Shown here piece by piece: positions 1 through 50,629 of a DNA stretch of 50,629 nucleotides. A program made the position numbers and the translations under genes. Each line of letters begins with the position of its first letter. The first letter of the stretch is position 1. The notes below the pieces were generated by a model. The model saw only the letters and a program-made list of their open reading frames with translations, searched no databases and had not been told where the DNA came from. The stretch comes from Nisaea sp. (lineage in GTDB: Bacteria; Pseudomonadota; Alphaproteobacteria; Thalassobaculales; Thalassobaculaceae), in NCBI RefSeq assembly GCF_017640745.1, contig NZ_JAEPQA010000030.1, forward strand, positions 1-50,629, given 5' to 3'.

Positions 1-63
1 CAGGAAGTGACCGCCGACAAAGGCGACGACGGCCGCGAAGAGTGCATCCAGACTACCGGTCAT
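1..63 (-). CDS. N-terminal fragment of a membrane protein, possibly NnrU family
   Basis: Only the first 21 codons lie in the window; the gene runs off the left edge. The ATG is at 63-61 on the minus strand. The peptide begins MTGSLDALFAAVVAFVGGHFL, a hydrophobic stretch that would form a first membrane helix and ends in a GGHFL motif like that at the start of many NnrU-family proteins. The family call rests on this short match and is tentative. The gene diverges from the DUF3253 gene across about 107 bases that should hold both promoters. Confidence 0.4.
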   Translation of the reverse strand, partial: MTGSLDALFAAVVAFVGGHFL

Positions 64-170
64 ATCGCTCCCCCAAGCGCGGTTCCCCGGGCGGCATCTC
101 TTGTGGGTGGACGCGCGGCCGAATTCGGATCATCACAGGCGATATAAGTATAGCAGGGTGGAATGGAAAG

Positions 171-437
171 ATGGATGACGCGACGCTGAAGAAGCTGATG
201 CAGGAGGCGCTGGAGAAGGCGGCCGGGGGATCGCTCTCGCCGAGCGAGTTCGGCCGCGCCGCCGGCGGCGATCCGTCGGGACCGAAACCCGCCTGGCGTG
301 CACTGCTCCGGCAGATCGAACGCGTCGCCGTGGTGCTTGAGGCGGAGGGCGAACTGGTCGCGCTCCGCAAGGGCAAACCGGTACCGCTCTCTGAAGCCAA
401 GGGGGTGATCCGCTACGGACCTCCCCCGAAGACCTGA
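171..437 (+). CDS. DUF3253 domain protein
   Basis: Small 88-residue soluble protein. The C-terminal half, with a pattern of the type W..L...IERVA..L...G.LVALRKGKPV followed by a short GVIRYGPP tail, matches the winged-helix-like DUF3253 family of proteobacteria, whose function is unknown. The ATG at 171 is chosen because a GGAAAG ribosome binding site lies just upstream and the family begins near here; the frame is open further upstream but without family-like sequence. The gene ends exactly where the convergent folD ends (stop codons abut), so the two transcripts meet tail to tail. Confidence 0.75.
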   Translation: MDDATLKKLMQEALEKAAGGSLSPSEFGRAAGGDPSGPKPAWRALLRQIERVAVVLEAEGELVALRKGKPVPLSEAKGVIRYGPPPKT

Positions 438-1334
438 TCAGAGTTCCGGCATCGCCCAGCCACGCCGGCGGCAGGCCGCCTCGACGGTATTGCGCAGCAG
501 GCAGGCGATGGTCATCGGCCCGACGCCGCCCGGCACCGGGGTGATCGCACCCGCGACTTTTGAAGCGCTCGCGAAATCCACGTCGCCGACCAGCTTGGTC
601 TTGCCATCGCCCTTTTCCGGCGCGTCCACCCGGTTGATGCCGACATCGATCACGGTCGCGCCCGGTTTGATCCAGTCGCCCTTCACCATTTCCGGCCGGC
701 CGACAGCGGCGACGAGGATGTCGGCGCGGCGGCATTCACCCGGAAGGTCGGCGGTGCGGGAGTGAGTGACGGTAACGGTGCAGCTCTCGCGCAGCAGCAG
801 GGCGGCCATCGGCTTTCCGACGATGTTGGAGCGGCCGACCACGACCGCATGCTTGCCGGAGAGATCGCCGAGGCGGTCGCGCAGCAGCAGCAGGCAGCCG
901 AGCGGGGTGCAGGGCACCAGCGCGTCGCCGCCGGTCGCGAGCCGGCCCGCATTGACGACATGGAAGCCGTCCACGTCCTTCTCGGGATCGATCGCGTCCA
1001 GTACCTTCTGGCTGTCGATATGGGCGGGCAGGGGGAGCTGCACCAGGATGCCGTCTACCGCGCGGTCGGCGTTGAGCTCGGCGATCAGTTTCAGCAGGCT
1101 CTCCTCGCTCGTAGAGGCGTCCAGCTTGTGCTCGAAGGAGGCCATGCCGCTCTCAAGGGTCTGCTTGCCCTTGTTGCGGACATAGACCTGGCTTGCGGGA
1201 TCCTCGCCGACCAGGACGACGGCAAGGCCGGGAACCTCGCCGTATTTCGCCTTCAGTTCGGTGACGGCGGAGCCGATCCGCTCCCGCAGCCCGGCCGCGA
1301 AGGCCTTTCCGTCGATGATATCGGCAGTACCCAT
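438..1334 (-). CDS. folD: Bifunctional methylenetetrahydrofolate dehydrogenase/cyclohydrolase
   Basis: 298-residue cytosolic enzyme that interconverts 5,10-methylene-, 5,10-methenyl- and 10-formyl-tetrahydrofolate with NADP. Family signatures are clear: a YVRNK motif carrying the catalytic Lys, [15 protein letters not shown], and the NADP-binding [11 protein letters not shown] loop, with [10 protein letters not shown] near the C-terminus. Length is typical of FolD. The frame allows a start eight codons earlier, but [10 protein letters not shown] is the usual FolD beginning, so 1334 is chosen. It is the last gene of a leftward yggT-DUF167-folD run with gaps of 12 and 4 bases, an arrangement common in alphaproteobacteria and probably one operon. 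Confidence 0.97.
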
Positions 1335-1338
1335 GAGG

Positions 1339-1677
1339 TCAGTTCCCCGATTCTTCAAGCCAGTTGTTCAGTTTCGCCGCCAGTTCGGCCCCGTCGCCGC
1401 CGATCGCAAATACCTTGCGCCGCTGGGTCGCGCCCGATTTCAGCTCGAAGCTGCTCTTCGGGATTTTCCAGCTCTTCGACAGCAGCTTGATCAGGGCCTT
1501 GTTGGCGCGGCCATTCTCCGGAGCGGCGGTGACGGTGGCTGTCAGCCAGGCGACCTGTTCCGCGTCACGCGCGACACCGCCGATCCCGTCGCGGGCGGCA
1601 TTCGGCGTCAGGCGCACGCGCAGGCGCAAACCCTCCGGCACTTTCTCGAACGGAAGCGCGGCGGGATCAGGAGCCAT
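1339..1677 (-). CDS. DUF167 (YggU) family protein
   Basis: 112-residue small soluble protein of the DUF167/YggU family. The family pattern is visible: an [11 protein letters not shown] segment, an [12 protein letters not shown] motif in the middle, and [12 protein letters not shown] toward the end. No biochemical role is firmly known for the family. It sits between yggT and folD on the same strand with very short gaps, so it is probably cotranscribed with both. Confidence 0.9.
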
Positions 1678-1689
1678 GGCCGGACAGCC

Positions 1690-1968
1690 TTAGCCGAGAT
1701 ATTCCCACATCAGGTTGCGCGCGAAGGTGAGCCCGAGGACGAGAATGATCGGGGAGATGTCGAGCCCGCCGAGGTTCGGCATGACATTGCGGATCGGACG
1801 GAGCAGCGGCTCCGTCACCCGGTAGAGGAAATCCATCACCAGATAGACGAACCGGTTGCCCGTGTTGATCACGTTGAACTGCACGAGCCAGCCCAGGATG
1901 ATGAAGATGAAGAGGGCGTAGATGTAGAGCTGGACGACCGTATCGACGAGAATCAGCACCGACTGCAT
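1690..1968 (-). CDS. YggT family integral membrane protein
   Basis: 92-residue membrane protein with two hydrophobic segments, about residues 5-35 and 65-85. The centre carries the YggT signature, a TEPLLRPIRNVMPNLGGLDISP-like run in which the RPIR and GLD.SP elements are diagnostic. YggT proteins are implicated in envelope or osmotic functions, but the molecular role is not settled. It is the promoter-proximal gene of the yggT-DUF167-folD group. The promoter must lie in the 219 bases shared with the divergent tRNA-Ala gene. Confidence 0.9.
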   Translation of the reverse strand: MQSVLILVDTVVQLYIYALFIFIILGWLVQFNVINTGNRFVYLVMDFLYRVTEPLLRPIRNVMPNLGGLDISPIILVLGLTFARNLMWEYLG

Positions 1969-2187
1969 GGGATCTTATCCGTCCTTCTGGAGATGTGCGC
2001 ACCGGACCGTACCGCCCGTCCGCGCGGACGGCAAGCGCTTGGCGCCGCCATGTTTTCGCCCCGTCTATATAGGGATCGAGCGGCAACGGACAACGCCTGT
2101 AGGATCGGAGCGCTTTGCCCTTGCAATGCCCGGCGGCATCGACTATCAGTCTCCCCCGCGCCGGACGAGCCATTGTCCGGCATCGGT

Positions 2188-2263
<76 letters not shown>

Positions 2264-2346
2264 ATTTCTCTCCCAGGAAAACCTGATCCGGAAAAGACTC
2301 GTGGTGAAGCGACAGTAGCGTCGCCCGTCATCCGCATGGCATCGCG

Positions 2347-2372
2347 CGCGAGCGGATTGTGATCCGCTCGCG
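2347..2372 (-). terminator. Hairpin just downstream of the TRAP operon
   Basis: An 11-bp perfect stem, CGCGAGCGGAT / ATCCGCTCGCG, with loop TGTG, lies 11 bases after the stop codon of the large TRAP permease. No U-rich tract follows on the minus strand, so it may be a 3'-end-stabilising or weak terminator hairpin rather than a textbook intrinsic terminator. Confidence 0.5.
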
Positions 2373-2383
2373 AGTTCCCTCCG

Positions 2384-4012
2384 CTAGAGGAACAGTGTCA
2401 CGATCGACGGCCAGATCAGCAGGACCGCCAAGGCGAGAAGCTGAAGCGCGATGAACGGCAGGAACCCGCGGAAAATTGCGGTCAGGGTGATGTGCGGCGG
2501 GGCGACCGATTTCAGATAGAACGCGGCGGGACCGAACGGCGGCGACAGGAAGCTCACCTGCATGTTCATGCAGAAAACGACACCGAACCAGACCGCGACG
2601 AATTTCGGGTCGAGGCTGCCCAGCAACCCGATCTCCTGAACCGGCAGCTTGAGCACGATCGGCAGGAAGACCGGCATGATCAGGAGCACGATCCCGATCC
2701 AGTCCATGAACATGCCCATGACCAGGAAGATCAGCATCATGACCAGGATGATGCCCATGGTCGGCAGCTCCGCCGCGGTGATGGTATTGGCGACGTAGGT
2801 CGGGCCGCCGGCAAGGGTATAGGCGGCGGCCAGAGAGGCGGCGCCGATGGTGACCCAGATGATCGTCCCGGTGGATTTCAGGGTCCGCATGAGGCTGTCC
2901 CAGACGATCTCGAAGGTCATCTCGCGCCGGAGCAGGCCGATGACGAAAACCGCGACCACGCCCATGCCGGCGGCCTCGGTGATGCCGGTGATCCCCATAT
3001 AGATCGACCCGAGCACGACTCCGATGACGACGATCGGGGCGACGAGCCCCTTGCCCATCTCCCACCCCAGTCGGGAACGCTCCTTCCCGACGACAAAGAG
3101 CATCAGGACGAGGGCAATGGCCCCTGCGGCGGCGATGTAGGGCATGTCCGAGACCATGCCGAGTGCGATCGGGTCCACGCCTTCGCGCACCTCGTTCTCT
3201 CCGGTCACGGTGAAGAACAGCGCGCGGAGCAGCAGGAACCCGGTCAGCCAGAGCGCGAAGCGCGAGAGGAAGCCGATGAACAGCAGGGCTTTTTCCCAGC
3301 CTTTCGGCGCGTCCGGATCCTCTTCGGGGAGCGGCGCCAGGCTCGGATTCAGATTGGTGCGGATCAGGATGTAGAGGACGAAGAACGATGCCAGGACGAA
3401 GCCGGGCAGAAAGGCCGCGGTAAAGAGGGCCTTGATCGAGGTCTCGGTCACCAGACCGTAGAAGATCAGGACGATGGAGGGCGGAATCATCGTGCCGAGC
3501 GAGCCGGAGGCGCAGATCGTTCCGATCGCGAGATTCTGGTTGTAGCCGAGCCGCAGCATCTGCGGCAGCGCGATCAGGCCGAGCAGCACGACTTCGCCGC
3601 CGATGATGCCGGACATCGCCGCCATGATCACCGCCATGATCGAGGTGACGATGGCGATCCCGCCCCGCGTCCCGCTGAGCCAGACATTGAGGGAATTGTA
3701 CATGTCCTTGGCGATGCCGGAGCGCTCGAGCAGGGCCGCCATGAAGATGAACAGCGGTACGGAAATGAGCACATAGTTGGTCATCTGCCGGTAGATCGCC
3801 TGGCCTACGACCGAGAGCGGCCCGTAGCCGAACCGGCTGAAAAGCAGGTCCGGCCCGAATTTCATGATCAGGACAAGAACGGCGAGGAAGGCCGAGGCAA
3901 ACCCGAGCGGCATGCCGATGGCGAGCAGGACGAACATCGCCAGCAGGAGAATGACGCTGAGTGTCGCGACGTCGCCGACTTTCATCCAGGCAAAGAGATC
4001 GAGGAATTCCAT
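2384..4012 (-). CDS. TRAP transporter large permease (DctM type)
   Basis: 542-residue inner-membrane protein with many hydrophobic segments, the ion-coupled transport subunit of a tripartite TRAP importer. Family features include SVPLFIFMAALLERSGIA near residues 80-100, an ASGSLGTMIPPSI motif near 175-190, and LSPPFGPAAFYLK near the C-terminus. It is longer than the usual 425-450 residues because of a central insertion (about residues 225-330) that seems to hold extra membrane helices, as in the mannitol/chloroaromatic-type subgroup. Last gene of the leftward set; it starts four bases after dctQ ends. Confidence 0.93.
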   Translation of the reverse strand: MEFLDLFAWMKVGDVATLSVILLLAMFVLLAIGMPLGFASAFLAVLVLIMKFGPDLLFSRFGYGPLSVVGQAIYRQMTNYVLISVPLFIFMAALLERSGIAKDMYNSLNVWLSGTRGGIAIVTSIMAVIMAAMSGIIGGEVVLLGLIALPQMLRLGYNQNLAIGTICASGSLGTMIPPSIVLIFYGLVTETSIKALFTAAFLPGFVLASFFVLYILIRTNLNPSLAPLPEEDPDAPKGWEKALLFIGFLSRFALWLTGFLLLRALFFTVTGENEVREGVDPIALGMVSDMPYIAAAGAIALVLMLFVVGKERSRLGWEMGKGLVAPIVVIGVVLGSIYMGITGITEAAGMGVVAVFVIGLLRREMTFEIVWDSLMRTLKSTGTIIWVTIGAASLAAAYTLAGGPTYVANTITAAELPTMGIILVMMLIFLVMGMFMDWIGIVLLIMPVFLPIVLKLPVQEIGLLGSLDPKFVAVWFGVVFCMNMQVSFLSPPFGPAAFYLKSVAPPHITLTAIFRGFLPFIALQLLALAVLLIWPSIVTLFL

Positions 4013-4016
4013 GCGG

Positions 4017-4829
4017 TCAGCTTCCCAGCGTCTGTCGGATCTTGTTGATCTCGGTTTCGTCGATCTCGTCCGCCGGGCTGTGATGCTCCGGCGCCTTTTT
4101 CCAGTCGGCGATCAGGTTCGAGATCGCCTGGATGGTGACGAGCAGAATGATGCTCAGGATCGCGGGTTTCAGCGTTCCCGGAAGCGGCGGGTCCCAGGCC
4201 GTACCGAAAGTCTCGAGGCGCAGCATCCGCCGCATAGCATCGGAATAGCCGCCCCAGACGAGCGCGAAGGTAAAGAACAGCAGCAGGATCAGCGACACCA
4301 CGTCCGCCGTCTTCTGCATCCAGCGGGGCATGATGTCGTAAATCACGTAGATCCGGATATGGCTGCGCTGCTGCATCGCGTACTGGCCCGCGAACAGGAA
4401 CACGAAGCTGGCGATCCAGAGGGACAGTTCATTGGCCCACAGCGTCGGCCGGGCGAATACGTAGCGCGAGACCACTTCGTACAGCATCACCAGAACGATG
4501 AACGCGACCATGATCATCGAGAGACGCGACGTCACAAGCGAGACGATGTCGAAGAAACCGTCCGGTTCCTGTTCGATCGCGCCGCGCGTGTCCGAGAAAT
4601 AGAGCGCGGCGAGAAGGATGGCGCCGGCAAGCGAGATCAGCATCGCCAGGACGACGATCCGTCCCTTGGGGCGGATCATGTCGAACATGCTGACTGCGTC
4701 CTCGAACAGAAGCGCGTTGGCGATAAGCCATGCATAGAGCAGAACCGCCACGCCGGCGAAGGCCAGAAAGGCCAGCCGCACCGGTTTGCGCATGCGGCCC
4801 AGCCACAGGCTTTCCGCGTTCATTTCCAT
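4017..4829 (-). CDS. TRAP transporter small permease (DctQ type)
   Basis: 270-residue membrane protein. The DctQ core runs from about residue 95 on, with a VMLYEVVSRYVFARPTLWANE region typical of the family and four helices. Most DctQ proteins have 160-200 residues; this one has an N-terminal extension with two more predicted helices (about 20-40 and 55-77), matching the enlarged partner DctM. GGAGGGG lies just before the ATG. It follows the binding-protein gene by about 100 bases and is followed by dctM after four bases. Confidence 0.9.
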   Translation of the reverse strand: MEMNAESLWLGRMRKPVRLAFLAFAGVAVLLYAWLIANALLFEDAVSMFDMIRPKGRIVVLAMLISLAGAILLAALYFSDTRGAIEQEPDGFFDIVSLVTSRLSMIMVAFIVLVMLYEVVSRYVFARPTLWANELSLWIASFVFLFAGQYAMQQRSHIRIYVIYDIMPRWMQKTADVVSLILLLFFTFALVWGGYSDAMRRMLRLETFGTAWDPPLPGTLKPAILSIILLVTIQAISNLIADWKKAPEHHSPADEIDETEINKIRQTLGS

Positions 4830-4927
4830 TGCCCCTCCGGACGTTTCGACGGCCCAAGAAACCGGAACCGCACGAGCCCCCTGGGGGACTCGCGCTCTTC
4901 AATTTTCAGGAATGAGGTCGCAGAGAC

Positions 4928-5941
4928 CTATTTCAGCAGACCGAGCTGCTTCAGATAGCCCCGGTGGCTCTCGACGAGCTTGCGGGTCTGCTCGTTCTTC
5001 TCTGCCCAGCGGCTCCAGGCCGTCTGAGCCGCCGCACGGAAGGCCGCGCGATCTTCGGCCGACCAGTCATACAACTTGATGCCTTTTGCCGTCAGCATGG
5101 CGGCCGCCTCCGCGTTCAGCTTCTCGTTGGCGAGGGCAACCTGGAAGCCCAGCTTCTGCATCGCGGTGTCGATGATCCGGCGCTGTTGCTCGGTCAGGCC
5201 GTTCCAGACGTCGAGATTGCACGCCAGATGGTCCGACGGCATGGAGTGGAAGCCGGGATAGGTCGCGTGCTTGACGATGTCATAGAGGCCGAGACCCACG
5301 TTGTTGTTCAGGCCCGACGCGTCCGCTCCGTCGATAATGCCGGTCTCGAGCGCGGTAAAGATTTCCGTGAAGTCCATCACGATCGGCGAGGCGCCGAGCT
5401 CTTCGAAGATCTCGGTTTCCATGCCGGGCGGCGAGCGGAACTTCCAGCCTTTCAGATCCTCGAAACCTGCGATCGGCTTCGACGAAGACAGGGATTCCTG
5501 CCCGTAGATCGTCCAGCCGACCAGATGCATGTTCTGCTCGTTGTACAATTCCTCCGCGGCTTCCTTGCCTCCGCCGTAGTGGAGCCAGCTGTACTGCTGC
5601 CACGGCGTGTCATAGCCGCCCATGATGTCGCCGACGAACTGGAAGGCCGGGTTCTTGCCGGTCTGGTAGGCGCCGCCGGTCATGTCGCAGTCCAGAATCC
5701 CGCTGATGGCGGCATCGAAGGTCTCGGTCGTGCCGACGACCGACGAGGCGTAGAACATCTCGATCTTGATCTCGCCGCCCGACATCACCTGGACATCGTC
5801 GACGAACTGGGCGATCGCCTTGCCCATCGGGTGTTCGGTCGAATAGTGGTTCTGGATGCGCAGGGTGACCGGCTCCGCCAAAGCGCTGGTCGCCAGCAGT
5901 GCCGCAGCACCCATTCCGAAGATTACAGATTTGATAGTCAC
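4928..5941 (-). CDS. TRAP transporter solute-binding protein (DctP type)
   Basis: 337-residue periplasmic binding protein of a TRAP importer. Residues 1-22 form a Sec signal peptide ending in SALA-EP. The mature part begins with LRIQNHYSTEHPMGKA and has the DctP feature LKGWKFRSPPGM, whose Arg normally clamps a carboxylate. GTG start at 5941 is supported by GGGAGGA six bases upstream. The ligand cannot be read from sequence, but an organic acid is likely. It is the first of the three transporter genes and follows the acyl-CoA ligase gene by 194 bases on the same strand. Confidence 0.93.
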   Translation of the reverse strand: MTIKSVIFGMGAAALLATSALAEPVTLRIQNHYSTEHPMGKAIAQFVDDVQVMSGGEIKIEMFYASSVVGTTETFDAAISGILDCDMTGGAYQTGKNPAFQFVGDIMGGYDTPWQQYSWLHYGGGKEAAEELYNEQNMHLVGWTIYGQESLSSSKPIAGFEDLKGWKFRSPPGMETEIFEELGASPIVMDFTEIFTALETGIIDGADASGLNNNVGLGLYDIVKHATYPGFHSMPSDHLACNLDVWNGLTEQQRRIIDTAMQKLGFQVALANEKLNAEAAAMLTAKGIKLYDWSAEDRAAFRAAAQTAWSRWAEKNEQTRKLVESHRGYLKQLGLLK

Positions 5942-6065
5942 GATTTTCCTCCCTCGACGATTGAGATCGCCTGATATTTATTCTTGTGAAGGTATGAGAG
6001 CGCTTTTTGGGTCGCTCGGCAACCAACGAGGGAAGGCTATCGTGGGAGCGCCCGGCAAGCAACAC

Positions 6066-6135
6066 CCAGTATGATAAAAAGTATTACCAATAAATCATTA
6101 AACGCGCGAAATAGGATAATTAGTATGATTTATTC
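6066..6135 (-). promoter_or_regulatory. AT-rich control region before the TRAP genes
   Basis: A sharply AT-rich stretch in otherwise GC-rich DNA, between the acyl-CoA ligase stop and the dctP start. It contains AGTATGAT twice as direct repeats (6068-6075 and 6122-6129), 54 bases apart. It probably holds a promoter and an operator for dctPQM. No confident -35/-10 pair can be assigned by eye. Confidence 0.35.
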
Positions 6136-8241
6136 TCACTTCACTGTCATGAGCACATCGACGGTCGACAACTTTCCGGATCCGGCCCGAATCATGATCG
6201 GATTGAGGTCGCAGGAGGTGATGTGGTCGCCGAGGTCACGTGCGACGAGGGAGAGATTGGCGATCAGTTCCGCGAGTGGTCGCGTGTCCGTTTTTGCGAT
6301 CAGGTTTCGGTAACCGTTCAAGCGGGTGCCGAGTTTCGTGGAGGCAATGAGCGCCTCCGCTTCCTCAGCCGACAGTGGGGCGAGGCCCATGGCGAGGTCG
6401 CCGATGAGTTCGACCAGGGTGCCGCCGGTGCCGGCCATGATTTTCACGCCGAATGGCGGCGAGGCGACGAAGCCTGCGACGGCCTCGAGATCGCCGCGGA
6501 TCTCCTGCTGCAGCTCGAAGCCGTCGATGACGGCTTTGGGAGCAGCACTGGCGACATTCTCTCTAATCCGTGCAATCGCGGCTTTCAGGCCTTCCATGTC
6601 CGTGACGCCGAGCATGACGCCTCCGAGTTCGGAACGGTGGGCGATGTCCTTCGAGGCGACCTTCACCGCGAGCGGAAAGGCGATTTCGGCGCTTCTAGTC
6701 TCAGCCTCCGCGGCGTCGCGGACCACGAGCGAGCGGGCGGCTGGAATGTTGTAGGCGGCAAGGATCTCGAGGCAGCTTTCGGCCGTGAGCTGGCTGCGGC
6801 CGCTCCGCACCTCGCGCTCGATCAGCGCGCGGGCGCGGGCTTTCCGGGCCTCCGCCTCCGGCGTCTTGACGGACGTGCGCGGGCGGGGACTGGCGAGGGC
6901 ACGCATGCCGACGATGCCTTCGCGGAGGCCGCTCACGATGGGGATGCCGTGGCTCTCAAACTTCGCCCGGATCTCGGGATGGATCTCCTCCGAAGTGGCC
7001 GAAATCGCAACGATGGGTTTCGCGGCCTCCAGCGCGCTCCGGCAATAGGCGTCGATGGGGGTGGTGTAGGATTCCAGCGATTTCGGATGCAGGCCGGCCT
7101 GGCTGTCCTGCACCACGGCCAGCATGTCGACGCCGTCGTCGGCGAGGATGGCTTTCACCGTGCCGGTAATGTCGCGCGCCGCTTCGTCCGTGACCGAGCC
7201 GAAATCAACCGGGTTCTGGGCCAGGGTGCCGGGCGAGACTTCGCGGATACGGGCAATCGCGGTGTCGCTGAAAGTCGCGAGTTCGAGCCCGGCGGCCGAC
7301 GCGATGTCGCAGGCGAGCGCCGTCTGCCCGCCCGAGATACCGACGATCGCGAGTTTTTTCGCGCCCGGCCGGTGGCCGTGACGGGAGAGGATCTCCAGCG
7401 CGGCGTTCAGTTCGTCGTAATCCTCTACGGTGGCGATGCCGTTCGCCTCGAAATAGAGCCGGTAGGTATCGACGTCGCTGGTCATCGAGCCGGTATGGGC
7501 GAGGGTGGCGGCCGAGCCGACCTCGGAATTGCCGACCTTCAGCACGACGAGCGCCTTGCCGTTCGCGAAGATGCTCCGCGCGGCATGGGCGAAGGCCTCC
7601 GGGTCCTGGATCGCCTCCAGCACCACGCCGATGGCCGTGGTCTCCGGATCGGTCGCGAGCCATTCCATGTAGTCGACGGCGGTTAGCTGGAACTCGCTGC
7701 CGACGGTGACGATTTTCGAGATCCCGAACTCGGCCGAATTCATCAGCGTGATCGCGGCCGAGCCGGACTGCGCGATGAAGGCGACTTTGCCCGGTCGGAT
7801 CTTGCTCGAGGTCGTCGCCGGATAGAGGAACAGCCCGTCATTCAGGTTGATCAGGCCCATGCAGTTGGGGCCGTGGATGTTCATTCGGCTTGTGGTGGCA
7901 AGCGCGCGGAAGGCGGCCGACTCCTCGGCTGTGAAACCCGCAGCGAAGAAGATCGCGGATTTCACCCCGCGCGCCTCCAGCGCCCGCGCGGTCTCGGATG
8001 CGGCGGCGGCGGGTACCGAGGCGATGGCAAGATCGACGCCCTCCGGCAGCGCCTCGATCGAGGCGACGGCGGACAGGCCCTCGATCTCGCCGGCGCTCCG
8101 GTGCACCGGGATGATCCGGCTCTTGCAGTTGCGGCTCAGCAGATTGTCGATGACGGCGTTGCCCTGCGCCCGCTTGGTGGCGGACGCGCCGATCACGGCG
8201 ATCGTCGCCGGCCGGATGAGAGACGTGACATCCCTGGTCAT
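6136..8241 (-). CDS. NDP-forming acyl-CoA ligase (acetate-CoA ligase family)
   Basis: 701-residue cytosolic enzyme of the ADP-forming acyl-CoA synthetase superfamily. Domains in order: a CoA-binding Rossmann domain (residues about 5-130, with VIGASATKRAQGNAV), a succinyl-CoA-ligase-like domain (about 140-440, with AQSGSAAITLMN and a catalytic-loop-like HTGSM segment), and a C-terminal ATP-grasp domain (about 470-700). The superfamily makes or uses an acyl-CoA with formation or use of ATP via a phosphohistidine. The frame stays open far upstream inside the next gene, but the family begin MTRDVTSLIRPATIAVIGAS and an AGGAAAT site fix the start at 8241. It follows the amidohydrolase-like gene by 53 bases and precedes the TRAP genes, suggesting catabolism of an imported acid. 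Confidence 0.88.
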   Translation of the reverse strand: MTRDVTSLIRPATIAVIGASATKRAQGNAVIDNLLSRNCKSRIIPVHRSAGEIEGLSAVASIEALPEGVDLAIASVPAAAASETARALEARGVKSAIFFAAGFTAEESAAFRALATTSRMNIHGPNCMGLINLNDGLFLYPATTSSKIRPGKVAFIAQSGSAAITLMNSAEFGISKIVTVGSEFQLTAVDYMEWLATDPETTAIGVVLEAIQDPEAFAHAARSIFANGKALVVLKVGNSEVGSAATLAHTGSMTSDVDTYRLYFEANGIATVEDYDELNAALEILSRHGHRPGAKKLAIVGISGGQTALACDIASAAGLELATFSDTAIARIREVSPGTLAQNPVDFGSVTDEAARDITGTVKAILADDGVDMLAVVQDSQAGLHPKSLESYTTPIDAYCRSALEAAKPIVAISATSEEIHPEIRAKFESHGIPIVSGLREGIVGMRALASPRPRTSVKTPEAEARKARARALIEREVRSGRSQLTAESCLEILAAYNIPAARSLVVRDAAEAETRSAEIAFPLAVKVASKDIAHRSELGGVMLGVTDMEGLKAAIARIRENVASAAPKAVIDGFELQQEIRGDLEAVAGFVASPPFGVKIMAGTGGTLVELIGDLAMGLAPLSAEEAEALIASTKLGTRLNGYRNLIAKTDTRPLAELIANLSLVARDLGDHITSCDLNPIMIRAGSGKLSTVDVLMTVK

Positions 8242-8294
8242 CGTGATTTCCTGATTCTCAGCATTTGAAAGTGGACGGACTCGAGGCGCCGGGT

Positions 8295-9209
8295 TCAGTC
8301 GCTTTCGAAGAAGCGCTTGGCGTTGTGGTAGAACCACTTCTCCAGCACCTTTTCCTTCAGCGGAAGCTGGCAATACTCCTCTATAAGCTCCTCGTAGGGG
8401 CAGTCGAAAAGATAGCGCGACATCCCGATCATGATCTTGTCCTGCAGGCGGCTGTTGCCGAACTGCATGAACATCTCCCAGCCGGCGCCGGGCTTGGCGA
8501 AATAGCGCGGCCGGTGGGCGGAGGTGTCGCAATAGAGGTTCGGATGGCGGGCGAGCAGGCCGACCATGTCGGGCACCCAGGGCCAGCCGCCGAGGCCTGC
8601 GACGATCTTCAGCTCCGGGAAATCGACCGCGACCTGGTCGAGATGGCGCGGATGGCCGAGATCGTAGGGCCGGTCGGTCGCGTAGTTCATCGTGCTGTAG
8701 ATCTTCACCGGCACGTTCAGCTCGACGCATTTGGCATAGAGCGGGTAGTAGCGCCGGTCGCTCGCCGGCAGGCAATTGGTGAGCGAGGTGACGCGGAAGC
8801 CGTTGGCGCCGTCCTCCCTGATCAGCCGCTCCAGCTCGCGCACGCCGCGCATGCCGTCCATCGGGTCGATCAGGGCGAACATCCGGAAACGGCCCGGATA
8901 TTTCCGGTGGATCTCGCCGATCTCGCTGTTCAGCATGTTGCACATGAAGCCGTATTCGACGCCCGCGCGGTCCATGTCGGCGATGATCGAGGCGAATTTC
9001 TGCTCGCGCTCCTCCGGCGTGTAGGAGCGTGTCGCCGAGCCCTTGGAGCCGCCGCCGAAGACGGTGCCGTAATTATCGAAACCGTAACCCTCGGGCCGCT
9101 CCAGCGGCTCTCCCATCGGGGTTCCGGGACGGCCGCGGCCGATCTCCTGGGCCTGCAGGGCCTCTTCGGAAAGCGGGGCTTCGATTTCCATGTCGATGAT
9201 GGGGCGCAT
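8295..9209 (-). CDS. Amidohydrolase-2 fold protein with altered metal site
   Basis: 304-residue protein of the amidohydrolase-2 (ACMSD/decarboxylase-hydratase) family, recognised from AGVEYGFMCNM, KYPGRFRMFALIDP, GANGFRV, YPLYAKCVELNVPV and FPELKIVAGLGGWPW. The usual metal ligands are not where expected: the N-terminal HxH is DME (6-8), the His after strand 5 is Tyr171 in VKIYST, the HxGG His is Gly205, and the final GSD Asp is replaced in IGMSRY. Start at 9209 is chosen for its AAGGGAAG site; the frame is open upstream without family sequence. First gene of the leftward ligase/TRAP group. It may be a metal-independent enzyme or a non-catalytic relative. Confidence 0.8.
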   Translation of the reverse strand: MRPIIDMEIEAPLSEEALQAQEIGRGRPGTPMGEPLERPEGYGFDNYGTVFGGGSKGSATRSYTPEEREQKFASIIADMDRAGVEYGFMCNMLNSEIGEIHRKYPGRFRMFALIDPMDGMRGVRELERLIREDGANGFRVTSLTNCLPASDRRYYPLYAKCVELNVPVKIYSTMNYATDRPYDLGHPRHLDQVAVDFPELKIVAGLGGWPWVPDMVGLLARHPNLYCDTSAHRPRYFAKPGAGWEMFMQFGNSRLQDKIMIGMSRYLFDCPYEELIEEYCQLPLKEKVLEKWFYHNAKRFFESD

Positions 9210-9234
9210 TTTCTTCCCTTCTGACGTTCTCGAA

Positions 9235-9280
9235 GGGGCTGTCCCGGACAACCTGCGGAGAGGTTGTCCGGGACAGCCCC
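9235..9280. repeat. Perfect 20-bp inverted repeat in the amidohydrolase leader
   Basis: GGGGCTGTCCCGGACAACCT at 9235-9254 is exactly complementary to 9261-9280, with a six-base GCGGAG loop. It lies 25 bases before the start codon of the amidohydrolase-like gene and so would fold in its 5' leader. It has no U tract on either strand. Confidence 0.9.
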
Positions 9281-9462
9281 GTGAGCTTCTTGTTTTTCTC
9301 GGACCCGGTTTTGAGAGGCCGGTCTGGAGTTGCGCGGGTGCGCGGCGGGCCGGTTTCAGTATCCGGATATCCATCGAGCGCGGCGAGCGAATTCATGCTC
9401 ACCTGTTACATCCGGCGCCTGATGCGTCTACGATTCCACATAATGGCAGCAAGAGGTGAGCG

Positions 9463-10392
9463 ATGAGGATCGTGGTGGCGCTCGGAGGCAATGCCCTGCT
9501 GCGGCGGGGGCAGGTCATGTCCGAAGCAAACCAGCGCGAGAACGTGCGGCGCGCTGCCGCCGCGCTGGCACCGCTCGCGGGAGGGCACGAGTTGGTGATC
9601 ACCCACGGGAACGGGCCGCAGGTCGGGTTGCTCGCGCTCCAGGGCGCTTCCTCGGGGCCGGACGAAGCCTATCCGCTCGACGTGCTCGGTGCCGAGACCG
9701 ACGGCATGATCGGTTACATGATCGAGCGGGAGATGAGAAATCTCCTGCCGCAGGAGGTGCCGCTCGCGACCCTTCTGACCATGATCGAGGTCGATGCGGG
9801 CGATCCGGCTTTTCGGGAGCCGACGAAATTCATCGGGCCGGTTTATCCGGAGGAGGAGGCCCGCAGGCTCGCCGGGGAGAACGGCTGGTTGATCAAGCAG
9901 GACGGCGCAAATTGGCGCCGGGTGGTTGCCTCGCCGCTGCCGGAGAGGATTGTCGATCTGCAGCCGGTCCGCTGGCTCGTGGAGAAAGGCACCATCGTCA
10001 TCTGCGCCGGGGGAGGCGGGATCCCGACGGCTCGCGACGAAAGCGGCAAGCTGCAGGGCATCGAGGCGGTGATCGACAAGGATCTGGCGAGCGAGCTCCT
10101 CGCCCGCGAGCTCGATGCGGATCTCTATCTCATGGCGACGGACGTGGACGCGGTCTATGCCGGTTGGGGAACGCCGGCGCAGAGAGCGATCCGGTGCGCG
10201 ACGCCGGACGCGATCCGGGCGTTCGAGTTCCCCGCAGGCTCGATGGGGCCGAAGGTTCAAGCCGCGTGCCTGTTCGCCGAAAGAAGCGGCCGGAAAGCGG
10301 TAATCGGTTCGCTGTCGGATCTGCCGGGGATCCTCGCCGGTACCGCCGGAACCACGGTGAGCGCCTCTGTCTCCGGACTGGATTGGCACTGA
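9463..10392 (+). CDS. arcC: Carbamate kinase
   Basis: 309-residue cytosolic enzyme of the amino-acid kinase fold that makes ATP from carbamoyl phosphate and ADP. It begins with [16 protein letters not shown], the family GGNA motif, followed by [14 protein letters not shown], an FVGP-like FIGPVYP segment, [10 protein letters not shown] and DKDLAS, and MATDVDAVY. Length is standard. A GAGGTGAG ribosome site precedes the ATG. No arcA or arcB gene is adjacent, so it is not in a standard arginine deiminase operon. It points away from the amidohydrolase/ligase group and could be linked to purine, ureide or other carbamoyl catabolism, but nothing in the sequence proves which. Confidence 0.95.
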
Positions 10393-10516
10393 CCGTTTCG
10401 GCGCAAACTTCCCGAGCCTGCATCTGAAATCCCGTCCCGCATCGTGGGAGAGTCGGCCCGGTGGCCGCAAACGAGGCTCCCGTGATGTTAGGCTCTCCGC
10501 AAAGGGAGGTTGTGCG

Positions 10517-11164
10517 ATGAGCCATGAGAAGATCATCCGGAGCGACGGGAAGGTTTCCCGCATCTGGTCCGAGAACGCCGAGAGCTACGACGCCTGGGCG
10601 GACAGTTACGACCGGGAACTGGCGGATTGGGGCTATGAGGCGCCGGAACGGGCCGCGGATCTGCTGCAGGAACATCTCGAAGAATTCGAGACCGCGCGCA
10701 TCCTCGATTGCGGGTGCGGTACAGGCATGACGGGCGCGGCCTTGCGGAAGGCCGGCGCAGGCGGCGAAATGATCGGGTTCGATGCGTCGAGAGACAGTCT
10801 TGAAGCGGCAGAGAAGAAGAGGGTCTATGACCGGCTCGACTTTGCCGATCTCAACAAGCGGCTGGCGCTTGAGGACGCAAGCGTCGACGGTATTCTCTGC
10901 ATTGGGGTTCTGACCTATCTCGAAGAGGAGCCGATCTTCAGGGAATGGCTGCGTGTTCTCCGGCCGGGCGGCGTTGTCGTGTTCACCAGCCGGGACGATT
11001 TCTGGGAGACCAGAGGCATCGCCGACATTCTCGCGCGCTTGGAAGCGTCCGGACACTGGACCGAGTGCCATGTCTCCCCGCCGATGCCGTATTTGCCAGG
11101 CAACCCGGATTTCGCCGACAAGGTCAGGGCGATCTACGGCGTCTACATGAAATCAGCGGACTGA
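10517..11164 (+). CDS. SAM-dependent class I methyltransferase
   Basis: 215-residue soluble methyltransferase. The SAM-binding motif I reads ILDCGCGTGMTGAAL (about residues 65-80), with the acidic motif II in EMIGFDAS and a later RVLRPGGVVVFTSRD post-motif III. The N-terminal YDAWADSYDRELADWGYEAPE segment resembles the WBSCR27/METTL27-type subgroup. Substrate unknown. GGGAGG lies before the ATG. It stands alone between carbamate kinase and a short-chain dehydrogenase. Confidence 0.88.
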   Translation: MSHEKIIRSDGKVSRIWSENAESYDAWADSYDRELADWGYEAPERAADLLQEHLEEFETARILDCGCGTGMTGAALRKAGAGGEMIGFDASRDSLEAAEKKRVYDRLDFADLNKRLALEDASVDGILCIGVLTYLEEEPIFREWLRVLRPGGVVVFTSRDDFWETRGIADILARLEASGHWTECHVSPPMPYLPGNPDFADKVRAIYGVYMKSAD

Positions 11165-11279
11165 AGACCGAACCTGACGTTTCGACGAAGACTCGGAAGA
11201 GATCGTGCCTCTCTCTTGGCGCGGGAAGAACATGCTCTAGGTCTATGCGGCCGGAGTTCTCGGACGGGGAGAAGGACAG

Positions 11280-12029
11280 ATTTCGGATCTGACGTCATTT
11301 AGGGACGGGCTGACATCCGTTCTAATCGGTGCGTCAGGCGGTATAGGGACGGCTGTTCAGTCGTTGCTGGAGCAAAACGCCCGCGTCCGGCGGATATACG
11401 CAACCAGCCGCGTGCCGGACGGGCGGCATGCCGGGAAGACCATACCGCTGGCGCTTGATCTCAATGACGAGCCGTCAATCGAGCGGCTCGCGGAACGGAT
11501 CCGCGCCGATGGCATGGCTCCGGACCTGGTGTTCATCGCCTCGGGCATCCTGCACCGCGAGCCGTCGATCAGGCCCGAGAAGTCCTGGCGCGCCATCGAC
11601 GCCGAAGCGATGGAAGAGGTTTTCCGCATCAACACGATTGGCCCAGCGCTGATCGGTAAACATCTCTTGCCGATGATGCCGAAAACCGGGAAATCCGTCT
11701 TTGCCGCGATTTCTGCGCGCGTGGGAAGCATCGGCGATAACCGTCTCGGCGGCTGGCATGCCTACAGAGCCTCGAAAGCGGCTCTCAATATGATCCTTCG
11801 GGGATTCTCGATCGAACTTGCCCGTAGGGCTCCGGACGCCGTTTGTATCGGCCTGCATCCCGGGACCGTCGATACAGGATTGTCGAAGCCTTTTCAGGCG
11901 AATGTTCCGAAAGAGCGGCTTCTGACAGCGGAGCAATCCGCTGCCTGCTTGCTCGAGGTCATAGACTCGGTCACGCCTGCGGATAGCGGCGGAGTCTTCG
12001 GTTGGGACGGGAGCCGGATCCCTGAATAG
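11280..12029 (+). CDS. Short-chain dehydrogenase/reductase, C-factor-like, non-canonical start
   Basis: NAD(P)-binding Rossmann enzyme, 249 residues if read from an ATT at 11280. The coenzyme motif GASGGIG lies at 11328-11348, the active-site YRASK follows in GGWHAYRASKAALN, and the tail has GLHPGTVDTGLSKPF as in C-factor-like SDRs. The first ATG, GTG or TTG in frame is TTG at 11364, after the coenzyme motif, so a protein starting there would lack an essential part. The frame is open back to a stop at 11238, with no ATG, GTG or TTG. ATT at 11280 has GGGGAGAAGG just upstream and gives (M)SDLTSFRDG, a plausible N-terminus. Confidence 0.8.
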   Translation: MSDLTSFRDGLTSVLIGASGGIGTAVQSLLEQNARVRRIYATSRVPDGRHAGKTIPLALDLNDEPSIERLAERIRADGMAPDLVFIASGILHREPSIRPEKSWRAIDAEAMEEVFRINTIGPALIGKHLLPMMPKTGKSVFAAISARVGSIGDNRLGGWHAYRASKAALNMILRGFSIELARRAPDAVCIGLHPGTVDTGLSKPFQANVPKERLLTAEQSAACLLEVIDSVTPADSGGVFGWDGSRIPE

Positions 12030-12037
12030 GGTTCGGC

Positions 12038-12430
12038 TCAGTCCTCGCTGTCGTACTGGTAGATGTATGGCAGGAAAAGGCGCGCGATCGACGGATGCTT
12101 CAGGGCGAGATCGCGAATGTCGGTGTCGTCCGGCAGAGTCTCGAGATGCAGTCCGACATCGCTCATATCGACGACTTTGATCTTGAGGCTGGAAACCTCG
12201 TGCCCGATGTCGAGGAATGCTTCGCCGCGATAGGTGACGGGGACCGACGGGGTGAAAAGCAATCCGACCAGGGATACGTTAACGATCTCTCCCGGGACCT
12301 TCGTTCCGTCGGGAAGCGACAGCTCTCCGGCGACCCGGAAGACCACACGGTCGAAAGCGCGGCGCTCGTTGGCGCGCAGCTCGCGCATCCAGCCGGTTCT
12401 GACACCATCTTGGCTTGATTTGTCGCTCAT
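12038..12430 (-). CDS. PilZ domain protein
   Basis: 130-residue protein with a single PilZ domain, the cyclic-di-GMP-binding fold. The N-terminal ERRAFDRVVFR resembles the RxxxR motif and VNVSLVGLLF stands in the position of the D/NxSxxG motif. The Arg spacing and the Ser-Leu-Val-Gly wording are not a perfect match, so ligand binding is probable rather than certain. Start 12430 is chosen for its AGGAAACG site. Its target is unknown. It is convergent with the preceding dehydrogenase. Confidence 0.75.
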   Translation of the reverse strand: MSDKSSQDGVRTGWMRELRANERRAFDRVVFRVAGELSLPDGTKVPGEIVNVSLVGLLFTPSVPVTYRGEAFLDIGHEVSSLKIKVVDMSDVGLHLETLPDDTDIRDLALKHPSIARLFLPYIYQYDSED

Positions 12431-12612
12431 GGCCGTTTCCTGTGCGAGTTGCTCAAACCAACTCGATCCCATTCTAAATTGATAACGCACCGGCACGGGG
12501 GTCGGGAAGAGACAATGCCGAACCTCCGGGCAAGGGATGCGGCAACCTGCGCAATTGTTTCGTGGGCAACGGCAGCCTATTTTAATTGGCAGACCCTGAA
12601 GGAGGGGCTGAC

Positions 12613-12948
12613 ATGCGTATCAAATCTCCGATGCTGCGTTTTCTCTTCGGTCATGGAATTATCGGCGGCGGCGCCGGAATTGCAATCGGGGCCGGGCTGC
12701 TGTTCTTCGACGTGGCCGGGCTTGCGACCCTCAGCATGAAGTCGGAGCCGGTCTGGCTCGGGCCGTTCCTTCTCTGCTTCTCCTTCTTCGCATCCTTCAG
12801 CGCACTCGCCATGGGGGCGGCCGTGATGAGTTTCGGCGGAGATGACGGCGATGACGACGGGGACGATACGACGACCCGTCATCGCCTGGTGCCCGCGCCC
12901 GATTTGTCGGGCGAAGTGGCCGAGGCGAAGCTCAGGATCTCTAAATAA
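12613..12948 (+). CDS. Small membrane protein of unknown function
   Basis: 111 residues with two hydrophobic segments (about 10-40 and 50-78), a strongly acidic stretch of Asp and Gly (about 80-90) and a polar tail. The first segment is glycine-rich (HGIIGGGAGIAIGAG). The ATG at 12613 has a strong AAGGAGG site. I do not recognise a family. It is convergent with the glutathione peroxidase gene. Confidence 0.7.
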   Translation: MRIKSPMLRFLFGHGIIGGGAGIAIGAGLLFFDVAGLATLSMKSEPVWLGPFLLCFSFFASFSALAMGAAVMSFGGDDGDDDGDDTTTRHRLVPAPDLSGEVAEAKLRISK

Positions 12949-12956
12949 CCTGAGGG

Positions 12957-13517
12957 TCAGCGCGGCAGAACCGCTTCGACGGCACGGGTGAGCTTGTCCG
13001 CCGAAGGCGCAGTTGTCGACGCAAACCAGTCTATTGCGCGTCCATCCGGACCGATCAGGATCTTGTAGAAATTCCATCTTGGTTTCGACATTGGGCCGAG
13101 CTCCTCAGCCGCCCAACGGTAGAACGGGTGCGCGCCGTCGCCGGAAACCACCTGCTTCTCTGTCATGGGGAAGTCGATGGCGAAATTCACCTCGCAGAAT
13201 TCCTTGATCTCGGCTTCCGTCCCGGGCTCCTGAGAACCGAAATCGTTGGACGGAACGCCCAGCACCACGAGCCCGCGATCGCGGTATTTCTGCCACAGCT
13301 CCTGCAGGCCTGAATATTGCTTCGTGAAGCCGCAGAAGGAAGCGGTGTTCACGACCAGCACCGCCTTGCCCTCGTAGGTCTTCATCGGCAGCGGCCCGCC
13401 GTCGATGGAGACGAAGGAAAAGTCATGGGCGCTCGTCGCCGCCGCGTTTCCCGGCGTCGTCATGAACAGCAGCGCGGCGAAGGCGCCGGCGCGAAGGATG
13501 ATGCGGGCGAGTAGCAT
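12957..13517 (-). CDS. Exported glutathione peroxidase family protein
   Basis: 186-residue thiol peroxidase. Residues 1-26 are a signal peptide, so the protein acts in the periplasm. The peroxidatic residue is Cys62 in NTASFCGFT (not selenocysteine), with Gln96 in SNDFGSQEPG and Trp148-Asn149 in RWNFYK completing the catalytic set. The usual CNQFGGQEPG wording is changed to SNDFGSQEPG, so one resolving Cys position is missing there. It would reduce hydroperoxides with thioredoxin- or glutathione-type donors. Single gene, not obviously in an operon. Confidence 0.92.
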   Translation of the reverse strand: MLLARIILRAGAFAALLFMTTPGNAAATSAHDFSFVSIDGGPLPMKTYEGKAVLVVNTASFCGFTKQYSGLQELWQKYRDRGLVVLGVPSNDFGSQEPGTEAEIKEFCEVNFAIDFPMTEKQVVSGDGAHPFYRWAAEELGPMSKPRWNFYKILIGPDGRAIDWFASTTAPSADKLTRAVEAVLPR

Positions 13518-13581
13518 GGCAAGGACCTCCAGACGTTCCTTCTACGCAGCGCCTGCTGCGGCGGATCTGCGCAGGGACGGC

Positions 13582-14490
13582 TCATGTGTTCAGCAGCAGG
13601 ACGAAGATGCCGGCGACCACGAGACCTATGCCGGCAAGCTCCATGCGGCTGCTTTTCTCCTTGAAGATGAAATAGGAGGCCGCGAAGGTGAAAACGAGCT
13701 CGATCTGTCCGAGCGCGCGGACATAGGCCGCATTCTGGATCGTCATCGCGGTAAACCAGCAGGCAGATGCGGCCATACCGCTGAGACCGACGACGGCGGC
13801 GACCTTCCAGTTCCGCAGCACGGCAGTAATCTGACCGGGTTCGCGGGAGCGCATGTAGATCGCCATCGCCACGGTCTGCATGATGGTCACGCAGGCGAGC
13901 GTGAAGCCGGCCTGGATCAGGAACCCCTCGCCGCCGAGGGAAAGCGAGGCGGCGCGGTAGGACACCGCCGAAACGCCGAAACAGGCGCCGGAGGCGAGTC
14001 CGATCAGGGCTGGCTTGCTGGTGAGCGAGAGGACGATCCCCCTGATCCCGGCGGCCTGCTTGGCAGCCGAGATCGCCAGTACGCCGACGAAACTGATCAT
14101 GATGGCGACCATGGCGCCCGCGGTCAGCGGATCGCCGAGGATGACGATGCCGAACACCGCCGCCTGTACCGTCTCGGTCTTCGAGTAGGTCGTCCCGACG
14201 GCGAAATTACGGAAGGCGAAGAGATAGACCAGCAGCGCCGTGGCCGCGATCTGGGTCGCGCCGCCGAGCGCGGCATAGGCGAAGAAGAGGGGATGCGGAT
14301 CCGGCATCTCCAGTCCGACGAAATCGTGCAGGAACCAGACATAGAGCCAGGCCGGCAGGACCGCGTAGAAGAAGCGCACGAAGGTCGCGCCGGAGGTGCT
14401 GAGCTTCGAGGTCAGATGCTTCTGCAGGGCCGAGCGCAAATTCTGGCAGAAGGCCGCCGCGATGGTGATCGGGATCCAGAGTTCGATCAT
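13582..14490 (-). CDS. EamA/DMT family transporter
   Basis: 302-residue inner-membrane protein with about ten hydrophobic segments arranged as two EamA repeats. The end of the second repeat has the typical ASYFIFKEKSSRMELAGIGLVVAGI pattern. Such proteins export or import small metabolites; the substrate cannot be told. It lies just downstream of, and on the same strand as, the enolase-superfamily gene (gap 37 bases), so it may carry a related sugar acid or metabolite. Confidence 0.88.
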   Translation of the reverse strand: MIELWIPITIAAAFCQNLRSALQKHLTSKLSTSGATFVRFFYAVLPAWLYVWFLHDFVGLEMPDPHPLFFAYAALGGATQIAATALLVYLFAFRNFAVGTTYSKTETVQAAVFGIVILGDPLTAGAMVAIMISFVGVLAISAAKQAAGIRGIVLSLTSKPALIGLASGACFGVSAVSYRAASLSLGGEGFLIQAGFTLACVTIMQTVAMAIYMRSREPGQITAVLRNWKVAAVVGLSGMAASACWFTAMTIQNAAYVRALGQIELVFTFAASYFIFKEKSSRMELAGIGLVVAGIFVLLLNT

Positions 14491-14527
14491 TGATATTGCC
14501 TTTAAATCAGATTATTACGCGGCGTTC

Positions 14528-15730
14528 TTAAAGTGATGAGCGGCGGATGTGGCAGTCCGGACGCTTGAGGATGTCGGGCTGCAGGCTGAGGCCGTGGCCC
14601 GCGCCTTCCGGAGCACGGATCTCGCCGTTGGCGACCGGCGGAAGCTGGGTCACAAGGGTGCCATACCAGCCGTAATAGAAGGCGCGCACCATCTCCTGGA
14701 TGAAGCAGTTATGCGTGTTCAGCGCGAGATGGGTGGAGGTCGCCAGAACCACCGGACCGGTGCAGTCGTGGAAGGCGACAGGCACGTGCCAGGCATCCGC
14801 CATCGCGGCCATCTTTCGCGCCTCGGAGACGCCTCCGCCCCAGGCGATATCGGTGATGATCAGGCCGAGGGACTCCATCTCGAGCAACTGCCGGTAATCC
14901 GCCCGGCTGCCGCGCGTCTCGCCGACCGCGATGGGCGCGGCGGTGGCACGCGCAACCTCGTCGAGGCTGGAGAGATTGTCCATGAAGACCGGATCCTCGA
15001 CCCAGAGCGGCTCGATGCTCTCCAGCGCACGGCACACCTTGATCGCGGTCGGCCGGTCCCAGAGCGAGTGCAGTTCGGCCATGATGTCCATCTTGTCGCC
15101 GTGCTTCTCGCGGATCTTCTCGAACGGGGCCATGGCGGTCGCGAGGTCGCCGGGAGAAATGTGATGGCCGCTCGTGGCCTCCGCCGCATAGTCGAACGGC
15201 CAGATCTTCATCGCCGTGATGCCCATGTCGAGCAGGCTCGAGGCCAACTCGTCTGCGCGGTTCAGGAAGGCGTCGAGATCCTCGTATCCGTCGCTCGAGG
15301 CATCGAGGCCGAAATTGTCCGTGCCCTGGGTCGGCCGGTTCTGCACATAGCGGGTTCCGGCGCAGGTATTGTAGACGCGGATACTGTCGCGCACGGCGCC
15401 GCCGAGCGCCTGATGCAACGGCATGTCCTTCGACTTGGCGAAGAGATCCCAGAGCGCGATATCGACCGCGGAACGGCCGCGCATCTCCGCACCGGCCCCG
15501 CTGAAGCCGACATAGCCGGTCAGGCTGCGCTGATGCTGCTCGATGCGGTGCGGATCCTTGCCGAGCAGGTAGGGCGCGATGATGTCGTGGATATGCGCTT
15601 CCGCCGCGCCGGGCCCGTAGAAAGTTTCACCGAGCCCGTCCGAACCGTCGTCCGCGATCACGCGGACCCAGAGCAGGTTCGGAAATTCCTCGACGCGAAT
15701 GGTTTCGATTGCGGAGACTTTTGCCGCCAT
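14528..15730 (-). CDS. Enolase-superfamily enzyme (mandelate racemase/muconate lactonizing type)
   Basis: 400-residue enzyme with an N-terminal capping domain and a C-terminal barrel. A KIWPFDY strand stands where the catalytic Lys is usual; metal-ligand-like acids appear in MAELHSLW, EDPVF and VGETRGS; a D...H dyad is suggested by ITDIAWGGGVSEA and FHDCTGPV. This looks like the sugar-acid dehydratase/racemase branch. Exact substrate is open. The start at 15730 has a typical MAAKVSAIETIRVE beginning; the frame extends upstream without family sequence. Probably cotranscribed with the EamA transporter. Confidence 0.87.
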   Translation of the reverse strand: MAAKVSAIETIRVEEFPNLLWVRVIADDGSDGLGETFYGPGAAEAHIHDIIAPYLLGKDPHRIEQHQRSLTGYVGFSGAGAEMRGRSAVDIALWDLFAKSKDMPLHQALGGAVRDSIRVYNTCAGTRYVQNRPTQGTDNFGLDASSDGYEDLDAFLNRADELASSLLDMGITAMKIWPFDYAAEATSGHHISPGDLATAMAPFEKIREKHGDKMDIMAELHSLWDRPTAIKVCRALESIEPLWVEDPVFMDNLSSLDEVARATAAPIAVGETRGSRADYRQLLEMESLGLIITDIAWGGGVSEARKMAAMADAWHVPVAFHDCTGPVVLATSTHLALNTHNCFIQEMVRAFYYGWYGTLVTQLPPVANGEIRAPEGAGHGLSLQPDILKRPDCHIRRSSL

Positions 15731-15820
15731 TGTTTCCCCCCTCGGCAGAAAACCGATGGAGGGATTGTGGAGCGAACTGCGTCCGCGCACCAGACGGCGC
15801 AGGGAACAAGCCAGATGGTG

Positions 15821-16114
15821 CTAGAGCACAAATCCAAGGCCGACGCGCAGGACTTTCAGGGCGACACCTATGGCTTCGCGTTTCGCGGCGTCCGAAGCGG
15901 CGGACTTCGCAGCCTCGATCTGCTGGTCGATTTCCCGGAGATCCGGCAATTTGATCGCGTTCAGACGCTTCAGAATGTCCTGGTTCGAGGCACCGTCGAT
16001 ATCGTTCTGCAGATTGCGGATCTCGATCCTGAGCAAAGCGCGCTCGGGACCGGTCAGACGGTCCGCCTCGTTCATCAAAGCCGTAATTTTTGCGTTCAGG
16101 TCTTCGATGTTCAT
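15821..16114 (-). CDS. Small helical protein of unknown function
   Basis: 97-residue protein, mostly charged helical sequence (MNIEDLNAKITALMNEADRL, then ERALLRIEIRNLQNDID) that could form a coiled coil, ending in a short hydrophobic tail (ALKVLRVGLGFVL). No family is recognised. ATG at 16114 follows GGAG. It begins 24 bases after the lipoprotein gene ends, on the same strand, so the two are probably cotranscribed and may work together at the membrane. Confidence 0.6.
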   Translation of the reverse strand: MNIEDLNAKITALMNEADRLTGPERALLRIEIRNLQNDIDGASNQDILKRLNAIKLPDLREIDQQIEAAKSAASDAAKREAIGVALKVLRVGLGFVL

Positions 16115-16137
16115 GTCGGATCTCCGTCCGTGGAGGG

Positions 16138-16731
16138 TCAAGCGCTCGGCAGATCGCCGAGGAGGCGTTTCAGGGTTTCCGTCGTACCGGAGAGCCGGGG
16201 CACTGTGTCGGAGACGGACTCGAGCAGATACCCGACATTCGGATGCTTCAATAGATTCTGCACCACGCTCTCGCCGGCATCCTTGGATTGGAGGAAGGCA
16301 TCGAGCGCGATCTGTACGTCCTTCATCTTGGCGATGTAGCTGTTCAATTCTCCGATCTTCACCTTGATCTCGTCGATGGTCGCTTGCAGCTTGGCGATGT
16401 TCTGCTGCTCGTTCTCCTTGGCGCTTTCGAGACCTTTCAGCAGATCGTTGACGACAGTCGGATCGAGCCGCCCCTGTCCCCGCGGCGGACTGAGGGCGTC
16501 GCGCACGTCGAGCCTGCTGGAGACGGTGCGGGCCTTGATCCGGGTTTCGGCGTCCCGCTTGATCCGTTCGGCGGCGATGAGGAGGGCATCAGACTGCGCG
16601 CGCACGGCGTCGATCGCCGTGTTGAAATACGCGATCTGGGCGGTGGACAGCTCTTTGACCTGCGGCGGTGTGGTGCAGGCGGAGAGGACGAGGAGGGCTG
16701 TGAAAAGGAAAACGGCAGTCAGACGTCTCAT
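16138..16731 (-). CDS. Lipoprotein with coiled-coil regions, function unknown
   Basis: 197 residues. The N-terminus is a lipoprotein signal, with a lipobox LSAC at residues about 16-19, so the mature protein is anchored through Cys19. The rest is predicted helical, with a long heptad-like part around residues 90-140 (ESAKENEQQNIAKLQATIDEI and following). No named family is recognised. It leads a two-gene group with the small helical protein. Confidence 0.75.
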   Translation of the reverse strand: MRRLTAVFLFTALLVLSACTTPPQVKELSTAQIAYFNTAIDAVRAQSDALLIAAERIKRDAETRIKARTVSSRLDVRDALSPPRGQGRLDPTVVNDLLKGLESAKENEQQNIAKLQATIDEIKVKIGELNSYIAKMKDVQIALDAFLQSKDAGESVVQNLLKHPNVGYLLESVSDTVPRLSGTTETLKRLLGDLPSA

Positions 16732-16822
16732 GGCGCTCTCGATCGGGGGACTACGGGCGGGGCTGTAGTCCTGACGTTCGAGAGGCGCCTAACGTGAGCG
16801 GGAAATCACCGGAGACCGGCGA

Positions 16823-18061
16823 TCAGTCGTAGCTGCGGGCGTCCTCGATGACCTTGCCGTCATTGGCGAGGCTGCCTGCCGCGACCAGTTCGACCGCGCC
16901 GCGCAGCTTGGTCACGGACTGCAGAGTCGCCGCAACGGCCTTGGCCAGGCCGTCGTTCTGTTCCGTGCTCTCGCAATGCAGGGTCATGACGTCTTCACCG
17001 GTCCGTCCGGTGACGACAAGCCGGGCTTTTGCGATCTCGGGATGGCGTTTGACGACTTCCGCCACCTGTCCCGGATGCACGAACATGCCTTTCACCTTCG
17101 TGGTCTGGTCGGCACGGCCCATCCAGCCCTTGATGCGCTGGTTGGTGCGCCCGCAGGGGCTTGTGCCGGCAAGCACGGCCGACATGTCGCCGGTGCCGAA
17201 ACGGATCAGCGGATAATTCGGGTTGAGGGTGGTGACCACGATCTCGCCGACCTCGCCCTCGGGGACCGGATCGCCGGTTCCCGGACGCACGATCTCCACG
17301 ATGACGCCTTCGTCGATGATCATGCCTTCAAGCGCCTGGCTCTCATAGGCGACGAGCCCGAGGTCCGCGGTGCCGTAGCATTGCAGCACGTCGCAGCCGA
17401 GTTCCGAGAGTTCCTTGCGCAGGCTCGGCGGCAGGGCTTCTCCGCCGACCAGGCCTTTCTTCATGCTGCCGACATCCGCGCCCGTCTCGCGCGCCTTTTC
17501 GAGGATGATCTTGAGGAAGCTCGGCGTGCCGGCATAACCGTTCGGCCTGAGGTCAACCGCTGCCTGGACCTGCATCTCCGTGTTGCCGACGCCGCCGGGA
17601 AAGACCGCGCAGCCGATCGCGCGTGCCGCGCTGTCGACCATCATCCCGGCAGGGGTCAGGTGGTAGGAGAAGCAGTTATGAACGATGTCGCCCTTGCGGA
17701 AGCCAGCGGCGAAGAGCGTGCGGGCGAAGCGCCAGGGATCGGCCTCAAGCCCTTCGGCATCGTAGATCGGGCCCGGCGACATGTAGAGGCGTCCGAGCGC
17801 ATTCGGAGCGACGGCGTTCAGACCGCCAAGAGGCGGGGTCTTCTTCTGCAGATCCAGGAGATCGCCCTTGCGGGTCACTGGAAGGGCCGCAAGTGAATCA
17901 CGGGAGGTGACGGCACCCGGATCGGTCTCGGCAAGGAGCGTCCCGTAGTAGCTGCTCTTCGCCTTGGCATGCGCCACCTGCTTCGAAAGCGCGACCATCA
18001 GCGCGCTTTCGCGCTCGTCCATGCTGCGCGTTTCGAGCCCGTCGTAGAATTCGCCGCTCAT
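16823..18061 (-). CDS. Phenylacetate-CoA ligase-like adenylate-forming protein
   Basis: 412-residue protein of the PaaK-like branch of the AMP-forming ligases. Typical parts are GYAGTPSFLKIIL, CYGTADLGLVAYES, an NYPLIRFGTGDMS motif with the ATP-ribose-binding Asp, and a KVKGMFVHPGQVAEV C-terminal hinge. The usual Ser/Thr/Gly P-loop is absent: the position reads LYMSPGPIYDAEG (about 92-104). It is the last gene of the ABC-transporter operon and probably acts on the transported acid, or has a modified chemistry. Confidence 0.85.
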   Translation of the reverse strand: MSGEFYDGLETRSMDERESALMVALSKQVAHAKAKSSYYGTLLAETDPGAVTSRDSLAALPVTRKGDLLDLQKKTPPLGGLNAVAPNALGRLYMSPGPIYDAEGLEADPWRFARTLFAAGFRKGDIVHNCFSYHLTPAGMMVDSAARAIGCAVFPGGVGNTEMQVQAAVDLRPNGYAGTPSFLKIILEKARETGADVGSMKKGLVGGEALPPSLRKELSELGCDVLQCYGTADLGLVAYESQALEGMIIDEGVIVEIVRPGTGDPVPEGEVGEIVVTTLNPNYPLIRFGTGDMSAVLAGTSPCGRTNQRIKGWMGRADQTTKVKGMFVHPGQVAEVVKRHPEIAKARLVVTGRTGEDVMTLHCESTEQNDGLAKAVAATLQSVTKLRGAVELVAAGSLANDGKVIEDARSYD

Positions 18062-18103
18062 CGGGTGCCGATCCCAGTTGATTGGATTTGAATGCCGGTT
18101 TGC

Positions 18104-18937
18104 TCAGCCGAGCCAGCGCTTGCGGCGACGATAGTGTTTCACGTCGCGGAAGCTCTTCCGTCCGCTCGAGCTGAGGCCGAGATAGAATTCCTTCACGTCC
18201 TCGTTGGAGCGCAGCATCTCCGCGTCGCCTTCCATCACCACACGGCCGCTCTCGAGGATGTAGCCGTATTTGGCATAGCGCAGCGCCACATTGGTGTTCT
18301 GCTCCGCCAGAAGAATGGAGACGCCTTCCTGCTCGTTGATCTTCTTTACGATCTCGAAAATCTGCTCGACCAGCTGCGGCGCCAGACCCATCGAGGGTTC
18401 GTCCAGCAGGATGGTTTTTGGCCGGCTCATCAGCGCGCGCCCGATGGCGACCATCTGCTGCTCGCCGCCGGACGTGTAGCCGGCGAGGCTGCTGCGGCGT
18501 TCGCGCAGGCGCGGGAAATAGCTGTAGACCATCTCGAGATCCTGGGCGATGCCCACCCTGTCGCCGCCGCGCGTGAAAGCGCCGGTCAGCAGGTTTTCCT
18601 CGACGGTCAGATGCTCGAAACAGTGGCGGCCTTCCATCACCTGGATGACGCCCTTCTCGACGAGCTGGTGCGGGGTCATGGACTGGATCGCCTGACCCTC
18701 GAAATCGATCGTGCCTTTCGTGACCTCGCCGCGTTCGGACTTCAGCAGGTTCGAAATGGCTTTCAAGGTAGTGGTCTTGCCGGCGCCGTTGCCGCCGAGC
18801 AGGGCGACAATGCCGCCGCGAGGCACTTCGAGCGAGACGCCTTTCAGGACCAGAATGACGTGGTCGTAGATGACCTCGATGTTGTTGACGCGAAGGATCG
18901 GCGTTTCCGTCCCGGTTTCCTGTTCGACAGCGCTCAC
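18104..18937 (-). CDS. livF: Branched-chain amino acid-type ABC transporter ATPase (LivF type)
   Basis: 277-residue cytoplasmic ATPase of a HAAT-family importer. Walker A GGNGAGKT is at about residues 48-55, the signature is TSGGEQQMVAIGRAL, and Walker B is ILLDEPSMGL. GTG start at 18937. It is longer than the usual 235 residues by a basic C-terminal tail (RKSFRDVKHYRRRKRWLG). It follows the binding-protein gene after a strong hairpin. The symbol describes the type; leucine need not be the substrate. Confidence 0.92.
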   Translation of the reverse strand: MSAVEQETGTETPILRVNNIEVIYDHVILVLKGVSLEVPRGGIVALLGGNGAGKTTTLKAISNLLKSERGEVTKGTIDFEGQAIQSMTPHQLVEKGVIQVMEGRHCFEHLTVEENLLTGAFTRGGDRVGIAQDLEMVYSYFPRLRERRSSLAGYTSGGEQQMVAIGRALMSRPKTILLDEPSMGLAPQLVEQIFEIVKKINEQEGVSILLAEQNTNVALRYAKYGYILESGRVVMEGDAEMLRSNEDVKEFYLGLSSSGRKSFRDVKHYRRRKRWLG

Positions 18938-18960
18938 GTCTCATGCCTCCAACTGGGGAA

Positions 18961-18988
18961 GAACGGCGCCGGAGTCCCGGCGCCGTTC
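18961..18988 (-). promoter_or_regulatory. mRNA hairpin between binding-protein and livF genes
   Basis: A perfect 12-bp stem GAACGGCGCCGG / CCGGCGCCGTTC with a four-base loop, 13 bases after the binding-protein stop. No U tract follows. Such hairpins often protect the 3' end of an abundant binding-protein message or cause partial termination, letting the binding protein be made in excess over the other subunits. Confidence 0.6.
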
Positions 18989-19001
18989 ACGGTTAGGTCT
19001 G

Positions 19002-20330
19002 TCAGTTGCACTGACGCGGCGTAATATTATTTTCCGCCGCGAAAGCTGCCGAATCTTCTGACACCAATTCATTCACCAGATCGCGCATCGGCTCGATCCA
19101 GTCGGACACCACGGTCCATTTGCCGGTATCAGGATCCCACTGTTGCACGGCGATTTTCCCGTTGCCCTCGTGGTTCTCGCAAGTGATCTCGATCGGCGGC
19201 ATGAAGCCCTCGAGGTCGAGGCGTTTGAAAGCGGCGTCGTCGAGCTTGATGGCCTCGAAGCCGTCTCGCACGTGTTCACCCCGAATGTCGGTCGTGCCGT
19301 GGATCTTGATGGCGTTGCGGATCGCTTCCGCGGTCAGGACCGCTTCCAGAAGACCGCGGTTGTACAGAACCTCGCCGATGCGGGATTCCTCGCCGGCGCC
19401 CTTGCCCTTTGCGTAAAGGTGTTTGCGGATCTCCTCAAGCGCACCGAAATTCGAGCCGGGCGCGTGCATCGTTCCCGCGAGATAGCCTTTCGCGGCCGGG
19501 CCCGAAGGAGCAACGTCATTCTCGGAACCGGACCACCAGACACCAATGAACTTGTCCATCGGGAACCGGATCGCGGCGGCCTCCTTGATGGCGACCTGGT
19601 TCATCACGCCCCAGCCCCACATCAGGAGCCAGTCCGGCTTGCCGCGGCGCACCTGCAGCCAGGTGGCCTTCTGTTCCTGACCCGGATGATCGACCGGGAG
19701 CAGCATCAACTCGAAGCCATGTTTCGCGGCGAGCGTTTCGAGCGTCTTGATGGGCTCCTTGCCGTAGGCGGAGTTGTGGTAGACGAGGGCGATCTTCTTG
19801 CCCTTCAGGTTCTCCATCCCGCCTTCCTGCTGGGCGATATACTTAATAAACACGGTCGCCTGCGACCAGTAGGTGCCCGGCGGATTAAAGATATACGGGA
19901 ACACTTTGCCATTGGCGGCGGAGGTCCGGCCGTAGCCGAGCGTGAGCAGAGGAATCTTGTCCTCTGTGGTTTTCGGGATCAACGCATAGGTGGCGCCGGT
20001 TGAACGCGGGTTGATCGCAAGTGCGCCGGATTGGCCTTCGTTCTTGGTGTTCTCGTAGCACTCGACGGCTTGCTTGGTATTGTAGGCGGTCTCGCACTCC
20101 AGCACGTTGACCTTGATCCCCTCGATGCCGCCGTCGCGCTCGTTCAGCATGTTGAAATAGTCGAGGAACCCGTTGGCCACCGGGATGCCGTTCGGAGCAT
20201 AGGCTCCGGTGCGGTACACGAGGCTCGGGACCGTAAAGGCGTCGTACTTCGCCTGCGCGCTCGGAACATCGGCCGTGCTGGCGAACAGCCCGGCCACCCC
20301 AAGGGCTAATGCGAGTCTGGTTAATTTCAT
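19002..20330 (-). CDS. HAAT-family ABC transporter substrate-binding protein
   Basis: 442-residue periplasmic binding protein (periplasmic-binding-protein type I fold). Signal peptide residues 1-28, ending around AQA. Typical features are a GFLDYFNMLNERDGGI motif near the mature N-terminus and NLKGKKIALVYHNSAYGKEP at the middle. It belongs to the branched-chain amino-acid-like family, here beside two CoA-ligase genes; an aromatic or fatty acid is therefore a likelier ligand than leucine. Start is taken at MKLTRLALALG (20330); the frame is open ten codons earlier without a signal peptide. Confidence 0.92.
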   Translation of the reverse strand: MKLTRLALALGVAGLFASTADVPSAQAKYDAFTVPSLVYRTGAYAPNGIPVANGFLDYFNMLNERDGGIEGIKVNVLECETAYNTKQAVECYENTKNEGQSGALAINPRSTGATYALIPKTTEDKIPLLTLGYGRTSAANGKVFPYIFNPPGTYWSQATVFIKYIAQQEGGMENLKGKKIALVYHNSAYGKEPIKTLETLAAKHGFELMLLPVDHPGQEQKATWLQVRRGKPDWLLMWGWGVMNQVAIKEAAAIRFPMDKFIGVWWSGSENDVAPSGPAAKGYLAGTMHAPGSNFGALEEIRKHLYAKGKGAGEESRIGEVLYNRGLLEAVLTAEAIRNAIKIHGTTDIRGEHVRDGFEAIKLDDAAFKRLDLEGFMPPIEITCENHEGNGKIAVQQWDPDTGKWTVVSDWIEPMRDLVNELVSEDSAAFAAENNITPRQCN

Positions 20331-20424
20331 TTGTTGCCTCCCGTTTTGAGGCCGCGCCATTCGCAGCCCGTATTGTGATCGTTCGGACGGACGCGAATGC
20401 GTCCGGTCCGCTGGCGGATTCCCG

Positions 20425-21498
20425 TTAATACGGGAATGGCCACAGGCGGAGCTTCTCCTTGGTGATCTGCCACATGCGTGCCAGACCGTGCGGCTCCTTG
20501 ATAAGAAAGAAGATGATCAGGCTGCCGACCAGCATGATTTCGATATGCTTGGCGGTGTCGACGGCCATTCCGGCGCCGTCCACCAGCACGACCTTGAGGC
20601 CGACCGGCATCAGCGCCATGAAGGCGGCCCCGAGATAGGCGCCGAGCACACTGCCTAGGCCGCCGATGATGATGGCGAAGAGGACAAAGAAAGATTGCAG
20701 GATATCGAAGGCTTCTGTCGCTTCGACCGTGCCGAGCCAGATGTGGAAGATCAGTGCACCTCCGATGCCGATGTAGAAAGAGGAAACGGCGAAAGCGGAG
20801 AGTTTGGTCTTCAGCGGCTTGATACCGAGCAGTTCGGCGGCGATGTCCATGTCGCGGATCGACATCCAGCTCCGGCCGATGCGGCCGCGCACAAGGTTGA
20901 GGGCGATCCAGGTAAAGACGATCAGGAAGCCGAGCACGAAGAGGTATTGGGCGGTCGGAGACGCCTGAGGCCCGGAGACGAGGAAGCCGAACATCTCGCG
21001 CGGCGGCGCGGTGATCTGGCTCATCTCGTAATTGTAAAACCACGGAACCTTGTTGAACATCCAGATCAGGAAGAACTGCGCGGCCAGGGTCGCGACGGCG
21101 AGGTAGAAGCCCTTGATCCGGAGGCTCGGCAGACCGAACAGTACGCCGACCGCGGCCGTACAGCCTCCGGAGAGCAGGATCACAAAGACCAGGTTCATCT
21201 CAGGGAAGGCGGTGCAGAGCTTGTAGGAGCTGTACGCGCCAACCGCCATGAACCCGCCGGTGCCGAGCGAGATCTGCCCGCAATAGCCGACCAGGATATT
21301 CAGGCCGAGCGCAATGAACGAATAGACCATGAAGGGTAGAAGGATCGCCTTCGACCAATAGTCATTGATCACGAACGGAATCACGGCGAGCGCGACCGTC
21401 AGGATCACACCAAGCAGGATCTTGTCCTGGAAAATCGGGAACAGCTGCTGGTCAGCGGCATAGTTCCGTTTGAACTGGCCTGTCTCGCGATACAGCAT
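20425..21498 (-). CDS. livM: HAAT-family ABC transporter permease (LivM type)
   Basis: 357-residue inner-membrane permease with about ten hydrophobic segments. LivM features include NILVGYCGQISLGTGGFMAVGAY (the conserved GQ.SLG motif) and GRSWMSIRDMDIAAELLGI, the cytoplasmic EAA-like loop that contacts the ATPases. It overlaps nothing and starts four bases after livH. Confidence 0.94.
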   Translation of the reverse strand: MLYRETGQFKRNYAADQQLFPIFQDKILLGVILTVALAVIPFVINDYWSKAILLPFMVYSFIALGLNILVGYCGQISLGTGGFMAVGAYSSYKLCTAFPEMNLVFVILLSGGCTAAVGVLFGLPSLRIKGFYLAVATLAAQFFLIWMFNKVPWFYNYEMSQITAPPREMFGFLVSGPQASPTAQYLFVLGFLIVFTWIALNLVRGRIGRSWMSIRDMDIAAELLGIKPLKTKLSAFAVSSFYIGIGGALIFHIWLGTVEATEAFDILQSFFVLFAIIIGGLGSVLGAYLGAAFMALMPVGLKVVLVDGAGMAVDTAKHIEIMLVGSLIIFFLIKEPHGLARMWQITKEKLRLWPFPY

Positions 21499-21502
21499 CG
21501 CC

Positions 21503-22462
21503 TTACACCCTTTCGATAATCTTGTCGCCGAACAGCCCCTGTGGCCTGAACATCAGGAACACGAGCGCCAGCATGAAGGCGAACCAGTTCTCAACAGCGC
21601 CGCCATGGACGCTGTACCAGAAGACTTCGACGATCTTCTCGCCGACGCCGATGATCAGGCCGCCGATGATGGCGCCCGGGATCGAGGTGAAGCCGCCGAG
21701 GATCAGCACGGGCAGGGCCTTCAGCGCGATCAGCGAGAGGCTGAACTGAACGCCGGACTTGCTGCCCCACATGATGCCGGCGACCAGCGCGACGATGCCT
21801 GCGACGGACCAGACGATGACCCAGATCTGCTGCAGCGAGATACCCACGGAGAGGGCGGCCTGGTGATCGTCCGCCACGGCGCGGAGCGCGCGGCCAATGC
21901 GGGTCTTGGTGAAGAACACCGCGAGCACGGCGACGAGCGACCCGGCGGCGATCGCCGCGGTCACGTCTAGCTGCTCGATGAAGACGCCGTTGATGTCCCA
22001 GACGTCGGTCGGCAGTCCGATATCGAGCACTTTCACGTCGCTGCCCCAGAGCAGGTCGCCTGCACCTTCGAGCACGTAGGAGAGGCCGAGGGTTGCCATG
22101 AAGAGGATGATGAGTTCCTGGTTCACCAGCGGTCTGAGAACGAGGCGTTCGATGATCAGCGCCAGCAGGATCATCACGACAATCGTTGCCGCTATTGCCA
22201 GGATAACGATCAGCGCTTTCGGCATGCCGGACGGTTCGAGTAGTTCCATCAGACCCGTCAGTGTCAGCGCTGCGAACAGCGCCATCACGCCCTGGGCGAA
22301 GTTGAAGACGCCGGAGGCCTTGAAGATCAGCACGAAGCCGAGGGCGACGAGCGAATAGAGCACGCCGGCCATCAGGCCCTTGACCAGGGTCTCGATGAAG
22401 AAAGCCGGTTCCATGACCATGTCGGCGAACGGCTGAATCAGAAGTGCATGGAGGAATTCCAC
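21503..22462 (-). CDS. livH: HAAT-family ABC transporter permease (LivH type)
   Basis: 319-residue inner-membrane permease. The LivH pattern is clear: GLMAGVLYSLVALGFVLIFKASGVFNFAQGVMAL at the N-terminus, then RIGRALRAVADDHQAALSVGI, the loop that docks on the ATPases. GTG start at 22462 with AAAGGAG upstream. Second permease of the seven-gene operon. Confidence 0.94.
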   Translation of the reverse strand: MEFLHALLIQPFADMVMEPAFFIETLVKGLMAGVLYSLVALGFVLIFKASGVFNFAQGVMALFAALTLTGLMELLEPSGMPKALIVILAIAATIVVMILLALIIERLVLRPLVNQELIILFMATLGLSYVLEGAGDLLWGSDVKVLDIGLPTDVWDINGVFIEQLDVTAAIAAGSLVAVLAVFFTKTRIGRALRAVADDHQAALSVGISLQQIWVIVWSVAGIVALVAGIMWGSKSGVQFSLSLIALKALPVLILGGFTSIPGAIIGGLIIGVGEKIVEVFWYSVHGGAVENWFAFMLALVFLMFRPQGLFGDKIIERV

Positions 22463-22488
22463 GGGGTGTTCTCCTTTAACTCAGCACG

Positions 22489-23331
22489 TCAGTCGTGGCT
22501 GACGCCGAGATAGGCGTCGATGACATCTTGGTTCGCTCGTACTTCGTCCGGCGTGCCGTCGGCGATCTTGCTGCCGTAATCCAGCACGACGACGCGGTCG
22601 GAGAGGTCCATCACCACGCCCATGTCGTGTTCGATCAGGATCACGGTGGTGCCGAACTCCTCGTTCACGTCGATGATGAAGCGGGACATGTCCTCCTTCT
22701 CCTCGACGTTCATGCCGGCCATCGGCTCGTCGAGCAGGAGGATTTTCGGATCCATCGCCAGCGCGCGTCCGAGTTCGACCCGCTTCTGCAACCCGTAGGG
22801 CAGGCGGCCGACCGGGGTTCGGCGCAGCGCGGCGATCTCAAGGAAGTCGATCACCCGCTCGACATGCGCGCGGTTCTCGAGCTCCTCCTTCTGGGCCGGG
22901 CCGAAATAGAGGCACTGCCAGAAAAAGTTCCTCTTCATTTTCAGCATGCGCCCGGTCATCAGGTTGTCGAGCGTGCTCATGCCGCGGAAGAGCGCAATGT
23001 TCTGGAAGGTGCGGGCGATCCCGTTCGATGCCGCGAAATAGGGATCCATCGCCGGGAAGGACTGGCCGGCGAAATTGATCTTGCCCGAGCGCGGCTTGTA
23101 GAAGCCGTTCAGGACGTTGAGCATCGAGGACTTGCCGGCGCCGTTCGGACCGATGATGGCGCGGATCTCACCTTCCCGCACATCGAAACTGACGTCGTTG
23201 ATGGCGGTGACGCCGCCGAACTTCACCACGATGTTCTCGACGCTGAGGATCGGACCGCCGATGGTTCGCGTATCCGCGTAGCCGGAGGGCGCTGCGCTCT
23301 CTCCGGACTCTAGGGTCTGTGCTTCTGCCAC
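22489..23331 (-). CDS. livG: Branched-chain amino acid-type ABC transporter ATPase (LivG type)
   Basis: 280-residue ATPase. Walker A is GPNGAGKSS, followed by NGFYKPRSGKINFAGQSF; Walker B is ILLLDEPMAGM. The signature motif is degenerate, reading LPYGLQKRVELGRAL in place of LSGGQ, which is normal for LivG proteins. GTG start at 23331 lies three bases after the stop of the upstream acyl-CoA synthetase gene, so translation is probably coupled. Confidence 0.92.
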   Translation of the reverse strand: MAEAQTLESGESAAPSGYADTRTIGGPILSVENIVVKFGGVTAINDVSFDVREGEIRAIIGPNGAGKSSMLNVLNGFYKPRSGKINFAGQSFPAMDPYFAASNGIARTFQNIALFRGMSTLDNLMTGRMLKMKRNFFWQCLYFGPAQKEELENRAHVERVIDFLEIAALRRTPVGRLPYGLQKRVELGRALAMDPKILLLDEPMAGMNVEEKEDMSRFIIDVNEEFGTTVILIEHDMGVVMDLSDRVVVLDYGSKIADGTPDEVRANQDVIDAYLGVSHD

Positions 23332-23334
23332 GGG

Positions 23335-25266
23335 TCAGCCTGCCTTTTTCAACGCCGGCGCTGCGGCGCCGTCCACTTCCATGATTTTCATCGACGCCTG
23401 GATGTTGCCCTTGCGGCCATCCTCAAACGTCACCTCGGAGTTCATCTCCGCCCGGTCTCCGTCGCCGTAGAGCGCTTCGATGATCGGACCGTAGCGCTCG
23501 GCGATCACGCTGCGGCGGACCTTGCGGGTCCGGGTGAGCTCGCCGTCATCGGCATCCAGCTCTTTGTAAAGAAGCAGGAATTTCCGGATTTTCTGGGTCT
23601 CCGGAAGGCTCTCGTTCACATGCGCGATCTCGCCTCGGATGAGCTCATAGATCTCCGGCCGGTCCGAGAGGTTCGTGTAGGAGGTGAAGGGGATGCGCGC
23701 TTTCTCTGCCCATTTCGAGACGATGGAGAAGCGCACGCAGATGATGGCCGTCAGATAGTCCTGACCGGCCCCGAGGATCACCGCTTCGCCGATATAGGGC
23801 GAGAACTTCAGCTTGTTCTCGATATATTGCGGCGAGAACTTGGTGCCGGTGCGGGTCTGGGCGATGTCCTTCACCCGGTCGATCACCGTCAGGCGGCCCT
23901 TGTCGTCGAAGAAGCCGGCATCGCCAGTATGCATCCAGCCGTCCTTCATGTCCGCTTTCGTCGCCTCGGCATTCTTGTAGAAACCTCGGAACATATTCGG
24001 ATGTCTGGTCACGATCTCGCCGACGCCGTCCGTATCGGCATCTATGATCTTCACCTCGCAGCCCTCGAACGGCACGCCGACCGTGTCGACGTCGATCTCC
24101 TTGCCGTCCTGCAGCGTGTAGGCGCCGAGCAGTTCGGTCTGTCCGTAGAGCTGTTTCAGCGGCACGCCCATGGCGAGGAAGAGCTTGAAGGTCTCGGGAC
24201 CCATCGCCGCGCCGCCGGTTGCTGCCGAGCGCACGTTGGAGAAGCCGAGCCGGTCACGCAACGCGCCGAACAGCATGGTGTCGGCCAGCCACGAACGGCT
24301 TCCTTGCTCGACCGCTTCGGTGCCGAGCGCGACGCCCTTCTCGAAGATCCACTGGGTCAGCGGCCCGGCATCCATCACCCGGGCGCGCATGTCGGCGGCG
24401 ATCTGCTCCAGCACGCGCGGCGCCAGAAGGAGGAAGGTCGGGCCGATCTCACGCATGTCCTGCATCGCGGTTTCCTCGTTTTCGGGGAAACTCACCTTCA
24501 TGCGGGAATTGAGGCCGAAGCCGAGGGTATAGACCTGCTCCATGATCCAGGGCATGGGCAGCACGGAGACGTATTCGTCCGTCGAGTCCTTCGGGTCGTG
24601 CTTCAGGTAGAGCTGGGTGTGACGCACGAAATTGCCGTGCGGCAGCTCCGCCAGTTTCGGGTTGGAGGTGGTGCCGGAGGTCGTGCAGAGGATTGCGACA
24701 TCCTCGCCGGTCACCGCGTCGACCAGCTGGTCGTAGAGTTCCGGCGACTTCGCGTGGATCTCCGCGCCGCGAGTCACCAGGTCGTTGAAGGAGACGATGC
24801 GCGGATCGTCGAACTTCCGCATCCCGCGCTGGTCGGAATAGATGATCTTCTCAATCGAATCGGCCCGGTCGCCGAGCGCGAGGAACTTGTCGACCTGCTC
24901 CTGGTCCTCGGCATAGGCCATCTTCGCCTGGCTGTAGCCGGCGAGATAGGCGATCTCGTCCTCGAGCACGTCGCGGTAGAAGCCGATGGTCATCGCGCCG
25001 ACGGACTGCGCGGCGAGCTCGGCGCAGATCCAGTCCACGTTGTTGTCGCCGATGATGGCGAAAACGTCGCCCTTCCGCAGGCCGGCCTCGTGCATCGCAA
25101 GGGCGAGGTTACGGACGCGTTCCTGGTAGTCGGCCCAGGTGAATTCGGTCCAGACCCCGTAATCCTTTTCGCGGAGGGCCACTTCTGTCGGATGACGTTC
25201 CGCATTGAAACGCAGCAGCTTCGGCAACGTGTCGTAGACCGAAGGATCCGGGTACTCGTACGCCAT
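23335..25266 (-). CDS. Long-chain acyl-CoA synthetase (AMP-forming)
   Basis: 643-residue AMP-binding enzyme activating a carboxylic acid to its CoA thioester. The P-loop is LCTTSGTTSNPK; the A5 motif is YGQTELLGAY; the hinge region is HTGDAGFFDDKGRLTVIDRVKD. It looks like the FadD15/long-chain subgroup with a long C-terminal part. First gene of the leftward operon with the HAAT transporter and the PaaK-like gene, so it should act on the imported substrate. Confidence 0.92.
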   Translation of the reverse strand: MAYEYPDPSVYDTLPKLLRFNAERHPTEVALREKDYGVWTEFTWADYQERVRNLALAMHEAGLRKGDVFAIIGDNNVDWICAELAAQSVGAMTIGFYRDVLEDEIAYLAGYSQAKMAYAEDQEQVDKFLALGDRADSIEKIIYSDQRGMRKFDDPRIVSFNDLVTRGAEIHAKSPELYDQLVDAVTGEDVAILCTTSGTTSNPKLAELPHGNFVRHTQLYLKHDPKDSTDEYVSVLPMPWIMEQVYTLGFGLNSRMKVSFPENEETAMQDMREIGPTFLLLAPRVLEQIAADMRARVMDAGPLTQWIFEKGVALGTEAVEQGSRSWLADTMLFGALRDRLGFSNVRSAATGGAAMGPETFKLFLAMGVPLKQLYGQTELLGAYTLQDGKEIDVDTVGVPFEGCEVKIIDADTDGVGEIVTRHPNMFRGFYKNAEATKADMKDGWMHTGDAGFFDDKGRLTVIDRVKDIAQTRTGTKFSPQYIENKLKFSPYIGEAVILGAGQDYLTAIICVRFSIVSKWAEKARIPFTSYTNLSDRPEIYELIRGEIAHVNESLPETQKIRKFLLLYKELDADDGELTRTRKVRRSVIAERYGPIIEALYGDGDRAEMNSEVTFEDGRKGNIQASMKIMEVDGAAAPALKKAG

Positions 25267-25715
25267 GTTCCATCCCTATTACGCGGTCCGGAAACCGGGC
25301 AGGGGCGAACAGTCTGAGATTTCGGATACACCCGGGCTCTTGCGAAGCAAGCGCCACCTCCCTGTCCGTCCCGGCCCGCAGCCCCCGCGTTTGCCGCGGA
25401 TCGCCGTTTTCGAACCGATGTTGTTATCGGGATGCCGTCGTTGCGGCCCCCTTTGATTGGTGCCGATTTTTGGATGCGCTCGTGCCGAGGTCAACAAGAT
25501 TATTTCTAATGTGGCAAATTGCGGAACGGGATTTCGCAAATCGGCAAGCCCGCAGAGACGCTTATTTGCAGCAGACGGGACTGGCACTCTTTCAAGGAAT
25601 TTTCTATAAACGGGGCGCGCGGTCCGGAGCGCTCTCCGCCCGCGCCACAAAGACTAATGGGAGAGACCGGGCCGAGGCGCTCCTCGGGCGGCCGCCATCA
25701 CCGATTCAATAGGAG
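25267..25715. other. Intergenic region between the divergent transporter operon and acnA
   Basis: 449 bases with no supportable gene. It must contain the divergent promoters of the acyl-CoA synthetase/HAAT operon and of acnA. A short inverted pair TTGCG/CGCAA (25519-25523 and 25535-25539) lies in an AT-richer part about 190 bases before acnA and might be an operator. Small open frames here have no coding character. Confidence 0.5.
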
Positions 25716-28403
<2,688 letters not shown>

Positions 28404-28436
28404 GCTCCACGCGGAACGTTCTATTTCTGATAGGGA

Positions 28437-28463
28437 AACGCCCGGCTTCGGCCGGGCGTTTTT
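28437..28463 (+). terminator. Intrinsic terminator after acnA
   Basis: Stem AACGCCCGGC / GCCGGGCGTT with a TTCG tetraloop, followed by TTT. It lies 33 bases after the acnA stop and, being symmetrical, could also stop the convergent sensor-kinase transcript. Confidence 0.93.
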
Positions 28464-28501
28464 CTTTGGAGACGACATCCAGGGGGCAGATTGGAGGCCG
28501 G

Positions 28502-31171
28502 TCAGGGAAGACTGCGCTCCATCTCGGCGACGGTCCGATCAAGCGCCGAGGCGAGGTCGGCGATCGCATCGCCGACCGCGTCCATGTCGCCATTGCGGAT
28601 CAGCCGTTCGATTTCGGCGGCGGCGGCCGAGACCGCCATGGCGCCGAGATTGCCCGAGACACCTTTCAGGTTGTGGAGCAGGGCGCAGGCCTCGTCGAGC
28701 TTGCCGTCGCGGACCAGATCTCCGGTCTGCCGGGCGGCATCCCGGTTCCCGTCTATGAAGCGGTTCAGCAGCGGCGCGATGACCTCCTTCGGAACGCCGA
28801 GACGCCGGACCGTGGCCTCGACATCGTAGATGGAAGGGGCGTCCGCCTCGCTCCCGGTTCCGGCGTCGGGTTCGGCCGGAGGGCCGCTCGGAGCCTCCGG
28901 TGCGCGGCTGGGCGCGGCGGCATCCCGCATCACCGCGCCGATCGCCCGTGCCAGTTCGTCCCGGTCGATCGGCTTGGCGACGCAACCGTCCATGCCGATT
29001 TCGAAATAGGCGTCCCTGTTCTCGCTGACGACGTCGGCGGTGAGGGCGATGATCGGGATCCTGGCGTCGGGTTCCTCCCTGGAGCGGATGGCGCGCGTGG
29101 CATCCATCCCGGACATCACCGGCATTCGGATGTCCATGAGGATAAGGTCGTAGGTGCCGCGCTGCAGGGCGGCAACGGCTTCCTGCCCGTTCTCGACCAT
29201 GTCGGCCGTGTGGCCGAAGCTCTTCAGGATCGATGAAATGATGGTGCGGTTCACCTCGTTGTCCTCGGCGACGAGGATGTGAAGCGGCGTGTTGGGGGGC
29301 GGTGTCGCCGCGGCTCCGGAATCGGCGTGCAGAGGCACTTCGTCAATGGTGGCGGTCTTGAAGGGCAGGGTGAACCAGAAGGTGCTGCCGCTGCCGGCGG
29401 CGCTCTCGACGCCGATTTCCCCACCCATCAGGTCGACCAGCCGCTTGCAGATCGACAGTCCGAGGCCGGTGCCCTGGTAGGTGCGCGAGATCGAGGTGTC
29501 GGCCTGCGTGAAGGCGTCGAACAGGGTGGCGAGAGCCTGTTCCGGAATGCCGATCCCGGTATCGCTGACGGTGAAGCGCAGCCGCGATCCGCTCTCGTCC
29601 AGGCCGCATCTGACGTCGACGCGGCCGGTGTCGGTGAACTTCACCGCGTTGCCGACCAGGTTGACAAGGATCTGGCGCAGCCGCATCGGGTCCGCCTTGA
29701 CATATGGCGGCGTCCCGTCCTGGATCTCGTAGCTGATTTCGAGCCGCCCCTGTTTCTGCGCGGCAGATACTTCCCGGAACAGCCCGGCAACGTCCGAGAC
29801 CACGGTTTCGGTCTCGAACGCGCGCGGCTCGAACTCCATCTTGCCGGCTTCGAGCTTCGAGATGTCCAGCACGTCGTTGATGATGCGGAGCAGCGACTGG
29901 GTGGCGGTCTTGATCTGCCGGACCTTGTCGGCGCTGGCCTCGGGGAGGTTGTCGTCCAGCAGCATGTCGGCGAAGCCCATCACGCCGGTCATGGGCGTGC
30001 GGATCTCGTGGCTCATGCTGGCGAGAAATTCGCCCTTGGCCTTTTCCGCGGATTCCGCCTGGACCCTGAGCTCGGCCTCCGTTTCTGCAAGTTCGACCAG
30101 TTCCGTCGCCTGCCGTTCGATACGGGCGTTTGCTTTCTGGGTCTGGTCGAGCTGCGCCTCGAGTTCGCGCCGGCTGCGTTCCAGCAGAAGCTCTGTCGCC
30201 TTGCGCCGGGTGATGTCGCTCTCGATGGCGATGAAGCGGAGCGGTTCGCCCTCCTCTTCGACCGGCTGGCAGAGGATGGAGACCCAGTACGGCGTGCCGT
30301 CCTTGCTGTAGTTGATGATCTCGACCTCGAAGCCCCGGCGCGCGGCGAGACGTCCGCGCATGTGCGCGACGGTTTCGGGATCGGTGTCCTTGCCCTGCAG
30401 GAAGTTCCCGGGTTTGCGGCCGAGGATCTCGCCCAGCTCGTAGCCGGTGACGTCCGTGAAGGCCTCGTTCACCCATTCGACGGCGCCGTTTGCATCGGTG
30501 ATCACCACCGCGTTCGTCGTCCTGCGGGCGACCAGCGAGAGCATGGCGTCCTGCTTCTGCTGCTCGGCGAGGGCGCGGCGAAGCTGGGCGAACTGGTTCG
30601 CATAGTCCACCGAGAGACCGACGATCAGCGTGCTGGCGATGTTCTGTAGCAGCAGCACGATGCCGACCTTGTCGAGGATGGCGAGTCCGGTCGGCACGTC
30701 GACGCTGACGAAGAACGCGGGCAGGACGGCCAGTGTCCCGATACAGGCGAGGAGCGCGAGTGTCAGCGGGGTGAGGCGGAAGCCGTAGCGGCTGATCAGC
30801 AGGCCGGACGCGATCCCGAACAGGCCGTAGAGGGCGAAACCGACCGCTCCGCCCAGCGCGACGGGGCCGCCGACCAGATAGTAGCGTCCGGCGGCGCCGA
30901 TGGCGGCCGCGACGATGCCGCCGACCGGTCCGGCAAAGACGCCGGCGAGAATCGCCGGACCGCTGCGCGGGTCGAAGGTCCCGCCGTGCGGCAGGGTGAT
31001 CGGGCTCAACATCACGACGACGATGATCAGGCCGAACAGCAGACCCGAGATCAGGTCCCGCTGGATCCGCCCGATGCGCTCGAACGCGACCGTCTGCACA
31101 TAGGCAACTCCGGCCGCGAGCATCATCAGGATGCCGAGATTCTTGAAGATATCCGGCAGCCAGCCGACCAT
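28502..31171 (-). CDS. Hybrid sensor histidine kinase with 5TMR-LYT-like, PAS, receiver and Hpt domains
   Basis: 889-residue membrane sensor. Residues 1-190 carry several helices resembling the 5TM-LYT receptor type (FDPRSGPAILAGVFAGPVGG, IGAAGRYYLVGG). A PAS domain (about 210-325) follows, then a coiled coil, the HisKA domain with His388 in SMSHEIRTP, the HATPase domain (500-605), a receiver with Asp680 in LILMDIRMP, and a C-terminal Hpt domain with His833 in LLHNLKGVSG. The PAS has FLQG wording but no LOV flavin cysteine. All phosphorelay residues are present. No response regulator is adjacent, so the output protein is unknown. Confidence 0.92.
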   Translation of the reverse strand: MVGWLPDIFKNLGILMMLAAGVAYVQTVAFERIGRIQRDLISGLLFGLIIVVVMLSPITLPHGGTFDPRSGPAILAGVFAGPVGGIVAAAIGAAGRYYLVGGPVALGGAVGFALYGLFGIASGLLISRYGFRLTPLTLALLACIGTLAVLPAFFVSVDVPTGLAILDKVGIVLLLQNIASTLIVGLSVDYANQFAQLRRALAEQQKQDAMLSLVARRTTNAVVITDANGAVEWVNEAFTDVTGYELGEILGRKPGNFLQGKDTDPETVAHMRGRLAARRGFEVEIINYSKDGTPYWVSILCQPVEEEGEPLRFIAIESDITRRKATELLLERSRRELEAQLDQTQKANARIERQATELVELAETEAELRVQAESAEKAKGEFLASMSHEIRTPMTGVMGFADMLLDDNLPEASADKVRQIKTATQSLLRIINDVLDISKLEAGKMEFEPRAFETETVVSDVAGLFREVSAAQKQGRLEISYEIQDGTPPYVKADPMRLRQILVNLVGNAVKFTDTGRVDVRCGLDESGSRLRFTVSDTGIGIPEQALATLFDAFTQADTSISRTYQGTGLGLSICKRLVDLMGGEIGVESAAGSGSTFWFTLPFKTATIDEVPLHADSGAAATPPPNTPLHILVAEDNEVNRTIISSILKSFGHTADMVENGQEAVAALQRGTYDLILMDIRMPVMSGMDATRAIRSREEPDARIPIIALTADVVSENRDAYFEIGMDGCVAKPIDRDELARAIGAVMRDAAAPSRAPEAPSGPPAEPDAGTGSEADAPSIYDVEATVRRLGVPKEVIAPLLNRFIDGNRDAARQTGDLVRDGKLDEACALLHNLKGVSGNLGAMAVSAAAAEIERLIRNGDMDAVGDAIADLASALDRTVAEMERSLP

Positions 31172-31396
31172 GTCTTTTCCCGATTATCTCGCGGCGTTTC
31201 CGCCGCTTCGCCCACGCCGGAGAGAATAACCGTTCAACCCTTATCCAATGGTAAATTCACGCGTGAGCGGCTCTGGCAAACCCGTGCGGTTATGCCAATA
31301 TCATCGCCGTCTGCCGCCTCTGGCGGGCAGGTGATGGGTGCAGCCGCCGTCAGGCCGTTCCGGCATCGGGCCGCTGCAGTTTTGGAGACAAGGATC

Positions 31397-31528
31397 ATGG
31401 GCAAGGGCAACAACTGGCGCAGCAACAAGGAGGCCAAGAAGCCGAAGAAGGAGAAGGTGAAGGTCCTCGCGACCCATTTCTCCGGCGCGCCGAAGCCGCT
31501 CGCGTCCGCCGCGAAAAAGGACAAGTGA
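31397..31528 (+). CDS. Small lysine-rich protein
   Basis: 43 residues, very basic (MGKGNNWRSNKEAKKPKKEKVKV, then a LATHFSGAPK segment). Similar short lysine-rich proteins are seen in many alphaproteobacteria, but the function is unknown. Support comes from the GGAGAC site before the ATG and an intrinsic terminator 33 bases after the stop. Longer frames upstream in phase are not coding. Confidence 0.7.
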   Translation: MGKGNNWRSNKEAKKPKKEKVKVLATHFSGAPKPLASAAKKDK

Positions 31529-31561
31529 CCGGGGGGCGGGATTTCGCCCGTCGGATACAAG

Positions 31562-31588
31562 AACGCCCGGCCCCGGCCGGGCGTTTCT
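31562..31588 (+). terminator. Intrinsic terminator after the small lysine-rich gene
   Basis: Stem AACGCCCGGC / GCCGGGCGTT with a four-base CCCG loop, then TTT. The stem is the same as in the acnA terminator. Confidence 0.9.
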
Positions 31589-31626
31589 CGTTGGGGGATG
31601 CCGCTCCGTTCTCGCAAAGCTCTGGA

Positions 31627-31709
31627 CGTCATCCCGGCCGCAGAGCCGGGACCTTGTCGAACGTCGGGCCGGGTCCTTCGAAAGGTCCCGGATCAGGTCC
31701 GGGATGACG
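31627..31709. repeat. Palindromic repeat, type B
   Basis: Begins CGTCATCCCGG and ends CCGGGATGACG in inverted order, with an internal CGGGACCTT...TCGA segment. Same family as the copies at 37151, 38183, 45351 and 49672, though the interior is diverged. Confidence 0.75.
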
Positions 31710-31797
31710 AAGAGGGGGAGAGCCGGGACCTTGTCGGACGTCGGGCCGGGTCCTTCGGAAGGTCCCGGATCAGGTCCGGGATGACGGTGCAGGGGAG
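31644..31797. repeat. 77-bp tandem duplication inside the repeat cluster
   Basis: 31644-31720 and 31721-31797 are nearly identical direct copies, each beginning AGCCGGGACCTTGTCG and containing a CGGATCAGGTCCGGGATGACG end. A handful of substitutions separate them. It extends the type B repeat by a second half-copy. Confidence 0.85.
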
Positions 31798-31815
31798 AGC
31801 CGGGAAAAAAAAGGT

Positions 31816-31898
31816 CGTCACCCCGGCGGAGGCCGGGGCCCAGGGGATCGGGGGCGCCGCTCTATGCTCCCTGGGTCCCGGCCTGCGCCGGGATGACG
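31816..31898. repeat. Palindromic repeat, type A
   Basis: 83 bases from CGTCACCCCGGCGGAGGCC to GCGCCGGGATGACG, with the CCTGGGTCCCGGCC core of type A. It lies 19 bases downstream of the adenine deaminase stop. Together with 31627-31797 it fills the 389-base gap after the small lysine-rich gene. Confidence 0.8.
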
Positions 31899-31917
31899 AT
31901 GGGGGAGGGCGAAAACC

Positions 31918-33714
31918 CTACCCCTCGATCAGCTCCGTCAGCTCGAATTTCGTCACGTCCACCAGCCCGAGATCGCTGATCCGGAGCTCCGGGATCACCG
32001 GAAGCGCGAGCAGGGAGTGCTGCATGTAGGCGTTGTTGAGCCGGCAGCCGCATTGCTCCATCGCCTCGACCATGCGCTGCGCCTTGGCCGCGACCTCGGC
32101 CGCCGGGCGGTCCGACATCAGGCCTGCGATCGGCAGCTCGACCAGCGCGATCTCTTCGCCGTCCTTCCAGACCGTGACCCCGCCGCCGACCTCGCCGAGC
32201 CGCATCGCCGCCTTCGCCATCAGCGCGCGGTCGGTGCCGACGACGATCATGTGGTGGCTGTCATGGGCGACGGTGGAGGCCATCGCCATGCTGCCCTCGT
32301 AGCCGAAACCGGAGACGAAGCCGTTCACCACCCCGCCGGTCGCCCGGTGGCGCTCGACCAGCGCGATCTGGCAGACGTCCTGCGCAATGTCGCCCTCGAC
32401 AACCCCGTCCACCACCGGCAGCTCGGCCTTGAGCGCCTTCGTCGGCGCCTGGTTCTCGACCACGCCGATCACCTTCGCCGTCACCGCGTTCGCGCCCGCG
32501 GGCGCCGGGATCTCGAAATCGCCCGCCCGGAGCTCCTTGCCGAGATGCACCGTCCGCCGCACCTCCTCCGGCCAGTCGTAATGCGGGCACTCCACCGTGA
32601 TCTTGCCCTCCTTCGCCACCGTCACCCCGCGCGCGAAGACCTCCTCGATCGGCAGCTCGCGGAGATCCGAGGTCAGGATCATGTCCGCCCGGCGGCCGGG
32701 AGCGATCGCGCCGAGCTCGCGCTCGAGGCCGAAATGGGTCGCGGTGTTGATCGTCGCCATCTGCAGCGCGACCAGCGGGTCGCAGCCGCAGGAGATCGCG
32801 TGGCGCACCACCCGGTTCATGTGCCCCTCATGCACCAGCGTGCCGGAATGGCTGTCGTCGGTGCAGAGGATGAAATTGCGCGGATCGAGGCCCTTTTCGG
32901 TGACCGCCGTGATCTGGCTCTCGACATCGTACCAGGCGGAGCCGAGCCGCATCATCGAGCGCATGCCGTTGCGCACCCGCGCGATGGCGTCCGCCTCCGC
33001 CGTGCCCTCGTGATCGTCCGCGGCGCCGCCCGCGGCATAGGCACTGAAGGCAGCGCCCCGGTCGGGCGAGGCGTAATGCCCGCCGACGGTCTTGCCGGCA
33101 TTCATTGTCGCCGCCATCTCCGCCAGCATCTGGGGATCGCCATTGATCACGCCCGGAAAGTTCATCATCTCGCCGAGCCCGATGATCCCGGGCCAGTGCA
33201 TCGCCTCCGCCACGTCCTCGGCGCCGATCTCGAAGCCGGTGGTCTCCAGCCCGGGGGCGGAGGGGGCGCAGGAGGGCATCTGGGTGAAGATGTTGACCGG
33301 CTGCAGCAGCGCCTCGTCATGCATCATGCGCACGCCCCGGAGCCCGAGCACGTTGGCGATCTCGTGCGGGTCGGTGAACATGGTGGTGGTGCCATGCGGG
33401 ATCACCGCGGCGGCGAACTCCGCCGGCGTCAGCATGCCGGACTCGATATGCATGTGCCCGTCGCAGAGCCCCGGGATGAGGTAGCGCCCGCCGCCGTCGA
33501 CCACGCGGGTCTCGGGCCCGATGCAGTGCGCCGCATCGGGGCCGGTATAGGCGAAGCGCCCCTCGGCGACCGCGACCTCCCAGTCCAGCACCTCGCGGCT
33601 GTGCACGTTGACGAGGCGGACATTGCGGATGACGAGATCCGCGGGGGCGCGCCCGCCCGCAACGGCGACGAGACGCGGGGCGGCTTCGGGCCAGGATCTG
33701 AGGGGGAGGGGCAT
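31918..33714 (-). CDS. ade: Adenine deaminase
   Basis: 598-residue amidohydrolase-1 enzyme converting adenine to hypoxanthine, for purine salvage. Metal-binding motif DGHMHIES, family block FTDPHEIANVLG, GLGEMMNFPGVI, CTDDSHSG and the C-terminal GGGVTVWKDGEEIALVELPIAGL are all present. Length fits. Codon use is very GC-rich. Single gene; the promoter lies in the 265-base gap to the AT-rich nuclease gene. Confidence 0.95.
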   Translation of the reverse strand: MPLPLRSWPEAAPRLVAVAGGRAPADLVIRNVRLVNVHSREVLDWEVAVAEGRFAYTGPDAAHCIGPETRVVDGGGRYLIPGLCDGHMHIESGMLTPAEFAAAVIPHGTTTMFTDPHEIANVLGLRGVRMMHDEALLQPVNIFTQMPSCAPSAPGLETTGFEIGAEDVAEAMHWPGIIGLGEMMNFPGVINGDPQMLAEMAATMNAGKTVGGHYASPDRGAAFSAYAAGGAADDHEGTAEADAIARVRNGMRSMMRLGSAWYDVESQITAVTEKGLDPRNFILCTDDSHSGTLVHEGHMNRVVRHAISCGCDPLVALQMATINTATHFGLERELGAIAPGRRADMILTSDLRELPIEEVFARGVTVAKEGKITVECPHYDWPEEVRRTVHLGKELRAGDFEIPAPAGANAVTAKVIGVVENQAPTKALKAELPVVDGVVEGDIAQDVCQIALVERHRATGGVVNGFVSGFGYEGSMAMASTVAHDSHHMIVVGTDRALMAKAAMRLGEVGGGVTVWKDGEEIALVELPIAGLMSDRPAAEVAAKAQRMVEAMEQCGCRLNNAYMQHSLLALPVIPELRISDLGLVDVTKFELTELIEG

Positions 33715-33979
33715 GGGCGGTTCCGGATACGGGATCTAGTTGCACTAGGCCGAAGATAGCAGCGTTCTAATCGTTCGGACTAACGGTTGTCTCATAGACC
33801 TGAGACGAAAGCCGATAGCGCTCTGAGGCAAGATACAGATACTAGGATAGAGATGTTTGGCCTCACTTTTAGCGCAAGAGCGCGTTCGCCGAGGGAAAGC
33901 TCAGTTTGTTTGCGTGTTTCTGCGGTTCTCGATATACAGGTAATTTATCATAAAACTTCACCAATTAATGTGGATCTGA
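33715..33979. other. Compositional boundary before the AT-rich nuclease gene
   Basis: No gene supported. Composition falls from very GC-rich at the adenine deaminase start to AT-rich (TTATCATAAAACTTCACC) just before 33980. It holds the divergent promoters. No direct repeats or integrase remnants that would mark an insertion end were seen. Confidence 0.4.
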
Positions 33980-35764
33980 ATGTCTCACCGATTTACGAAA
34001 TTGGAACTTACGCGATTCAAGGCGTTTGAAAAGTTCACTCTACATCTGAAACATTTCAATCTCTTGGTGGGGCCAAATAATGCTGGAAAGTCGACAGTTT
34101 TAGCCGCGTTTAGGATGCTATCTGCAGCGTTGCGACGTGCGACATCGCGCCGTGCCAAGCAGGTACAAGGACCGAACGGAGTGGTCTTGGGGCATGAAGT
34201 CGACTTAAGTGCGATCTCGGTGTCAGAAGAGAATATATTTTTCAATTATCGCGATGAAGGCGGTGCTAGCGTGGTTTTCACGCTGAATAATAAGAATACA
34301 CTAACGTTATATTTTCCTTACCAAGGTGTTTGTTATTTATTGCCAGACGCTCAAGGTAGAGATTGTTGGTCTCCTAAGACATTTAAGAGAGAGTTTGATT
34401 GCGCCATTAAATTTGTTCCTATTCTGGGGCCAGTGGAGCATGGCGAGAGATTGTACGAGAAAGAAGCGGCGCAAAGGGCCCTTTTTACTTACGGCGCAGC
34501 TCGGAACTTCAGAAATATTTGGTATCATTTCCGAGAGAATTTCGACGACTTTCAAGCAATGATTCGGCAGACATGGCCTGGAATGGACATAAATGAGCCT
34601 GAAGTAGATTTTAGCGATACCGAACGTCATATTCATATGTTTTGCCCGGAGAAGCGAATTCTTCGTGAAATAGCATGGTCAGGGTTTGGATTCCAAGTGT
34701 GGTGTCAAATGTTGACTCATATTGTTCAATCTAAAGATTGTTCAATATTCTTAATTGATGAGCCTGATATATATTTGCATTCTGAGTTGCAGAGGCAATT
34801 GCTCACCATTCTTCGTGATCTTGGTCCGGATATTTTGATAGCGACGCATTCAACTGAAATGATTACGGAGGCAGAAACTAATGATATTGTTATGATAAAT
34901 AAAATAAACAGAAATGCGAGAAGGGTAAGGGATCCCTCCCAGTTGGCTCATGTTTTTAGCGCACTTGGATCAAATTTGAACCCAATTTTGACGCAACTAG
35001 CTAAAACAAAACGTGTTGTTTTTGTTGAAGGTAAAGATTTTCAGATTATTTCAAGGTTCGCGCGAAAATTGAATAAAGAAAGAATAGGTAATAGGCAAGA
35101 TTTTGCTGTTGTTCCATTAGATGGGTTTAATCCGGAAAGGATGAGATCTTTAAAGGATGGAATGGAAGAAACACTCGGTACAAAAATTCGAGCTGCGGCG
35201 ATATTGGACAGAGATTACAGATGTGATGAAGAATGCAATTACTATATGGAGAAATGTGGTAATTTTTGTGATTTAGTCGTTGTGCACAAACGGAAGGAGA
35301 TAGAAAATTATCTTTTGCATCCGCCATCTATAGATGGCGCGATTTCTAGAGAGATAATTAGGTCTGCTGCAAGAGGTGGAAAAAAAGCGAAAAATGCTTT
35401 TGGATCTTTGGATGTTTTAGAGGCGTTCTACAAAATAAAGAAGCCAGATGTTTCTGCTCAGTTGATATCAAAAAAAGTTGAATTTGAGAGATCGCGTGTA
35501 TCATCAAAAGATATTTCGACAATAAGCAGGGAGGTTATTGAGGAATTCGAAGGTACATGGTCCAGCTTTGATGGAAGAACTAAGTGTGTTCCCGGCAAAG
35601 AAGCGTTGAGTCAATTAAATGCTGAGCTGCAGCGTGAGATGGGTGTGAGCGTCACTCACACGTCAATAATTAATGCAATGAGCGTTGCGGATATCCCAGA
35701 GGATATTTCAAAGCTAATTCGTGACCTAGACAGTTTTACAAGAATGCAGATTGGTGAAGGTTAA
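33980..35764 (+). CDS. OLD-type ATPase with TOPRIM nuclease domain
   Basis: 594 residues. The N-terminal SMC-like ATPase has Walker A GPNNAGKST (31-39), a signature-like SGFGFQVW (234-241), Walker B IFLIDEPD (256-263) and H-loop His290 in IATHSTEM. The C-terminal TOPRIM region has Glu350 in VVFVEGKD, Asp410/Asp412 in ILDRD and HKRKEIENYLLHP (436-448). OLD-family proteins are DNA nucleases, several acting in phage defence. The gene is far more AT-rich than its surroundings (hand counts of two 60-base lines: 40% and 32% GC, versus 62% in the next gene), with many ATA, AAA and TTT codons. This points to horizontal transfer. No partner helicase or toxin gene is adjacent. Confidence 0.87.
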   Translation: MSHRFTKLELTRFKAFEKFTLHLKHFNLLVGPNNAGKSTVLAAFRMLSAALRRATSRRAKQVQGPNGVVLGHEVDLSAISVSEENIFFNYRDEGGASVVFTLNNKNTLTLYFPYQGVCYLLPDAQGRDCWSPKTFKREFDCAIKFVPILGPVEHGERLYEKEAAQRALFTYGAARNFRNIWYHFRENFDDFQAMIRQTWPGMDINEPEVDFSDTERHIHMFCPEKRILREIAWSGFGFQVWCQMLTHIVQSKDCSIFLIDEPDIYLHSELQRQLLTILRDLGPDILIATHSTEMITEAETNDIVMINKINRNARRVRDPSQLAHVFSALGSNLNPILTQLAKTKRVVFVEGKDFQIISRFARKLNKERIGNRQDFAVVPLDGFNPERMRSLKDGMEETLGTKIRAAAILDRDYRCDEECNYYMEKCGNFCDLVVVHKRKEIENYLLHPPSIDGAISREIIRSAARGGKKAKNAFGSLDVLEAFYKIKKPDVSAQLISKKVEFERSRVSSKDISTISREVIEEFEGTWSSFDGRTKCVPGKEALSQLNAELQREMGVSVTHTSIINAMSVADIPEDISKLIRDLDSFTRMQIGEG

Positions 35765-35891
35765 AAAATTTGGGGCGTACGTAAAAGCGTAGCGGAGACG
35801 GGATACCTTTCATAGCTAACGCTGACCTCTTCCCCACCCCATCACCCCCTGCTACCCTCCCATTGTATACAAAAAACTCGGGAGGCTCCCC

Positions 35892-37004
35892 ATGGCCAAG
35901 CTCGGCCTGTTCATGATGCCGCTGCATCCGCCGGCGCGCGAGTTCCACACCGTGCTGCAGGAGAACCGGGAGCTGGTGAAGCTCGCGGACCGGCTGGGAT
36001 ACGCCGAGGCCTGGATGGGGGAGCATTACACCTCGACCGCCGAGCCGGTGACCTCGCCGCTGCTGTTCAACGCCTCGCTGATCGCCGAGACCGAGAACAT
36101 AATCTTCGGCTCCGGCGTGATCTCGCTGCCGCAGCAGCATCCCGTGGTGGTGGCGGGGCATGCGGCGCTGTTCGACCATCTCGCCCGCGGGCGCTTCATC
36201 TTCGGGATCGGCTCGGGAGGGCTCTCGAGCGACTGGGAGATCTTCGGCAATCTCGACCACAAGGCCCGCGCCATGGCGATGGTCGAGTCCATCGACCTGA
36301 TCCAGAAGGTCTGGTCGGAGGACCCGCCCTGGTCCCACGAGGGGGAGCATTTCACTGCGACGATCTCCGACCGGGTGCTGCCGGACTACGGCATCGGCCG
36401 CTTCATCCGGCCCTACCAGCAGCCGCACCCGCCGATCGCCGTCTCGGTGCGCGGCGCCAATTCCATGACCGCGCATTTCGCCGGCCAGCGCGGCTGGTGC
36501 CTGCTCTCGGGCAATTTCGTGCCGGCCTCCGACATCGCGACCCACTGGCCGACCTATGCGGGCGGCGCGGAGAAGGCGGGGCGACGCGCGGACCCGAGCG
36601 TCTGGCGCGTCGGCCGCTCCGTGCTGATCACGGAGACGGACGGGGAGGCGGAGGAGATCCTGAAGGATCCGGACGGGGTGTTCGCCTGGTACTTCCGCTA
36701 TCTCGGCGCGCAGGGGCAGCTCGCGGCGGGGGCGAAGCCGGAGGAGATCGACTGGGACGCGGTGCAGGCGGACGCGATGGGGAAGGTGCGCGATTTCGTC
36801 ATCGCGGGCTCGGCCGGGACCGTGCTCGACAAGCTCGTCGCCTTCCGCGACGAGATCGGCGATTTCGGCACCCTGATGCTGACCGCGCACGACATGGAGG
36901 GGACCAAGGAGATGTGGCACCGCTCCTTCACCCGGATGGCGGAAGAGGTCTGGCCGAAGCTGAAGGGGTATATGGAGAGCCGGAGGGCGGAAGCGGCGGA
37001 GTAG
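35892..37004 (+). CDS. LLM class flavin-dependent oxidoreductase
   Basis: 370-residue bacterial-luciferase-like monooxygenase, expected to use reduced FMN from a partner reductase. Family landmarks: EAWMGEHYTSTAEPVTSPL, SGVISLPQQHPVVVAGHAALFDHL, GRFIFGIGSGGLSSDWEIFG and a later RGANSMTAHFAG. GGGAGG precedes the ATG. Codon use returns to the GC-rich norm, so the AT-rich island ends before this gene. Substrate unknown; no reductase gene is near. Confidence 0.92.
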   Translation: MAKLGLFMMPLHPPAREFHTVLQENRELVKLADRLGYAEAWMGEHYTSTAEPVTSPLLFNASLIAETENIIFGSGVISLPQQHPVVVAGHAALFDHLARGRFIFGIGSGGLSSDWEIFGNLDHKARAMAMVESIDLIQKVWSEDPPWSHEGEHFTATISDRVLPDYGIGRFIRPYQQPHPPIAVSVRGANSMTAHFAGQRGWCLLSGNFVPASDIATHWPTYAGGAEKAGRRADPSVWRVGRSVLITETDGEAEEILKDPDGVFAWYFRYLGAQGQLAAGAKPEEIDWDAVQADAMGKVRDFVIAGSAGTVLDKLVAFRDEIGDFGTLMLTAHDMEGTKEMWHRSFTRMAEEVWPKLKGYMESRRAEAAE

Positions 37005-37035
37005 GGGGCGCTCCCTTTCGGAACACACATCAGGT

Positions 37036-37117
37036 CGTCATCCCGGCGCAGGCCGGGACCCAGAGAACATAGAGCGGTGACCTCGATCCCTGGGCCCCGG
37101 CCTCCGCCGGGGTGACG
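37036..37117. repeat. Palindromic repeat, type A
   Basis: CGTCATCCCGGCGCAGGCCG at the left, CCGCCGGGGTGACG at the right, with CCCAGAGAACATAGAGCGG and CCCTGGGCCCCGG inside. Nearly identical to 38066-38147. With the next repeat and the leader at 37247 it accounts for the 371-base gap before the GST gene. Confidence 0.85.
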
Positions 37118-37150
37118 AATGAAATTCAAGGGCACGGCTCTTCCTCTCAT

Positions 37151-37233
37151 CGTCATCCCGGACCTGATCCGGGACCTTTCTCAGAACAGAGCTCGATGTT
37201 CGACAAGGTCCCGGCTCTGCGGCCGGGATGACG
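37151..37233. repeat. Palindromic repeat, type B
   Basis: 83 bases from CGTCATCCCGGACCTGATCC to GGCCGGGATGACG, with the internal TTCGACAAGGTCCCGGCTC that defines type B. Both arms fold into short hairpins. Confidence 0.85.
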
Positions 37234-37246
37234 GCCGCTGAGAGCG

Positions 37247-37339
37247 CGCGCTATCATGGACATCGTCCCGGCGCTCTGCCGGGGCCCCGGCATCAAGGCG
37301 TAGAGTTGGAGAACGGCACTGAACGCGAGCGCGTCCCCC
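37247..37339 (+). promoter_or_regulatory. Duplicated leader, copy 1 (before GST)
   Basis: 93 bases aligning with 38373-38464. Shared blocks are CGCGCTATCATGGACA, TGCCGGGG, GGAGAACGGCACTGA and GCGTCCCC, in the same order and spacing. TATCAT could be a -10 box. Its position between a type B repeat and the next gene start is the same in both copies. Confidence 0.55.
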
Positions 37340-37375
37340 GAGAGGGCATCCGGCGGCGAAACGGGAGGACTCCCC

Positions 37376-38041
37376 ATGCGGCTGCATTCCTCTTACACCT
37401 CGCCCTATGTCCGGAAGGTGAAGATCTTCCTCCGCGAGACCGGGCTCTCTGGCGAGGTTGAGGAGATCTATACCCATCCCGCCGACGAGCCGGCGCTCAG
37501 GCCGCTGAACCCGCTTGGAAAGATCCCGGTGCTGGAGACCGGGGAGGGCGAGGCGCTCTACGATTCCGTCGTGATCTGCGCCTGGCTCGACACAAGGCAT
37601 GGCGGGGCGCGGCGGATCCCCGAGGCGGGGGCGGCGCGCTGGTGCGTGCTGCGGGGCGAGGCGCTCGCCGACGGGCTGACGGACGCCGCCAATCTCCGCC
37701 GTAACGAGGCGCTCCGTGAGCCCGGCCTGATCTCGCGCGACTTCATCGCCCGCCAGGACCTTGCGATCAGCCATGCGCTGCTCGCGCTGGATCAAGCGGC
37801 GGCCGCCTGGGAGGAGTGCGCGCCGGTGCTGCACGACCAGATCTCCGCCGCCGCCGCGCTCGGCTATATCGCCTTCCGCTATGGCGATCTGCCGTGGCGG
37901 GAACACTGCCCGCGCCTCGCGGACTGGTTCGCGCGTTTCAGCGAGCGGGAGAGCTTCGCTGCGACATTGCCGGCGGAATGGCCCGGCCGTCCCGCGCCGC
38001 CGCCGCAATCCGTGCCGCCGAGGTGGTCCGTCGCGCTTTGA
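37376..38041 (+). CDS. Glutathione S-transferase family protein
   Basis: 221-residue cytosolic protein. The N-terminal thioredoxin-like domain starts MRLHSSYTSPYVRKVKIFL, with NPLGKIPVLETGEG carrying the cis-proline that binds glutathione and a YDSVVICAWLD end; a helical C-terminal domain follows. A Ser or Thr near the N-terminus may be catalytic. GGGAGGA precedes the ATG. Substrate unknown. It is flanked by repeat clusters on both sides. Confidence 0.9.
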   Translation: MRLHSSYTSPYVRKVKIFLRETGLSGEVEEIYTHPADEPALRPLNPLGKIPVLETGEGEALYDSVVICAWLDTRHGGARRIPEAGAARWCVLRGEALADGLTDAANLRRNEALREPGLISRDFIARQDLAISHALLALDQAAAAWEECAPVLHDQISAAAALGYIAFRYGDLPWREHCPRLADWFARFSERESFAATLPAEWPGRPAPPPQSVPPRWSVAL

Positions 38042-38065
38042 GCGCAGATGCGCTTCCCCTTTATT

Positions 38066-38147
38066 CGTCATCCCGGCGGAGGCCGGGACCCAGAGAACAT
38101 TGAGCGGCGACCTGGGTCCCTGGGCCCCGGCCTCCGCCGGGGTGACG
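38066..38147. repeat. Palindromic repeat, type A
   Basis: Close copy of 37036-37117, sharing CCCAGAGAACAT, GAGCGG and CCCTGGGCCCCGG and the inverted CGTCA/TGACG ends. Confidence 0.85.
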
Positions 38148-38182
38148 AGCTGAGCAACGTGCGCACCGGTATCCCCCACATT

Positions 38183-38265
38183 CGTCATCCCGGGCTTGAT
38201 CCGGGACCTTTCTCAGAACGGGGCTCGACGTTCGACAAGGTCCCGGCTCGGTGGCCGGGATGACG
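38183..38265. repeat. Palindromic repeat, type B
   Basis: Close copy of 37151-37233, with CGGGACCTTTCTCAGAACG and GTTCGACAAGGTCCCGGCTC inside and inverted CGTCA/TGACG ends. The A-then-B order and spacing repeat those seen before the GST gene. With the A copy and the leader at 38373 it fills the gap of about 400 bases after GST. Confidence 0.85.
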
Positions 38266-38372
38266 TCCGGAACTTGCCGGAAGCGCGCCCTCCTTCCTTT
38301 TCTCCTTCCCCCGCCCGTTCCGTTCCGGCGCGGCAGCGCTGCGAAACCAGATATCGGCGCGCCGCACCGACC

Positions 38373-38464
38373 CGCGCTATCATGGACACCGCTCCGGCGT
38401 CCTGCCGGGGTCTCGACACCATGCGCGACACGGGAGAACGGCACTGAGCGAAACCGCGTCCCCT
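38373..38464 (+). promoter_or_regulatory. Duplicated leader, copy 2 (before MFS gene)
   Basis: 92 bases homologous to 37247-37339 (about three quarters identical by eye). The final part overlaps the proposed CTG start of the MFS gene, in GGAGAACGGCACTGAGCG. Confidence 0.55.
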
Positions 38465-39712
38465 CTGCGGACCCCTGAGCGGGAAACGGGCGACGGCGAT
38501 GCGGGAAGGCGGGCGGACGGGCCGCTTTCCCTGATCGCCGACCCGACCTTCCGCAAGCTCTGGCTGATCGGCGTGCTGATGGGCGCGATGCGCTGGCTCG
38601 AGCTGCTGGCGGTCGGGGTCTGGGTCTATGACCTGACGGACTCGCCGGTGCTGGTCGCGCTGATGACCCTGCTCCGGATGCTCCCGATGGCGCTCTTCGG
38701 CTCGGTCACCGGCGTGATCGCCGACCGGCTCGACCGCAAGCTGCTGCTGATCTTCTCGCTCGCGCTGATGTGCGGGACGGCGGGGGCGCTGGCGCTCTCC
38801 GCCTGGGCGGGCACGCTCGCGCTCTGGCAGGTCGCGCTCGGCGCCTTTCTCTCCGGGCTCGGCTGGTCGACCGACCTGCCGGTGCGGCGCACGATCCTCG
38901 CCGAGAGCGTCGGGCAGGGGCGGCTCGGCCCGGCGATGTCGATGGACAGCGCCTCCAACAACGCGACCCGGATGGTCGGCCCGATCGCCGGCGGCGGGCT
39001 CTATGCCGCGATCGGCATGGCCGGGACCTACGGCGTCGCTGCGCTGTTCTATGGCGTCGCCGTGCTGCTCGCCTGCCTCGTCGCCTACCGCGCGGCGGAG
39101 AAGGAGCCGCGGCCCTTCACGCTGCTCGGCGATCTCCGCGAGGGCTTCGCCTGGCTGCGAAAGAGCCAGGCGCTGATGGGGCATCTCGGGATCACCGTGA
39201 TCGTCAATCTCTTCGCCTTTCCCTATGCCTCGATGGCGCCGGTGGTCGGGCGCGAGACCTTCGAGATCGACCCGGTCCGGATCGGCCTGCTGCTCACGGT
39301 CGAGGGGGCGGGGGCTTTCGCCGGCGCCATGCTGATCGCCTTCGTCGCCACGCCCGACCGCTACCGGCGGATCTATCTCTGGGGCTCGGTGCTGTTCGTC
39401 GCCTGCATCCTCGGCTTCTCGCTCGTCACCAGTTACGGGCTGGCGCTGGCGATCCTCGCCGTCGGCGGCTTCGGCATTGCCGGCTTCGCCTCGATGCAGA
39501 GCGCGATCATGTTCTCCGAGGCGCCGCCGGAGATCCGCTCCCGGCTGATGGGCATCCTCTCGGTCTGCATCGGCAGCGGCCCGCTCGGCGTGCTGCATGT
39601 CGGCTGGCTCGCCTCCCATCTCGGCGGCTCGGCGGCGCTGACGGTGATCGCGCTGGAGGGACTGGTCGCGATCGCCGTGCTGGTCTGGCGCGTGCCGGAG
39701 CTCCGGCGCTGA
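38444..39712 (+). CDS. MFS transporter (uncertain start)
   Basis: Major facilitator of the EntS/DUF894-like type, with about 11-12 hydrophobic segments. The loop 2-3 motif is GVIADRLDRKLLL. The first canonical start in frame is GTG at 38573 (379 residues), but this cuts into the first helix and leaves out LIADPTFRKLWLIG, the part that normally precedes helix 1. The frame is open upstream without ATG, GTG or TTG. CTG at 38444 has GGGAGAA upstream and gives (M)SETASPLRTPERE, a plausible 422-residue protein. Export of a small molecule or drug is likely; substrate unknown. Confidence 0.8.
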   Translation: MSETASPLRTPERETGDGDAGRRADGPLSLIADPTFRKLWLIGVLMGAMRWLELLAVGVWVYDLTDSPVLVALMTLLRMLPMALFGSVTGVIADRLDRKLLLIFSLALMCGTAGALALSAWAGTLALWQVALGAFLSGLGWSTDLPVRRTILAESVGQGRLGPAMSMDSASNNATRMVGPIAGGGLYAAIGMAGTYGVAALFYGVAVLLACLVAYRAAEKEPRPFTLLGDLREGFAWLRKSQALMGHLGITVIVNLFAFPYASMAPVVGRETFEIDPVRIGLLLTVEGAGAFAGAMLIAFVATPDRYRRIYLWGSVLFVACILGFSLVTSYGLALAILAVGGFGIAGFASMQSAIMFSEAPPEIRSRLMGILSVCIGSGPLGVLHVGWLASHLGGSAALTVIALEGLVAIAVLVWRVPELRR

Positions 39713-39740
39713 GCGCCGTTTCCGCGTTGCGGGTACTCTT

Positions 39741-39755
39741 GGTGACATAGTCACC
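39741..39755. promoter_or_regulatory. Operator palindrome GGTGAC-ATA-GTCACC
   Basis: Perfect 6-bp inverted repeat with a three-base centre, about 110 bases before the persulfide dioxygenase start. The same half-sites occur at 45049-45063. A TGAC/GTCA core suits a Crp/Fnr regulator, and one is encoded at 44352 in this operon. Confidence 0.7.
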
Positions 39756-39858
39756 GACAGATCCGTGCTCTCGTGGGATCCTGATCCAAATCATGGACCT
39801 CTTCCTCGAGGAGGGGGTTGATATGCGGCATGAGCCCGGAACCGAGGAGGAACCCGAG

Positions 39859-40746
39859 ATGAGCAATTATCCCGTCGACATGAGTGCGCGCCCCGAGGTC
39901 ACGCCCTTCTTCGACCCGGCGACCAACACCATCAGCTACGTGGTCAAGGATCCGAACTCCAAGAGCTGCGCGGTGGTCGACAGCGTGATGGATATCGACT
40001 ACGCGGCCGGCCGCATCACCTACGAGCATGCCGACGAGATCATCGCCTACGTGCAGGAGAAGGGGCTCGAGGTCGAGTGGCTGATCGAGACCCATGTCCA
40101 TGCCGACCATCTCTCCGCCGCGCCCTACATCCAGGAGAAATGCGGCGGCAAGCTCGGCATCGGCCGCAACATCACCATCGTGCAGGAGACCTTCGGCAAG
40201 GTCTTCAACGAGGGCACCGAGTTCCAGCGCGATGGCAGCCAGTTCGACCGCCTGTTCGATGACGGCGATACCTACGAGATCGGCGGGCTGCACTGCTTCG
40301 CCATGCACACGCCCGGACACACGCCCGCCTGCATGACCCACGTGATCGGCGATGCCGCCTTCGTCGGCGACACGCTCTTCATGCCGGACGGCGGCAGCGC
40401 CCGCGCCGATTTCCCGGGCGGCGACGCCGGCACGCTTTATGACTCGATCCAGAAGGTGCTCGCCCTGCCGGCCGAGATGCGGCTCTTCATGTGCCACGAT
40501 TACGGACCGAACGGACGCGACATCCAGTGGGAGACCACGGTCGCGGCGGAGAAGGACGAGAACATCCATGTCGGCGGCGGCAAGTCCCGCGAGGAATTCG
40601 TCGAGATGCGCACCAAGCGCGACGCCCAGCTCGACATGCCGCGCCTCATCCTGCCCTCGCTGCAGGTGAACATGCGCGGCGGCAAGATGCCGCCGAAGGA
40701 CAAGGACGGACGCCAGTTCCTGAAGCTGCCGGTGAACGCGCTCTGA
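39859..40746 (+). CDS. Persulfide dioxygenase-like metallo-beta-lactamase-fold protein (Blh type)
   Basis: 295-residue MBL-fold enzyme. Metal ligands are His79, His81, Asp83 and His84 in THVHADH, His154 in HTPGHTP, Asp171 in FVGDT and His213 in CHDYG. The MPDGGSARADFPGGDA segment matches the Blh/ETHE1-like group that oxidises glutathione persulfide to sulfite. ATG at 39859 is chosen for its GAGGAGG site; the frame is open upstream. It is the first gene of the sulfide operon, 52 bases ahead of the SQR fusion. BigR-type operons pair Blh with sulfur-handling domains, supporting the role. Confidence 0.9.
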   Translation: MSNYPVDMSARPEVTPFFDPATNTISYVVKDPNSKSCAVVDSVMDIDYAAGRITYEHADEIIAYVQEKGLEVEWLIETHVHADHLSAAPYIQEKCGGKLGIGRNITIVQETFGKVFNEGTEFQRDGSQFDRLFDDGDTYEIGGLHCFAMHTPGHTPACMTHVIGDAAFVGDTLFMPDGGSARADFPGGDAGTLYDSIQKVLALPAEMRLFMCHDYGPNGRDIQWETTVAAEKDENIHVGGGKSREEFVEMRTKRDAQLDMPRLILPSLQVNMRGGKMPPKDKDGRQFLKLPVNAL

Positions 40747-40798
40747 CAGAGTCGCCGGTCCGACAGCGGACCTGAAAAAAGACTATCGGAGGAATGCC

Positions 40799-42490
40799 AT
40801 GACCGATGATCGCAAGATCACCGAAACGCTCTCGGTGCGCCCGCAGATCCAGCCGGACGAGGTCGCGGATCTCGCCGCGGCCGGCTACCGGGCGATCATC
40901 TGCAACCGGCCGGACGGCGAGGGCGCCGACCAGCCGAGTTTCGAGGAGATCGAGGCGGCGGCGAAAAAGGCCGGGCTCGAGGCCCTCTATCTGCCGGTGA
41001 CATCCGGCAAGGTCGAGGACACGGATGCAGAGGCCTTCGGCAAGGCGCTCGAACGGCTGCCGAAGCCGGTGCTCGCCTATTGCCGCTCCGGCACCCGGTC
41101 CGCGACGCTCTGGGCGCTCTCCGAAGCCAAAAACCGGCCGCTGCCGGAGATCCTGCAGCGCGCCAAGGGGGCAGGCTACGACATGAGCGGCGTTGTCCGG
41201 CGCATCGCCAACGGCGGAAAGACGCCGACCGACACGGGCGACGCCTCCTACGAGGTCGTCGTTGTCGGCGGCGGGGCGGCCGGCATCGCCGTCGCCTCCA
41301 GCCTGCGGGCGCGTTCGCCCGGGCTCGACATCGCCATCATCGATCCGGCCGACATTCACTATTACCAGCCCGGCTGGACCATGGTCGGCGGCGGCATATT
41401 CTCCGCCGAGACCACGGCCCGCACCATGGGCTCGCTGATCCCCGAGGGCGTGCACTGGATCAAGGCGGCGGTCGCGGCCTTCGAGCCGGAGAACGACGCG
41501 GTGATCCTCGACGGCTGCCGGGTGGTGAAATACAAGCGCCTCGTCGTCTGTCCGGGCCTGAAGCTCGACTGGCACGGCGTCGAGGGCCTGGTCGAGACGC
41601 TCGGCAAGAACGGCGTCACCTCGAACTACCGCTACGACCTCGCGCCCTATACCTGGGAGCTGGTGAGCGGACTGAAATCCGGCCGCGCCGTCTTCACCCA
41701 GCCGCCGATGCCGATCAAATGCGCCGGCGCGCCGCAGAAGGCGATGTACCTCTCCGCCGACCACTGGCTGAAGACCGGCGGCCTGAAGGATATCGAGGTC
41801 GGCTTCTACAATGCGGGCGGCGTGCTCTTCGGGGTGAAGGACTATGTCCCGGCGCTGATGGACTATGTCGAGCGCTACCATGCCGGCCTGCATTTCTTCC
41901 ATCGCCTGACCGCGGTCGACGGCGCGGCGAAAAAGGCCTGGTTCGAGGTTGCGAAGCCGGACGAGGAGAAGCAGCAGGTCGAAGTCGAGTTCGACATGAT
42001 GCATGTCTGTCCGCCGCAATGCGCGCCGGACTTCATCCGCGTCTCGCCGCTCGCGGATGCGGCCGGCTGGGTCGATGTCGACCAGCAGACCCTGCGTCAC
42101 AAGACCTTCCAGAACGTCTGGTCGCTCGGCGACGTGATGAACGCGCCGAATGCCAAGACCGCGGCGGCGGCCCGCATGCAAGCGCCGATCGTGGCGGAGA
42201 ACCTCGTCTCCGACATGAAGAGCAGCGGCAAACAGGCCCGCTACAACGGCTACGGCTCCTGTCCGCTGACCGTGGAGCGCGGCAAGATCGTGCTCGCCGA
42301 GTTCGGCTATGGCGGGGCGCTGCTGCCAAGCTTCCCGGGCTGGCTGATCGACGGCACCAGGCCGAGCTGGCTCGCCTGGCTGCTGAAGGAGCGCTTCCTG
42401 CCGCCGTTCTACTGGAAGGGCATGCTGCGCGGCCGCGAATGGATGGTGAAGCCGGAGACGGTCTCGGCCGAGCCGTCGGCCCAGCTCTGA
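40799..42490 (+). CDS. DUF442-sulfide:quinone oxidoreductase fusion
   Basis: 563 residues. Residues 1-145 are a DUF442 (TIGR01244-type) phosphatase/rhodanese-like domain with a CRSGTRS loop at C95, a possible sulfur carrier. Residues 150-563 form a type II, mitochondrial-like SQR: FAD motif VVVGGGAAGIA (154-164), catalytic cysteines C308 in IKCAGAPQK and C488 in GSCPL (equivalent to human SQOR Cys201 and Cys379, aligned from memory), and SPLADAAGWVDVDQQTL. It would pass electrons from sulfide to quinone and give persulfide for the neighbouring dioxygenase. Extra cysteines C251, C404 and C408 are present. Confidence 0.92.
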   Translation: MTDDRKITETLSVRPQIQPDEVADLAAAGYRAIICNRPDGEGADQPSFEEIEAAAKKAGLEALYLPVTSGKVEDTDAEAFGKALERLPKPVLAYCRSGTRSATLWALSEAKNRPLPEILQRAKGAGYDMSGVVRRIANGGKTPTDTGDASYEVVVVGGGAAGIAVASSLRARSPGLDIAIIDPADIHYYQPGWTMVGGGIFSAETTARTMGSLIPEGVHWIKAAVAAFEPENDAVILDGCRVVKYKRLVVCPGLKLDWHGVEGLVETLGKNGVTSNYRYDLAPYTWELVSGLKSGRAVFTQPPMPIKCAGAPQKAMYLSADHWLKTGGLKDIEVGFYNAGGVLFGVKDYVPALMDYVERYHAGLHFFHRLTAVDGAAKKAWFEVAKPDEEKQQVEVEFDMMHVCPPQCAPDFIRVSPLADAAGWVDVDQQTLRHKTFQNVWSLGDVMNAPNAKTAAAARMQAPIVAENLVSDMKSSGKQARYNGYGSCPLTVERGKIVLAEFGYGGALLPSFPGWLIDGTRPSWLAWLLKERFLPPFYWKGMLRGREWMVKPETVSAEPSAQL

Positions 42491-42519
42491 AGACGTCGAT
42501 CGGCAAGGGGTGATCGAGA

Positions 42520-44292
42520 ATGTCCGAGACTGCGAAGGCGGGCGCTAGGAAGTTCGCCCGCTACCTGCCGATCCTCGACTGGGGGAAGCGCTATGACAGG
42601 AGCGCGCTGACCAGCGACCTGGTGGCGGCGGTGATCGTCACCATCATGCTGATCCCGCAATCGCTCGCCTACGCATTGCTCGCGGGCTTGCCGGCGGAGA
42701 TGGGGCTCTATGCCTCGATCCTGCCGCTGGTCGCCTACGCGTTGTTCGGCACCAGCCGGGCGCTCGCGGTCGGGCCGGTCGCGGTGGTCTCGCTGATGAC
42801 CGCGGCCGCCATCGGCAATCTCGGCATCAGCGATCCCGCGACCTATGCGGCGGCGGCCATCGTGCTGGCTTTGCTTTCCGGCCTGATGCTGCTGGCGATG
42901 GGCCTGCTCCGGCTGGGCTTCCTCGCCAATTTCCTCAGCCACCCGGTGATCGCCGGTTTCATCACCGCCTCCGGCATGATCATCGCGGCGAGCCAGCTGA
43001 AGCACATCCTCGGGATCAAGGCATCCGGCCACAACCTGCTCGATCTGCTGCTCGATCTCGGCCGAAACCTGCCGAACCTTAACCCGACGACCGCCGCCAT
43101 CGGCGTCGGCGCGACGCTCTTCCTCTTCTGGGTTCGCAAGGGCCTGAAGCCGCTGCTCATCCGCCTCGGCCTCCGCCCGCGGATGGCAGACATCCTCGCC
43201 AAGGCGGGGCCGGTCGCCGCCGTTGCGGTGACCACGCTGCTCTGCTGGGGCCTCGGGCTGAATGAACGGGGGGTCGCCATCGTCGGCGCGGTGCCGCAGG
43301 GCCTGCCGCCGCTGACCCTGCCGGCCTTCGATGCCGAGCTCTGGATCGGCCTCGCCGGTTCCGCCCTGCTGATCTCGGTCATCGGCTTCGTCGAATCCGT
43401 CTCGGTCGCCCAGACGCTCGCGGCGAAGAAGCGCCAGCGCATCGTGCCGGACCAGGAACTGATCGGTCTCGGTGCCTCGAACGTCGCCGCGGCGGTGACC
43501 GGCGGCTATCCGGTGACCGGCGGCTTCGCCCGCTCGGTGGTCAATTTCGATGCCGGCGCGGAGACCCCGGCAGCCGGTGCGTTCACCGCCATCGGCATTT
43601 GCCTCGCCGCGCTCGCCCTGACGCCGCTGCTCTTCTTCCTGCCGAAGGCGACGCTCGCCGCGACCATCATCGTCGCCGTGCTCTCGCTGGTGGATTTCTC
43701 CATCCTGAAGCGGACCTGGATCTACTCGAAAGCGGATTTCGCAGCGGTGGCCGTTACCATGGCGCTCACCCTCGGCGTCGGCGTCGAGATCGGCGTCTCG
43801 GCGGGGGTGCTGCTCTCCATCCTGCTTTTCCTCTTCAAGACCTCGCGGCCGCATATCGCCGAAGTCGGACTGGTGCCGGGCACCCAGCATTTCCGCAATA
43901 TCCGCCGCCATGCGGTGCAGACCGTGCCGAGCGTGCTCACGGTCCGGGTCGACGAGAGCCTCTATTTCGCCAATGCGCGTTATCTCGAGGATTATCTCTA
44001 CGACCGGGTCGCTGGCGATCGAGGGCTGAAGCACGTGATCCTGATGTGCTCGGCGGTGAACGAGGTCGACAGCAGCGCGCTCGAGTCCCTCGAGGCGATC
44101 AACCAGCGGCTCGAGAGCATGGGCGTGACGTTCCATCTTTCCGAGGTGAAGGGACCGGTGATGGACCGCCTGCAACGGGCGCATTTTCTCGACGAGTTGA
44201 CCGGCCGGGTCTTCCTCGCGCAATACGACGCGGCGACGGAACTGGATCCCTCCCTCTTGCAGCAGACGCCGCAATTGAGAAAGATCGCCTGA
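42520..44292 (+). CDS. SulP family anion transporter with STAS domain
   Basis: 590-residue inner-membrane carrier. The N-terminal signature IMLIPQSLAYALLAGLPAEMGLYASILP is diagnostic of SulP; the membrane domain covers about 1-420. A cytoplasmic STAS domain (about 440-560) has CSAVNEVDSSALESLEAI. The family moves sulfate, bicarbonate or related anions. Its place between the SQR fusion and the Crp/Fnr gene (gaps 29 and 59 bases) suggests a sulfur oxyanion such as sulfite or sulfate; direction is unknown. Confidence 0.93.
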   Translation: MSETAKAGARKFARYLPILDWGKRYDRSALTSDLVAAVIVTIMLIPQSLAYALLAGLPAEMGLYASILPLVAYALFGTSRALAVGPVAVVSLMTAAAIGNLGISDPATYAAAAIVLALLSGLMLLAMGLLRLGFLANFLSHPVIAGFITASGMIIAASQLKHILGIKASGHNLLDLLLDLGRNLPNLNPTTAAIGVGATLFLFWVRKGLKPLLIRLGLRPRMADILAKAGPVAAVAVTTLLCWGLGLNERGVAIVGAVPQGLPPLTLPAFDAELWIGLAGSALLISVIGFVESVSVAQTLAAKKRQRIVPDQELIGLGASNVAAAVTGGYPVTGGFARSVVNFDAGAETPAAGAFTAIGICLAALALTPLLFFLPKATLAATIIVAVLSLVDFSILKRTWIYSKADFAAVAVTMALTLGVGVEIGVSAGVLLSILLFLFKTSRPHIAEVGLVPGTQHFRNIRRHAVQTVPSVLTVRVDESLYFANARYLEDYLYDRVAGDRGLKHVILMCSAVNEVDSSALESLEAINQRLESMGVTFHLSEVKGPVMDRLQRAHFLDELTGRVFLAQYDAATELDPSLLQQTPQLRKIA

Positions 44293-44351
44293 CCGGACGG
44301 AGATGCGCAGATGCCATCTCCGTTTCGCGGCAAGCGGGCGGAGGGGCGAGC

Positions 44352-45011
44352 GTGGCGGACTGGATCGAACAATTTCCGGGACTTTCCCGCCTCGATGGTG
44401 ACCTGCGCGAGACACTGGTCCGACAGAGCCGCGTGGTGGAGGTACCGCAGGGGACCGTGATCTTCGGCCCGGGTAAGGCGCCGGAGAATCTTCTTCTGCT
44501 GCTCGCAGGCGTGGTCCGGGTCCAGCAGGTGGCGGAGAATGGCCGCGAGATCGTGCTCTACCGGGTGCATGCGCACGAGAGCTGCGTCCTGACCACCGCC
44601 TGCCTGCTTGCCTATGAAGATTACAGCGCCGAGGGTATTGCTGAGACGGACGTCACGGCGGTGGCGATCCCGCGCTCCGTGTTCGACGAGATGATCGCCC
44701 GTTCGGCCGATTTCCGCCGCTTCGTATTTACGGCCTATTCACGCCGCATCACCGACCTCTTCATGGTGATCGAGGAGATCGCCTTCCGCCGCCTCGACTT
44801 GCGTCTCGCCGCCAAGTTGCTGGAACGGAAGGACGCGGCTGGGGACGTGCTGCTGACGCACCATCAGCTTGCAACCGAACTCGGTACGGCGCGAGAGGTG
44901 GTCTCGCGCCAGCTGCAGGAATTCATCCGCCGCGGCTGGGTGACGGCGGGGCGCGGCCGTGTCCATGTAACGGATGCCGAGGCGCTCGGTGAATTTGCCC
45001 ACTCGGCCTGA
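44352..45011 (+). CDS. Crp/Fnr family regulator of the sulfide operon
   Basis: 219-residue regulator. A cyclic-nucleotide-type sensor domain (about 10-120) precedes a long dimer helix and a Crp winged helix-turn-helix (about 168-200, THHQLATELGTAREVVSRQLQEF). The recognition helix keeps the R-E...R pattern of Crp, which fits a TGAC half-site. It lacks the N-terminal Fnr iron-sulfur cysteines but has C78 and C84 in ESCVLTTACLL, a possible thiol switch. GTG start at 44352 has GGAGGGG before it. Last gene of the operon; probably autoregulated through 39741-39755 and also acting at 45049-45063. Confidence 0.88.
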   Translation: MADWIEQFPGLSRLDGDLRETLVRQSRVVEVPQGTVIFGPGKAPENLLLLLAGVVRVQQVAENGREIVLYRVHAHESCVLTTACLLAYEDYSAEGIAETDVTAVAIPRSVFDEMIARSADFRRFVFTAYSRRITDLFMVIEEIAFRRLDLRLAAKLLERKDAAGDVLLTHHQLATELGTAREVVSRQLQEFIRRGWVTAGRGRVHVTDAEALGEFAHSA

Positions 45012-45045
45012 TACCTTTCTGCCGGGCCTGATATCTTTCTGCCGG
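45006..45045. repeat. Two tandem 20-bp copies at the end of the Crp/Fnr gene
   Basis: GCCTGATACCTTTCTGCCGG (45006-45025) is followed directly by the same sequence with one C-to-T change (45026-45045). The first copy includes the regulator's stop codon. It lies just upstream of the second operator. Confidence 0.9.
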
Positions 45046-45048
45046 GAA

Positions 45049-45063
45049 GGTGACTAAGTCACC
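45049..45063 (+). promoter_or_regulatory. Operator palindrome GGTGAC-TAA-GTCACC before the DUF2892 gene
   Basis: Same half-sites as at 39741-39755, with a different three-base centre. A TAGGAT -10-like box lies at 45085-45090. A start of transcription about seven bases later would put the palindrome centre near -41, the position for class II Crp-type activation. Confidence 0.7.
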
Positions 45064-45123
45064 GTTCCGGGTGGGGAATGGGCTTAGGATTTGTGTATCG
45101 CATCCTCAGAGGGAGTCTCTGCC

Positions 45124-45339
45124 ATGATCGCCAATGTCGGAAACCTCGACCGTCTGGCCCGTCTCGTGCTCGGCGTCGCACTGATCCTCGCCCCGTTCCT
45201 GCTTGACCTCGCCATCTTCGCCAATCCGCTGGTGAAATGGGGCGTGCCCATTGTTGGCCTGGTCTTCGCCGGCACCGCGCTGATCCGTTTCTGCCCGCTC
45301 TACGCGATTTTCGGGATCAGGACGCGGTCGGGGGATTGA
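45124..45339 (+). CDS. DUF2892 small membrane protein
   Basis: 71-residue inner-membrane protein. It starts MIANVGNLDRLARLVLGVALI, the DUF2892 pattern NVG..DR..R...G, and has two hydrophobic helices with a CPLYAIFGI end. DUF2892 segments occur next to rhodanese and sulfur-handling genes (for example the YgaP membrane part). GAGGGAG stands upstream of the ATG. It has its own predicted operator and promoter and so appears to belong to the sulfide regulon. Confidence 0.88.
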   Translation: MIANVGNLDRLARLVLGVALILAPFLLDLAIFANPLVKWGVPIVGLVFAGTALIRFCPLYAIFGIRTRSGD

Positions 45340-45350
45340 ACCGAAGGGCC

Positions 45351-45432
45351 GTTGTCCCGGACCTGATCAGGGACGTCGTGCAGAATAGGGTTCAACCTTC
45401 GCCGAGATCCCGGCTCTCCGGCCGGGATGACG
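45351..45432. repeat. Palindromic repeat, type B, degenerate
   Basis: Left end reads GTTGTCCCGGACCTGATCAG, right end CCGGCCGGGATGACG, with the interior diverged from other copies. It lies between the DUF2892 gene and ftsH. Confidence 0.65.
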
Positions 45433-45537
45433 CCCAGAACATGACGACAATGGTGTAATGCACGCGCGCCCATGGACCCGCTGGCCCCGGCGGATTAACC
45501 TTGTTCCATCCGCACTCACGGGACGCAGGACCGCGCC

Positions 45538-47454
<1,917 letters not shown>

Positions 47455-47456
47455 GT

Positions 47457-47765
47457 TCAATCGAGCAGTTTGCGCCGCTCCTCGAACTCTTTCCCGTCTA
47501 TTTCGCCCTTGGCGAAGCGCTCGCGCAGGATCGCCAGTGCCTTGTCTCCGTCGCCCTTCGGCGCGAAACCGAAGTGGCGCGCGGCGAAGAGCGCGGCGGC
47601 GATCAGGATCACGACGAAAAGCAGCATCATGAACGGACCCATGAACCACCCGCCCATCATCATCGGATGGTAGCCGTAACCGTAGCCGTCGGCCGTGTCC
47701 GCAAGGGCGGGAAACGGCGCCGTGATGACGGCGCTGACAACAAAGAACGGAAAGAGTTTCCTCAT
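47457..47765 (-). CDS. SHOCT domain membrane protein
   Basis: 102 residues: signal peptide or first helix (1-22), a Gly/Tyr/Met-rich stretch, one transmembrane helix (about 40-63) and a C-terminal SHOCT motif (LRERFAKGEIDGKEFEERRKLL). SHOCT domains are short oligomerisation or binding elements; function unknown. It is convergent with ftsH, with only two bases between stop codons. Confidence 0.85.
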   Translation of the reverse strand: MRKLFPFFVVSAVITAPFPALADTADGYGYGYHPMMMGGWFMGPFMMLLFVVILIAAALFAARHFGFAPKGDGDKALAILRERFAKGEIDGKEFEERRKLLD

Positions 47766-47855
47766 CTCTCGGACCTCCGGCTGGAATAGGCGAAGTAAAA
47801 GCCTAAGGGTTCCAGCAGGGGGCAGGTCAAGCCAGGGGGGATCGCATCCGGGACG

Positions 47856-48834
47856 TCAGGAAGCTCTTGCCCGAGACGATGTTCCTGCAGCGTTTTCCAA
47901 GTACTCCACCCGGTTCCGGCCTCGATTCTTTGCCTTGTACAAGGCCTCGTCGGCGCGCTTTATCTGTTCGGATATCTCGATCCCGGAACCTGAGGCATGG
48001 GAAACGCCGATGCTGACAGTGAGGTGCACCGAGCGTCCGTCGGGAAGAACAAAGGCATGCGTCTCGACACCACGGCGAATTCTTTCCGCCGCCGCGATCG
48101 TGCCGTCGCGATCCACGTTCTTCAGCATGGCGATGAACTCTTCGCCGCCCCAGCGGCAGAGGGTATCGACAGATCTCAACCGCTCATGGACGAGAGAGGA
48201 GAAGGACCGCAACACCTCGTCGCCCGCATCGTGGCCATAGCTATCGTTCAAGCGTTTGAAGTGATCGAGGTCCATGAAGAGAAAGGCGATCCCGGTATTG
48301 TACCGTTCCGCACGTGCACGTTCTTCGGCAGCTCCGTCCAGGAAAGCCCGACGGTTGAGCTGACCGGTCAATGGGTCGAGACGGGCCATGTCGGACAGTT
48401 TCTCAACCATTTCCATCCGCCATGAGATGTCGCGCAGGAACGCGGCGAAGATCGCCTTGCCGCCAGCTTTTGCACGCACGATGCATCGCGCCGATGCGTA
48501 TCTCCTCACCGTCTGCGCGACGCCCGACTATCTGCGTCAACCGCTTGCCCATATAGCGGGCGTCTTCGCCGGAGCTCAGGAAATTATGGACCTGGGCAAC
48601 GTGGTCCTTTCTGAAACGGTCCGGCAGAAGAATGTTCAGGTCTTGTCCAAGGAGCTCTTCGGAGGGATAGCCGAACATCTGTTCCATTGCAGGATTGGCG
48701 AATACGATCTTCTGATCCGCATCGATCGCGATGATCGCGTCAGCAGTATGCCTGACGATATCCCGGTAAAAATCATTGTCCAGTTTGGTGGTGGTTTCGC
48801 CAGCGGCCCCGGTCATAGGCAGTCGATCTATCAA
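47856..48834 (-). pseudogene. PAS-GGDEF diguanylate cyclase gene split by a frameshift
   Basis: Read leftward, an N-terminal PAS domain (from 48834: DFYRDIVRHTADAIIAID, FGYPSEELLGQ) ends in RRADGEEIRIGA, then the frame is lost at about 48484. The next frame continues the same protein (IVRAKAGGKAIFAAFLRDISW, then DPLTGQLNRRAFLDG and the catalytic RWGGEEF). Removing one base restores a single PAS-GGDEF protein of about 325 residues, a cyclic-di-GMP synthase. GGEEF and the DLDHFK metal site look intact. It may be a true mutation, or a sequencing error. The GGDEF part could be translated from a GTG at 48509. Confidence 0.8.
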
Positions 48835-48922
48835 TGTGTCCGATTAGCGGATCTTATGTATGGGTATCGGTGAAATTTCCGTTAAATTACACCTAGTTTT
48901 TCAAACAGGCGTGAGGCAAGCG

Positions 48923-49642
48923 ATGAAGAAGGCCATTGTCACCGGACACAGCAAGGGGCTTGGGGCCGGAATCGCGGGCGCGTTGCTGCAGGGCGGATAT
49001 AACGTTCTGGGACTGTCCCGCTCGGCCCTGCCGGGCTTCGAATCCGGGCTTGAGCAGGTCGCGCTCGATCTCGGAGATGCTCAGGCCCTGTCCAACTGGC
49101 TCGAGAGCGGCGAACTCGCGGATTTCCTGGAGCACGCGGAAACCGCGATCCTGGTCAACAATGCCGGCATCGTCGAGCCGATCGCACCGCTCGGACGGCA
49201 GGGTGCCGCTGCGATCGCGAGGGCCGTGACGGTGAATGTCAGTGCGGCGCTGATCCTCGCCGATGCCTTCGTCGCCGCGACGGAGGGGCTGGAGGACCGC
49301 CGGCTGGTGCATATCTCCAGCGGCGCGGGCCGGCATGCCTATACCGGCTGGAGCGTCTATTGCGCGACCAAGGCGGCGCTCGACCATCATGTCCGTGGTG
49401 TCGCCGATGACGGGATCGCGGGGCTGAAGGTCGAAAGCCTTGCGCCGGGTGTCATCGATACGGGGATGCAGGCGACCATTCGGGCGACTTCCGAGGAGGA
49501 TTTCGCGCTGCGCGAGCGCTTCGTCGGTCTGAAGGAGAGCGGTGCGCTGGGCGATCCGGATTCGGTTGGCGCGAGGATCGTGGCGCATGTGACCGGGCCT
49601 AAATTCGGCGCCGAGCTGGTGACCGACATCCGGGAGTTGTGA
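48923..49642 (+). CDS. Short-chain dehydrogenase/reductase
   Basis: 239-residue NAD(P)-dependent Rossmann enzyme. The coenzyme motif is VTGHSKGLG (about residues 6-14), NNAG appears in LVNNAGIVEP, the catalytic Ser is in HISSGAG and Tyr/Lys in YCATK. The start at 48923 gives the normal family N-terminus; the frame is open upstream. Substrate unknown; single gene followed by a type B repeat. Confidence 0.9.
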   Translation: MKKAIVTGHSKGLGAGIAGALLQGGYNVLGLSRSALPGFESGLEQVALDLGDAQALSNWLESGELADFLEHAETAILVNNAGIVEPIAPLGRQGAAAIARAVTVNVSAALILADAFVAATEGLEDRRLVHISSGAGRHAYTGWSVYCATKAALDHHVRGVADDGIAGLKVESLAPGVIDTGMQATIRATSEEDFALRERFVGLKESGALGDPDSVGARIVAHVTGPKFGAELVTDIREL

Positions 49643-49671
49643 GGCCCATTTCCTCCACACTCTGGCAGATC

Positions 49672-49755
49672 CGTCATCCCGGACCCTGATCCGGGACCTT
49701 TCGCAGTATAGAGCTCTGTGTTCGACAAGGTCCCGGCTCTGAGGCCGGGATGACG
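49672..49755. repeat. Palindromic repeat, type B
   Basis: CGTCATCCCGGACCCTGATCC at the left, GAGGCCGGGATGACG at the right, with GTGTTCGACAAGGTCCCGGCTC inside. Clear copy of the family seen at 37151 and 38183. Confidence 0.85.
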
Positions 49756-49838
49756 AAATTGGGAATAAGAGGAGCGGTCACCCACGCGTGACAGAGGGTG
49801 ATTCGGACCCCGATACCGCCACGCTTATCCTTCATCCC

Positions 49839-50618
49839 ATGAAAACCTCGCGACGCAGTCTGCTTGGCGGCCTCGCCGCCCTCGGCAGCACCGGTGCGCT
49901 CGGCCTTGCCGGTCTGGCGCGCTCCACCCGGAGTTCGAGAGCGCAAAGCCGCGCCTCGGGTCCGATCGTGCTCGAACTCTTCACCAGCCAGGGCTGTTCC
50001 TCCTGTCCGCCGGCCGACCGGCTGCTCGGCGAGCTGGCGATGGAACCCGACGTGATCGCGCTCGCCTACCATGTCGACTACTGGAACTATATCGGCTGGG
50101 AGGACCCGTTCTCCTCGAAGGCGATGAGCAAGCGCCAGCACCGCTACGGTCAGGCGATGCGGCTCTCCAGCATCTACACTCCGCAACTCGTGATTGACGG
50201 CGAGGTCGATGTCGTCGGCTCGCGCCGCGGACAGGTGTTGGCGGAGCTGGAAAAGCGCCGCAATGCGGGGCCCGGGACGGACGTCGCTGTCACCCTGGAG
50301 CGGGACGGGGCGGGCTTCATTCTGACCCTGGCGCCGCGCGGCAAGGGCGATATGGCGGGAGCCGATCTGCTCCTGGTCGGCTCGGACGAGCGGCATGTGA
50401 CCGAAGTTCCCCGCGGCGAAAACCGCGGGCGTACGCTCGTGGATTTCGCTGTCGTCCGGTTCTACGCGCCGCTCGGGACCTGGGACGGCACAGCCACGCA
50501 GTTCCGGATCCCGGGGACGGCGGTGAAAGTGCCTTCTGACAGGCTTTCCGTTCTTGTGCAGGCCGCGGGGCAGGGACGGATCTATGGTGCGGGCACGCTC
50601 GATCTGCGGGCCGTTTAG
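49839..50618 (+). CDS. DUF1223 thioredoxin-like exported protein
   Basis: 259 residues. The N-terminus has a twin-arginine motif (TSRRSLLGG, residues 3-11) and a hydrophobic region to about 27, so Tat export is likely. The DUF1223 domain opens VLELFTSQGCSSCPPAD with a CSSC pair (C53, C56), continues YHVDYWNYIGWEDPF, and has RQHRYGQAMR and YTPQLVIDG. A GTG at 49788 would add 17 residues before the Tat motif; 49839 is preferred although its ribosome site is weak. DUF1223 genes often lie near acnA in alphaproteobacteria; here they are 21 kb apart. Confidence 0.88.
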   Translation: MKTSRRSLLGGLAALGSTGALGLAGLARSTRSSRAQSRASGPIVLELFTSQGCSSCPPADRLLGELAMEPDVIALAYHVDYWNYIGWEDPFSSKAMSKRQHRYGQAMRLSSIYTPQLVIDGEVDVVGSRRGQVLAELEKRRNAGPGTDVAVTLERDGAGFILTLAPRGKGDMAGADLLLVGSDERHVTEVPRGENRGRTLVDFAVVRFYAPLGTWDGTATQFRIPGTAVKVPSDRLSVLVQAAGQGRIYGAGTLDLRAV

Positions 50619-50629
50619 AGCCCTCTTGC

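Follow-up and report, generated by a model that had tools for sequence, protein, structure and literature searches.

The reviews of bacterial sulfide and persulfide regulation considered here, PMC9774590 among them, are framed around regulators of the ArsR, CsoR and sigma54 types together with redox regulators. SqrR and BigR of the ArsR family are described as repressors of sqr/pdo-type genes that sense sulfur via cysteines, CstR as a persulfide sensor with a cysteine pair that controls sulfide genes, and FisR as an activator of sulfide-oxidising genes, also sensing reactive sulfur via cysteines (PMC9774590). The locus analysed here has sqr/pdo-type targets like those of SqrR and BigR, but its regulator is a Crp/Fnr protein, unlike these ArsR-family repressors, unlike the all-helical CsoR-family repressor CstR and unlike the sigma54-dependent activator FisR.

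Among Crp/Fnr proteins, RedB of Rhodobacter capsulatus (RCC01561) stands for a newly named alphaproteobacterial subgroup; it is described as recognising a nonpalindromic sequence and as controlling energy metabolism on a global scale (PMC9603854). Because of this motif and regulon, as described, it was thought unlikely that the regulator is RedB. The persulfidated Crp of A. baumannii was set aside as a member of a different subgroup, since it is described as close to E. coli Crp (PMC7315123). The closest solved sequence, 3dv8 (E 1.4e-24), is an uncharacterised Crp/Fnr protein of Eubacterium rectale, that is, from another phylum, whose Cys pair matches that of the regulator in position.

Organization of the locus

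The window, i.e. the whole 50,629-nt stretch of a Nisaea sp. contig that was analysed, had been described in preliminary form as carrying two matching palindromes which bracket an operon of persulfide dioxygenase (PDO), DUF442-SQR, SulP and Crp/Fnr regulator genes, with the regulator gene lying between them. Both 15-mers are present exactly, and the gene coordinates and encoded domains agree with this arrangement (Table 1). The centre of operator 1 is 111 nt ahead of the PDO start, and operator 2 is kept between the regulator and YgaP-TM genes at other loci as well. The YgaP-TM gene as the target of operator 2, and half-sites one base closer than those of CRP, were absent from the preliminary description. 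The match of PDO to NF040641 (Blh) covers the dioxygenase part and stays under the full-length cut-off of that model, and the match of the DUF442-SQR fusion to NF049943 (SQR type III) is also below cut-off.

Table 1. Predicted operators, promoter elements and genes of the sulfide locus (window coordinates)
Feature	Position	Strand	Remarks
Operator 1, GGTGACATAGTCACC	39741..39755	.	predicted, 5' of PDO; exact match; PWM 24.6 bits
-10-like hexamer GATCCT	39777..39782	+	weak, putative; offset +29 from operator 1
PDO, metallo-beta-lactamase-fold persulfide dioxygenase	39859..40746	+	PF00753
DUF442 (sulfur transferase) + sulfide:quinone reductase-like flavoprotein fusion	40799..42490	+	PF04273 and TIGR01244 above cut-off; PF07992
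SulP-STAS anion permease	42520..44292	+	PF00916, PF01740, TIGR00815 above cut-off
Crp/Fnr regulator, 219 aa	44352..45011	+	GTG start; Cys78 and Cys84; PF00027, PF13545 above cut-off
Operator 2, GGTGACTAAGTCACC	45049..45063	.	predicted, 5' of YgaP-TM; exact match; PWM 24.2 bits
-10-like box TAGGAT	45085..45090	+	starts 29 nt after operator 2 centre
YgaP-like transmembrane protein (YgaP-TM, DUF2892)	45124..45339	+	predicted operator 2 target; PF11127 above cut-off

The regulator protein

The regulator combines a cNMP-binding-fold sensor (PF00027, 51.7 bits, cut-off 27.5) with a Crp-type HTH (PF13545, 53.1 bits, cut-off 27), and fold matches agree with its membership of the Crp/Fnr superfamily; its structure model has a mean pLDDT of 90. 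With 22.9 bits against the CRP equivalog model PRK11753 (cut-off 266) it is not CRP proper, and it stays under the cut-off of every named NCBIfam Crp/Fnr subgroup, the best being PRK13918 with 57.2 bits vs 274. The Pfam search gave a weak sub-cut-off match to HVO_A0261_N and none to the family domains of ArsR (BigR/SqrR), CsoR (CstR) or FisR. The earlier claim of a difference from the BigR/SqrR, CstR and FisR types holds for the regulator family, but its novelty is not certain: a Crp/Fnr regulator of sqr/pdo genes was not found in the titles and abstracts of the open-licence PMC literature, and the regulator is apparently new as judged from that literature.

The former cyclic-nucleotide cassette has an invariant Cys78 (130 of 130 alignment rows), and Cys84 is present in 121 of 130, counts that lean towards Cys78 where loci had been retrieved by patterns, one of which included this residue. 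The 27-row alignment retrieved without a Cys pattern gave 27/27 and 24/27, respectively. The two residues would represent the conserved, putatively reactive cysteines of a persulfide sensor. The hallmark of FNR is a set of iron-sulfur cluster cysteines near the N-terminus; FNR-type cluster cysteines were not seen here, as most rows have Cys only at positions 78 and 84, with Cys in 19 % of rows at column 44. Residues R181, E182 and R186 are conserved in 130/130 rows. In a paralogue control of six genomes at E 0.001, only three weak paralogues, all in one genome (G334), were found beside this subgroup, a number too small for the comparison. The regulator most likely represents a separate Crp/Fnr subgroup, one that would control sulfide/persulfide handling.

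Distribution of the palindromes

The exact pattern GGTGAC-N3-GTCACC was found twice in the 4,501,325-base assembly, both times at the sulfide operon, and the reversed control pattern gave no match in the same assembly. A first-order Markov model of the window composition predicts, per 4.5 Mb, 0.19 matches for the N3 pattern and 0.008 for its A/T-spaced form. The single further GTGAC-N-W-N-GTCAC of this genome lies on another contig (C11), within a 608-aa open frame. When up to two mismatches were allowed, the window held 4 matches vs 2.05 expected, and at least 4 were obtained in 18 of 100 shuffles.

The CRP consensus consists of GTGA-N6-TCAC half-sites. The regulator shares with CRP the superfamily and domains, the GTGA/TCAC half-sites and an operator centre near -41, and differs from it in the 5-bp half-site spacing (6 in CRP) and in having Cys78 in the cyclic-nucleotide cassette. 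At 106 regulator loci, mostly of Alphaproteobacteria, the first 400 nt 3' of the regulator gene contain GTGA-N5-TCAC in 82 cases, in comparison to one case with the N6 spacing of CRP and none with N4. This set omits L058, which is on the same contig as L029, and retains duplicates with identical site regions, at least L039/L078, L037/L089 and L041/L114. The density of TGAC-N3-GTCA falls from 1.49 per kb in the regions 3' of the regulator to 0.024 per kb in the far flanks (947 kb). Conservation at orthologous loci, which had been proposed as a check, was borne out: within 600 nt the site recurs at 21/27 loci obtained by full-length similarity and at 65/79 from the genome-contig search. In twelve of the 106 loci the stretch from 1.2 kb 5' to 1.5 kb 3' of the regulator lacks a site scoring over 10 bits, and in four of these a site is located farther off. 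The same arrangement was seen in other classes of Pseudomonadota, where 12 of 15 loci have a site scoring over 17 bits. The pairing of regulator and site is well supported by this comparison; binding, direction of control and signal we infer.

Target genes and control loci

Thalassospira, Pseudovibrio, Loktanella and Yoonia are among the genera in which the regulator adjoins a PDO/SQR operon. The genes identified after the sites are sulfur/thiol genes (YgaP-TM, PDO, SQR, SulP, YeeE/YedE and, in two genomes, peroxiredoxin), so that the expected clustering of sites before sulfur genes mostly applies at regulator loci. Families were sought for 10 proteins encoded 3' of sites; three had none, two of them perhaps being wrong frames.

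The operator was present at 10 of 20 PDO loci in regulator-bearing genomes vs 0 of 20 in regulator-less genomes, consistent with its dependence on the regulator; the site-free loci of the latter include two with the whole PDO-SQR-SulP set. The regulator-less loci were those scoring best among genomes in which no regulator was matched at E 1e-35, with up to 7 candidates per genome scored, and the regulator-bearing ones were hand-picked from 15 genomes, excluding the Nisaea genome itself, G105, G202, G400 and the second copy in G115. One locus (L244) has the site directly before its PDO operon, with the regulator about 21 kb away. PDO loci without a site occur in five regulator-bearing genomes, L257 and L258 being full PDO-SQR-SulP loci, hence PDO is not always a target.

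At the scale of whole genomes the bare motif lacks specificity. Exact GGTGAC-N3-GTCACC occurs in 21 of 61 genomes, Nisaea included, and KGTGACWWWGTCACM in 35 of 385 genomes of the class, 30 without and 5 with the regulator; in 4 of these 5 the match is at the regulator locus. In 27 regulator-bearing genomes GTGACNWNGTCAC gave 74 matches vs 20 for its reversed control. The bare motif, which is also found in genomes without the regulator (30/361), was rejected as a genome-wide marker; the presumed rarity of the motif at random positions stands for the context of the regulator locus but not for the motif by itself. A stop-free frame of at least 100 aa spans the site in all of 33 pattern-carrying loci except L161, a regulator locus, and L162, which is weak evidence because G+C-rich DNA yields such frames by chance too. 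A second regulator sharing the motif, raised by three genomes (G209, G304 and G374), was rejected, as 8 of 9 places looked at closely in regulator-less genomes lie within an open frame of at least 90 aa; the ninth (L266) is outside such frames.

Promoter geometry and proposed mechanism

Promoters of class II activators have their operator centre near -41.5 and keep its distance to the -10 box constant. The class II spacing noticed earlier between operator 2 and TAGGAT proved to be conserved: TA begins 29 nt past the site centre in 45 of 72 aligned sites (75 minus near-identical 120-mers), which puts the centre near -41. The predicted geometry corresponds to the class II position, and the -35 hexamer under the operator matches at most 4 of 6 bases.

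The regulator dimer would bind T-N-G-GTGAC-NWN-GTCAC-C-N-A, where the 5-bp spacing of the half-sites lets the dyad axis pass through an A/T base pair. Since the operator centre lies at about -41 above a degraded -35 element, the dimer, once bound, most likely acts as a class II activator that recruits RNA polymerase. Operator 1 would drive PDO, DUF442-SQR, SulP and the regulator itself (autoregulation), and operator 2 the YgaP-like membrane protein. The signal would most likely be persulfide or sulfane sulfur modifying Cys78, usually with Cys84, in the segment whose counterpart in CRP binds the cAMP phosphate. The predicted operator, its spacing and regulator dependence, the target genes and the promoter geometry emerge from comparison between genomes; that the regulator binds and activates, and which signal it senses at which residue, we infer. 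The Crp/Fnr-controlled sulfide regulon proposed initially finds support in the recurrence of the site, the sulfur targets and the regulator-less control, and we lean, if only slightly, towards the whole reading of a persulfide-responsive class II activator of its own operon and of YgaP-TM.

The same activator might instead respond to peroxide, NO, sulfite, a small ligand or the general thiol redox state. The sequence does not reveal the ligand, the Cys pair need not signify persulfide sensing since 3dv8, from a Firmicute, has it as well, and there is the peroxiredoxin targeted in two genomes; however, the targets are genes of sulfide oxidation and sulfur transport, and such a signal seems to us unlikely. 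A little less probable still is a repressor acting at the same operators, with the dimer covering the -35 element until released on Cys modification. In the aligned promoters the operator does lie over the -35 position, and SqrR, BigR and CstR are all repressors as the reviews present them, but the poor -35 hexamer is what is expected of an activator-dependent promoter, and a centre near -41 at a fixed -10 distance is the class II arrangement.

We think it quite improbable that the palindromes serve another transcription factor and the Crp/Fnr gene is a mere neighbour. In favour of this view, binding by the regulator is a prediction, and the 5-bp spacing is to our knowledge unusual for Crp/Fnr proteins, being one base under any CRP/FNR operator that we know of. 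Against this, the site accompanies the regulator gene from genome to genome, the PDO operons compared from regulator-less genomes lack it, and a GTGA half-site suits R181-E182...R186, invariant in the recognition helix, residues whose roles we presume to be those in CRP. Chance palindromes without function, for which the matches elsewhere in relatives and in regulator-less genomes might speak, can be dismissed in view of the conservation, the specificity of spacing (N5 in 82/106), the two genome matches vs 0.19 expected and the 0/20 of the PDO control.

We give an even chance to the broader view of a widespread Crp/Fnr subgroup that has made its cyclic-nucleotide cassette a persulfide sensor, by Cys78 and usually Cys84, and that acts on an odd-centred operator to activate genes of sulfide oxidation and sulfur transport, both in Alphaproteobacteria and in further classes of Pseudomonadota. 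The odd half-site spacing poses a clean question on how CRP-type dimers meet DNA, and with the operator predicted to the base the PDO, SQR, YgaP-TM and YeeE promoters are directly testable. A Crp/Fnr-type solution, if true, would add to the means by which bacteria sense reactive sulfur.

Two matching predicted operators at a probable sulfide oxidation operon

The persulfide dioxygenase gene (PDO) is followed by genes for a DUF442-sulfide:quinone reductase (SQR) fusion, a SulP-STAS anion permease and the Crp/Fnr regulator, with a YgaP-like transmembrane protein (YgaP-TM) encoded after site 2. With intergenic gaps of 52, 29 and 59 nt, the first four genes probably form one operon, so that the regulator is probably autoregulated through site 1. 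The genes beyond YgaP-TM are included in the table.

The preliminary description had reported two GGTGAC-N3-GTCACC palindromes, and both were found in place, before PDO and before YgaP-TM. The pattern occurs at these 2 places only in the 4.50-Mb assembly, with 0.19 expected by chance for the N3 pattern and 0.008 for the A/T-spaced form (first-order Markov model of the window). With 2 mismatches allowed the window holds 4 matches versus 2.05 expected and taken alone is unremarkable. The initial observation holds, with more force than was first claimed.

Coordinates of the operators and genes discussed
Feature	Location	Strand	Remark
Site 1	39741-39755		before PDO
Regulator gene	44352-45011	+	219 aa
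Site 2	45049-45063		before YgaP-TM
FtsH-type AAA protease	45538-47454		next after YgaP-TM gene
Small protein	47457-47765	-	SHOCT match below cut-off
GGDEF protein	47856-48509	-	
Locus of one regulator copy, genome G008	L030:1-7312		contig end; second copy on contig end L029
1-Cys peroxiredoxin gene, genome G004	L027:10942-11658		between MFS gene and PDO
Operator-like site, genome G374	L266:3082-3096		GGTGACTTTGTCACC; in no open frame of at least 90 aa

Conservation of the operator beside regulator orthologues

Regulator orthologues were found by protein search in 4/36 genomes of the order (E 1e-25) and 24/385 of the class (E 1e-35), and further loci were the best 80 from genome_contigs. In the resulting set of 106 loci (the window and 105 others) all spacers from 0 to 12 were tried with no seed motif. 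The preliminary description had proposed looking for the motif at orthologous loci, and in 82/106 loci GTGA-N5-TCAC was indeed present on the 3' side of the regulator, at most 400 nt away, as against 1/106 for N6 (the CRP spacing) and 0/106 for N4. TGAC-N3-GTCA was found there in 63/106 loci (other spacers, 0 to 3), at a density of 1.49 per kb; the far flanks, 947 kb in all, gave 0.024 per kb. When both sides of the gene were scanned to 600 nt, N5 occurred in 21/27 loci obtained by full-length similarity (N6 and N4, 0/27) and in 65/79 genome_contigs loci.

In 87/106 loci the 400 nt on the 3' side of the regulator hold a PWM site above 12 bits. Between 1.2 kb upstream and 1.5 kb downstream of the regulator gene, 12/106 loci had no site above 10 bits, though four of them (L076, L086, L128, L130) have one farther off. 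A profile search of the phylum found the regulator in 87/398 genomes (E 1e-40). The best 30 loci reached regulators outside the class at 42-48% identity, and 12 of the 15 such loci carry a site above 17 bits, the remaining three (L185, L191, L193) being without one. G008 carries the regulator twice, at the ends of two contigs, each copy being followed by the operator and YgaP-TM.

Dependence of the operator on the regulator

PDO matches (E 1e-75) were obtained in 161/385 class genomes. The 20 best-scoring PDO loci from genomes without the regulator served as the control for 20 PDO loci picked from 15 regulator-bearing genomes, each extended by up to 4 kb in both directions. Sites scoring 15 bits or more were present at 0/20 of the former versus 10/20 of the latter. 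Two regulator-less loci (L223, L231) have PDO, SQR and SulP at 66-75% identity, yet lack the site. In regulator-bearing genomes, site-less L245, L247, L249, L253 and L255 are second PDO copies whose genome's other PDO locus has the site; this explanation does not cover the five site-less loci L257-L261, two of which (L257, L258) have the full PDO-SQR-SulP set. At L244 the regulator gene is about 21 kb away from a PDO-SQR-SulP operon that has a site immediately before it. Sequence comparison supports the pairing of the regulator with this predicted operator as strongly as such evidence can. G374, which carries the site listed in the table, gave no regulator match at E 1e-35.

Genes and predicted promoter elements following the sites

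For 99 sites scoring 15 bits or more, the first recognised gene within 450 nt was YgaP-TM (58), PDO (15), SQR (1), SulP (1) or the regulator alone (1). The other 23 had none of the query genes within that distance; some are followed by Sulf_transp (YeeE/YedE-type) proteins (L076, L077, L116, L132, L031) and one, at L128, by an SQR-like flavoprotein. At L174 a lesser site is followed by a 1-Cys peroxiredoxin. In the sister genome G004, a 1-Cys peroxiredoxin gene that the window lacks has its own operator copy CGTGACTTAGTCACC, while PDO retains GGTGATTAAGTCACC.

The class II spacing noted in the preliminary description recurs: TA starts at +29 from the site centre in 45/72 aligned sites (YgaP-TM, 33/55; PDO, 11/15), and other offsets from 10 to 55 gave 0 to 13, highest at +40. 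If this TA belongs to the -10 box, the centre lies near -41. G at +8 (90% of aligned sites) has no mirror at -8 and coincides with the G of a -35 element, whose best hexamer has 4/6 matches. At +9, A (86%) is the mirror of T at -9 (76%) and could be part of the operator. This geometry favours, and does not prove, a class II activator.

The regulator as a candidate persulfide sensor

The portions consulted of two reviews (PMC9774590, PMC8148161) name CstR, SqrR, BigR, PigS, FisR and CsoR, and SoxRS and OxyR for E. coli; no Crp/Fnr regulator of SQR/PDO genes was found in the literature searched. RedB (PMC9603854) belongs to another Crp/Fnr subgroup and its motif is nonpalindromic, in contrast to the palindrome found here.

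Both Crp/Fnr domains of the regulator score above Pfam cut-offs, and none of the NCBIfam subgroup models reaches its cut-off. The AlphaFold2 model (mean pLDDT 90.3, pTM 0.63) has Crp/Fnr proteins, including 3dv8, as its best Foldseek matches. Cys78, R181, E182 and R186 are invariant in 130 aligned rows and Cys84 is present in 121; in the 27 rows found without a Cys pattern the two cysteines occur in 27/27 and 24/27, respectively. Cys78 immediately precedes helix 79-87, which we take, by CRP anatomy, to be the phosphate-binding cassette. Its invariance, its position and the nature of the target genes suggest that Cys78 would be the persulfide sensor.
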